Below, one piece after another: positions 1 to 41,643 of a stretch of 41,643 nucleotides of DNA; within the stretch, counting starts at the first letter, position 1; every line of letters begins with the position of its first letter. The DNA lies in NCBI GenBank assembly GCA_016872175.1, contig VHBA01000016.1, positions 1 to 41,643 of the forward strand. The letters are read 5' to 3'. The notes beneath the pieces were generated by a model, which was not told the origin of the DNA, did no database searches, and was given only the letters and a program-made list of their open reading frames with translations. Made by a program: the position numbers and the translations under genes. Source of the DNA: Sphingomonadales bacterium. GTDB lineage: Bacteria; Bacteroidota; Bacteroidia; NS11-12g; UBA955.

Positions 1-145
1 TGAGCAGGCCGGTGGCATGGCACACTCGGGTAAAGAGCGCATTCTTGATATTATGCCGACAGATTTACACCAGCGTTCTCCGCTTTTTATTGGAAGCACG
101 GATATGGTGAATCAGGCGCTGGAATATCTGCACAGGTTTTCCTGA
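1..145 (+). CDS. fbp: Fructose-1,6-bisphosphatase class I, C-terminal fragment
   Basis: The last 47 residues of a gene whose 5' part lies outside the window (reading frame from base 2, stop TGA at 143-145). The fragment begins EQAGG and continues with a GKERILDI stretch and a [11 protein letters not shown] segment, the typical end of class I fructose-1,6-bisphosphatase, where the EQAGG glutamate helps bind metal and the sugar phosphate. The enzyme hydrolyses fructose-1,6-bisphosphate to fructose-6-phosphate in the cytoplasm as the committed step of gluconeogenesis. It is convergent with recO, and the two stop codons directly abut with no spacer. The family call rests only on this C-terminal signature. 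Confidence 0.85.
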
Positions 146-814
146 TTAGCCATCCAGCACATCCAGCATTACTTTAAAAGTCCTTACGTCTTTTCCGGGG
201 AAAACAGCTTCACCCATGAAGGCAAGTAGTGCTTCTGCGAGTTTTCTACGCGTGAGCCTATCGACGACTGGGGTTTCCCTGTTACATAATTTTATTAATA
301 GTAATCGGTTATTTTCCTCTGTGATTCCGCTAGACCAACCGGTATTTAGGTAGGGTTCATCTGCATGCAGGGTAAGGCCATGACCCGCTGATTCACATAA
401 ATTGATTATGAACCTGTGCAGGAACCATAAATCTGTCTCCTTGCTGTGATAAAGACGCGAAAAATCAGTTTTAACTGTCAAAAAGAGATTTTCATCAGGC
501 ATAGAATCTGGCAAGGTGTTTCTGATGAGCTCCGTGCAAATAAGTGCCGTATTTGAAGCTATAAAATCTTCAGACATAAACGGTTCAACTGCCTTTATTT
601 CCTTTGCCCTAAGCAAATTTTGTCTTTCGGAAAAATTGAATACAATTTCTAGAAATGTGCCAGGTCTTAAAAGTGCGCTTTTCCCTTTTTTCCCTTGAAC
701 TCCTGAGAAAATAAAGGCGAGGATGCCATGTGACTGACAAAACAGATGAACTACAGCCGAGTTTTCACCGTAGGGTATTTTTTTGAGAACCAGGGCTTCT
801 GTTTTTATCAGCAT
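146..814 (-). CDS. recO: DNA repair protein RecO
   Basis: A 222-aa protein starting MLIKTEALVLKKIPYGENS, the standard opening of RecO, whose N-terminal OB fold covers about residues 1-80 and is followed by an alpha-helical domain. RecO works with RecR and RecF to load RecA onto SSB-coated single-stranded DNA in gap repair. The length is slightly below the usual 230-250. The helical part lacks the four-cysteine zinc site seen in some RecO proteins. The ATG overlaps the stop of the upstream PD40 gene in a TGATG arrangement at 812-816, so translation is probably coupled. I see no separate promoter. Confidence 0.85.
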   Translation of the reverse strand: MLIKTEALVLKKIPYGENSAVVHLFCQSHGILAFIFSGVQGKKGKSALLRPGTFLEIVFNFSERQNLLRAKEIKAVEPFMSEDFIASNTALICTELIRNTLPDSMPDENLFLTVKTDFSRLYHSKETDLWFLHRFIINLCESAGHGLTLHADEPYLNTGWSSGITEENNRLLLIKLCNRETPVVDRLTRRKLAEALLAFMGEAVFPGKDVRTFKVMLDVLDG

Positions 815-1887
815 CAGTCAATCCAGTCGGCAATAAACAGGTTGGTAGCCCTGCCTCCGCCATTGTTTCTGTTTGACGAAAAAATCAATTGTCTTCCGTT
901 TGGGGAAAACATGGGGAAGGAGTTGAATATACTTTCTGTTGTAATCTGTTCAAGATGGCTTCCATCCTTATCAATCATAAAAAGCTGGAAGTCGTATCCG
1001 CGTTTGCTTTTATGGTTGCTGGAGAAAATGATTTTTTTGCCTCCCGGGTGGTAAAACGGAGCCCAGTTGGCTTTGCCAAGTGCTGTAACCTGTTTGATGT
1101 CGGAACCATCCACATTAATGGTATAGATTTCCATGTTCGTAGGTTCAACCAGATTGCGGGACAGAAGCTCTTTATATTTCGCAATATCTTCTTCGGTTTT
1201 GGGTCTGCTGCTTCTGAATACTATTTTTTTACTGTCTGGGCTGAAAAAAGCACCTCCATCATAGCCAAGGCCGAAAGTTAGCTGCTTCTGGTTGCTGCCA
1301 TCAATATTCATGATCCACAGTTCCAGATCACCACTCCGGGTGCTGGTAAAGACAATTTTTTTACCATCGGGTGAAACTGTGGCTTCTGCATCATAGCCGG
1401 AGTCGGTGGTAAGTCTTGCGGTGATATTGCCCTTTAAATCTGATACAAAAATGTCATATCCGGTATACAGTGGCCAAACATAAGCTCCTTTTGTTTCAGG
1501 AGGTGGTGGACAGTTTTTGTTTTCGAGGTGGGTACTGGCAAATAATATATGCTTGTTGTCAGGCATGAAATAGGAGCATGTTGTTCTGCCTTCACCTGTT
1601 GAGATTAGGTTCGGGATATAGCCGGAGTCTCCAAATTGGGAAATTTTTGATGTGTAAATTTGATCGCATTGCACACCCCAGGCAGTGTTATTACTTTGAA
1701 AGGTAACTGATTTGCCATTGAAACTCCAATAGGCTTCTGCGTTATCACCACCAAAAGTCAATTGTCTGATGTTCAGCAAGTGTTTTTCTTCTTTGCCGGA
1801 AGGAATTGTAATATGCTTTTTTCTGTTTACGCAGGCTGCAAATATTGCAATAAGGCCAAACAGCAGGGTAATCCTAAACATGAGCAT
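814..1887 (-). CDS. PD40/TolB-like beta-propeller lipoprotein
   Basis: A 357-aa protein with a hydrophobic signal segment ending in a lipobox (IFAAC, Cys19), so it is predicted to be a lipoprotein. The rest is a series of WD40-like PD40 blades: repeats of SPDGKKIVFTSTRSGD and FSPDSKKIVFRSSRP type, each pairing an SPDG/SPNG turn with an I-x-F-x-S-x-R strand. Such TolB-like propellers bind peptides or sugars in the periplasm, but the partner cannot be deduced here. Upstream at 1909-1902 (minus strand) a TAACTTCG box may act as a promoter. It precedes recO with a 1-nt overlap; a functional link is not obvious. The first of two in-frame ATGs is used. Confidence 0.75.
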   Translation of the reverse strand: MLMFRITLLFGLIAIFAACVNRKKHITIPSGKEEKHLLNIRQLTFGGDNAEAYWSFNGKSVTFQSNNTAWGVQCDQIYTSKISQFGDSGYIPNLISTGEGRTTCSYFMPDNKHILFASTHLENKNCPPPPETKGAYVWPLYTGYDIFVSDLKGNITARLTTDSGYDAEATVSPDGKKIVFTSTRSGDLELWIMNIDGSNQKQLTFGLGYDGGAFFSPDSKKIVFRSSRPKTEEDIAKYKELLSRNLVEPTNMEIYTINVDGSDIKQVTALGKANWAPFYHPGGKKIIFSSNHKSKRGYDFQLFMIDKDGSHLEQITTESIFNSFPMFSPNGRQLIFSSNRNNGGGRATNLFIADWID

Positions 1888-1945
1888 TAATCAAAGGGCC
1901 GCGAAGTTACGTTTTTAACTGTGGGTAAGGAAGAATATTGGGCCT

Positions 1946-2980
1946 TTATTTTAGCAATTCCCAGGCAATTTTTGGATAGCCTTTCTCACCTTTGTCATTA
2001 TAGAAATCCACGAAACGCATTTTGAAATAATTTCCTTTTGCATCCAAGATGATAAATATTTTCTTTTGGTTTACTGTGTACTTATTGGCTGTCAGGCTCC
2101 AGGTTTTCCAGTCATAGCCAATTTCATTTAGAAAATCGCTCAGGATGAGGGCTTTTGCATATTTGAGATCGATAGTATTAAAGTCCACAATGTTATTTAG
2201 TTCCAACACTTTTACCTTATTGGGATTGGTTAAAACTCCACGCAATATGTATGGCAAGGTTGTACCCAAAGTTTCTTCAGTTACAGTTTGTTTATAGGTG
2301 GTAATAACCATATCCCAGTTATCGCGGGTGAACGGTTCGTTAAAAACCTCTTTTTCACTTGAGAAGCTATAGTATGCGTAATTATAATCATTTTTTGCAC
2401 TTATATAAACATCATGAGGTATGGTATCTGTTAGTATGCCCCACTGGAAATGATAGGAAGCACCTTCTCTGCCCAGCATTTTCAGCTTGATGAACTTTTT
2501 GGAACCGAGAGAGTCGACACCTCTATTTATAATGTAGAGCCGGTCTTTGGGTTTTGCTTTTCCCATTTGGTAGCTTTCCCACCAACCTGAAAAAGAAAGA
2601 GAATCAGAATGGCCGTTTGGATTATCAAAAGTCCATTCGTATTTGGAAACATCAATAAAACGGAAATCCCTGAAGTTTGTGCCCTCCGAATAGGTTACAC
2701 CATAGTTACTGTGTTTACCTGTATTGATAATTATGTTATTTTTTTCGCTCCAAGAGAATGCAATGTCCCAGAGGCCAAAGGCATTTGACGCCGTTTTTTG
2801 GGTCGAAAATTCAAACCAAAGCTGATTTTCATAATTTTCCCCCATGGCAAATGTGGCAGACTGTGTTCCAATAGGCACATCCGGCGCGGAGTATAGCCGC
2901 TCATCCTTTTCACATCCTGATATTGTGAAAAACAATATCAGTAATCCCATCCACAAGCTATATGTAATAAAGTGCCTCAA
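1946..2980 (-). CDS. HmuY-like lipoprotein, probable haem-binding
   Basis: A 344-aa predicted lipoprotein: a hydrophobic N-terminus followed by lipobox TISGC (Cys23). Residues 47-76 carry MGENYENQLWFEF, then a GLWDIAF segment, matching the HmuY pattern of a strand pair around a W-D-I-A-F motif; a second copy-like segment (DNWDMVITTY) follows near residue 240. HmuY is a surface lipoprotein that captures haem and passes it to the TonB receptor HmuR in Porphyromonas gingivalis. The start is TTG, overlapping the stop of the TonB-receptor gene as TTGA (2977-2980), so it is the distal gene of the uptake operon. The ligand is inferred from family and context; haem-coordinating residues were not identified. 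Confidence 0.72.
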   Translation of the reverse strand: MRHFITYSLWMGLLILFFTISGCEKDERLYSAPDVPIGTQSATFAMGENYENQLWFEFSTQKTASNAFGLWDIAFSWSEKNNIIINTGKHSNYGVTYSEGTNFRDFRFIDVSKYEWTFDNPNGHSDSLSFSGWWESYQMGKAKPKDRLYIINRGVDSLGSKKFIKLKMLGREGASYHFQWGILTDTIPHDVYISAKNDYNYAYYSFSSEKEVFNEPFTRDNWDMVITTYKQTVTEETLGTTLPYILRGVLTNPNKVKVLELNNIVDFNTIDLKYAKALILSDFLNEIGYDWKTWSLTANKYTVNQKKIFIILDAKGNYFKMRFVDFYNDKGEKGYPKIAWELLK

Positions 2981-5250
2981 TTTATATCGTAACTAAACCT
3001 TAAAAACAGGGTTCTTCCGGGTGTAATATTTACATTCATACCTTGCTCGGAATGTGGTGTCAGGTTGCGTCTGGTGGAAGCAAGCGTGGTAACCCCAAGA
3101 ATATTTTTTACCCCACAGGAAATATTCAGTCCTGCTTTTGGAAAAGCCTTTTGTGCTGTCAAATCCAGCAAATAGAAACCTGCAGTTCTGTAGCGTTCGT
3201 TATTTTCCATGTAGCCTATGGTTGGACTCGTATATCTGCTAAAAAGAGAAACAGAAGCCTTTTGCGATCCGAATTTACGTGTAAGATTGAATGCAAATTG
3301 CCCGTTCAGATAAGCACTTTGATTTACAGAGTCTGCCTGCTCTAGTAAGTCATAAACAGTCAGCAGCGTACCAGACAGCTGCATGGTGAATTTTTGGTTG
3401 TGAAATTCGAAATTGGTGCTGAGACCCTGAGAGCGAAAGCGCCCTATATTGATGTAGGTGTAGTAATTGGTATTCAAGTCAATCAATGCAAGGTTGATTT
3501 TATTTCTGATTATGTTGTTAAACAAAGAAAAGCTGAAGATAGCACCAGATGTACTTGAAAATGGGTGTCTGTAGTCGAAGGAAAGGATGAAATTATCAGA
3601 AATTTCTGCCTTCAAACTGTCGTTTCCGTGTACGTTGTGGCTCATGTCAACAAAGTAAAAGTTGAGTTCCTTTAGAGAAGGAGCCCTAAAACCTTTGGCA
3701 TAGCTACCGCGGAAAGAGAGATGTTTAGATAAATTGTATTTAAGTTGCAGTGACGGAATTAACGGAGCCATTTTAATTCTGTCGCCGAATACAGAGGTTA
3801 TAATTGGATTACCAAACCTTGAATTGTGTAAAATGCGCAGTGATGGCCTGACTTGCCATTCTCTGCTAGGTGAGTATTCCATGGCGCCAAAAACTGCTAC
3901 GTCAGTAATACCGGGCAATTGGGCCGGAATGCGCTTGCCCAGCGCAGTTTCTCTCATAAGATCATATCCGATTGTCCATGATACAGGGTTTACAGGGTTT
4001 CTGAAGGTGTAAACACCACGTGAATTGAACATAGTGAAAACAGAGGTGTCCTGATCCTCAGGTCTATATGGCGTTTCAGCACCGGTCACCAAATTTCTTT
4101 TTATGGTATTCTTTGATCTGTTGAAATAATTGAAGGCGTTTTGCCATTCAAACCGGCTAAAAGTATTAATTTTAAATACGGAATGAATGGTATTGTCAAG
4201 ACGTGTAGTTGCGTAAACGGAGTTATACCCTGTAACATTGGCAAGGCTGTATTCGGCATCGCTGCGGTCTGTTAATTTTTCCTGAAACAGAGAAGTTGTA
4301 ATGCGGTGGTTGCTGTTTTTAGTGTTAAGGAACAATGAAGCATCCGCAAATTGTTTGCTTTTGGGTTTCCAGTCAAAACTGCGGGTTTCACTATTGAAAT
4401 CCCTTCCCGCAAAATAATAACGACCTGCATTCATGGTAAAAGGCATCTTTTTATGCATTTTCCCTGTAACATTCACATCGTAATTGTAATTGCTGAACGC
4501 CGTCATATAGTCGTGAAATACGCTGAGGCGCGTGTTAAAGCGCTGGTTGCCCGGATTTTTGGTAATGACATTGATTACTCCACCGAGCGCATCGGTTCCG
4601 TAAACAACGCTCATAGGCCCTTCGATAATTTCTATCCGTTCCACATTGCTTAAAACGATTTGCCCCAGGTCCACATTGCCGTTTATCCTTCCAATTACAG
4701 GTATACCGTTAATTAAAATTTTAATATCCTGTCCTCCAATACCTTGCATAATAGCATTGCTCCCCATTACGGCGTCTTGCCCCACCTGAATATTGGCTTC
4801 GTTGAGTAATAATTCACCAAGATTCTGGGCGCCCATTTGTGCAATTTTCTCTTTGGGTATAACCCTAATCAGGTAAGGATTGTCAGCAATGGCTCTTGGT
4901 CCGGTCGCACCGGTAATGGTTACCGGATTTATGAGTAGGTTTTTTTGTTTTAAGGTGACAATAATTTGATTGTCCAGTGCAGTAAACGTGCCTTCAAAGC
5001 CTGACATGGAATCAGAAGGTGAAATAACTGTTAGCTTGAAAGCTCCGCTGTTGTTAAGAAAAAATTTGCCATTTGTATCTGTCTTGCCTATTTGCAATGA
5101 TGCCTGAGGCCTGAAATCAGCCAGCACATCTGCGCCGACTATGGGTTCGCCTTCTTCATATATCAAAATAATACTGCGTTGCTGGGCAAACACAGTTGAA
5201 AACCCTGTTAAAAGGACTATTAAATAAAATATGGTTATCTTTCGGTGCAA
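2977..5250 (-). CDS. TonB-dependent outer-membrane receptor (HmuR-like)
   Basis: A 757-aa protein with signal peptide (cleavage after VFAQ, about residue 23). It has a carboxypeptidase-regulatory-like N-terminal domain (about 25-105), a plug domain (about 115-235, with a LIRVIPKEKIAQMGAQNLG stretch, GGQDIKILINGIP, and VERIEIIEGPMSVVYG ending in GGVINVITK) and a long beta barrel ending in the aromatic FLRFSYDIN. Such receptors import haem, iron complexes or cobalamin with energy from TonB. The flanking HmuY-like genes argue for haem or a related porphyrin or iron ligand. The start is TTG at 5250, 3 nt after the stop of the T9SS HmuY-like gene, and the end overlaps the HmuY lipoprotein gene by 4 nt. 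Confidence 0.9.
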   Translation of the reverse strand: MHRKITIFYLIVLLTGFSTVFAQQRSIILIYEEGEPIVGADVLADFRPQASLQIGKTDTNGKFFLNNSGAFKLTVISPSDSMSGFEGTFTALDNQIIVTLKQKNLLINPVTITGATGPRAIADNPYLIRVIPKEKIAQMGAQNLGELLLNEANIQVGQDAVMGSNAIMQGIGGQDIKILINGIPVIGRINGNVDLGQIVLSNVERIEIIEGPMSVVYGTDALGGVINVITKNPGNQRFNTRLSVFHDYMTAFSNYNYDVNVTGKMHKKMPFTMNAGRYYFAGRDFNSETRSFDWKPKSKQFADASLFLNTKNSNHRITTSLFQEKLTDRSDAEYSLANVTGYNSVYATTRLDNTIHSVFKINTFSRFEWQNAFNYFNRSKNTIKRNLVTGAETPYRPEDQDTSVFTMFNSRGVYTFRNPVNPVSWTIGYDLMRETALGKRIPAQLPGITDVAVFGAMEYSPSREWQVRPSLRILHNSRFGNPIITSVFGDRIKMAPLIPSLQLKYNLSKHLSFRGSYAKGFRAPSLKELNFYFVDMSHNVHGNDSLKAEISDNFILSFDYRHPFSSTSGAIFSFSLFNNIIRNKINLALIDLNTNYYTYINIGRFRSQGLSTNFEFHNQKFTMQLSGTLLTVYDLLEQADSVNQSAYLNGQFAFNLTRKFGSQKASVSLFSRYTSPTIGYMENNERYRTAGFYLLDLTAQKAFPKAGLNISCGVKNILGVTTLASTRRNLTPHSEQGMNVNITPGRTLFLRFSYDIN

Positions 5251-5253
5251 TAG

Positions 5254-6564
5254 TTATTCAATCACCAGTTTTTGGGTAAAAAGCCGTTTGCCTGATTGAA
5301 TCTGCAGAAGGTAAATGCCGGCGGGAATCTTTTCGGCTGAAATCGTATAAACATTCCATGAAGATTCGGCATTCAAGGACTGAGAAATAATTGATTTACC
5401 ATCGAGCGATTTAACGGATACAACACAGGATTTAATCTTTGGCATATCCAGTGTGAGGTAAAATATTTTGGAAGCAGGATTAGGGAATACTTTTACTGTC
5501 CCAAAAAAGTTGTCCTTTACAGACAGACTATTACGAAGCTGCATGCGGCTAAATTTGATTTTTCCGCTGGAAGAGCCGGAAAATCCGGTCATATACATGA
5601 GCCAATAGGATGTGTCTGATGGTCTGATTCTTTCAATTAGGTAGCTCATGGTGTCGCTCAGTGACCAAGTGCCACTGAATGTTTTCCAACCAGAACCAAT
5701 GCCGGTGAGATCATTTTTAAAAGACTTTGTGTAATTGCCCACCAGCCAGTTGCTGTCGGGAGTAATACTGTTAACCGGCTTTCCAAACACTTTTGAAGTG
5801 CGGGTTCCACGCTTGCTTTCGATGCCCATTACCGCGTACATTTCTGGTATGCCTGTCATAGGGTTGGGGCTAAGTTCAAAATATCGGTTAAAGCTGATAT
5901 CCCAGTCGGTGGAAACCGGCTCTCTGTTTGGCTTGGCAGTACCTATGAATTTGAAATATTTGTACATTTTGCCGGCGGCGGCGGATTGGAAAAGTGTATC
6001 GGTTGTTTCTCCGGTTCCGTCGAGATTGGCATATTTGAAAACCAAATCACCATTGGCTTTTTGCACCACTGGCCAAAATTTCACAAATTTGGTATAGGTT
6101 CCTTTGGCAGTTCCTTCCCAAGCGAGCAGGTAGAGTGAATCTCCGGTTACTTCTTTTGAATTAACATCGTAAGTTCCCCATCCAAACTTCCACTTGGACA
6201 TGTCGTTGTATAAGTTGAAGGCACCTTTGTTGTGGTCATGGATATCATTCCAAAGAAACGACCATGTTTTCCAACCTGCAGTGTCAAAAGTAGACCATGC
6301 ATCGGTTTTCCCTTTAGGATATTGGATTACGCGCAGGCCGCTCATGTGGTTGGCACGGATGCTGTTATCGCGGCTTACCGAAGTATGGGCTATATCCCAG
6401 TTGTTGACGGAAGCACTGTTTTTAGCGCCGGTTTTGATATCATAAAATATTTGATTGGCGTAGCCCGGACCCATGATGGCTGAGTCATTCAGGATTGCCT
6501 GGGCAGAGATGTTTCCCGCAGTCAACGCAAATAGAGCGGATAAAATCCGGAGGATGTATTTCAT
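5254..6564 (-). CDS. HmuY-like protein with T9SS type A sorting domain
   Basis: A 436-aa protein with a signal peptide (cleaved near NISAQA, residue 22) and a C-terminal T9SS type A domain from about residue 359 (VFPNPASKIFYL to GIYLLQIQSGKRL and FTQKLVIE). The central part aligns by eye with the HmuY-like lipoprotein at the other end of the operon: MGPGYANQIFYDI against MGENYENQLWFEF, NNWDIAH against GLWDIAF, and TDWDISFNRYF against DNWDMVITTY. It is therefore probably a hemophore-like binding protein exported across the outer membrane by T9SS and either anchored or released. It is the first gene of the operon, with a promoter box at 6598-6591. The specific ligand is inference. Confidence 0.7.
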   Translation of the reverse strand: MKYILRILSALFALTAGNISAQAILNDSAIMGPGYANQIFYDIKTGAKNSASVNNWDIAHTSVSRDNSIRANHMSGLRVIQYPKGKTDAWSTFDTAGWKTWSFLWNDIHDHNKGAFNLYNDMSKWKFGWGTYDVNSKEVTGDSLYLLAWEGTAKGTYTKFVKFWPVVQKANGDLVFKYANLDGTGETTDTLFQSAAAGKMYKYFKFIGTAKPNREPVSTDWDISFNRYFELSPNPMTGIPEMYAVMGIESKRGTRTSKVFGKPVNSITPDSNWLVGNYTKSFKNDLTGIGSGWKTFSGTWSLSDTMSYLIERIRPSDTSYWLMYMTGFSGSSSGKIKFSRMQLRNSLSVKDNFFGTVKVFPNPASKIFYLTLDMPKIKSCVVSVKSLDGKSIISQSLNAESSWNVYTISAEKIPAGIYLLQIQSGKRLFTQKLVIE

Positions 6565-6590
6565 TGTAATTTTAATTAATTTTGATGTTG

Positions 6591-6598
6591 CAAAATTA
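6591..6598 (-). promoter_or_regulatory. -7 promoter box for the HmuY/TonB operon
   Basis: The minus strand reads TAATTTTG, a perfect match to the Bacteroidota -7 consensus TAnnTTTG, ending 26 nt before the ATG at 6564. I do not find a convincing -33 TTG at the usual spacing. No Fur-like palindrome is obvious in the 180-bp divergent region shared with hscA. Confidence 0.5.
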
Positions 6599-6691
6599 CC
6601 TCTTTCTTGCTTAACATTGCTGTGTTTGGGCTTTTTGAATTGTCATTTTTGGGTAATGAAATGGATGGGTTATTTTCCTTGTGTAAAGAAC

Positions 6692-6720
6692 TTTGGGCTG
6701 TGGATTGTGTTGTACCTTTG
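6692..6720 (+). promoter_or_regulatory. Bacteroidota-type promoter of hscA
   Basis: TTTG at 6692-6695, a 17-nt spacer, then TACCTTTG at 6713-6720. Both elements match the -33 and -7 consensus. The -7 box ends 25 nt before the TTG start of hscA. This is the most complete promoter seen in the window. Confidence 0.65.
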
Positions 6721-6745
6721 TAACTTCTGAAGGGATTGGTAAGTT

Positions 6746-8608
6746 TTGGCAAAAATCAGCATAAATATAAAGTCTGGTACTTTAGAAAAAGAAGGTCTGG
6801 TGGTGGGCATAGATTTGGGTACTACCAACAGTCTTGTGGCAATGATAAACCCGGATACCGGTAAACCGGAAATTCTTGGTAAGACAGATGAATTGATGGT
6901 TCCTTCTGTGGTTCACATTACCCACGACGGTATTCCGGTTGTAGGCTCTGCAGCACGTCAGGCGTTGATCTCACACCCGGAAAGCACCATTTTCTCGGTA
7001 AAGCGGCTGTTGGGAAGGAGCTACAAAGATGTTGAGGCTCATGCCCCTTATTACACCTATCGTATTTTGGATGAAGCAGACGAAAAGTTGGTTCGTATTG
7101 AGGTCAATGGCAAATATTTTACCCCAATTGAACTGAGTTCAGAAATTCTAGCGGAACTCAAAAGAAGGGCAGAAGCGATAACCGGTAAATCTGTCAGCCG
7201 CGCTGTAATTACTGTGCCTGCATATTTTAATGACAGTCAGCGACAGGCAACCCGTGATGCAGGGAAGATGGCGGGTCTTGAAGTGCTCCGCATCGTGAAT
7301 GAGCCCACAGTGGCAAGTCTTGCTTATGGCCTGGGATTAAATAGCAGCGAGGCTAAAACCATTGTTGTCTATGATCTGGGCGGCGGAACTTTTGATGTTT
7401 CAGTGCTTCGTATAGAAGATGGGGTTTTTGAAGTACTGAGTACGCAGGGAGACACCTATTTGGGGGGTGATGACTTTGATAGAGAAATTGTAAGACACTG
7501 GATAAAGTCGCTACCTGAAAATATACATTCAGATGCCTTTAAATCCCTTCGTCTGCTTGCTGAAGAAGCTAAAAAGCAGGTTTGTGGAGGAGGGGTTTTT
7601 GAAGAATTATTTAACCATGTCGACGGCCAATACAAGCTAGCGCTGGATTTCAATATTTTCGAATCTTTAACCACACACCTGTTGGATAAAACCATTCAAT
7701 GTCTACAAATGGCGCTGAGTGATGCTCAACTTAGCTATGATGAGGTTGATGAGGTGGTTATGGTGGGTGGTAGCACGCGCATGCCTTTTGTGAAGCAACG
7801 TTTGGTAGATTTGTTTGGTCATATAAAAGTGAACGATACCTTAAATCCGGATGAAGTAGTGGCTTTGGGCGCGGCAGTTGAGGCAGATGTGCTGGCAGGC
7901 AACAGAACGGATATTTTGCTTCTGGATGTTACTCCGCTGAGCTTGGGAATAGAAACACTGGGCGGGTTAATGGATGTATTGATTCCACGAAACACCAGAA
8001 TTCCTTGCAAATATGTGAAAAACTACACCACTTCCGTTGACGGGCAGGTCAAGATGAGTATTGCCGTATATCAGGGAGAGCGGGAGCTTACCGCCGAAAA
8101 CAGAAAACTGGGAGAATTGCTGCTGACCGGTATTCCCGCCATGCCTGCCGGAATGCCCAAAATCGAAGTAGCTTTTTTACTTAATGCAGACGGAATATTG
8201 ACCGTAGAAGCAAAAGAAATGAGAAGTGGCGTTCAGCAACATATTGAAATTAAACCTCAGTATGGTTTATCTGATACTGATGTAGAGCGAATGCTGCTGG
8301 ATAGTTTGAGTAATGCCAAGGATGACGTTGCAAGACGCATGCTTGTAGAGGCCAGAACGGAAGCAGAGCAGATGATTTACACAATCACCCGGTTTTTGGG
8401 AAAAAATGCAGCCTTACTTAGCGATGGTGAAATAAAAGAAACCCTTGAGCTTTGCAATTCTCTTAAAACTAAACTTGTAAATTCGGACAAGGACACAATA
8501 CTTCAGGGTGTTGACGCGTTAAATGAATTTACAAGGCCTTTTGCTGAAAGGTTAATGAATAAAGCTGTGTCTTCAGCATTGCAAGGATCACATATTGATA
8601 AAGTATGA
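6746..8608 (+). CDS. hscA: Hsp70-family Fe-S assembly chaperone HscA
   Basis: A 620-aa Hsp70 with all ATPase signatures: GIDLGTTNS (21-29), a YDLGGGTFDVSVL phosphate-2 segment and VVMVGGSTRMPFV, followed by the substrate-binding domain with LLLDVTPLSLGIETLGG. It lacks the Gly/Met-rich tail of DnaK. Its opening MAKISINIKSG and length fit HscA, the chaperone that helps transfer Fe-S clusters from the IscU scaffold. The start is TTG at 6746; no in-frame ATG lies upstream, a purine-rich GAAGGGA occurs at 6728-6734, and the protein start fits the family. No iscU, hscB or fdx is adjacent. It overlaps the next gene by 4 nt (ATGA). A specialised DnaK paralogue is the alternative. Confidence 0.82.
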   Translation: MAKISINIKSGTLEKEGLVVGIDLGTTNSLVAMINPDTGKPEILGKTDELMVPSVVHITHDGIPVVGSAARQALISHPESTIFSVKRLLGRSYKDVEAHAPYYTYRILDEADEKLVRIEVNGKYFTPIELSSEILAELKRRAEAITGKSVSRAVITVPAYFNDSQRQATRDAGKMAGLEVLRIVNEPTVASLAYGLGLNSSEAKTIVVYDLGGGTFDVSVLRIEDGVFEVLSTQGDTYLGGDDFDREIVRHWIKSLPENIHSDAFKSLRLLAEEAKKQVCGGGVFEELFNHVDGQYKLALDFNIFESLTTHLLDKTIQCLQMALSDAQLSYDEVDEVVMVGGSTRMPFVKQRLVDLFGHIKVNDTLNPDEVVALGAAVEADVLAGNRTDILLLDVTPLSLGIETLGGLMDVLIPRNTRIPCKYVKNYTTSVDGQVKMSIAVYQGERELTAENRKLGELLLTGIPAMPAGMPKIEVAFLLNADGILTVEAKEMRSGVQQHIEIKPQYGLSDTDVERMLLDSLSNAKDDVARRMLVEARTEAEQMIYTITRFLGKNAALLSDGEIKETLELCNSLKTKLVNSDKDTILQGVDALNEFTRPFAERLMNKAVSSALQGSHIDKV

Positions 8609-9333
8609 AGCGCAAGGCCATTATATTGGTGAGTTTTTTGAGTTGTGCTTTTGTAAATGCACAAACGTGGACAGATGCAGAAATGCTAGAGCGGCAGAAT
8701 TATGGATTGAAACTGGGTTTGAACTTTACCTCAATGTGGGGTGGTGAACTGCAGAATCCCTGGCCATATTTTGGCCCGACTGCGGGGTTTTTCTGGCACA
8801 CCAAAGAAACAAAAAAGCCATTTATGTTTCAGACAGGTTTTGAAGGTAGTTTGAGGGGCAGCAACTTTGCCAATAAAAGCACTGATTTTCCGGGTGGGGG
8901 TAATACCAACTACCGCCGTATTGGCCTTATTACGGCAGATGTGCCAATACTGCTTAATTATCGACTGGGTCCAAAGAAAGAAAACCGAACACGTGTAATT
9001 CAGGCCGGTGCAATGGTTTCTGCAACCATGAGAAGCACAGTTTATCTCGGTGAAGATAAATTACCGGCACAGCACTTTCTGGATAGCACAAGCCATTTAT
9101 ATCAATGGGATAACCTTCCGCTAAAACCCATAGAATTTTTAGCGGTTATAGGTTACCAAGACCGCGGAATCTCTGCAGGCTGGCAAGTTCAATTGCAAGT
9201 TGGCATCAATAATCTGAATGACGTAAAAATAAAAAACGGGAATATAATTCCGTTTATGCCTTATGCATATCCGGCAACCAATACCGGTAAACGTATTAGC
9301 ACCTGGAACCTAAAGTTCAGTGCACTGTTTTAG
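8605..9333 (+). CDS. PorT-like outer-membrane beta-barrel protein
   Basis: A 242-aa protein with a signal peptide (cleavage after CAFVNAQ, about residue 20) and alternating amphipathic strands typical of the outer-membrane barrel family that includes PorT: YGLKLGLNFTSMWGG near the start, YRRIGLITADVPILLNYRLG in the middle and an aromatic ending ...LKFSALF. PorT itself is needed for T9SS, but the family is large and this member may have another role. Translation is coupled to hscA through ATGA at 8605-8608, a pairing that does not obviously reflect a shared function. No T9SS core genes are in the window. Confidence 0.65.
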   Translation: MKRKAIILVSFLSCAFVNAQTWTDAEMLERQNYGLKLGLNFTSMWGGELQNPWPYFGPTAGFFWHTKETKKPFMFQTGFEGSLRGSNFANKSTDFPGGGNTNYRRIGLITADVPILLNYRLGPKKENRTRVIQAGAMVSATMRSTVYLGEDKLPAQHFLDSTSHLYQWDNLPLKPIEFLAVIGYQDRGISAGWQVQLQVGINNLNDVKIKNGNIIPFMPYAYPATNTGKRISTWNLKFSALF

Positions 9334-9354
9334 GGCTTTGCAATGCGTTTTGCT

Positions 9355-9362
9355 TAATTTTG
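9355..9362 (+). promoter_or_regulatory. -7 promoter box for mtaB
   Basis: TAATTTTG matches TAnnTTTG and ends 8 nt before the ATG of mtaB at 9371, implying a leader of only a few nucleotides. A TTTG lies at 9337-9340 but with a short 14-nt spacer. Confidence 0.45.
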
Positions 9363-9370
9363 CTGATTGA

Positions 9371-10681
9371 ATGGCACATTCGGTGGCTTTTTATACCCTG
9401 GGCTGCAAACTCAACTTTGCTGAAACCGGAACCATAGGCAAGCAATTGACCGATAATGGTTTTGTGCGTGCTGAGTTTACTGATGGAGCTGATATGTATG
9501 TAATCAACACGTGCAGCGTTACGGATCATGCAGACCGCAAGTGTAAAAAAGTAGTGGCAGAGGCGCTTCGCTACAATCCCAATGCTTATGTGGTTGTGGT
9601 GGGTTGCTATGCACAGCTTAAGCCTGTTGAGATTTCACAGATTCCCGGTGTGGATATGGTGCTTGGCGCCGCTGAAAAGTTTAACCTGATGGCTCATCTG
9701 GGTGAATTGAGCAAGGAATCAAGTGCGCGGATTTTGAATTCACCTATAAAAGAAACCCGAGACTTTGTGCCCGGTTTCAGCGAAGGTGAACGAACACGTG
9801 CCTTTGTGAAGGTGCAGGACGGTTGCGATTATTTCTGTTCGTTTTGTACTATTCCTTTGGCTCGTGGCAGCAGTCGTAGCGCCAATATTGAAGAGACGCT
9901 TGAAAAGATAAAACAGGTTGCAACCGGAGCAGTGCGTGAAATTGTGCTTACCGGTGTGAATCTGGGAGATTTTGGTGTGAATCAAGGCGAAGATTTCTAT
10001 GGTCTGGTTAGGGAACTTGATAAACTGGAAACGGTTGAACGGTTTCGCATCAGCAGTATTGAGCCCAACCTGCTCAGTGATGAAATCATAGATTTCGTAT
10101 CACAATCAAAGCGGTTTGTTCCGCATTTCCATATCCCACTGCAAAGTGGCAGCGATGAGATTTTGGGCAGAATGCGTCGCCGTTATAAGACATATTTATA
10201 CAGGAGTAGAATAGAACAGATTTTGCAACGAATGCCTCATTGCGCTATTGGTGTGGATGTTATTGTTGGTTTTCCTGGTGAAACAGAAGAGGAGTTTTTA
10301 AAGACCTATCATTTTCTAAATGAGCTTGAAATAGCTTATCTGCATGTGTTTCCATATAGTGAGAGACCTAATACCACAGCTAAAAAAATGCAGGGGCGTA
10401 TTCCTCAGTCTGTGAGGCATGAACGGGTAAGTATGTTGCGCACACTTAGCGAGAAAAAACGGCAGGCGTTTTACAGAAAGCATTTGGGCACCACCCGAAC
10501 CGTGCTGTTTGAGGCCGAAGAAAAAAGCGGGTTTATGCATGGTTTTACGGATAATTACATCAAGGTAAAGGCTACCTACGATCCATTGCTGGTGAATGAA
10601 ATGGCAGATGTTTTACTGGAAACCATGAACGAAGATGGGACAGTTAGCGGTATGCTTGATTTAGCGATTGTGCATCACTAA
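9371..10681 (+). CDS. mtaB: tRNA t6A37 methylthiotransferase MtaB
   Basis: A 436-aa radical-SAM methylthiotransferase. The N-terminal domain has the three cluster cysteines (Cys12 in GCKLN, Cys48 in NTCSV, Cys79 in VGCYAQ); the radical-SAM motif is CDYFCSFC (Cys152, 156, 159); a TRAM-like C-terminal domain covers about 375-436. The FVKVQDGCDYFCSFCTIP stretch and the GCKLNFAETG opening are typical of MtaB, which makes ms2t6A37 in tRNAs reading ANN codons, rather than MiaB or RimO. It is followed after 9 nt by an Lgt-like gene. Confidence 0.88.
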   Translation: MAHSVAFYTLGCKLNFAETGTIGKQLTDNGFVRAEFTDGADMYVINTCSVTDHADRKCKKVVAEALRYNPNAYVVVVGCYAQLKPVEISQIPGVDMVLGAAEKFNLMAHLGELSKESSARILNSPIKETRDFVPGFSEGERTRAFVKVQDGCDYFCSFCTIPLARGSSRSANIEETLEKIKQVATGAVREIVLTGVNLGDFGVNQGEDFYGLVRELDKLETVERFRISSIEPNLLSDEIIDFVSQSKRFVPHFHIPLQSGSDEILGRMRRRYKTYLYRSRIEQILQRMPHCAIGVDVIVGFPGETEEEFLKTYHFLNELEIAYLHVFPYSERPNTTAKKMQGRIPQSVRHERVSMLRTLSEKKRQAFYRKHLGTTRTVLFEAEEKSGFMHGFTDNYIKVKATYDPLLVNEMADVLLETMNEDGTVSGMLDLAIVHH

Positions 10682-10690
10682 TTTGCGAAC

Positions 10691-11884
10691 GTGTTTCCAA
10701 CGCTATATCATTTTTACAGGGATATGTTCGGAATTGAGATTCCGGCCCTCCAAATCCTAAATACATTTGGTTTTTTTGTTGCATTGTCAATCGCGGGTGC
10801 TTTCTGGGCAATGTCGGCAGAAATGCGCAGACGGACAGTATTGGGGCAATTTCAGTCTGTGGAGGTGAAAACCATTAAAGGTACTGCATATCCTATTTCT
10901 GATTATATCCTGAATGGTTTTTTTGCTTTCATATTCGGATACAAAATTCTATACCTAATGTTTCCCGCTGAGGCGAATTTTGTTCCACAGGAGCATATTT
11001 TCACGTCAGAGGGAAGTGTGTTATTTGGTTTGATTTCGTTGCTGGTTGTGCTGGGATGGAGATATTACGGTGATAAAAAGCAGCGTCTGCCTGAGCCGCA
11101 AATAGAAATCCAGACTCAGTCTGCCGAATGGCATATGGGTAATATTACCACGGTGGCCTTGCTGTCAGGGTTTGCCGGTGCAAAACTGTTTCATATTCTG
11201 GAAAATCCCTCCGGTTTAACTTTTACAGCTATTCTGGATGCGTTTTTCAGCACCGGCGGCTGGACATTCTATGGCGGGCTGGTTTGCGGTGCTGCAGGGG
11301 TTTTGGTTTATTGCAAACGCAAAGGCATCAGTTTATTGCGAATGCTGGATGCAGGAGGTCCTGCCATGATGTTGTCCTATGGAATTGGACGCTTTGGTTG
11401 TCAGTTTTCAGGGGATGGAGATTGGGGAATAGCCCATACAAGCCCTAAACCATTTTCCTGGCTCCCTGACTGGGTATGGGCCTACAGATACCCGCACAAT
11501 GTACTTGGCGGACAATCTGGTGGATATGCACCGGAAGGAATGGTCCCAATTACAGGCTGTGAAGGAGATTATTGCTATCAGCTGGCTGTTCCTGTTTATC
11601 CTACGCCGCTGTATGAAGCATTGCTGGGGTTGATTTTGTTTTTTGTTTTATGGAAGGTGTTGCGCTTTAAAAGCCAGGCGCCAGGTAAATTATTTGCCTG
11701 GTATATGGTATTTGCCGGCGCAGAAAGATTTTTAGTGGAAACTATCCGTGAGCATGGAGACAGCCTTTACAGACTTGGTTCTCTTGTGTGCTCACAGGCA
11801 CAGTTGATTTCGTTTTTTTTAATGCTCATAGGCGCATGGTGGTTGTTTAAAAAACAGCCTGCTTCTACAATAAAACCGGTGTAA
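10691..11884 (+). CDS. Lgt-like prolipoprotein diacylglyceryl transferase family membrane protein
   Basis: A 397-aa polytopic membrane protein with about seven hydrophobic segments. Residues 228-246 contain a motif close to the Lgt signature: SYGIGRFGCQFSGDGDWG, where classical Lgt has G-x-IGR-x-GNFINxE. Lgt transfers diacylglyceryl to the lipobox cysteine of prolipoproteins. This protein is longer than classical Lgt (about 260-290) because of an N-terminal extension and a loop near residues 130-145, and it belongs to a second Lgt-like group found in Bacteroidota. The Asn after the motif Gly is Cys, so activity should not be assumed. The start is GTG at 10691; MFPTLYH fits the group. Confidence 0.7.
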   Translation: MFPTLYHFYRDMFGIEIPALQILNTFGFFVALSIAGAFWAMSAEMRRRTVLGQFQSVEVKTIKGTAYPISDYILNGFFAFIFGYKILYLMFPAEANFVPQEHIFTSEGSVLFGLISLLVVLGWRYYGDKKQRLPEPQIEIQTQSAEWHMGNITTVALLSGFAGAKLFHILENPSGLTFTAILDAFFSTGGWTFYGGLVCGAAGVLVYCKRKGISLLRMLDAGGPAMMLSYGIGRFGCQFSGDGDWGIAHTSPKPFSWLPDWVWAYRYPHNVLGGQSGGYAPEGMVPITGCEGDYCYQLAVPVYPTPLYEALLGLILFFVLWKVLRFKSQAPGKLFAWYMVFAGAERFLVETIREHGDSLYRLGSLVCSQAQLISFFLMLIGAWWLFKKQPASTIKPV

Positions 11885-11889
11885 ATTTG
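11882..11889 (+). promoter_or_regulatory. -7 promoter box for the DUF4294 gene
   Basis: TAAATTTG matches TAnnTTTG and overlaps the stop codon of the upstream Lgt-like gene. It ends 17 nt before the ATG at 11907. Confidence 0.4.
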
Positions 11890-11906
11890 TTAGTTATAAA
11901 ACCAAT

Positions 11907-12464
11907 ATGAAATCATTTTTAAGTTTTTTAGTTTGCCTGTTAATGGTCGGATTTTCGCGGCTTTCCGCGCAGGATACGGCAACCTGGATTGTGGTTGATG
12001 GCGATACCATTGATAATAAAATTATGGATCCCGTATTGGTGAGTACCACCATGAATGCCGAGGGTAGAAAAGCATATCAGCGCCTAAAAAAACGGGTAAA
12101 AAGGGTTATGCCCTACGCCAAGATGGCAGCTTATAAAATGCGGGTTATGGAAGACAATTTGACCCAGAAAAAATCGAAAAAGGAGCGTAAAAAATACATC
12201 AAAGAATGTGAGGAAAGCTTGAAAGAAATGTACATGGGTCAACTAAAAGATTTAAGTATAGATGACGGCAAAATCCTCATGAAACTTATTTATCGTGAGA
12301 CGGGCAAGACAACGTGGGAAATCATGAAAAATTACCGTGGCGGTGCTGAAGCCTTTTTCTGGCAGGCATTTGGTACGGTATACGGTCATGACATGAAAGT
12401 TGAGTTTGATCCGGTTGTTGACTTCCAAATTGAAAATATTATCCGTATCGAAAAACTGGAGTGA
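11907..12464 (+). CDS. DUF4294 protein
   Basis: A 185-aa protein with a signal peptide (cleavage after RLSAQ, about residue 22). The mature part carries VDGDTI, RLKKRVKRVMPYAKMAA, a lysine-rich helical stretch (about 88-100), LSIDDGKILMKLIYRETG and a FFWQAFGTVYG segment, the conserved pattern of DUF4294, a periplasmic Bacteroidota family of unknown function. It ends 2 nt before the convergent permease gene. The position next to an Lgt-like protein is suggestive only of a cell-envelope theme. Confidence 0.75.
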   Translation: MKSFLSFLVCLLMVGFSRLSAQDTATWIVVDGDTIDNKIMDPVLVSTTMNAEGRKAYQRLKKRVKRVMPYAKMAAYKMRVMEDNLTQKKSKKERKKYIKECEESLKEMYMGQLKDLSIDDGKILMKLIYRETGKTTWEIMKNYRGGAEAFFWQAFGTVYGHDMKVEFDPVVDFQIENIIRIEKLE

Positions 12465-12466
12465 AT

Positions 12467-13414
12467 TTATTTTTTGCGAAGTATAATCCAAAGAACTGCC
12501 GGTGCGCCCATGATGGCGCAAACTGCGTTGGTTGGTAAAATTATATCATTCAATGCATGATGGGCAACCCAATCAGCCAGCATACACAAAGTCATACCGC
12601 ATAAAAGAGTGGGAAGCCATAAAGTACCGTGGTTATTGCTTTTCATGAGACCGCGGGCAATATGTGGGGCAATCATTCCCACGAACCCAATAGGACCACA
12701 AAAACCGGTAATGGCACCTGCTGTTAATCCTACAAGAATCACAACAATTATACGAAATTTGGATATATCCATACCTGCTGAGGTTGCGTATGTGTCGCCG
12801 GGCAAATAGGTGTCCAATTTAAAGCGAAGAAACCATAATGCAGCTGTGGAAACCGCTACAATTGAGCCAATTAGCGGTATTTCTTTCTGCTGCACACGGT
12901 CGAATCCCCCCAATCCCCACATTATAAAACTTTTCACTTGTTCGGCCTGAGCCAGTCCTTGCAGAATTTCACTGCCTGCGCCAAGCAGATAACCGAGTAG
13001 CACACCGGAAATAAGTAAGGTAAAAGCATTGCCATGTCTCCGCTGAATAAGGATTTGTAGCAATAATACGGCCATACTGCCTGCCATGCCTATTGCAGCA
13101 ATGCCGGCACTTTGCATCCAACCGGCAGCAAAACCGGCCGGAAATGCCATGAGAAATATTGCAACAGCGAATGAAGCGCCCGGAGTTGCACCTGTCAGGA
13201 ATGGTCCGGCCAGCGGATTTCTAAACAAGGTTTGCATAGCAAGGCCGCTAACTGAAAGCCCGATTCCGGTAAGCGCGGCAGCCATTACCCTGGGAAAACG
13301 AAATGCAGTAAATACTTCATCCTTCATGTTGATGTCGCCGGCCGAAAAATCCAGCCAAAAAAGCGATGCACTTAGCAGTAACAGGATGATAACTATACCG
13401 TTGTGTTTCTTCAT
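12467..13414 (-). CDS. FecCD-type iron/cobalamin ABC transporter permease
   Basis: A 315-aa integral membrane protein of the FecCD/BtuC family with about 8-10 hydrophobic helices. Recognisable stretches are RFPRVMAAALTGIGLSVSG, AGPFLTGATPGASFAVA and, near the C-terminus, GFCGPIGFVGMIAPHIARGL, the cytoplasmic coupling segment that contacts the ATPase. It imports iron-siderophore, haem or cobalamin from the periplasm. It overlaps the binding-protein gene by 4 nt (ATGA, 13411-13414). No ATPase gene follows; the next gene is convergent. The substrate cannot be fixed from sequence alone. Confidence 0.85.
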   Translation of the reverse strand: MKKHNGIVIILLLLSASLFWLDFSAGDINMKDEVFTAFRFPRVMAAALTGIGLSVSGLAMQTLFRNPLAGPFLTGATPGASFAVAIFLMAFPAGFAAGWMQSAGIAAIGMAGSMAVLLLQILIQRRHGNAFTLLISGVLLGYLLGAGSEILQGLAQAEQVKSFIMWGLGGFDRVQQKEIPLIGSIVAVSTAALWFLRFKLDTYLPGDTYATSAGMDISKFRIIVVILVGLTAGAITGFCGPIGFVGMIAPHIARGLMKSNNHGTLWLPTLLCGMTLCMLADWVAHHALNDIILPTNAVCAIMGAPAVLWIILRKK

Positions 13415-14550
13415 TTCAATGCTTCAAAGAAAACAAGTTCCTGTTCTTCGGGTGCCAGGCCGGGATGGAAAATATGCACAAGGTCCCGAAGAGCCAGATC
13501 AGGGCGCACTACAGCATAGTCCCACCAAGCGTTGCCGCCATATTTATTGAGTGTTTTAGTTGAATTGTACACTCCGCCATCTTTGATTGCGCTGAAACTT
13601 TCCAGCCTGCGGTCTGCTGAGGTAATACATGCAATATTTCTACAAGCACCCGGATTGATCCAAAAGTCTGCATCTTTAGCTCTACGGTAAACAGTTTCTA
13701 TATCGAGTGAGATTTTACCTGTTCCTTCTTCGTTTTTCCAAAAATAATCTGCTCCTGCATCCCTGAGCAAAGCTGCCATATAGCTTCCACCGGCAGGAAC
13801 ATCCCAGTTTCCGCTATACGGTGCATTGCAAAATACGGTAGGTTCCTGTTGGCTTGCCTCATTAACATCATTAACCAAAGCCAGATAGTGTTCCTCGACC
13901 ATGTTGAAATAAGCTTCTGCTACATCAGGCTTACCCGTAAGCCAACCAAGCACCTTAAGCCATTCAGCCCTTGCCAGCGGATGGTTTTCCAGGTAGTTCT
14001 GTAAGAACAAAACCGGAATGCCTTGCTGTGTAATCGCATTCCATTCTTTTTTGCCCTTGTTGTCAATAAAATAGGTCAAAACCATATCCGGTTTGCTCTT
14101 CATTAGTTTTTCCCTGTCGAGTGAAACACCTTTTGTGGCCTCTGTTATATTGCTTTTGGCAAACCATTTTCTGCAATTTGGTCCGGTGTGATATTGAATA
14201 TTGTCCGTGCAGCAAATGCGTGTTTCGGTGCCCAGCACTTCCATCATGCCTGAAAAGACAGCGGTCATACATGCGATACGTTTTCGCCTGGAGATTTTCA
14301 TACAGCCAGTGGGAGTGGTGCCATTTCCTAAATATGCAATCTGCATCCATTGTGATGTGTCAGCAGGGTTCCTTAAAGCAATGAAAGAATCTTTTCCGGA
14401 AGTGCCCAGAAGAAACAGCCGGCTGTAGTCTGCTTGCTGCCAATGAACATTGGCAGGCAGAGCAGCTGACTTTTTATTTTGGCATGCAGAAAACTGCGAA
14501 AGCAGAATAAGTGAAAACGTTATGTGGATCAGCAACCTCAAGGGTTGCAA
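13411..14550 (-). CDS. Iron/cobalamin ABC transporter substrate-binding lipoprotein
   Basis: A 379-aa predicted lipoprotein (lipobox QFSAC, Cys23) of the cluster A-II (BtuF/FepB) type with two lobes. SLDREKLMKSKPDMVLTYF, IPVLFLQNYLENHPLARAEWLK and a C-terminal RPDLALRDLVHIFHPGL are hallmark segments of these periplasmic binding proteins. It delivers ligand to the permease encoded next. The ATG at 14550 lies inside the end of the hydrolase gene (13-nt overlap). Cofactor or siderophore specificity is unknown; the haem-type operon at 2-6.6 kb is a possible outer-membrane partner, but this is inference. Confidence 0.82.
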   Translation of the reverse strand: MQPLRLLIHITFSLILLSQFSACQNKKSAALPANVHWQQADYSRLFLLGTSGKDSFIALRNPADTSQWMQIAYLGNGTTPTGCMKISRRKRIACMTAVFSGMMEVLGTETRICCTDNIQYHTGPNCRKWFAKSNITEATKGVSLDREKLMKSKPDMVLTYFIDNKGKKEWNAITQQGIPVLFLQNYLENHPLARAEWLKVLGWLTGKPDVAEAYFNMVEEHYLALVNDVNEASQQEPTVFCNAPYSGNWDVPAGGSYMAALLRDAGADYFWKNEEGTGKISLDIETVYRRAKDADFWINPGACRNIACITSADRRLESFSAIKDGGVYNSTKTLNKYGGNAWWDYAVVRPDLALRDLVHIFHPGLAPEEQELVFFEALK

Positions 14551-15761
14551 AGAAACGAACCTTCCACCAAATTTGTTTTATATCTAATCAGACATGGTGT
14601 GTGGGTTATTTCTATGCGTTGTCCCGCAACGATATTTAATTTGTTGAGCATGCGGCCTGCCATGTCGTAAAATTCCCAAATACCGCTTTGCAAAGGGTAT
14701 AGGAAGGTTTTACTGCCTTCGGTTTGCAACTGATAGGGTTTTTCCTGTAGGGTTTTGCGCGTTCCTGTATTTGGGCTGCATATAACTGCCGATGCCCAGT
14801 TGGCCGTCATGGTATCCATGAGTGCCGGATTGTCTACATCATGTACATTGCCATTTATAATTCTGTTGCGCATGGCAATACCTGTATAACCCAGTGCTTT
14901 TAGTCTTCTGCTGATAATGGCGCTGCCATAGAGCATGGGCCAGTTATCAGACATCCCAAGCCCCAGGCCGTAGAAAGGACGGTTTATACCGGCAGGAACA
15001 ACTGGATCGCCCAGCTGGTGATAGTTAAATACAGCAGGTCTTGCGCTTTCCAAAACAGCTGTGTCTGCAACGGCCCCAAAGTAGTTTAATACACCGCGCA
15101 CGGAAGTGTTGTATCCATTCAGGTTCAGGGTGCCTTCCACACCGCCCAGTGCTGGTCGTTTATAGTTGTTTCCCTGATACACCACGCTGTTAATAGAATC
15201 GCAGGATGCAGGTCTGAATTTATTGTCATTCACAAATGCCACATTCAGGCTGGTGATAGCGCCTGCGCTAAATCCGCCAATAAAAAAGTTTAGAATATCA
15301 GCGCTGTCTGCCATGTTGCGTCCTTTTAAATATCGAACAGCACCTTTAATGTCCTGCAAAGCCCTGTAGGCGGCACGTTCGGGTTCTGCTTTATCGAGTG
15401 CCCATGGATACTGATCCGGAAAAACCGGGCGGAAAAATCCCAGTCTGTAAGATGCGGTTGCTGCCACATATCCTCGCTGGGCAAACGATTTGGCCTGGTT
15501 GGTTACGTCTTTGTAGTTACCTCCGCTGAAACCGCCTCCGTGTATAAAGAGAATCATGGGTCTAAATCGGTTTTTGTCCCCCACAGGTTTATAAATATCG
15601 ATATAGAGGGTATCCTGTCTGTTTCCGTATGCTTTTGCCACACCGTATACAGTGTTTAATTCTTGCCGAATGGCATATTTTTTCTGGGTGTAATCACAGG
15701 GCTGGGAAACAGATACCGTCGAAATGAGGAGGGATGTAAAAAACAGAAGCAACCGATTCAT
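14538..15761 (-). CDS. Secreted alpha/beta hydrolase (carboxylesterase-like), possible T9SS-type tail
   Basis: A 407-aa protein with a signal peptide (cleaved near VSVSQ, residue 20). It has an oxyanion-hole HGGG (74-77), nucleophile elbow GGFSAG (Ser165) and a late His in NVHDVDN (His307), consistent with a serine esterase of the carboxylesterase/BD-FAE type. The last 60 residues (GIWEFYDMAGRMLNKLNI followed by a short strand pair) resemble a degenerate T9SS sorting domain, so it may be exported to the surface. Promoter-like TATCTTCG at 15773-15766 ends 4 nt before the ATG. It heads the transcript with the binding protein and permease, which may mean it processes an ester-containing ligand; this is speculation. 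Confidence 0.75.
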   Translation of the reverse strand: MNRLLLFFTSLLISTVSVSQPCDYTQKKYAIRQELNTVYGVAKAYGNRQDTLYIDIYKPVGDKNRFRPMILFIHGGGFSGGNYKDVTNQAKSFAQRGYVAATASYRLGFFRPVFPDQYPWALDKAEPERAAYRALQDIKGAVRYLKGRNMADSADILNFFIGGFSAGAITSLNVAFVNDNKFRPASCDSINSVVYQGNNYKRPALGGVEGTLNLNGYNTSVRGVLNYFGAVADTAVLESARPAVFNYHQLGDPVVPAGINRPFYGLGLGMSDNWPMLYGSAIISRRLKALGYTGIAMRNRIINGNVHDVDNPALMDTMTANWASAVICSPNTGTRKTLQEKPYQLQTEGSKTFLYPLQSGIWEFYDMAGRMLNKLNIVAGQRIEITHTPCLIRYKTNLVEGSFLCNP

Positions 15762-15765
15762 AAAA

Positions 15766-15773
15766 CGAAGATA
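15766..15773 (-). promoter_or_regulatory. -7-like box for the hydrolase/ABC operon
   Basis: The minus strand reads TATCTTCG, one base off TAnnTTTG, ending 4 nt before the ATG at 15761. The same TTCG variant is seen before glmM, the CAP gene and the PD40 gene. No clear -33 element. Confidence 0.35.
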
Positions 15774-15827
15774 ACAAAAAAATAGACATATTAAAAAATA
15801 GTGAACACAGAAATTGTTTCAACCCCA

Positions 15828-15835
15828 TATATTTG
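15828..15835 (+). promoter_or_regulatory. -7 promoter box for the FtsB-like gene
   Basis: TATATTTG matches TAnnTTTG and ends 9 nt before the ATG at 15845. A TTG at 15814-15816 is too close to be a standard -33 element. Confidence 0.4.
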
Positions 15836-15844
15836 TAGTGACTG

Positions 15845-16138
15845 ATGCAAAAGTTGTTTCAATACCGCTACATTCTGCTTTTTAGCTTCTTTGGCCTGTG
15901 GATGCTGTTTTTTGACAGTAACAATGTGTTTTATCGTTTTTCGATTGCTTCAGAGGTTTCTGATCTTGAGGACTCAAAACAGATCTATGAAAAACAAATT
16001 ACAGACCTGAGAAGACAGCGCACGGAATTATTTGGCAATCAGGCCAATATTGAAAAATTTGCCAGAGAAAAGTATATGATGAAGAAGGAAAATGAGGATC
16101 TCTTTGTTATCATCAATGATACTTTGGCAGAAGATTGA
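15845..16138 (+). CDS. FtsB/DivIC-type septum formation initiator
   Basis: A 97-aa bitopic protein: one membrane segment (about residues 9-26, YILLFSFFGLWMLFF), then a coiled coil (about 33-65, rich in K/E/Q: SDLEDSKQIYEKQITDLRRQ) and a short C-terminal part with FAREKYMMKKENEDLFVI, which matches the conserved end of FtsB/DivIC. It is a predicted divisome component that bridges FtsQ and FtsL in the periplasm. It lies about 100 nt upstream of dnaN with its own promoter box. The exact FtsB-versus-DivIC naming is not settled by sequence. Confidence 0.8.
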   Translation: MQKLFQYRYILLFSFFGLWMLFFDSNNVFYRFSIASEVSDLEDSKQIYEKQITDLRRQRTELFGNQANIEKFAREKYMMKKENEDLFVIINDTLAED

Positions 16139-16200
16139 ACGCATGTTGTCTTTGTTCATAAAACCTAAAAATTTGTGTATTTCTATTCAGTCAATTTGAA

Positions 16201-16208
16201 TACGTTTG
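16201..16208 (+). promoter_or_regulatory. -7 promoter box for dnaN
   Basis: TACGTTTG matches TAnnTTTG and ends 28 nt before the ATG at 16237. A TTTG at 16172-16175 would be the -33 element, but its 25-nt spacer is longer than usual. Confidence 0.4.
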
Positions 16209-16236
16209 CACCCAACATCAGAAAGAATATACTTTT

Positions 16237-17358
16237 ATGAAGTTTATAGCACCCAGTAACGAACTCCTTCAGCACTTGCTGACCGTAAATGGCGCAATTA
16301 TTTCCAAGCCCATAATACCCATTTTGGAGAATTTCCTTTTTGACATTAAAGGAAACACCCTCACTATTTTTAGTACGGATCTCGATACCAGCATGACAAC
16401 AAGTATGCAGGTTGAGTCCAAAGAAGATGTGCGGGTAGCTGTTCCCAGTAAAATGGTGATAGATATTCTCCGCTCTTTGCCCGATCAGCCTGTTACCTTC
16501 AGCATTGAAGAGCCCAGCTACGGTATCGAGGTTGTAAATAACAATGGTCGCTACAAAATGGCAGGCCTAAACGGATCTGATTTTCCGGCATTGCCCGAAA
16601 AATCAGGCGAAGGAAGGTTCACCGTTCCGGCAAATGTGCTGCTCCGAGCCATTAGCAAAACATTGTTTGCCACCGGCAACGACGAACTGCGCCTGAATCT
16701 TACAGGTCTTTTTGTAGAAATGAAGGAAGACAGCGTGAACTTTGTCGCTACCGATGCCAATAAGCTGGTGCGCTTTACCCGCAAGGATTTGAAGACTGGC
16801 TCCGATCAGAATTTTATCATACCCAAAAAACCGCTGAATCTGCTGAAAACAGCACTGCCTAACGATGAAACACCTGTAGTGGTTGATTATAACCGCAGCA
16901 ATGTGTTCTTTACCTTCGGCACTACCCAGCTGATTGCCCGTTTGCTGGACGAGAAATACCCTGACTACAACGCGGTAATTCCTACAGAAAACCCCAATTC
17001 ACTGACCATTTCGCGCAGTGATTTCCTTAGCTCCATAAACCGTATCAGCATTTTTGCCAGCAAAACTACCCATCAGATTCGCCTGAAAATTACCGGCAGC
17101 GAACTGCAAATCAGTGCGGAAGATTTAGAAATGGCCAACGAAGCACAGGAAAAAATCAACTGCGAGTACGATGGTGAGGACATGGAAATCGGTTTCAATG
17201 CCCGTTTCCTGAAAGATATGCTGGCAACTATCGATGGCGAGCAGGTAGTTCTGAAGCTTTCAGCGCCCAACCGTGCAGGCCTGCTGGTTCCTACAGAAAA
17301 TGAGAAGGATGAAGACATCACCATGCTCATTATGCCGATGATGCTAAACAATTACTAA
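16237..17358 (+). CDS. dnaN: DNA polymerase III beta sliding clamp
   Basis: A 373-aa protein of full family length with the threefold clamp architecture. Recognisable segments are the opening [19 protein letters not shown], the middle [21 protein letters not shown], the [14 protein letters not shown]-type stretch of domain 3 and the carboxy end [12 protein letters not shown], close to the M-P-M/V-R/L tail that packs near the hydrophobic protein-binding cleft. It forms a ring dimer that tethers DNA polymerase. dnaA and recF are not adjacent, so this is not an obvious origin region. Its stop overlaps that of the convergent photolyase gene by 4 nt. Confidence 0.95.
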
Positions 17359-18821
17359 GGATTTCTTCGCCCCTTGCGGGTGTGCGCCTGCAGTATTCTG
17401 CTACTTTCAGTTTTTGCTGTTTGAGTTTTTCTTGTGCCCCAAATTTTTTCCCTGTGTTCCTTCGGAATGCCTTCTGTGCTGCAAATCGGTAAAGGGTAAT
17501 TTACTCCTGAAATAAAGCTGTATTCAGCTTGCTCCAAAGCGTTTGCCTCCCAGGGCTTGTGTCGGAGATGAACCGGCAAATGTGCCAGTTCGGGGCACCA
17601 TTTGGCAATAAACAAGCCATCCGGATCGTGGTCAAGGCTTTGTTTTACGGGATTGTACATGCGAACCGTGTTTATGCCCGTGGTTCCGGCTTGCATCTGA
17701 AATTGCGGATAATGAATGCCCGGTTCATAATCCAGAAACAGCTGCGCAATATGGACTTTGCCTTTGCGCCAGTCGGCACCGAGGTGGTGGCATAAAAATG
17801 AAACCAGCACGGCGCGCATCCTGAAGTTGATCCAGCCCGTTTCTTTTAAGCAGCGCATGTTGGCATCCACCATCGGGAAGCCTGTTTGGCCCTTTTTCCA
17901 GGCTTCTACCGCATGCTCATCATTTTTCCATTGCAGGGAATCAAATCCTCGGTTGATGTTCTCGTATTCGTAGCGGCATTCCTGCTCAAACTTTTGAATG
18001 AAATGGCAGTGCCAGCGAAGCCTTTCACGAAAAGATGCAAAAGCACGTTTGTGGATTTTGGCGTTTTCTGTAGTATACGCCACTTGATAAGCCTGCCGCA
18101 CACTCATATTTCCCCAGGCCAGATATGGAGAAAGTCGGCTACACGACAATCGACTCTCTGCCGGCTTTGAAATGTGGCGGTTGTAATTATAGCCACGACT
18201 TTCAATAAAACTTTGCAGGTATTGCCAGGCATGGATTTCACCACCCGGTTGCATATTTTTGTTCCATTGGGCCGGAAGGTCACCTGTGTCAGGTGTATTT
18301 TTAAACGGCAATAATTCATTAATGGCCAGCCCGGGCGTGAATGTATTCTCAATTTGCGGGGCATGCATGTGCCCAAACCATTGCTTGTCCCAGCCATCGC
18401 GGTTTTGAATGCCGCGTAGGATGCCGTCGCGCTGAAATTCCTGCCAATCAATGTTGTGTTTTTTGAATAGCGTAGCAACGGCCTTATCACGGTCCCAGGT
18501 TTGCTGAACGCCGCTTTCCCGGTAGCTAAAAACTTGTTTTACATGATACTTCTCAGCCAAATATGCAAAAACAGAAACTGCATCTTCACAGGCGATGTGC
18601 ACCTGCATATTTGCTTTGGTAAGCCGGCGGTTCATGTCTTCCAGAGACTGAAGCTGAAATGTGATATGGCGTCCGCTGCAATCAGGGCGGGCCATGAGGG
18701 AAGGTTCAAAAAGGAAGATCATCAGGTAGGGCAAACCGGCTTCTTCTGCCGCAGCCAGCGGCGCATGGTCGGAAGTGCGCAGGTCGCGTTTCAGCCAGAC
18801 AATGTTGATGCCTGCTTTCAT
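17355..18821 (-). CDS. Photolyase/cryptochrome-family protein, divergent clade
   Basis: A 488-aa protein with an N-terminal Rossmann antenna domain ([18 protein letters not shown], residues 5-22) and a C-terminal FAD domain: [34 protein letters not shown] and [14 protein letters not shown]. Photolyases use FAD and light to repair pyrimidine dimers. By eye, positions that bind the dimer in E. coli photolyase differ: the Glu274 position is Arg267 (in RERLRWH) and the Asn341 position is Phe333 (in GWINFRMR), and the region near 374-391 reads QFQMQAG...MYNPVKQS rather than the usual NWQW/FRIFNP. It belongs to a bacterial clade with this pattern whose substrate I cannot assign. It overlaps the upstream gene by 4 nt (ATGA). 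Confidence 0.8.
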
Positions 18822-20281
18822 GCATCAAGGTTTTTGAGGAAGTTGTCTGCTACATCGAAGTGTTGTTGCCGCTTTTCTGCGTCCATGTTGTCCAAGGCTT
18901 TTAGCAGCATTCCAATCCGTGGGTTTTGGCCAAAGAAATCCCGTTGTTTGTGCATGAATGACCAAAACAGGCCGTCCCAGATTTTCTCCCACCGCCCATC
19001 GCCTTTATAGTCCGACATTTTGAGCAGATAATTGCTTCCGCTGATGTAGGGTTTAGAACACATTCTCCCACCATCGGCAAACTGGCTCATGCCATATACA
19101 TTGGGCACCATCACCCAATCGTATGCATCGATGTACATTTCCATAAACCAGCGGTAAACCTCCACGGGGTCAAATTCACACAACAGCATAAAATTTCCCA
19201 GTACCATCAATCTTTCTATGTGGTGGTTATAGCCGGTTTTTAACAGTTTTTGTATGCAGTCGTCTATTGGTAAAATACCTGTTGTGCCAGTATAAAATGA
19301 AGCCGGTATTTTACGTGTAAAGCCCCAGAAATTTCGGTTTCTTTGCTCCGTGCCATGGTTCAGATAAAACAGCCGTATGAATTCGCGCCAGCCGATGATT
19401 TGCCGGATAAAACCTTCCAACGAAGCCAATGGAATGGGATGTTTATCTGAGTATTCAATGGCAGCGTCTATGATTTGTTGGGGTGTTAGCAGGCCGGAAT
19501 TGAGCATGGGCGTTAGCACGGAATGGTGCAGCCAATGTTGTTTTTGTACCAGGGCATCTTCATAGGGTCCAAAATCATGAAAGCGATGTGAAAGAAAATG
19601 CTGCAGCCATTTTTCTGTATCAGTGTGGTTAACCGAATAAATGAACTTTTCTGTTAGGCTGCCCGGATTGTTTGGAAAATGCTGTTCGGTATAACTTATG
19701 GCCTCGCGTGTAAATTCATTTTCATCCGGGAACAACAGTGGGGGCGGGGTTTGCCCTTTGGGATAACGCTTGCGGTTATCGGTATCATAAGTCCATTGTC
19801 CGCCGACCGGTTTGCCATTATCCATGAGAATATTGCGCTGTTTGCGCTGTGCCACATAAAAATCGGTCTGTACGATACTGCCATCCTTGCGCGTGGGCAA
19901 GGGTATATCTGCATCATTTAAAAATGAGGGAGAAGCAAGGTAGGTAACCGGAATGCTGCTGTTTTGTAAACGCATTGAAAGCCAGTTGTCGCAAGGGTCA
20001 TAGCAGGTTATGGAAGAGATTTTATATTGGTTCTTTTCAGAAATAAAATTTCTGATATCCGACAGCGGAGTGGTGCTTTCTAGATATTTAGTTTCGATAC
20101 CATTGCTTTTAAGCCAATGCTTGTAATACTGCATGGAAGCCCTGTGAAGGGCGATTTTTTGTTTGTGGAAGGAATATTGTTTGAAAAACAGGTATTCTTC
20201 GATGATGAATACTCTGGCAACTTGTTTTAAAGGAATAATATCCTTAAAAAGCTGATGCGGGAAGACAATGAAAACATCCAC
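18818..20281 (-). CDS. Cryptochrome/photolyase-related (DPRP/FeS-BCP-like) protein lacking most Fe-S cysteines
   Basis: A 487-aa member of the family that includes PhrB-type (6-4) photolyases: N-terminal [24 protein letters not shown] (289-304), [16 protein letters not shown] (351-366) and [12 protein letters not shown] (394-405). PhrB-type proteins ligate a 4Fe-4S cluster with four cysteines. Here Cys342 (in DDCIQKL) probably corresponds to the first, but the usual C-x2-C...C-P-F stretch after MSDY is replaced by [15 protein letters not shown] (426-440), so three ligands are gone. The remaining Cys368 and Cys408 are not at the expected positions. Start GTG at 20281, just after a TAATCTTT sequence. 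Role is probably light-dependent repair or sensing. Confidence 0.75.
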
Positions 20282-20317
20282 TAAAGATTAAACAAGCAGG
20301 GATTAGAAGAGTTTTAC

Positions 20318-20505
20318 TAGAAGGTATCTCAAAAATCACTTTGCCCCATTTGGCATTTTTTGTTTGAAGCTAGCTTATTGATGCGTCTTTTTTGCGATAC
20401 TGCGTTGTTTCATTTGTTCAGGCATCCATCCTTAACCGCAGAAAACGCCCTGCCTAGCGCAAAAATACCCGAATTGACTCAAATCTAATTTTGAGATGAA
20501 TTCTA
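20318..20505. repeat. Inverted-repeat-bounded 188-bp segment, possible MITE-like or IS remnant
   Basis: The 308-bp gap between the photolyase pair and the CAP gene (20282-20589) holds no convincing ORF. Within it, 20318-20344 and the reverse complement of 20479-20505 share TAGAA, ATCTCAAAA and TTTG at matching spacing; the core ATCTCAAAAAT at 20326-20336 pairs with AATTTTGAGAT at 20487-20497 with one mismatch. The interior is richer in GC than its flanks. No clear target-site duplication was seen. It could be a non-autonomous element, the end of a decayed insertion sequence, or a long stem structure. Confidence 0.45.
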
Positions 20506-20557
20506 CTTATTTGCTGAATAACAACAAATAAATACAGTTTAACCAGTTTGCTTTTCA

Positions 20558-20579
20558 TATATTTGATTCAATAATTTCG
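20558..20579 (+). promoter_or_regulatory. Two candidate -7 boxes for the CAP-domain gene
   Basis: TATATTTG at 20558-20565 and TAATTTCG at 20572-20579 both match or nearly match TAnnTTTG. The second ends 10 nt before the ATG at 20590 and lies 21 nt after a TTTG at 20547-20550, a plausible -33 element. Confidence 0.4.
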
Positions 20580-20589
20580 TTTACAACTT

Positions 20590-21135
20590 ATGAGAATCTT
20601 TAAAAATTCAACTTGCATATCAACAGTGTGCTTGCTTTTTTTCATGAATTTGCTTGCAGCCCAGACATTGAGCAGTGGAGAGAAAAAATTATATGATCTG
20701 GTTATGAAATACCGGGCTGAGAAAGGATTGCCGGCTATTCCTGTTTCGAAGTCTTTAACAATTGTTGCACAAACCCATGTAAAAGATTTGCAGGATAATG
20801 GACCCTCAGAAGGTCGCTGTAATATGCACAGCTGGTCTGCCAAAGGAAGATGGAAATCCTGCTGCTATACGGATGATCATGCCCAAGCAGCCTGTATGTG
20901 GTCTAAACCCGCTGAACTTACTTCTTACAAAGCCAACGGTTATGAGATAGCTTATATGAGTTCAGCTGAGGTTACTGCAGAAGGAGCGCTGGCTGGCTGG
21001 AAAATCAGTCCTGGCCATAATCAGGTTGTTATCAATGCCGGCATGTGGAACACTCCATGGAAAGCCATTGGAATAGGTGTTTACAAGAACTATGCAGTAA
21101 TTTGGTTTGGGCATGAGCCGGATTCATTGATGTAG
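20590..21135 (+). CDS. Secreted CAP-domain (SCP/PR-1-like) protein
   Basis: A 181-aa protein with a signal peptide (cleaved after NLLAAQ, about residue 25). The mature part has the CAP fold features: LYDLVMKYRAEKGLPAIPVS, TIVAQTHVKDLQDN, a GHNQVVIN segment with the conserved His of the C-terminal strand, and IGIGVYKNYAVIWFG at the end. Bacterial CAP proteins are extracellular and largely of unknown function; some bind lipids or act as proteases. There are four or five cysteines (around 77-103) that could pair after export. It stands alone between the inverted-repeat segment and the frameshifted gene. Confidence 0.82.
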   Translation: MRIFKNSTCISTVCLLFFMNLLAAQTLSSGEKKLYDLVMKYRAEKGLPAIPVSKSLTIVAQTHVKDLQDNGPSEGRCNMHSWSAKGRWKSCCYTDDHAQAACMWSKPAELTSYKANGYEIAYMSSAEVTAEGALAGWKISPGHNQVVINAGMWNTPWKAIGIGVYKNYAVIWFGHEPDSLM

Positions 21136-21226
21136 GATTATACGATAATTAAATGCTCAATGATCTTTAAATTAAAGCTTGAAAACATATTTATTTTCAT
21201 TTAGGTATTTAATTAAAAGTTGTTAA

Positions 21227-21606
21227 ATGAGTACTTCGTTTTTATATGCAATAGATTTACCTTTCGACGAATTAATGCAAGGTAATGAGATTGTCTCAAA
21301 TGATGAATCAATAAGTGAAATTGCTGAGGTTTTTTATGGGTTTATGAGCCACCCCTCAGATTTTGAAAAAAGAGTATTTGATGATAGTAGTAATTCAAAA
21401 AGATATTTGATTTTTTTAAAAGCAACGTTCATGAAGATCAATATGATGATAACTTTGGTTTGGTTTTAAAAGATCTAAAAATATCAGGAAAATTGATTGA
21501 AATATCTATTGAGGAATTAATAAATTTCCAACGTACATCAAGCGATAAAATTGAGCGATTAGACATCAGTAAATATAGCGTAACAGAAATTGCAAAATAT
21601 TATTAA
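21227..21606 (+). pseudogene. Unknown 126-codon gene interrupted by a frameshift at a T7 run
   Basis: The ATG at 21227 opens a frame that ends at 21469 after 80 codons, but the frame that continues directly after the T run at 21411-21417 stays open to a TAA at 21604-21606. If the run had eight Ts the two would read as one protein of about 126 aa, with SKRYLIFFKSNVHEDQYDDN across the junction and a C-terminus ending SVTEIAKYY. The following gene starts 2 nt after this stop, as expected for an intact operon partner. I do not recognise the family: the predicted product is acidic, hydrophilic, without a signal peptide. The DNA is visibly AT-rich. It could be a real pseudogene, a sequencing error, or a slippage-controlled gene. 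Confidence 0.6.
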
Positions 21607-21608
21607 AA

Positions 21609-22202
21609 ATGGAAACCGTAAAAATTGGAAAACAGGAGTGGACAGTCAAAAATTTTGATGTTGATGTTTTTAGAAATGGCCAGTTAATTCAGGAAATACA
21701 AAATCCTGTAGAGTGGCAAAATGCTACAATACCCGCCTGGTGTTATTATGAAAACAAATCGGAAAATGCAGTTTTAAGAGGCAGACTATATAACGGATAT
21801 GCAATTCTGGACAAACAAAATCTTGCTCCGGATGGTTTTCACATCCCAACCATTGAAGAATTTAATGAGTTGATAGAATACATTGGTGGTGAAGACTTTG
21901 GATACAAACTTAAAACAAAAGAAAAGGGCACATGGAAGTCGTGTAAAGGGATAAAGAAAGGTAGCGATGAGTTTGGTTTCAACGCATATCCAACGGGTTT
22001 GCGTGTTTGTACCTGGGGGCCGGGTCCTTTTGTGAATTTTAACGAATATACGCGGTTTTGGTCCGCTACGCTGCTAAACGAAGATACCCTGTTGGGAGCG
22101 CAGCTGGGCTATGGTGATGACAGATTTTTAACTTCTGGCCGTATTTTTAGTGAATGTAAATTTAATTCCGGTTTTTCCGTAAGATTAATTAAGAATCAAT
22201 AG
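21609..22202 (+). CDS. FISUMP-domain protein without a signal peptide
   Basis: A 197-aa protein resembling the Fibrobacter succinogenes major paralogous domain (FISUMP): it opens with a VKIGKQEWTVKNFDVDVFRNG segment type, then YNGYAILDKQNLAPDGFHIPT (shown here as separate blocks YNGYAIL and LAPDGFHIPT), GTWKSCKG, GFNAYPTGLR, RFWSAT and a C-terminal GFSVRLIKN. In most homologues this domain follows an export signal; here there is none, so the protein appears cytoplasmic. Function of the domain is unknown. It follows the frameshifted gene by 2 nt and is probably co-transcribed with it. Confidence 0.75.
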   Translation: METVKIGKQEWTVKNFDVDVFRNGQLIQEIQNPVEWQNATIPAWCYYENKSENAVLRGRLYNGYAILDKQNLAPDGFHIPTIEEFNELIEYIGGEDFGYKLKTKEKGTWKSCKGIKKGSDEFGFNAYPTGLRVCTWGPGPFVNFNEYTRFWSATLLNEDTLLGAQLGYGDDRFLTSGRIFSECKFNSGFSVRLIKNQ

Positions 22203-22210
22203 GATTGATA

Positions 22211-22218
22211 TAAATTTG
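22211..22218 (+). promoter_or_regulatory. -7 promoter box for the 64-aa gene
   Basis: TAAATTTG matches TAnnTTTG and ends 5 nt before the ATG at 22224. It lies 8 nt after the stop codon of the FISUMP gene, so the small gene is probably separately transcribed. Confidence 0.4.
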
Positions 22219-22223
22219 TATTT

Positions 22224-22418
22224 ATGGCTAACACCGTAGTAGTAAAACTGGACTCTTTTTTCAGCGACACCCAAAACAAAAACATTCCTGCCGGTATGGA
22301 GATTAAGGTAGAAACCAATAGTTCAACCCCTGCGACCTGGGAGGTTTCAAAGGCACTTGAAAAAGAGGGCTACAGAAAAAATCAGCTCAGTTCCATTGGT
22401 TTTAAGGTTGTTGGCTGA
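22224..22418 (+). CDS. Small 64-aa protein of unknown function
   Basis: A short soluble protein with strand-like segments (ANTVVVKLDSFFSD, GMEIKVETN) followed by a helix (WEVSKALEKEGY) and a final strand (SSIGFKVVG). There is no signal peptide or membrane segment. I do not recognise the family. The call as a real gene rests on the promoter box 5 nt upstream, a composition like its neighbours, and a good fit between two genes. It ends 27 nt before the convergent yggS stop. Confidence 0.55.
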   Translation: MANTVVVKLDSFFSDTQNKNIPAGMEIKVETNSSTPATWEVSKALEKEGYRKNQLSSIGFKVVG

Positions 22419-22445
22419 TGCCTTAACAAGCACCATAATAAGTCT

Positions 22446-23108
22446 TTACCCCTCAAAAACCTTACTCCCCACCCGCACCATGGTGCTGCCGCATTCCACT
22501 GCAATTGGATAATCGCCGCTCATGCCAATGCTGAGTTCAGTGAAAGCGTCGTTATGGTGCAAAATCCCGGTTTTTAATTCGTGAAATAAATCAGCGACCG
22601 CAGTAAATTCTTTTTTAATCTGCACATTGTCTATAGTGTTGCTGCCCATGGCCATAAGCCCGCAAACACGCACATTTTGCATTTGCTGAAATTCGGTGGT
22701 AGCCAGTAAATCCTTTACTTCAGCAGGTTCCAGGCCGAATTTAGTTTCTTCCTGCGCCACAAACACCTGTAGCAAAACATCCTGCAACTTATTGATTTTT
22801 GCGGCCTGTTTGTTGATTTCCTGTAGCAACTTCAGGCTGTCTGCGCTGTGTATCAGTTTTACAAATGGCACTACATATTTCGCCTTGTTAGTTTGCAAAT
22901 GCCCAATTAGATGCCATTCAATATCTTTTGGCAAAGCCTCATAGCGTTCCAGCAATGCCTGTACGCGGTTTTCGGCAAACGCCCGCTGACCGGCGGAATA
23001 AGCTGTCTCAATTTCAGCTACACTGCGGTATTTGCTCACCACAATCAGCTGTGTATTTATTCCCAGTTTACTTTTTATCTCTTTTAGGCGTGCGGCTATC
23101 GCGTTCAT
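22446..23108 (-). CDS. yggS: YggS-family PLP homeostasis protein
   Basis: A 220-aa protein (PLPHP/PROSC family) with the PLP-binding lysine in LIVVSKYRS (Lys26), FAENRVQAL, WHLIGHLQTNKAKYV, a VLLQVFVAQEETKFGL strand and the phosphate-binding end LSIGMSGDYPIAVECGSTMVRVGS broken into LSIGMSGDYPIAVECG and STMVRVG. It is a single TIM barrel that carries pyridoxal phosphate and buffers its level. I start at the ATG at 23108; a longer frame exists upstream, but its extra 55 residues are a His/Phe/Cys-rich run antisense to the DUF4296 gene and do not belong. Promoter box at 23148-23141. Confidence 0.88.
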   Translation of the reverse strand: MNAIAARLKEIKSKLGINTQLIVVSKYRSVAEIETAYSAGQRAFAENRVQALLERYEALPKDIEWHLIGHLQTNKAKYVVPFVKLIHSADSLKLLQEINKQAAKINKLQDVLLQVFVAQEETKFGLEPAEVKDLLATTEFQQMQNVRVCGLMAMGSNTIDNVQIKKEFTAVADLFHELKTGILHHNDAFTELSIGMSGDYPIAVECGSTMVRVGSKVFEG

Positions 23109-23113
23109 TTGCG

Positions 23114-23148
23114 TAATTTTGTGGTATCTGTGTTGCTCCGCAAAATTA
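23114..23148. promoter_or_regulatory. Mirrored divergent promoter boxes between yggS and the DUF4296 gene
   Basis: TAATTTTG on the plus strand (23114-23121) and the same TAATTTTG on the minus strand (CAAAATTA at 23141-23148) form a perfect 8-bp inverted pair 19 bp apart. Both match TAnnTTTG. The plus box ends 8 nt before the GTG at 23130; the minus box ends 32 nt before yggS, and each box lies within or next to the other gene's leader, so the two promoters overlap. -33 elements are not obvious. Confidence 0.5.
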
Positions 23149-23465
23149 CCATAGCCTGCCTGTTTGTTGTTGCCGCCTGCGCAAAAAAAGCACCCATTGC
23201 AAAAGAAAAAATGGTGGAAGTGATGACAGACGTGATGCTTATGGAGTCGGCCAATGCCATCAATTACAATCATGGCCTACTGCCTGATAGTCTTTGGGAA
23301 AACGATTATACTGTAGTTTTCAAGAAAAATAATATCTCAAAAGAGGAATTTAAAAATGCCATTTCTTATTACCAGGAACATCCGGATGTGTTTTCAGGAA
23401 TAATGGAAAAGGTAATTACACGGTTGCAAAAAATGCAACTCAAACGTCAAACGGAGCGCCCTTGA
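23130..23465 (+). CDS. DUF4296 lipoprotein
   Basis: About 111 aa from a GTG at 23130: MLLRKITIACLFVVAAC, a short signal peptide with a lipobox Cys (VAAC), then KMVEVMTDVMLMESA, a LLPDSLWENDYTVVFKKNNIS segment and a helix ending MEKVITRLQKMQ. This is the DUF4296 pattern found in Bacteroidota, function unknown. Frames from TTG 23109 or GTG 23121 are open but would place the start in the promoter box. Its stop TGA overlaps the TTG of mutS2 (TTGA at 23462-23465), implying coupling. Confidence 0.72.
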   Translation: MLLRKITIACLFVVAACAKKAPIAKEKMVEVMTDVMLMESANAINYNHGLLPDSLWENDYTVVFKKNNISKEEFKNAISYYQEHPDVFSGIMEKVITRLQKMQLKRQTERP

Positions 23466-25816
23466 TTTATCCAGCGGAATTTGAAACCATCATTGGCTTT
23501 GACCGCATTCGCGAAGCCTTGAAAAGCCGCTGTCGATTCGCTACTGCTGCCTTGCGTTTTTCTGAAATGGGGATGCTAAGTCGGTGGGATTCCATTCAGT
23601 TGCACTTTGACAGGTCAGATCAGTGGCGTCTTTTTACCGAGAAACACCCGGCTGCAATTCCATTTGATGGCAGCGAAGATTTGATGCATGGACTTTCCGT
23701 GCTTTCCGTAGAAAATGCCTTTTTCACCGAAGATGAGCTTTTTGTCTTAAGCCGTACGCTGCAAAACTACCTGCGCACCTCTGCTGTGCTGCGTAAATTC
23801 AGTAACGACTACCCACTTCTGCATGCCTTGTTAAGCGAAGACGAAGGGTTGCAAGGCGTTGTAAAGAGTATAGAAACTGTTATCAGCGACAAGGGTCAGC
23901 TGAAACCAAATGCTTCTGTGTCTTTTGCCAAACTTACTGCGGATATTGAGCGTATCGAAAAGGAAGTACGAAACCAGGTAAAACAACTATTTAAACAATG
24001 GCGTGATGCAGGCTATACGGCCGATGCAGAGCTTACCGTGCGCGAAGAGCGCATCGTTATTCCGGTAAAAGCCGAGCACAAGCGAAAGGTGAATGGTTTT
24101 GTGAAGGATGTGAGCGCCACCGGCCAGGTGCTTTTTGTGGAACCGGTAGAGAGCCTCGAATTGAACAACCGCCTGAAAGAGCTGTATGCAGAGCGGCGCA
24201 GGGAACGGGAGCGAATTTTGCTGAGAACAACAGATTTATTACGGCCTCACAAGCCCGTTGTTGAATCGGCAATGTCTTCGCTGGTGGAAATGGATGTGCT
24301 TGCTGCCAGGGTAGCGTATGCCGGCGCTTTGGGAGCCCATCGTCCGCGGTTAACTATTGATGCCGTTCTGTCACTAAAAAATGCTGTCAATCCATTGCTG
24401 AAAACCCAAAATGTGGTTCCTTTAGATCTGCAACTTAGCCTTGAAAACCGCTTTCTGGTCATTTCCGGCCCCAATGCCGGAGGAAAAAGTGTAGCACTAA
24501 AAACGGCGTTTTTGCTGCAGTATATGGTGCAGCACGGTTTGTTTATTCCAGCTTCACCCGATAGCGAATGCGGTGTTTTTTCAGGCATGATGATGGACTG
24601 CGGTGATGGACAGAGCATGGAAGCCGGACTCAGCACATTCAGTGCGCACTTGGCACACCTCAAAGCCATGACTGATGCGGCAAAGCCAGGAATTCTCATT
24701 GGGGTGGATGAAATTGGAGATGGTACTGATCCAAGATTTGGTGGCCCCATTGCACGCGTTATTCTGAATCAATTGCTTAAAAAAGGAACAAGCGCCATTG
24801 TTACAACGCATTTCAGCAGCGTGAAAGAATGGGCCGGACAAACAGAAGGTGTGCAAAACGCAGGTATGGCCTACGATTTAGAACATTTGCAGCCATTGTA
24901 CCGCATGGTGCCGGGCAAACCCGGAAGTTCATTTGCCTTGCAGCTACTGAAAAAAACAGGTTTTTCAGACCTGATTATCCAGGAAATTGAGGGCTTGGGC
25001 GGTGAAGAGAGCCGCAAAACAGAACATTTGCTGGTAGAACTGGAACAACAGCAGGGCAGATTACAGCAACTATTAAATGAAAACGAGCAGAAGGAAAAGC
25101 ATTTGCAATTGCTTCTGGAAGAATATCATTCCCTGAAGCAAAAAATTGAAGCCAGGCGCCGCGAAATGCTTGAGCAGGCCAAAATAAAGGCAGGCAGGAT
25201 GCTGGATGATGCGAATAAACAGATAGAAATGACCATTCGGGTTATTCGTGAGCACAAGGCAGACAAGGTCAAGACACAGGCGGTGCGAGGAAAGCTCAAT
25301 AAGTTTCGGGAGCAGATAAAAACAGAGCCTGTGCCTGAGGAGAAGCCATTAAGGCCGGCTGTACCAGTGAAATGGCTGCCGGGAATGCCCGTAAAAAGCC
25401 TGCAGAATGGTGCTGTTGGAGAAGTGCTGGAAGTGAAGAAGGACAAGCTGAAATTGGCGCTGGGGCTTGTTCAGGTTTGGTTACCTCTCAACGAAGTGGA
25501 GCCAGCCGAAAAACAGAAGTCAGGCAAACAGCCCGGAACCAAGGGATATAACTGGGTAGAGCGAAATGCAACATTCAATCCGCGGCTTGATTTAAGGGGT
25601 GAAAGGGAAGAGGATGCGCTAAAAAAAGTGGCTGTTTGGATGGACGAGGCCTATGCTCTGGGGCAATTTAATTTAAAGATAATTCATGGCAGGGGAGATG
25701 GTATTTTGCGTAAATCGCTAAGACAATTTTTGAAAACCGTGAATTATGTACGCAGTTATCACAGCGAACAGGAAGAGCAAGGCGGTGATGGGTGCACGGT
25801 AATTATCCTGATGTAA
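23462..25816 (+). CDS. mutS2: Endonuclease MutS2
   Basis: A 784-aa protein with the MutS2 layout: N-terminal core and lever (about 1-320), ATPase with Walker A GPNAGGKS (336-343) and a DEIGDGTDPRFGG Walker B/D region, a long K/E/Q coiled coil (about 510-610) and a C-terminal Smr nuclease domain with LDLRG (709-713) and HGRGDG (742-747). There is no MutS mismatch-recognition domain. MutS2 acts on branched DNA and on collided ribosomes in various bacteria. The usual LDLHG/LDLRG catalytic patch is present. The TTG start overlaps the DUF4296 stop; opening MIYPAEFE fits the family. Confidence 0.9.
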   Translation: MIYPAEFETIIGFDRIREALKSRCRFATAALRFSEMGMLSRWDSIQLHFDRSDQWRLFTEKHPAAIPFDGSEDLMHGLSVLSVENAFFTEDELFVLSRTLQNYLRTSAVLRKFSNDYPLLHALLSEDEGLQGVVKSIETVISDKGQLKPNASVSFAKLTADIERIEKEVRNQVKQLFKQWRDAGYTADAELTVREERIVIPVKAEHKRKVNGFVKDVSATGQVLFVEPVESLELNNRLKELYAERRRERERILLRTTDLLRPHKPVVESAMSSLVEMDVLAARVAYAGALGAHRPRLTIDAVLSLKNAVNPLLKTQNVVPLDLQLSLENRFLVISGPNAGGKSVALKTAFLLQYMVQHGLFIPASPDSECGVFSGMMMDCGDGQSMEAGLSTFSAHLAHLKAMTDAAKPGILIGVDEIGDGTDPRFGGPIARVILNQLLKKGTSAIVTTHFSSVKEWAGQTEGVQNAGMAYDLEHLQPLYRMVPGKPGSSFALQLLKKTGFSDLIIQEIEGLGGEESRKTEHLLVELEQQQGRLQQLLNENEQKEKHLQLLLEEYHSLKQKIEARRREMLEQAKIKAGRMLDDANKQIEMTIRVIREHKADKVKTQAVRGKLNKFREQIKTEPVPEEKPLRPAVPVKWLPGMPVKSLQNGAVGEVLEVKKDKLKLALGLVQVWLPLNEVEPAEKQKSGKQPGTKGYNWVERNATFNPRLDLRGEREEDALKKVAVWMDEAYALGQFNLKIIHGRGDGILRKSLRQFLKTVNYVRSYHSEQEEQGGDGCTVIILM

Positions 25817-25846
25817 TTTAGCGGTCTGGATTTACTAATCTGACCT

Positions 25847-25854
25847 TATCTTTG
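25847..25854 (+). promoter_or_regulatory. -7 promoter box for folD
   Basis: TATCTTTG matches TAnnTTTG and ends 6 nt before the ATG at 25861. It overlaps a TTG at 25852 that would be an upstream start, which is one reason the later ATG is preferred. Confidence 0.4.
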
Positions 25855-25860
25855 CCTGCC

Positions 25861-26754
25861 ATGGCAACAATCATTGATGGAAGGGTGGTTTCAGCGAGTA
25901 TTCGAGAATCTCTTTCCAGAGAAGTACAAACCCTTGTTTCGCAAGGTCTACGGCCACCCCATTTGGTAGCAATTCTGGTGGGAAATGATGGCGGCAGCCA
26001 AACCTATGTGGGAGCTAAAGAAAAGGCATGTCACGAAGTTGGATTTTTAGGCAGTGTTATCCGTTATCCGGAAACGGTTACGGAAGAGGAATTGCTTGCG
26101 AAAGTAAATGAAATCAACCACAATGACCAGATTGACGGTCTTATAGTGCAATTGCCATTGCCCAAGCATATCAATGAAAATCGTGTAACGCTCGCCATTA
26201 CTCCTGAAAAGGATGTGGATGGTTTCCACGATGTCAATATGGGCCGCCTTACCAAAGGTGCAGACGGTATTAAACCAGCAACACCTTATGGTATTACCCT
26301 CATGTTAAAACATTACGGAATTCCTACTGAAGGCAAGCATGTGGTTGTTATTGGCCGCAGCAATATCGTGGGCAGGCCTATGAGTATTTTGTTGTCAAAT
26401 CCCGGCGAAACCGGCAACGCCACGGTAACGGTGTGTCATAGCCGCACACCCAACCTGACATGGTTTACCCAAAATGCAGATATTATTGTTGCAGCGCTAG
26501 GAAAGCCGGGTTTTCTAATCGGCGATATGGTGAAAGAAGGTTGTGTGATAATTGATGTGGGCACCACCCGTGTGGATGATCCAACCAAAAAAGCAGGATG
26601 GCGCCTTTGTGGTGATGTGGATTTTGCATCTGTAGAGCCAAAGGCATCCGCCATAACGCCCGTTCCGGGTGGTGTGGGTCCCATGACCATCGCCGGATTG
26701 CTTGTGAATACCCTGAAAGCCAGAAAAGCCGGTCTTGCAGCACGAACAGCATAA
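25861..26754 (+). CDS. folD: Bifunctional methylene-THF dehydrogenase/methenyl-THF cyclohydrolase
   Basis: A 297-aa protein of normal length with the catalytic-lysine region SQTYVGAKEKAC, the substrate segment DGLIVQLPLPKHIN, the NADP-binding VVIGRSNIVGRPMS and the C-terminal signature TPVPGGVGPMTIA. It interconverts methylene-, methenyl- and 10-formyl-tetrahydrofolate in the cytoplasm for purine and methionine synthesis. I use the ATG at 25861 because family proteins open this way and an upstream TTG sits inside the promoter box. It overlaps the start of queE by 20 nt if queE begins at its earliest candidate. Confidence 0.92.
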   Translation: MATIIDGRVVSASIRESLSREVQTLVSQGLRPPHLVAILVGNDGGSQTYVGAKEKACHEVGFLGSVIRYPETVTEEELLAKVNEINHNDQIDGLIVQLPLPKHINENRVTLAITPEKDVDGFHDVNMGRLTKGADGIKPATPYGITLMLKHYGIPTEGKHVVVIGRSNIVGRPMSILLSNPGETGNATVTVCHSRTPNLTWFTQNADIIVAALGKPGFLIGDMVKEGCVIIDVGTTRVDDPTKKAGWRLCGDVDFASVEPKASAITPVPGGVGPMTIAGLLVNTLKARKAGLAARTA

Positions 26755-27358
26755 TTATACGGACTTGCTGCCCGTAATGGAGCAGTTTTACACCATTCAG
26801 GGGGAAGGGCATTATGCCGGAACGGCTGCCTATTTCATTCGTCTTGGCGGATGTGATGTGGGTTGCGTGTGGTGCGATGTGAAGGAATCCTGGGATGCTG
26901 AAGCGCATCCACTGATAGCTGTTGAAACGTTGGTTGAAACTGCAGCAGCATCCGACGCACCATGCTGTGTGATTACAGGTGGTGAGCCGGCTATGTATGA
27001 TTTAACGACCTTGACTTTAGCCCTTAAACAAAAGGGGCTGCGGGTGCATATAGAAACATCAGCCGCACATCCCATCAGGGGTCAATTTGACTGGATTTGC
27101 ATTTCTCCAAAAAAATTCAAATTCCCACTGGAAACCGAAATGGAAAAGGCACATGAACTTAAAATTATTGTGTTTAATAAAAGTGATTTTGAATGGGCCG
27201 AAAAATGGGCACAGGAAGTTGCTCCCGATTGTCTTTGTATGTTGCAGCCCGAGTGGGACAAGCGGGATGATATAATGCCGTTGATTGTGGATTATGTAAA
27301 ATCAAACCCCCGTTGGAAAATTTCTCTACAAACCCACAAATATTTGGGTGTCCCCTGA
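26735..27358 (+). CDS. queE: 7-carboxy-7-deazaguanine synthase QueE
   Basis: A radical-SAM enzyme of up to 207 aa that converts 6-carboxytetrahydropterin to 7-carboxy-7-deazaguanine on the queuosine pathway. MEQFYTIQGEGHYAGTAAYF binds substrate, CDVGCVWC supplies the three cluster cysteines (Cys40, Cys44, Cys47), then CVITGGEP and ISPKKFKFPL. The start is uncertain: TTG 26735 overlaps folD by 20 nt, TTG 26765 begins 10 nt after the folD stop, and ATG 26777 leaves only the core. Other queuosine genes are absent, so it may simply share the folD transcript. Confidence 0.88.
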   Translation: MQHEQHNYTDLLPVMEQFYTIQGEGHYAGTAAYFIRLGGCDVGCVWCDVKESWDAEAHPLIAVETLVETAAASDAPCCVITGGEPAMYDLTTLTLALKQKGLRVHIETSAAHPIRGQFDWICISPKKFKFPLETEMEKAHELKIIVFNKSDFEWAEKWAQEVAPDCLCMLQPEWDKRDDIMPLIVDYVKSNPRWKISLQTHKYLGVP

Positions 27359-27428
27359 CGTTTTCCATTTTACAGGCCAAGTATGTTTATTGTGTGAAAA
27401 TTGGAATGCGGAAATTTTGAAGCATCCG

Positions 27429-27436
27429 TAATTTTG
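27429..27436 (+). promoter_or_regulatory. -7 promoter box for the beta-lactamase-like gene
   Basis: TAATTTTG matches TAnnTTTG and ends 4 nt before the ATG at 27441. An imperfect -33 TTTG may lie upstream, but not at the usual spacing. Confidence 0.4.
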
Positions 27437-27440
27437 TGAT

Positions 27441-28550
27441 ATGCGATTTTTAGGATGGGTTAGGGTTTTGATTTTTTATCTGGTGCTGACAGCGTTTACT
27501 GCACCGGGTCCCGGACCTATTCCATCTAAGTATTATGATTTGTCGCGCTACACCCGGTTTTCGGACAGCACCGAAAAAAAGATAAATGCCTTTTTTCAGT
27601 ATCATCATAAGACTGGTATTTTCAATGGTACTTATTTTTTCTTTCGCAATGACAGCATTATTCAAGGGGCTATGGGATATGCTAATTTTGGTAAGCCGGA
27701 TACCCTGATTAATGATGATTTATTTCAACTGGCTTCAGTAAGCAAAACCATTACAGGTATTTCAATAATGATGCTTCAGCAGGATGGTTTGCTGTTGATT
27801 GATGATAGTGTGCACTGGTATATTCCGGAGCTGACAAGGCGCAACCTTACCATTCGTAATCTGCTTTGCCATATGAGTGGTTTACCCGATTATTTCTATT
27901 TTTCATCACACCTGTGGCCCAATCAATCGGCGCACATGAAAAATTCAGATGTGGTGATTCAGTTGAATCAACAGCCTGAAAAGAATTTTGGTGAGCCTGG
28001 AACATACTATTCCTACTGCAATACCAATTATGCATTGCTGGCATATGTTGTTGAGCGCTTGTCGGGTATAGATTTCAGGCAATATGCGCGGAAAAATATT
28101 TTTGAACCCAGCGGTATGAAGTATTCACACATTTGCAACCATGATTCTGTGCCGCTGTTCAATTATCCGGTTCAGGGTTATGATAAGAGGCGAGTGTTTT
28201 CGGATATGCCGCATAATGGTACAACCGGCGATAAGGGGGTTTATTCGAATGGCGTTGAGATGTTCTTTCTGGATCGGGCACTCAGGGGTGCGTATTTGTT
28301 AAATCAGAGCAGCAAGGAATTGATGTGGACGCCTCAGGTTCAGGTTTCAGCAGATGGGGCCGGTTATGCGCTGGGTTGGCGTGTTAAAACCATCAATGGA
28401 CAAAAGTGGGTCTTTCACAATGGTTGGTGGAAGGGTTTTCGTACGTATTTCTGGCGCTGTCTGGATGAGGATAAGTGCTTTGTGGTGCTCACCAACCACG
28501 TATACGGGCCATTCATGCGCACGGTAGATATGGTTGGATTGCTAAATTGA
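27441..28550 (+). CDS. Serine beta-lactamase-like hydrolase (class C/PBP family)
   Basis: A 369-aa protein with a signal or anchor segment (residues 7-22) and the three penicillin-interacting motifs: SVSK (99-102) with nucleophile Ser99, YCN (192-194) and HNG (326-328) in the place of KTG. The layout fits the broad beta-lactamase/transpeptidase-like family that includes AmpC, esterases and D-aminopeptidases. Resistance to beta-lactams should not be inferred from this alone; many members are peptidases or esterases. It is a single-gene unit with its own -7 box, and a 12-bp direct repeat (TTTACAGGCCAA) flanks it. Confidence 0.82.
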   Translation: MRFLGWVRVLIFYLVLTAFTAPGPGPIPSKYYDLSRYTRFSDSTEKKINAFFQYHHKTGIFNGTYFFFRNDSIIQGAMGYANFGKPDTLINDDLFQLASVSKTITGISIMMLQQDGLLLIDDSVHWYIPELTRRNLTIRNLLCHMSGLPDYFYFSSHLWPNQSAHMKNSDVVIQLNQQPEKNFGEPGTYYSYCNTNYALLAYVVERLSGIDFRQYARKNIFEPSGMKYSHICNHDSVPLFNYPVQGYDKRRVFSDMPHNGTTGDKGVYSNGVEMFFLDRALRGAYLLNQSSKELMWTPQVQVSADGAGYALGWRVKTINGQKWVFHNGWWKGFRTYFWRCLDEDKCFVVLTNHVYGPFMRTVDMVGLLN

Positions 28551-28615
28551 TAGTTTACAGGCCAATGTGTTGTTGCGCTCTTACCTGTATGTTGAAGTTG
28601 AATTCCTTCGGGTTT

Positions 28616-29068
28616 TTACTCCAAATAATCGTTTTGGTCAATCTCTCTAACGCCCCGGTTTATGCGCGCTTCTTCTACCAGTGAACGGATATGATGAAAC
28701 TTTTCCTCAGAATTATGGAAACCCAGCAGTCCAATTTTTGAAAGACTTTTGTCGCTACTGATTAAGAATATATTGCCAATACCAATCATGCGTTGCCAAA
28801 AAGACGCCTGTAACTGCAAATCTTTAATTCTGTAGAGTTCAATGGTTTCCATATTTCGGGATAAAAAACCTTTGGTAATTACCAGTCTTTGATTGGAAAG
28901 TCTGTAACGATTATACTTTACATTCAAATAGGTAATTAGTATAAAAATGAGTCCTAAGCCAAATGCAGCTGTTAATAGTATGCCCAAAAAATAAGCCCCC
29001 GATTTTGTCCAGTGTGATGGAGATTCCTCCCAGAAGATAATTTCCTGTTGATATAAGTTTTGTGTCAT
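28616..29068 (-). CDS. PH-domain membrane protein (bPH2/YdbS-like)
   Basis: A 150-aa protein with one strong membrane region (about residues 22-47, AYFLGILLTAAFGLGLIFIL) that may be a single helix or a hairpin. It is followed by a bacterial pleckstrin-homology-like domain: YNRYRLSNQRLVITKGFLSR, ETIELYRIKDLQLQ, IGIGNIFLISSDKS. In such YdbS-type proteins the domain sits on the cytoplasmic side, but role and ligand are unknown. It ends with acidic residues. It follows the START-domain gene by 31 nt on the same strand and could be co-transcribed. Confidence 0.75.
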   Translation of the reverse strand: MTQNLYQQEIIFWEESPSHWTKSGAYFLGILLTAAFGLGLIFILITYLNVKYNRYRLSNQRLVITKGFLSRNMETIELYRIKDLQLQASFWQRMIGIGNIFLISSDKSLSKIGLLGFHNSEEKFHHIRSLVEEARINRGVREIDQNDYLE

Positions 29069-29099
29069 AGGTAAAAAGATTGAACAATATTACAAAAGC

Positions 29100-29477
29100 T
29101 TACTCAAAAAAATCCATCAAAGATGCCATATAGGTATGGTCCCAGCCTGTGGTGATGTCCTCCCAGGCTTCTTGCGGAATATTGGTATGTCGCACTTCTA
29201 GGCTGCAGCCCTTTTTATGCGGATGGAGTTTAATGGTTACCTCACTGGGTATTTCTGAATCGCCAAAATCCCAGTGCTGAATAATTTTTTGGTTAGGTTC
29301 AAAGGCGATGTTGGTGCCTGTGATGCCCCCGTCAAAAAGACTAAAAGTTGTGCCCGGCTCGGTTTGCATTTCTATGTTTTCACCTGCCCAAAGCGATAAG
29401 CTTGGAGCATAGGTTAATGCCATATAGACATCTTCTGGCGGAGCAGGAATGGTATAGTATTTTTTAAAATCAGGCAT
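29100..29477 (-). CDS. START/SRPBCC-domain protein (AHSA1-like)
   Basis: About 125 aa from the ATG at 29477, opening MPDFKKYYTIPAPPEDVYMA and continuing with LWAGENIEMQTEPGTTFSLF, IAFEPNQKIIQHWDF and the C-terminal helix around EAWEDITTGWDHTYMASLMD. This is the SRPBCC fold with the AHSA1-type pattern (hydrophobic ligand cavity); the ligand or partner is unknown. An upstream frame adds 20 residues but overlaps the preceding gene and is not supported. Start and upstream stop overlap as TAATG, so translation is coupled to the T9SS surface protein. Confidence 0.78.
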   Translation of the reverse strand: MPDFKKYYTIPAPPEDVYMALTYAPSLSLWAGENIEMQTEPGTTFSLFDGGITGTNIAFEPNQKIIQHWDFGDSEIPSEVTIKLHPHKKGCSLEVRHTNIPQEAWEDITTGWDHTYMASLMDFFE

Positions 29478-30454
29478 TATCGTATTATTTCTATAAGCTG
29501 TCTGAAAGTGCCTTCCGGCGTGGAAATGACTATGCAATACATACCGGTATGTTGGGGTATTTTCAATGTGTTTTGTTTATTTTGTACATTCCATGATACA
29601 ATTTTATTGCCTGAAATACTATACAACGTTGCGATACCTTGTTGATTAGAGTATACATTGATTTCAGCATTGTATAATGGATTGGGCCCTATTTTAATAG
29701 ACGAACTGTGCCGGGCGTTGTTTTTCTGAATAGACACTTTTGCGTGGATGACACCCACTGCATCCAAATCAAAACCACCCGATGAAAATCTTGTTGGCCA
29801 TGGATCATTGATTTTATTCCCTTTGGTATCTCGGGTTGCAAAATCAGGCAGCATACTGCCTACAACATCAATGATTCTTACATGGGTAATGGATGAAATA
29901 TCAATTCCAGCCGAGTCTTTCAGTTCTTCCAGGTCGAAGGGGGTACCGAATCCTACGCGGTATTTGCCGGCCAGGTTATTGATTTTTTCCGGAAAAGTAT
30001 ACCCAAACGCCGGGGTTTGTTTTGATGTATCGGTGAAACTAATGGCCGGAAACCGCACAAATCGTTTTCCATCGCTGCTTATTTCTACAAATGCCAGTTC
30101 CAGGAAGGTGTCGAGAAAACTATTTTCAAAAACGGCAAAATCCCAGCCGGGGCCATTGGTGATGGGAGATTCGAATGTGAGTGTGGCCGTACCCCCGTCG
30201 CCCAGACTTACAATGCCGTTTTGCATGGCTTGTCCCAGGGCAGATTGCGCCGCGCCTGCACCTGCAAAGCCGCTGTCTGGCTGCGAAATATCGCGGTAGC
30301 CACGAATAACATCACATCCCGTTGCCCAGGAAATGAAGCAAGTGCTGTCGTGTTTTAAAGCAGTACTGCCGGGTTTGCCCGCTGCCGGCGCAAATTGGGC
30401 GTGTGCATTGATTTTTGAAAAAAACAGAAGAAAATAGAATAATAAAATTCTCAC
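29477..30454 (-). CDS. T9SS type A sorting-domain cell-surface protein
   Basis: A 325-aa protein with a signal peptide (cleaved near INAHAQ, residue 20) and a C-terminal T9SS domain (about 250-325, KIGPNPLYNAEINVYSN to GMYCIVISTPEGTFRQLIEI). The middle contains GWDFAVFENSFLDTFLELAFVE and FSSGGFDLDAVGVIHA (each broken here at 20 residues), a pattern seen in Bacteroidota cell-surface proteins, often near TonB receptors. No receptor is adjacent here. The start is GTG at 30454, overlapping the stop of the nucleotidyltransferase gene as GTGA. The ligand is unknown. Confidence 0.75.
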   Translation of the reverse strand: MRILLFYFLLFFSKINAHAQFAPAAGKPGSTALKHDSTCFISWATGCDVIRGYRDISQPDSGFAGAGAAQSALGQAMQNGIVSLGDGGTATLTFESPITNGPGWDFAVFENSFLDTFLELAFVEISSDGKRFVRFPAISFTDTSKQTPAFGYTFPEKINNLAGKYRVGFGTPFDLEELKDSAGIDISSITHVRIIDVVGSMLPDFATRDTKGNKINDPWPTRFSSGGFDLDAVGVIHAKVSIQKNNARHSSSIKIGPNPLYNAEINVYSNQQGIATLYSISGNKIVSWNVQNKQNTLKIPQHTGMYCIVISTPEGTFRQLIEIIR

Positions 30455-30915
30455 GACTCAGAATTATTTTGAAGGCCCTCAATATCTGCGATGTCTTGTG
30501 CCCTTCCGGTCATTATTTTAGATTCAATCAAGTGGTTTTTATGGATAAATGGGATATCAAGTTTCTCTATTTTAACTGCAGTTTTAGCCTCCCACGCTTT
30601 CGACCATTCAACACCATTGATATGTGTTAGAAAGTCAATTCTACTGGGTTCTTCACCAATATGAAATGCAAGGTGCGATTCAAAATTTAAGGATTTTAAA
30701 TACAGGATATCTGTTTCCTCTATTTCTAATTTATTAAAGGCCTCTATTAATTTTAATTTATTTTGATTATCCGGTTTCAGCCACAAATCAACGTCCCCAG
30801 TTGTGCGGCGGTAGCCATAAAAGTTTACAGCAAAACCACCAACTACAAGAAATTCGACATTGTCTTCTAGTAGCAAAGCCAAAACTTCAATATGTTCATC
30901 TTGGAAGATATTCAT
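30451..30915 (-). CDS. Nucleotidyltransferase-fold protein, toxin-like
   Basis: About 154 aa from the ATG at 30915, with the nucleotidyltransferase signature FLVVGGFAVNFYGYRRTTG followed by DVDLWL: a Gly-Gly pair and a D-x-D for two metals, as in the AbiEii/MNT-type families. A C-terminal half includes RIDFLTHINGVEW and KNHLIESKIMTGRAQDIADI. It resembles toxins or their modifying enzymes in toxin-antitoxin pairs, but activity is not shown. Preceded by a small gene that overlaps it by 20 nt. A longer frame to 30987 opens upstream but would overlap most of that gene. The DNA is AT-rich compared with its neighbours. Confidence 0.75.
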   Translation of the reverse strand: MNIFQDEHIEVLALLLEDNVEFLVVGGFAVNFYGYRRTTGDVDLWLKPDNQNKLKLIEAFNKLEIEETDILYLKSLNFESHLAFHIGEEPSRIDFLTHINGVEWSKAWEAKTAVKIEKLDIPFIHKNHLIESKIMTGRAQDIADIEGLQNNSES

Positions 30916-31096
30916 CAAATATAATCCTCCTTGGGTGTTTCTTATTCTTATTTTGCTGAATTTCTTTAAAATAAATCCTTTCAACATCCATACGAAGTTG
31001 CTTTAGACGTTCAATAGGTGTTAGACGTATAAAAGCAGCGTGTGTCAGTTTTTCCTGATTTTTAAAATCGCTAAATATGATTCTTCTTTTTATCAA
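30896..31096 (-). CDS. Small 66-aa partner of the nucleotidyltransferase (antitoxin-like)
   Basis: A basic 66-aa protein from a TTG at 31096 (no ATG in frame): a short strand (RRIIFSDF), a helical middle with LTPIERLKQLRMDVERIYF, and a Lys/Arg-rich tail. Short proteins with an LTPxERL segment commonly precede nucleotidyltransferase genes in Bacteroidota. Overlap of 20 nt with that gene and a TAACTTTG box just upstream suggest a two-gene unit. Antitoxin activity is inference only. Confidence 0.6.
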   Translation of the reverse strand: MIKRRIIFSDFKNQEKLTHAAFIRLTPIERLKQLRMDVERIYFKEIQQNKNKKHPRRIIFDEYLPR

Positions 31097-31101
31097 TGTA
31101 A

Positions 31102-31109
31102 CAAAGTTA
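31102..31109 (-). promoter_or_regulatory. -7 promoter box for the toxin-antitoxin-like operon
   Basis: The minus strand reads TAACTTTG, matching TAnnTTTG, and ends 5 nt before the TTG start at 31096. It probably drives the four overlapping genes down to the START-domain gene. Confidence 0.4.
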
Positions 31110-31139
31110 ATTTAATTATGTGGTGTTTGGCTGGTTAAT

Positions 31140-32831
31140 TTAAGCCCTCAACCGATTTTCAACTTCAGCTACCATGGCATTACAGGCAATGCGACCTTCT
31201 TGAATAAGTTTTTCGGCTTTGGCCGTCATATCGGCAGCCCAAACTTTGTCATCCAGACCTTGTGCGTTAATGAGTACGTTCATCCATGCGCCCTGCATGG
31301 CAGTGAGCAGGCACGCAGCACCCACACCTGCATCGCTTAGTGAATTGGGATTCCCTTTGTTTATCATTTCCTGTATGAGGGGAATAGCATCTACAGCAGT
31401 TTCTAGAGTTCTGAAAGGCACTTCCGTGGCGTATTTGCTGGCACTTTGAATGGCATCTTTTCTTGAAGCCTTCTGTTCTGGGGTGTCTTTGGGTAATCCG
31501 AATGCGGTCATGATGGCGTTAAATGCTCGGGTGTCTTCATCCACCAGTGCGAGGAGTTTATCCTTAATCAACTGACCTTTTTCGGCCCAAGGGCTAAATT
31601 CAGCCGTTCTGTCTTCCCAGCCTCGCTTGGAGGCCGATAAATTGGCTACCATTGTTCCCAGCGCCACGCCAAATGCGCCTACCGCTGCAGCTACGGAACC
31701 ACCACCCGGTGCAGGACTGTCTGCTGCCGTTTCATTGGCAAAACCTTTAACGGTCAATGAAATTAATTTTTCCTCCAATTCATCTTTCAGCAGGTATTCA
31801 ATGATTTTCTTTTGTGGGTCAAACGGCCCAAGCTCATCCAATCCCATGCTTTTGACGGCAGACCAGATCAGTTCTGCTTCGTTTACCCCTGAACTAAGGC
31901 CTTGTTTTTCAAGGAAATACTTACCTGCTTCCAATAATGGCTGCAAGGGAATTAATCCCACCAGTTCGCAGCCTGTAACCCGGGCTCCGCGTTCGTCAGC
32001 ACTTTTCCGGCATTCTTCAAATACCGTGTGAAGTGGTGTTTCGCGGCAATTGGTGAGGTTTATGCTGATTTGGGCCATGCTATATTCTTCAATATACCAG
32101 CCAATGGCTTTTACATGCTTTAATTTGCCGGGAATCCTTACAGGCTCTCCGTTTTCGTCGTTTTTTATTTTTCCGGTGTAAGGGTTGCCTTCACGAACCA
32201 CACGGCCGGCTTCACGCACATCAAAGGCGATTCGGTTAGCAATGCGGGTGCTTTTGGTGTTTAGATTTACATTGTAAGCAATAAGAAAATCGCGTGCACC
32301 TATTACAGTGCCACCGGCGCTGGTATTGAATGTATCAGGGCCAAAGTCCGGTTTCCATTCAGGTAATTTTATTTTGTCGAAAAATCCTTCATATTCACCT
32401 GCACGGATAATGCTCAGGTTGCTGCGTTTTTTATCGGGTTGCGCATATTCATATAAATAGGCGGGAATGTTGAGTTCGTCGCCTACACGCTTAGCCAATT
32501 TAACGGCATAGGCGGTGGTTTCTTCCATGCTGATGCCTTGAATGGGAATAAGTGGACAAACATCGGTAGCCCCCATGCGCGGGTGTTCTCCGAAATGCTT
32601 GCTCATATCTATCAGCTGGGCTGCTTTTTGTATGCCCCTGAAAGCACCTTCTATCACAGCTTCCGGCTCACCCACAAAAGTTACCACGGTGCGGTTTGTG
32701 GCCTTGCCGTTATCTACATCCAGCAACCTTACGCCTTCAGCCGATTCGATGGCATCGGTAATTTGTTTTATAATATTTAGGTCGCACCCTTCGCTGAAAT
32801 TGGGTACGCATTCAATAAGCTGTTTGTGCAT
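31140..32831 (-). CDS. ftcD: Fused glutamate formimidoyltransferase/formimidoyl-THF cyclodeaminase
   Basis: A 563-aa fusion. Residues 1-300 are the formiminotransferase: ECVPNFSEG at 7-15 and HPRMGATDVCP with probable catalytic His83. Residues about 350-563 are the cyclodeaminase with SPAPGGGSVAAAVGA at 372-386. It transfers the formimino group from formiminoglutamate to tetrahydrofolate and releases ammonia, the last steps of one histidine-degradation route. Fused forms are known in animals and Bacteroidota. No other hut gene is adjacent; folD at 25.9 kb is a metabolic relative only. The ATG at 32831 follows a TACCTTTG box by 4 nt. Confidence 0.9.
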   Translation of the reverse strand: MHKQLIECVPNFSEGCDLNIIKQITDAIESAEGVRLLDVDNGKATNRTVVTFVGEPEAVIEGAFRGIQKAAQLIDMSKHFGEHPRMGATDVCPLIPIQGISMEETTAYAVKLAKRVGDELNIPAYLYEYAQPDKKRSNLSIIRAGEYEGFFDKIKLPEWKPDFGPDTFNTSAGGTVIGARDFLIAYNVNLNTKSTRIANRIAFDVREAGRVVREGNPYTGKIKNDENGEPVRIPGKLKHVKAIGWYIEEYSMAQISINLTNCRETPLHTVFEECRKSADERGARVTGCELVGLIPLQPLLEAGKYFLEKQGLSSGVNEAELIWSAVKSMGLDELGPFDPQKKIIEYLLKDELEEKLISLTVKGFANETAADSPAPGGGSVAAAVGAFGVALGTMVANLSASKRGWEDRTAEFSPWAEKGQLIKDKLLALVDEDTRAFNAIMTAFGLPKDTPEQKASRKDAIQSASKYATEVPFRTLETAVDAIPLIQEMINKGNPNSLSDAGVGAACLLTAMQGAWMNVLINAQGLDDKVWAADMTAKAEKLIQEGRIACNAMVAEVENRLRA

Positions 32832-32835
32832 GCTG

Positions 32836-32843
32836 CAAAGGTA
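32836..32843 (-). promoter_or_regulatory. -7 promoter box for ftcD in a 12-bp gap
   Basis: The minus strand reads TACCTTTG, matching TAnnTTTG, between the SatD-like stop at 32844 and the ftcD ATG at 32831. Only 4 nt separate box and start. No -33 TTG is evident in the overlapping coding sequence. Confidence 0.42.
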
Positions 32844-33524
32844 TTAAGGTTTGGTGATTTGTAAGGGAGATACTTCTTTATCGGGATTGTCGGCCATCAA
32901 TCTGCCGGATAACAGGATTTCTCTGATATTGAAATAGGCAGCCATTTGCAGACTGCGAAACTTTCTCCAAGTCTGTGGGCGGGCAATGTTGAGGGCATCG
33001 GCGGCATATTTGTAATCGTTTCCCTGCAGGAATATGGAAAGGATTTCACGGTTGCGTTTGATATTCCAGCCACCTATGATATGATTCCAAGCGGCCAAGC
33101 CCTGTAAGAGAAAAAAGTCATCTTCGCGGTCGTCGAGGTGAATAAAAAATCGTTTTTTTAATTTTTCTTTGGCCAGTTTCTGTCTCAGTGATGGAAGTTC
33201 TTTGCCGCCAATAACCGGATTGTTTTTTTCATCCTTCATGATCGAAAAATTTCCCCGGCAGATACTCCAGTGCAGAATAGGTCCAAGTCCTGACTGTATG
33301 AGTTCTTCTTCCAAATATACCATGGCTGAAACCGCCTCGGAGGGCTTGTGAAATAAGCCGGCTACCTCGCTTCCATAACCTATTTGAAAGGGCAGTAGGG
33401 TGCGTTTTTTGATTCGTTTGTTGACGGAAAGTACACCATTTAGCAGCAATGAGGTTGCCTTGCCGGTACTTTTTTCGGGTTGAATGATTCTGCCAAGTAC
33501 AATATAACTAATATTTGATGACAT
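32844..33524 (-). CDS. SatD-like protein with C-terminal helix-turn-helix
   Basis: A 226-aa soluble protein. The N-terminal part (SYIVLGRIIQPEKSTGKATS, then FQIGYGSEVAGLFHKPSEAV and GPILHWSICRGNF) has the layout of the SatD family, where a first strand is followed by a GDEFQG-like motif (here GSEVAGL, with the Asp and Gln changed) and an R-x-G-I-G segment. The last third (DYKYAADALNIARPQTWRKF) looks like a helix-turn-helix. SatD proteins are poorly characterised; a regulatory role is inferred. Divergent from glmM. The box TAATTTTG lies 4 nt before the ATG at 33524. Confidence 0.5.
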   Translation of the reverse strand: MSSNISYIVLGRIIQPEKSTGKATSLLLNGVLSVNKRIKKRTLLPFQIGYGSEVAGLFHKPSEAVSAMVYLEEELIQSGLGPILHWSICRGNFSIMKDEKNNPVIGGKELPSLRQKLAKEKLKKRFFIHLDDREDDFFLLQGLAAWNHIIGGWNIKRNREILSIFLQGNDYKYAADALNIARPQTWRKFRSLQMAAYFNIREILLSGRLMADNPDKEVSPLQITKP

Positions 33525-33528
33525 TAAG

Positions 33529-33536
33529 CAAAATTA
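33529..33536 (-). promoter_or_regulatory. -7 promoter box for the SatD-like gene
   Basis: The minus strand reads TAATTTTG, matching TAnnTTTG, and ends 4 nt before the ATG at 33524. The upstream DNA is very AT-rich with no clear -33 TTG. Confidence 0.4.
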
Positions 33537-33649
33537 CATAAAAATAGTAATAAAATAAAAATAATTAAATTAATACAATATCTTCGAAAGGGATTCACTT
33601 TTGTTTGTCTTAAGGATCAAATGCTCATACAATTGCCGCCCAAAACCGC

Positions 33650-33657
33650 TAATTTCG
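33650..33657 (+). promoter_or_regulatory. -7-like box for glmM
   Basis: TAATTTCG, one base off TAnnTTTG, ends 11 nt before the ATG at 33669, with TTG at 33633-33635 upstream. A second TATCTTCG at 33579-33586 could give a longer leader. Confidence 0.35.
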
Positions 33658-33668
33658 CACTCCTATTT

Positions 33669-35045
33669 ATGACGTTGATAAAGTCTATTTCAGGTATCCG
33701 TGGCACCATTGGTGGCTTACCGGAGCAAAACCTCACACCTGTTGATATTGTAAAATTTGCATCTGCATTTGGCACTTGGATTCTTGGAAAAGATTATGGA
33801 AATAAAGTTGTCATTGGCAGGGATGCGCGCATGAGCGGCCCCATGGTTCATGGGCTTATCAGCAATACATTGGTAGGTCTGGGAATAGATGTTATAGATT
33901 TAGGTATGGCCACTACCCCAACTGTGGAGGTTGCTGTTACTGAACTTCAGGCTGCTGGGGGAATTATTATTACCGCCAGTCATAACCCCAAGCAGTGGAA
34001 TGCACTGAAATTGCTCAATGCCCGTGGTGAGTTTATCAGTGATGAAGACGGCAAAGAAGTGCTAGCGCTGGCAGAAAACAATGATTTTTCTTTTGCCGGT
34101 GTGGATGAATTGGGCAAAGTGGAATCCCTTGATTTCCTCGACAGGCACATTGAAATGATTCTTTCTTTGGATTTGATTGATGTAGAAGCCATCGCTGCCA
34201 AAAAGTTCAAAATAGCCGTGGATGCCGTAAATAGTGTGGGTGGAATAGCTGTTCCCCGTTTGCTTAAGGCGTTGGGGGTAGAGGAAATAGTGGAATTGAA
34301 TTGCGAACCCACCGGCAAGTTTGCCCATAACCCGGAACCCTTACCCGAACATTTGGGAGAAATTTCTTCTCTGGTGAAAAGCAAAAAATGCCAGTTGGGT
34401 ATTGTGGTAGATCCAGATGTAGACCGATTGGCTTTGGTTTGCGAAGACGGAGAAATGTTTGGAGAAGAATATACCCTGGTGGCGGTAGCAGATTATGTCT
34501 TGAAACACACCCCCGGTGCAACCGTAAGCAACCTCAGCAGCACAAGAGCTTTGAAAGAAGTTACAGAAAAGGCGGGTCAATCCTACAGTGCCAGTGCAGT
34601 TGGAGAAGTAAATGTGGTTCAAAAAATGAAAGAGACTGGTGCGGTGATTGGCGGCGAAGGCAATGGTGGCATCATTTATCCCGAGTTGCATTACGGCCGT
34701 GATGCTTTGGTGGGAATCGCTTTGTTCCTGAGCCATCTGGCAAAATCCGGAATGAAGGCCGGTGCTTTAAGAGCATCCTATCCTTCCTACGTCATTAGCA
34801 AAAACAAAGCGGAACTGCAGCCCGGTATGGATGTGGACGCTGTGTTAGAGGCCCTGAAACAGAAATATAAAAAGCACCCCATCAATACCATTGATGGAGT
34901 AAAAATAGAATTTGATGGAGACTGGGTGCATCTGCGTAAATCCAACACCGAGCCCATTATTCGTATTTATGCTGAAAGCAATACACAAAACACCGCTGAT
35001 GCCCTGGCAAGGAAGGTTATTCAGGATATTGGAGACCTGATCTAG
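33669..35045 (+). CDS. glmM: Phosphoglucosamine mutase
   Basis: A 458-aa phosphohexomutase opening MTLIKSISGIRGTIGG. It has the active-site serine in TASHNP (Ser104), the metal-binding DPDVDR (248-253), the sugar-binding GEGNGGIIYPEL and the phosphate-binding KSNTEPIIRIY. GlmM converts glucosamine-6-phosphate to glucosamine-1-phosphate for peptidoglycan and LPS synthesis; the family also contains phosphomannomutases, so the sugar is not absolutely certain. A frame to an upstream ATG (33621) adds 16 non-conserved residues that would overlap the promoter box, so I use the conserved start. Confidence 0.88.
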   Translation: MTLIKSISGIRGTIGGLPEQNLTPVDIVKFASAFGTWILGKDYGNKVVIGRDARMSGPMVHGLISNTLVGLGIDVIDLGMATTPTVEVAVTELQAAGGIIITASHNPKQWNALKLLNARGEFISDEDGKEVLALAENNDFSFAGVDELGKVESLDFLDRHIEMILSLDLIDVEAIAAKKFKIAVDAVNSVGGIAVPRLLKALGVEEIVELNCEPTGKFAHNPEPLPEHLGEISSLVKSKKCQLGIVVDPDVDRLALVCEDGEMFGEEYTLVAVADYVLKHTPGATVSNLSSTRALKEVTEKAGQSYSASAVGEVNVVQKMKETGAVIGGEGNGGIIYPELHYGRDALVGIALFLSHLAKSGMKAGALRASYPSYVISKNKAELQPGMDVDAVLEALKQKYKKHPINTIDGVKIEFDGDWVHLRKSNTEPIIRIYAESNTQNTADALARKVIQDIGDLI

Positions 35046-35057
35046 TTAACAGTTGAA

Positions 35058-35069
35058 AGTGTATAGTGT
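35058..35069. repeat. Left inverted repeat of the four-helix-bundle cassette
   Basis: AGTGTATAGTGT, the exact reverse complement of 35560-35571. It lies between glmM and the four-helix-bundle gene and is followed by a direct echo AGTGTATAG (35073-35080 region), so the area is built from short GTGTATAG/GTGTAAAG units. Confidence 0.6.
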
Positions 35070-35155
35070 AAAGTGTATAGTTGAGGTTGGATGTGTAAAG
35101 TGGAATTGAGTTTGGATATATTTGAAAATCAAAATATTATTTAAAATATAAAATT

Positions 35156-35530
35156 ATGGAACAGTTAAATTACAAAAGTAAATCTATGGTATTAAAGAAG
35201 GCATTTAATTTTGCCGTTTCTATTGTAAAATTGAATGAGACTTTGAATGAAGCAAAACAGTTCGTTTTGGCAAAACAACTGGTTCGCAGTGGCACCTCAA
35301 TTGGAGCCAATATTAACGAAGCGCTGGCTGGTTATTCAAAGCGCGACTTTATATTTAAGATGAGTTTGGCTTTGAAAGAGTCAAATGAAACAGAATATTG
35401 GTTAATGCTATTGAAGGAATCAAAAGTAATAAATGTAGATTTTGATTTGTTTCTTGTTGAAGCGATTGAACTACAGCGGATGTTGACTGCTATTTTAAAT
35501 ACAACCAAAAAACGGCTTCAGGCTCTATAG
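35156..35530 (+). CDS. Four-helix-bundle protein (23S rRNA intervening-sequence type)
   Basis: A 124-aa all-helical protein with the family pattern: AFNFAVSIVKLNETLN, the conserved KQLVRSGTSIGANINEA, a KMSLALKESNETEYWL helix and a C-terminal helix ending LNTTKKRLQAL. The family is named after proteins encoded in 23S rRNA insertions and also includes the Avd accessory proteins of diversity-generating retroelements. Here it stands in an ordinary intergenic site, with no rRNA and no reverse transcriptase nearby. Molecular role unknown. The gene is AT-rich and lies between inverted repeats, which suggests mobility. Confidence 0.85.
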   Translation: MEQLNYKSKSMVLKKAFNFAVSIVKLNETLNEAKQFVLAKQLVRSGTSIGANINEALAGYSKRDFIFKMSLALKESNETEYWLMLLKESKVINVDFDLFLVEAIELQRMLTAILNTTKKRLQAL

Positions 35531-35559
35531 CTGCCTGCAAACTTTACACTGTAAACTAC

Positions 35560-35571
35560 ACACTATACACT
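35560..35571. repeat. Right inverted repeat of the four-helix-bundle cassette
   Basis: ACACTATACACT, the exact reverse complement of 35058-35069, 5 nt before the ychF ATG. The preceding DNA (35541-35559) includes a short stem TTTAC...GTAAA that could also act as a weak terminator. Confidence 0.6.
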
Positions 35572-35576
35572 AAAAA

Positions 35577-36674
35577 ATGTCTTTACAATGCGGAATCGTC
35601 GGACTGCCCAATGTGGGTAAATCCACCCTCTTTAACGCGGTGAGCAGTGCCAAAGCACAGGCCGCCAATTTTCCTTTTTGCACCATTGAGCCCAATGTGG
35701 GTACCATTACCGTTCCCGATCAACGTCTTGCCGTACTTACCGAATTGGTTAATCCGCAGAATGTGGTGCCTACCACCATTGAAATTGTGGATATAGCAGG
35801 TCTTGTGAAAGGAGCCAGCAAAGGTGAGGGACTTGGTAACCAGTTTCTGGGCAACATACGCAACACCCACGCCATTCTGCATGTGCTGCGGTGCTTTGAT
35901 GATCCTAATGTGATTCACGTAGATGGCAAGGTGGATCCGGTTGCAGACAAGGAAATTATAGATACGGAACTGCAGCTTAAAGACCTTGAATCCATTGAGA
36001 AAGGCATTTCTAAAATTCAAAAGCAGGCCAAGGCCGGCGACAAGGAAGCTGCCCGTTTGCTGGAAGTTTTAGAAGCTTTTAAAGCCCATCTTGAGCAAGG
36101 CAAAAATTGCCGTACCCTGAGCATAGATGCCGAACGCCGTGCATTGCTGAAAGATATGCATCTGCTTACCGATAAACCGGTTCTTTATGTGTGCAATGTG
36201 GATCCTGATAGTGTCGTGAATGGAAATGCCCATGTGGAAAAAGTAAAGCAGGCCATTGCCGATGAAAATGCCGGTATTTTGATTATTTCGGCAGCCATTG
36301 AAGCAGAAATCGCGGAGCTGGAAAGCTTTGAGGACCGCAAGTTATTTCTGGAAGAAATGGGATTGACAGACAGCGGAGTAGAGAAACTGATTAGAGCGGC
36401 TTACAAACTTCTGAATTATATAACTTACTTTACGGTTGGTGTTAAAGAAGTTCGTGCGTGGACAATCACCGAGGGCACCAAGGCCCCGCAAGCCGCCGGA
36501 GCCATACATTCCGATTTTGAAAAAGGATTTATTCGTGCGGAGGTAATTGCCTACAGCGATTACATTGAATACAAAACGGAAGCGGCGTGTCGTTCGGTAG
36601 GTAAATTGCGCGTAGAAGGAAAGGAGTATGTGGTAAAGGACGGCGACTGTATGCACTTCCTATTCAACGTTTAG
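35577..36674 (+). CDS. ychF: Redox-regulated ATPase YchF
   Basis: A 365-aa Obg-family P-loop protein. G1 is GLPNVGKSTLFNA near the start, G3 DIAGLVKGASKGEGLG, and the usual G4 NKxD is NVDPD, typical of YchF and linked to its preference for ATP over GTP. The C-terminal TGS domain has AWTITEGTKAPQAAG and IHSDFEKGFIRAEV. YchF binds ribosomes and modulates translation and stress responses. The ATG at 35577 lies just after the right repeat of the cassette, so its promoter may have been separated from it by an insertion. Its 3' end overlaps the convergent membrane-protein gene by 11 nt. Confidence 0.93.
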   Translation: MSLQCGIVGLPNVGKSTLFNAVSSAKAQAANFPFCTIEPNVGTITVPDQRLAVLTELVNPQNVVPTTIEIVDIAGLVKGASKGEGLGNQFLGNIRNTHAILHVLRCFDDPNVIHVDGKVDPVADKEIIDTELQLKDLESIEKGISKIQKQAKAGDKEAARLLEVLEAFKAHLEQGKNCRTLSIDAERRALLKDMHLLTDKPVLYVCNVDPDSVVNGNAHVEKVKQAIADENAGILIISAAIEAEIAELESFEDRKLFLEEMGLTDSGVEKLIRAAYKLLNYITYFTVGVKEVRAWTITEGTKAPQAAGAIHSDFEKGFIRAEVIAYSDYIEYKTEAACRSVGKLRVEGKEYVVKDGDCMHFLFNV

Positions 36675-38097
36675 CAGGTATTCGCCAGGGCAAATCTGTA
36701 GTTCCGTCAAATTCATACTTTCGCACTTCTGTCATGGTGTCGGAATAGTCCCAGCTGGGAATCCCGTTTTTATTGGGTTTGGCCCGTTGCCAGAATTCCA
36801 CTTCGTAGGAATGCTTGCCTTTATAACCCTTTAGGAAATAATCAATGCGTATGAGTCTTTCCACGGCTCGGCCTTTCCATTTATACGGCGTTGGAGAGTT
36901 CATGTAGGAAAATGAGTCATAGGCCACCAGGTGTGCACCTGTATTTCCATATATGATTTCAAGACCTTGATGCTCAATAAGCAATGGATCAGGAAGATAA
37001 GATAGGCGTTCGCCATTTTTGCCGGTAATGGGCAGCAATTCTTTACGGCTACCGTTTGAGTGATAGATTTTAAAACGCCTCGAGCCCTCAATCAACTGAG
37101 CATTCATAATGTCCGGCTGCCCCAGCCCCATTTGGTTAATTCTGCGGTTAAACCAAACCCTTGTATCCCACTCACGTAAAAACCAAAATGCTTTATCTGC
37201 CGCAGTTGAAACTTTGGGTGTTTTAAAGATAAATATAAGCATAAAGATACTGTAAGCGGCCCACATATAATTTCTAAGGGGTTTTATGCTTTTTTCGGGC
37301 GAAAGCAACGATATGCCATACAGAGAAGGGGTTTTTCTGTAAAAAATTAAAATGAAAAATAATAGGGTGAAGTGGGGTAATAAAACAATCCGTAATAGAA
37401 TAAAAATATGAATTAAGAGAATAATAAACCAAACAACAAGCCATTTCCGGGTAGGTTTGAAAATGTATAATGGAATGAGTATTAATTGTGAAATGATGAC
37501 CCCGTAGGTATTCAGAGGCATAAGGGCTTCCATAATTTCCGGGTACTGCGCTCTTAATTCTCTGAATACATGATAAAATCGCCCCATATAACTATGAGCC
37601 AGATTTATTTCCATTCCATATCCTTTGAACCAGTAGGGGTCTGCTAAATGGACCAGGGCAGAAAGCAAATTGATGAGGCCGTAGGCCGCAAAAATTATCC
37701 AATATAATTTATTTAATACGCGGTTTGCCTGTTCATGATTTTCTGGTTTATCCAATTCGTATTTCTTTCTTAGGAATTCCCACATTCCCAGAAATAAACA
37801 GAAATAGATTAGCAATGCACTGCTGATGCTCCCGGCTCCAAATACCGTCTCAAATTTGGGATAAATAATGGCCGTTATGAATGCAGCAACCATGGCTTTT
37901 TTATTGGCGATGAGCATGGTCAGCAGTGCCACTACCGATGCCAGGTATAACCATTCTTCATTGGCAAGTGAGTAGCCTTTGTAAATATATTGACCAGCCG
38001 CTACACTCACAGTTCGGTACAGCGACAGCAAGACAAAACCTAGGGTAATCCAGCGGATTTTTTTAATTTCAAAAGCTATACCGTCTGCCATGCCCAT
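36664..38097 (-). CDS. Polytopic membrane protein, family not recognised
   Basis: About 477 aa from ATG 38097 (MGMADGIAFEIKKIRW), with roughly 8-9 hydrophobic segments in the first 300 residues (such as WITLGFVLLSLYRTV, ALLIYFCLFLGMW and WFIILLIHIFILLRIVLL) and a soluble C-terminal domain of about 150 residues rich in charged and aromatic residues (WDTRVWFNRRINQMG, YEVEFWQRAKPNKNG). It may be an enzyme or lipid-associated protein, but I cannot assign a family. An upstream frame of 41 residues opens inside the DUF5723 gene and is rejected. It lies 4 nt downstream of the DUF5723 stop and is probably co-transcribed. Confidence 0.7.
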   Translation of the reverse strand: MGMADGIAFEIKKIRWITLGFVLLSLYRTVSVAAGQYIYKGYSLANEEWLYLASVVALLTMLIANKKAMVAAFITAIIYPKFETVFGAGSISSALLIYFCLFLGMWEFLRKKYELDKPENHEQANRVLNKLYWIIFAAYGLINLLSALVHLADPYWFKGYGMEINLAHSYMGRFYHVFRELRAQYPEIMEALMPLNTYGVIISQLILIPLYIFKPTRKWLVVWFIILLIHIFILLRIVLLPHFTLLFFILIFYRKTPSLYGISLLSPEKSIKPLRNYMWAAYSIFMLIFIFKTPKVSTAADKAFWFLREWDTRVWFNRRINQMGLGQPDIMNAQLIEGSRRFKIYHSNGSRKELLPITGKNGERLSYLPDPLLIEHQGLEIIYGNTGAHLVAYDSFSYMNSPTPYKWKGRAVERLIRIDYFLKGYKGKHSYEVEFWQRAKPNKNGIPSWDYSDTMTEVRKYEFDGTTDLPWRIPAKR

Positions 38098-38101
38098 ATA
38101 C

Positions 38102-39571
38102 CTACATTTTATCGCATGAAAGTGCACGTTTACTCTTCTCTTTTTCCTCTTTATCACTTCCCAGTCGGTCAATCCAAGCACCCGGAATATCGCCAAAACT
38201 GATTCCAATGAAATAGTCAAGGTCTTTTACGTTGCGGGTGCTAATTGCTGAAAGGAAGCTATTTGTGCCAATATAAATGGGCCCTATGCGCATGCTGGCT
38301 GCGGGTCTCAAGCTGCGATAGTCGTATTCAAGCATTACAGGCAGGGTAAATGCAAAAAGGTCTGATTCATAACGAGGCCCAATCATCATATATGATGCAT
38401 GTCTCATGGCATTGCCAAACTTCCCACGCATGGATTGTATCCATTGTCCCTGAATAAACCAGTGGCGCTTAAACTGATAATCGGCAGTCCAAACCATTCT
38501 GGTGGGTAGTCCAATCCGCAAGTCCTGGGAAAAGGATTCTTTGCCGGGTAGCCCGCCCAAAACCACCTGTACATTTTTCACATCAGGGATGGATTGGTAA
38601 ACACTGCCTACTCCTGTTGTGTTCCAGGTTACAGGGCCCTGATTGATAAAGGTGGTGGCGGCCACATCCCGATATTTAATGTTGCCAATGTCCATGAAAG
38701 ACAATCCCAAATGCACCATGTAATCGGGGTGTTTATATTTGTAATCGCCGGGCTGCAGGTGCTCTTTTAGGCGAATGGTGTAGGCAAAACCCAGGTCAAG
38801 ACCTATACCACTTCCACTGTTGTAACTGGCCATTTGTATGCGGGTTTGGTCTAAACTATAAACGCCATTGGAGATTCGGGTGGCCTGAATTTCATCGCTT
38901 TGCACATAGCTGCCGCCTAAACCGCGAACACTTTTAATGGTGGCACCCACATGCAGGTCGCGTTTCCATTTCATGGGTATGATGTAGGCACCGGTTATTC
39001 CAATGCTGGACCACTGGTTTTGCGCTGCGGTGAATGCTGCTATGCGGTCTGATTGACCGTTGGCGTTCAAACCAAATGAGGAAAACGCACCACGGGCAGA
39101 GTCCACTCTGTTAAAAACAGCCCTGGAAAGATTGGCACTCATGCCATCAATCCGCACCTGACTATTAATATCCGTAATTAATCCGACCTTGAACTTTTTG
39201 ACGCGCACCATAAACGACGGGCCATACAGCATGGAACTTAAGCCTGCATTGTGATCCTTGCCATCCCAAATACCCTTGAACCAGCTTTGCTGTAACCGTG
39301 TTTTATCTTCACTGCGGAAATACTCGTCCGCAAATCGGCTTCTGGCAGGTTTGTTTCCATTATAGGGAGAATTGAACTGATAGGAGGAGGCATTGGCATT
39401 GATCCAACATCCTATTAGATTAACATGCCAGAGGTATTTGCTGTTCGCCATCAGTGCAGGATTGATTCGGGCAGCATGAATACCCGCATATCGTCCCATT
39501 CCGATTTGTCCGAAGTGTTGTGCATTGAGGCTTGTAAGGCTCAATGCGTATAGAAAAACAAGTTTTTTCAC
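38102..39571 (-). CDS. DUF5723 outer-membrane-type protein
   Basis: About 489 aa from a GTG at 39571 that starts a signal peptide (MKKLVFLYALSLTSLNAQ with the GTG read as Met). Early features include GQIGMGRYAGIHAARINPAL, a DUF5723 hallmark, and the remainder has many short amphipathic strands with a predicted barrel-like composition (YRSLRPAASMRIGPIYIG, SFLSAISTRNVKDLDYFIG). DUF5723 is a Bacteroidota family of unknown function, usually predicted in the outer membrane. A frame from 39637 is open but lacks a signal peptide at its start and overlaps the dinB-like gene. Confidence 0.75.
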   Translation of the reverse strand: MKKLVFLYALSLTSLNAQHFGQIGMGRYAGIHAARINPALMANSKYLWHVNLIGCWINANASSYQFNSPYNGNKPARSRFADEYFRSEDKTRLQQSWFKGIWDGKDHNAGLSSMLYGPSFMVRVKKFKVGLITDINSQVRIDGMSANLSRAVFNRVDSARGAFSSFGLNANGQSDRIAAFTAAQNQWSSIGITGAYIIPMKWKRDLHVGATIKSVRGLGGSYVQSDEIQATRISNGVYSLDQTRIQMASYNSGSGIGLDLGFAYTIRLKEHLQPGDYKYKHPDYMVHLGLSFMDIGNIKYRDVAATTFINQGPVTWNTTGVGSVYQSIPDVKNVQVVLGGLPGKESFSQDLRIGLPTRMVWTADYQFKRHWFIQGQWIQSMRGKFGNAMRHASYMMIGPRYESDLFAFTLPVMLEYDYRSLRPAASMRIGPIYIGTNSFLSAISTRNVKDLDYFIGISFGDIPGAWIDRLGSDKEEKEKSKRALSCDKM

Positions 39572-39611
39572 AAAAGAAAATAAAGGGGCAATTTCGGGAA
39601 TTGTTTTGTTA

Positions 39612-40094
39612 TTACAATTTATCCCATTCCCACACACCCCATTTTAGAGAATCAGGCAGTGAAATGCCCTGTGTTTTTGCCGTAAGCAGGGCGTGTCCAC
39701 GGTGGTGCGCTTCGTGGGATATGTAATATCCAATCATTACCACAACACCTCTTGCAAAATGGGGCGCTTTTCCATCGCTGTTCAGCGATTCCGGTATTAA
39801 ACTGTCCATGATTTTGCCCGAAGATTCAAAGGCTTTCTGCAGTTCCAATTTGCCTGGAATGTAACCTTTTTCGAATGGTGAAAAATCAAGCTGGTTTTTT
39901 CTGATAAAGGCCTCCATCCTATAAAACCGCACATCAATGCAATGTGCCATCTGAGCTGCAATGGTTCTTCCTCCGCGCTTACTTAATGTTATTTCAAACG
40001 CTGTATCCGGCAAATATTCAATCAGATAAAGCATGCTGCGGTTGTGCACCCGCCAGGTTTCCAGAATCGCATCTTCCCATAACATGTTCGTCAT
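39612..40094 (-). CDS. DinB-family metal-dependent protein
   Basis: A 160-aa four-helix-bundle protein of the DinB/YfiT superfamily. Metal-binding His residues are His51 (AQMAHCID) and the YYISHEAHHRGH stretch (His126, His129/130, His133). Members act as metal-dependent enzymes such as thiol S-transferases, or are of unknown function; the substrate is not predictable here. It begins 4 nt after the E1 gene stop and precedes the DUF5723 gene by about 40 nt. Confidence 0.8.
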   Translation of the reverse strand: MTNMLWEDAILETWRVHNRSMLYLIEYLPDTAFEITLSKRGGRTIAAQMAHCIDVRFYRMEAFIRKNQLDFSPFEKGYIPGKLELQKAFESSGKIMDSLIPESLNSDGKAPHFARGVVVMIGYYISHEAHHRGHALLTAKTQGISLPDSLKWGVWEWDKL

Positions 40095-40098
40095 ATCA

Positions 40099-41643
40099 TT
40101 AAAATGCCCTTAAGTCTGCAATAACCTTTGCCAGTTTACCCCAGGGCAAATAAGCGTTTTCCAGGGTTTTGGCCAGAGGTACGGGTGTATCCATGCTCCC
40201 AAGTCTTTTAACCGGTGCATCCAGCCACTCAAAACAATTTTCCATGATCCAGGCGGCAATGTCAGAGGCAATACTGCCGGTAAAAGTATCTTCGGTAAGA
40301 ACAAGCACCTTGCCCGTGGCTTTTACATGTTCAGCAACTGTTTCTTTATCCCAGGGCAATAGCGTACGCAGGTCTACAACCTTGGCAGAAATTTGGTTTT
40401 CTGTAACAAATTTTAATGCCTGATGCACACCCCAGCCATACGTGATGATACAAATGTCATCTCCGTGATTATGAACTTTAGCGGTGCCTTCAGGCAAAGT
40501 GTAATAGTTATACGGAACCATGCCGCTTACGCTTCGGTACAGAAATTTATGTTCAAAAAACAGCACCGGATTGGGATCGTTGATGGCGGTGGCCAGCAAA
40601 CCTTTCGCATCAAACGGATTGGATGGGTAATAGATTTTTAACCCCGGCACATGGTAAAACCAGGCTTCATTGCTTTGGCTGTGAAATGGTCCGGCCTGCA
40701 CGCCGGCGCCTGTGGGCATTCTCACCACCACATCTGCGGGTTGTGCCCAGCGGTAGTGACTTTTGGCCAGGTTGTTTACAATTTGATTAAAGCCACACGT
40801 TACAAAATCAGCAAACTGCATTTCCACCACCGCTTTGTGTCCTTTAATGGCAAGCCCGTAGCCCGCTCCCAGTATAGAGCTTTCTGTAATTGGGGTGTTG
40901 CGCACCCTGTCTTTACCAAATTCTTCATAAAAATTATCGGTTATTTTAAAAACACCGCCATACTCAGCCACATCCTGTCCCATGATGACCAGGTTGTGAT
41001 GTTTCTGCATGCTTTGTTTCAGCCCGTCGCTAATGGCATCTACCAGGCGCTTTTCGGTTTCCGGTCCTGAGGGGGCAACCTGCTCTTGGGGCGCCGCTGC
41101 ATACATGTCGGCCAGTTCTTCTGCCTCATGGGCAACAGGTTCCGGCTCTGCAAATACTTCTTCAAGCCCTGCTTCTATCTCGGCCAGAAATTCTTCTCGT
41201 ATTTTTTCGGTATCTTCGGTAGTAATAATCCCTTCATTCAGCAGCCAGGCCTCATAATTATCAATGGGGTCTTTCTTTTTCCATTCTTCAAACAGGTGAG
41301 GGGGGACGTATTTAGTGCCGCTGGCCTCTTCGTGGCCGCGCATTCGGAAGGTAATGCATTCCAGCAAAATTGGCCTCGGGTTTTGGCGCATATCCTCAGT
41401 GAGTTTACGTAGGGTGTTGTATACTTCCAGAATGTTGTTGCCGTCTATCTGAACGGCTTCCATACCATATCCGATGCCTTTGTCTATAAACTGCTTACAC
41501 CGAAACTGCTCATTATTGGGTGTGCTGAGGCCGTAACCGTTGTTTTCAATCAGAAAAATGACGGGCAATTGCCACACGGCAGCCACGTTTAAGGCTTCAT
41601 GGAAATCACCCTCGCTGGTGCCACCGTCGCCACTGAAAACCAC
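40099..41643 (-). CDS. Fused E1 alpha/beta 2-oxoacid dehydrogenase, 5' end missing
   Basis: At least 514 aa, truncated by the window edge at the N-terminal side. The first part is the end of the alpha subunit with the thiamine-diphosphate motif GDGGTSEGDFHEALN and NNGYG, then TFRMRGHEEASG. After an acidic and Pro/Ala-rich linker (about residues 165-195 of the fragment) comes the complete beta subunit: GQDVAEYGGVFKIT, NTPITESSILGAGYGLA, MPTGAGVQAGPFHSQS and VVDLRTLLPWD. E1 decarboxylates pyruvate or a branched-chain 2-oxoacid and passes the acyl group to E2. The fusion and motifs fit the Bacteroidota branched-chain or 2-oxoisovalerate-type E1; substrate is not fixed by sequence. Confidence 0.88.
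   Translation of the reverse strand: MVFSGDGGTSEGDFHEALNVAAVWQLPVIFLIENNGYGLSTPNNEQFRCKQFIDKGIGYGMEAVQIDGNNILEVYNTLRKLTEDMRQNPRPILLECITFRMRGHEEASGTKYVPPHLFEEWKKKDPIDNYEAWLLNEGIITTEDTEKIREEFLAEIEAGLEEVFAEPEPVAHEAEELADMYAAAPQEQVAPSGPETEKRLVDAISDGLKQSMQKHHNLVIMGQDVAEYGGVFKITDNFYEEFGKDRVRNTPITESSILGAGYGLAIKGHKAVVEMQFADFVTCGFNQIVNNLAKSHYRWAQPADVVVRMPTGAGVQAGPFHSQSNEAWFYHVPGLKIYYPSNPFDAKGLLATAINDPNPVLFFEHKFLYRSVSGMVPYNYYTLPEGTAKVHNHGDDICIITYGWGVHQALKFVTENQISAKVVDLRTLLPWDKETVAEHVKATGKVLVLTEDTFTGSIASDIAAWIMENCFEWLDAPVKRLGSMDTPVPLAKTLENAYLPWGKLAKVIADLRAF

Follow-up and report, generated by a model that had tools for sequence, protein, structure and literature searches.

Described HmuY systems and the locus analysed here

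Descriptions of Hmu systems have so far paired a single HmuY protein with a single receptor. In P. gingivalis, the Hmu system comprises the HmuY lipoprotein, the receptor HmuR and HmuSTUV, in a haem-auxotrophic host. F. psychrophilum carries a receptor gene followed by a HmuY-family gene in one operon (HfpR-HfpY), with a DoxX-family gene in between and a single HmuY-like protein described. HfpY binds haem despite very low similarity, and HmuY-family members other than P. gingivalis HmuY use other ligands (PMC9331221). F. columnare C6N29_01035 combines a HmuY domain with a Por_Secre_tail and is secreted by the type IX secretion system (T9SS); in the accessible part of that report it appears singly, no lipoprotein partner or cognate receptor is described and its deletion caused no growth defect (PMC9618737). 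In P. intermedia, hmuY-2 adjoins the gene of a T9SS type A sorting-domain protein and both are induced >100-fold without iron (PMC10434189). The initial annotation of the present locus assumed one hemophore per known system; this matches the descriptions of one HmuY protein beside one receptor but is too loose as a rule, because a second HmuY locus exists in P. intermedia, and one of the two lies beside the T9SS protein (PMC10434189).

We analysed a 41,643-nt stretch of DNA (hereafter the window), which is a single contig of a Bacteroidota genome (2.26 Mb, 98.7% complete). As in P. gingivalis, a HmuY-fold lipoprotein adjoins a TonB receptor with a haem-receptor signature in a host that appears to be haem-auxotrophic. 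However, the operon adds a second HmuY-fold protein with a T9SS tail, its lipoprotein gene lies behind the receptor gene, it contains no hmuSTUV genes, the core of its HmuY-like proteins is ~300 residues compared to ~190 in HmuY, and the haem ligand His166 is not kept. The order of receptor and then HmuY-family gene is shared with HfpR-HfpY, and the T9SS-tailed protein resembles C6N29_01035 in joining a HmuY-like part to a T9SS tail. The P. intermedia hmuY-2 locus likewise places hmuY next to a T9SS sorting-domain gene but has no receptor between them. In the open-access papers searched, we found none that describes two differently exported HmuY paralogues on either side of one receptor. The new element is thus the pair of differently exported HmuY paralogues per receptor, whilst F. 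columnare had already provided an example of a HmuY with a T9SS tail by itself.

A TonB receptor gene between two genes with different predicted export signals

The three genes at 1946–6564 lie on the minus strand at the positions first annotated. Transcription order places the gene for the T9SS-tailed protein first (gene 1, T9Y; 5254–6564, 436 aa), the TonB-dependent receptor second (gene 2; 2977–5250, 757 aa, Plug and barrel) and the HmuY-family lipoprotein last (gene 3, LIPO; 1946–2980, 344 aa). Genes 1 and 2 are separated by 3 nt and genes 2 and 3 by −4 nt, a layout from which we expect a single transcription unit. A candidate promoter on the same strand, TAATTTTG (6591–6598), lies 26 nt ahead of the gene 1 start. 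It matches the Bacteroidota −7-type element at the level of sequence only, and the pattern occurs 19–25 times per strand in the window.

The initial annotation had one of the flanking proteins ending in a T9SS sorting domain and the other carrying a lipobox, and both features were confirmed. T9Y carries a signal peptide and, at its C-terminus, a T9SS type A sorting domain (residues 359–435; 5260–5490, minus strand; PF18962, E = 5.8e-11) that scored above the cut-offs of both PF18962 and TIGR04183, as expected of T9SS type A cargo. The domain was present in all 62 T9Y homologues, and in the AlphaFold model the tail resembles the mirolase CTD (8qb1, Z 11.6). T9Y is therefore predicted to be a secreted or surface-attached, hemophore-like protein. 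In LIPO, the lipobox ISGC is followed directly after C23 by EKDER (2900–2923, minus strand), which matches C-X-K-(D/E)2-X, the optimal surface lipoprotein export signal defined in Capnocytophaga (PMC5080379). Among 74 LIPO homologues, the Cys was invariant, Lys at +3 occurred in 69 and Asp/Glu at +5 in all 74, and the Cys together with a C-X-K/R-(x)-D/E N-terminus was found in 71. LIPO is accordingly predicted to be a surface lipoprotein.

The hallmarks of an Hmu-type receptor, namely adjacency to the HmuY-like gene, FRAP and NxxL motifs and an L7 histidine, were all present in gene 2. Its loop contains FRAP (521–524), His538 and GNDSL (542–546) (3613–3690, minus strand), and FRAP, His and NxxL in that order form the signature of haem/haemoglobin receptors (PMC9331221). 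His538 was conserved in 62/66 receptor homologues, as was His733. The product of gene 2 is thus predicted to be a haem receptor.

Both flanking proteins share the HmuY fold in structural models

Genes 1 and 3, initially judged to be related by eye, are homologous. The motifs MGPGYANQ, WDIA and WDIS in T9Y correspond to MGENYENQ, WDIA and WDMV in LIPO; BLASTP aligned the two proteins across 272 columns (E = 4e-7), and profiles built from 29 homologues per protein aligned with a probability of 100 across 298 columns (hhalign, E = 7.6e-44).

A profile search against the HmuY family, proposed with the initial annotation, placed LIPO within it and missed T9Y. LIPO residues 200–340 (1961–2383, minus strand) matched PF14064 at 50.9 bits (cut-off 27), as did 74/74 LIPO homologues at E ≤ 0.01, and the LIPO profile retrieved solved HmuY proteins from the PDB (8b6a, 1.3e-8; 3h8t, 6.9e-7). 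The window's T9Y had no PF14064 match at E ≤ 1 and did not reach the curated Pfam cut-off, and we therefore label it a HmuY-fold protein and LIPO homologue, not a Pfam HmuY member. Yet 28/62 T9Y homologues matched PF14064 at E ≤ 0.01 (best 2.8e-10), and a T9Y profile from a larger alignment retrieved the same PDB entries (8b6a, 2.4e-4; 3h8t, 0.013). A rejection of T9Y as HmuY-like on Pfam alone was overturned by these profile and family-wide comparisons together with the structural one.

AlphaFold2 models had a mean pLDDT of 92.7 for LIPO (74 sequences in the input alignment) and 89.2 for T9Y (62 sequences). Unrelated folds did not appear. Using VIA-align, the best PDB match of LIPO was HmuY 3h8t (Z 14.1, 139 residues, 2.9 Å) and that of T9Y was HmuY-family protein 3u22 (Z 14.0, 137 residues, 2.8 Å). 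The top eight rows for LIPO were all HmuY-family (Z ≥ 11.5), followed by a DUF4466 protein (Z 8.9); the top six for T9Y were HmuY-family, followed by sorting-domain matches led by the mirolase CTD. A Foldseek search with the full T9Y model had returned mostly Ig-like hits on the sorting domain, along with poor whole-length superpositions, and the VIA realignment resolved this. Both proteins thus have the HmuY fold as modelled.

The two halves of LIPO are mutually related (hhalign, E = 1.5e-6), which suggests an old internal duplication. LIPO is probably not a plain tandem of two HmuY domains, since its structural match to HmuY spans residues 36–344 and the fold seems to use both ends.

Conservation and phylogeny of the pair

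In the GTDB family of the window, LIPO homologues occurred in 66/70 genomes and T9Y homologues in 69/70, covering all 14 genera, with a few of these hits being the sister form or the sorting domain alone. The distance between the two genes was usually ~2.3 kb, the receptor lay between them in nearly all fully read loci and gene order was kept in most of the 14 genera. The arrangement was also sought across Bacteroidota. Among 80 loci returned by a LIPO profile search of named genomes, at least 61 had the order T9SS-HmuY, receptor, HmuY-lipoprotein. The three genes were contiguous in 46, extra same-strand genes lay between T9Y and the receptor in 13 and two had other inserts. A further ten were cut by contig ends, five had LIPO outside this neighbourhood, one was unscored and three were scored as lacking T9Y, of which two (L111 and L119) do hold it. 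Hosts included Brumimicrobium, Taishania, Cryomorphaceae, Prolixibacteraceae, Bacteroidales and a Kapaibacterium MAG, although the naming of some MAGs is doubtful. Across 296 sampled genomes of the phylum, 29 had a member, many of them with one form only.

When a maximum-likelihood tree was built from 136 cores without their tails, one branch with a support of 100 parted T9Y from LIPO, and this single split makes recurrent local duplication unlikely. Both forms are kept in Flavobacteriales, Bacteroidales and the Kapaibacterium MAG. By this phylogeny, T9Y and LIPO are an ancient paralogous pair.

Haem as the probable substrate

Four lines point to haem: the HmuY fold, the receptor signature, linkage to ABC transporter and HemS genes in relatives, and missing haem synthesis genes. 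With regard to linkage, the operon at locus L136 runs T9Y, periplasmic binding protein (HmuT-like), FecCD permease, HmuV-type ATPase (290 bits, cut-off 261), HemS/ChuX, receptor and LIPO. At L133 the order is T9Y, HemS/ChuX, binding protein, FecCD, an opposite-strand frame, receptor and LIPO, and gene sizes at L135 are similar. The window operon has no ABC or HemS genes, and HemS was not found in the window's genome.

With regard to synthesis, HemB, HemE and HemH were not found in the window's genome (98.7% complete), yet this genome encodes a haem-copper oxidase (COX1), such that haem import looks obligatory. HemB and HemH were also missing from 68/70 family genomes, several of them incomplete; the same two genomes have both. 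HemB is required by every known haem route, and the family should consequently depend on imported haem. Together, these gene absences suggest family-wide haem auxotrophy. In other lake lineages haem auxotrophy is already recognised (Kim et al. 2021, as cited in PMC9878933 and PMC12381374). The only FecCD permease of the window's genome is encoded with a periplasmic binding lipoprotein at 12467–14550 (minus strand), ~6 kb from the haem operon.

A proposed two-protein haem-uptake operon and its alternatives

The likely function of the operon is haem uptake, with two anciently diverged HmuY-fold paralogues, exported by different routes, serving a single TonB receptor. T9Y would leave the cell through the T9SS, either to be shed or to stay on the outer surface, and would capture haem, or take it from haem proteins, at some distance. 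LIPO, a lipoprotein with a surface-export signal, would sit beside the receptor, acquire haem from T9Y or directly, and load the receptor, which would import it with TonB. That each protein binds haem, that transfer runs in this direction and that the two have separate roles is what we infer from these data. The two-tier capture system suggested in the initial annotation is supported in part, by the modelled fold of both proteins, the two conserved export signals and the gene order kept across Bacteroidota. The fuller proposal, a relay from T9SS-released hemophore to surface lipoprotein hemophore to shared receptor that sustains a haem-auxotrophic lake family, is put forward tentatively, its chances falling a little short of even. 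Against the haem-uptake reading as such count the replacement of His166, the lack of a family-wide His or Met, the failure of the window's T9Y to match Pfam HmuY, the genomes with one form only and the lack of ABC and HemS genes in this operon and of HemS in the genome. In the profile alignment, His166 of P. gingivalis HmuY pairs with Leu296 of LIPO and His134 falls outside the alignment, such that neither axial ligand was recovered in LIPO. Neither the LIPO family nor the T9Y family has a His or Met conserved throughout. However, HfpY binds haem at very low similarity, so ligand loss is not decisive. If the proposal is right, the operon offers a molecular haem-uptake route for an environmental lake family apparently unable to make haem. 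With two export routes in an ancient and widely retained pair, the question of free versus anchored hemophores would also become directly testable within a single operon.

The strongest competitor, though an unlikely one, is that only T9Y is a hemophore and that LIPO is a receptor-bound lid or co-receptor, like SusD or BtuG, carrying no haem. The close association of LIPO with the receptor fits this, in that its gene overlaps the receptor gene (−4 nt) in many loci, implying translational coupling, and its signal anchors it at the surface. So does the distribution of candidate ligands, since LIPO is without a conserved His or a family-wide Met and close T9Y homologues keep four His (His60 and His73 in 20/20, His109 in 17 and His111 in 16). 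Nevertheless, it is LIPO that has the stronger HmuY match of the two, ligands vary within the HmuY family, such that a missing conserved His leaves haem binding possible, and four LIPO genes (L148, L158, L160 and L163) stand without a neighbouring receptor.

It is more doubtful still that this architecture serves to import a tetrapyrrole other than haem, or an iron complex, with cobalamin or a siderophore as examples. The window receptor scored about equally against the NCBIfam models TIGR01779 (B12) and TIGR01785 (haem), both far below cut-off, and the nearby FecCD permease is closest to the FhuB and BtuC models, as would be expected if haem were not the substrate. This is opposed by the FRAP/His/NxxL signature of the receptor, the linkage to HmuV and HemS/ChuX in L136 and to HemS/ChuX in L133, the modelled HmuY fold of both proteins and the missing haem synthesis genes. 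An Rfam scan of the window and six related loci found no family at cut-off, cobalamin riboswitch included. Finally, it is highly improbable that the HmuY pair represents a redundant tandem duplication with no division of labour; duplicated lipoproteins do exist, as in L072, but the deep split is single, both forms are kept in the lineages named above and distinct export signals are fixed in each.

Neighbouring genes and variant loci

Returning to the proposed haem-uptake operon, a PD40/TolB-like beta-propeller lipoprotein is encoded just downstream (814–1887, minus strand) and in 30/73 related loci. It is a possible accessory protein, and its position recalls that of the BtuG propeller beside BtuB. 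Divergent from the operon lies an Hsp70 gene (6746–8608, plus strand), and genes of similar length occupy this position in many relatives. Elsewhere in the window, a second reading frame (29480–30457, minus strand) has an end resembling a T9SS tail (E = 1.3e-6).

In genus g4, genes downstream of the operon considered as an ABC transporter were actually DHH phosphoesterase, FKBP and sugar-nucleotide genes, and hence unrelated to the operon. One locus of this genus, L088, has a histidine kinase and response regulator pair (Pfam-confirmed) directly ahead of the operon (9304–11194), which is possibly a haem sensor; other g4 loci have same-sized genes at this place. Variants of the operon itself were also observed. 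L072 carries two tandem HmuY lipoprotein copies behind a single receptor (7013–9124). In L124 (Brumimicrobium), gene 1 is separated from the receptor gene by a DUF6607 gene (4676–5593), and L137 has a DUF6686 gene (3825–4154) just ahead of the receptor; these positions link the two unstudied families to a haem-uptake-like operon.
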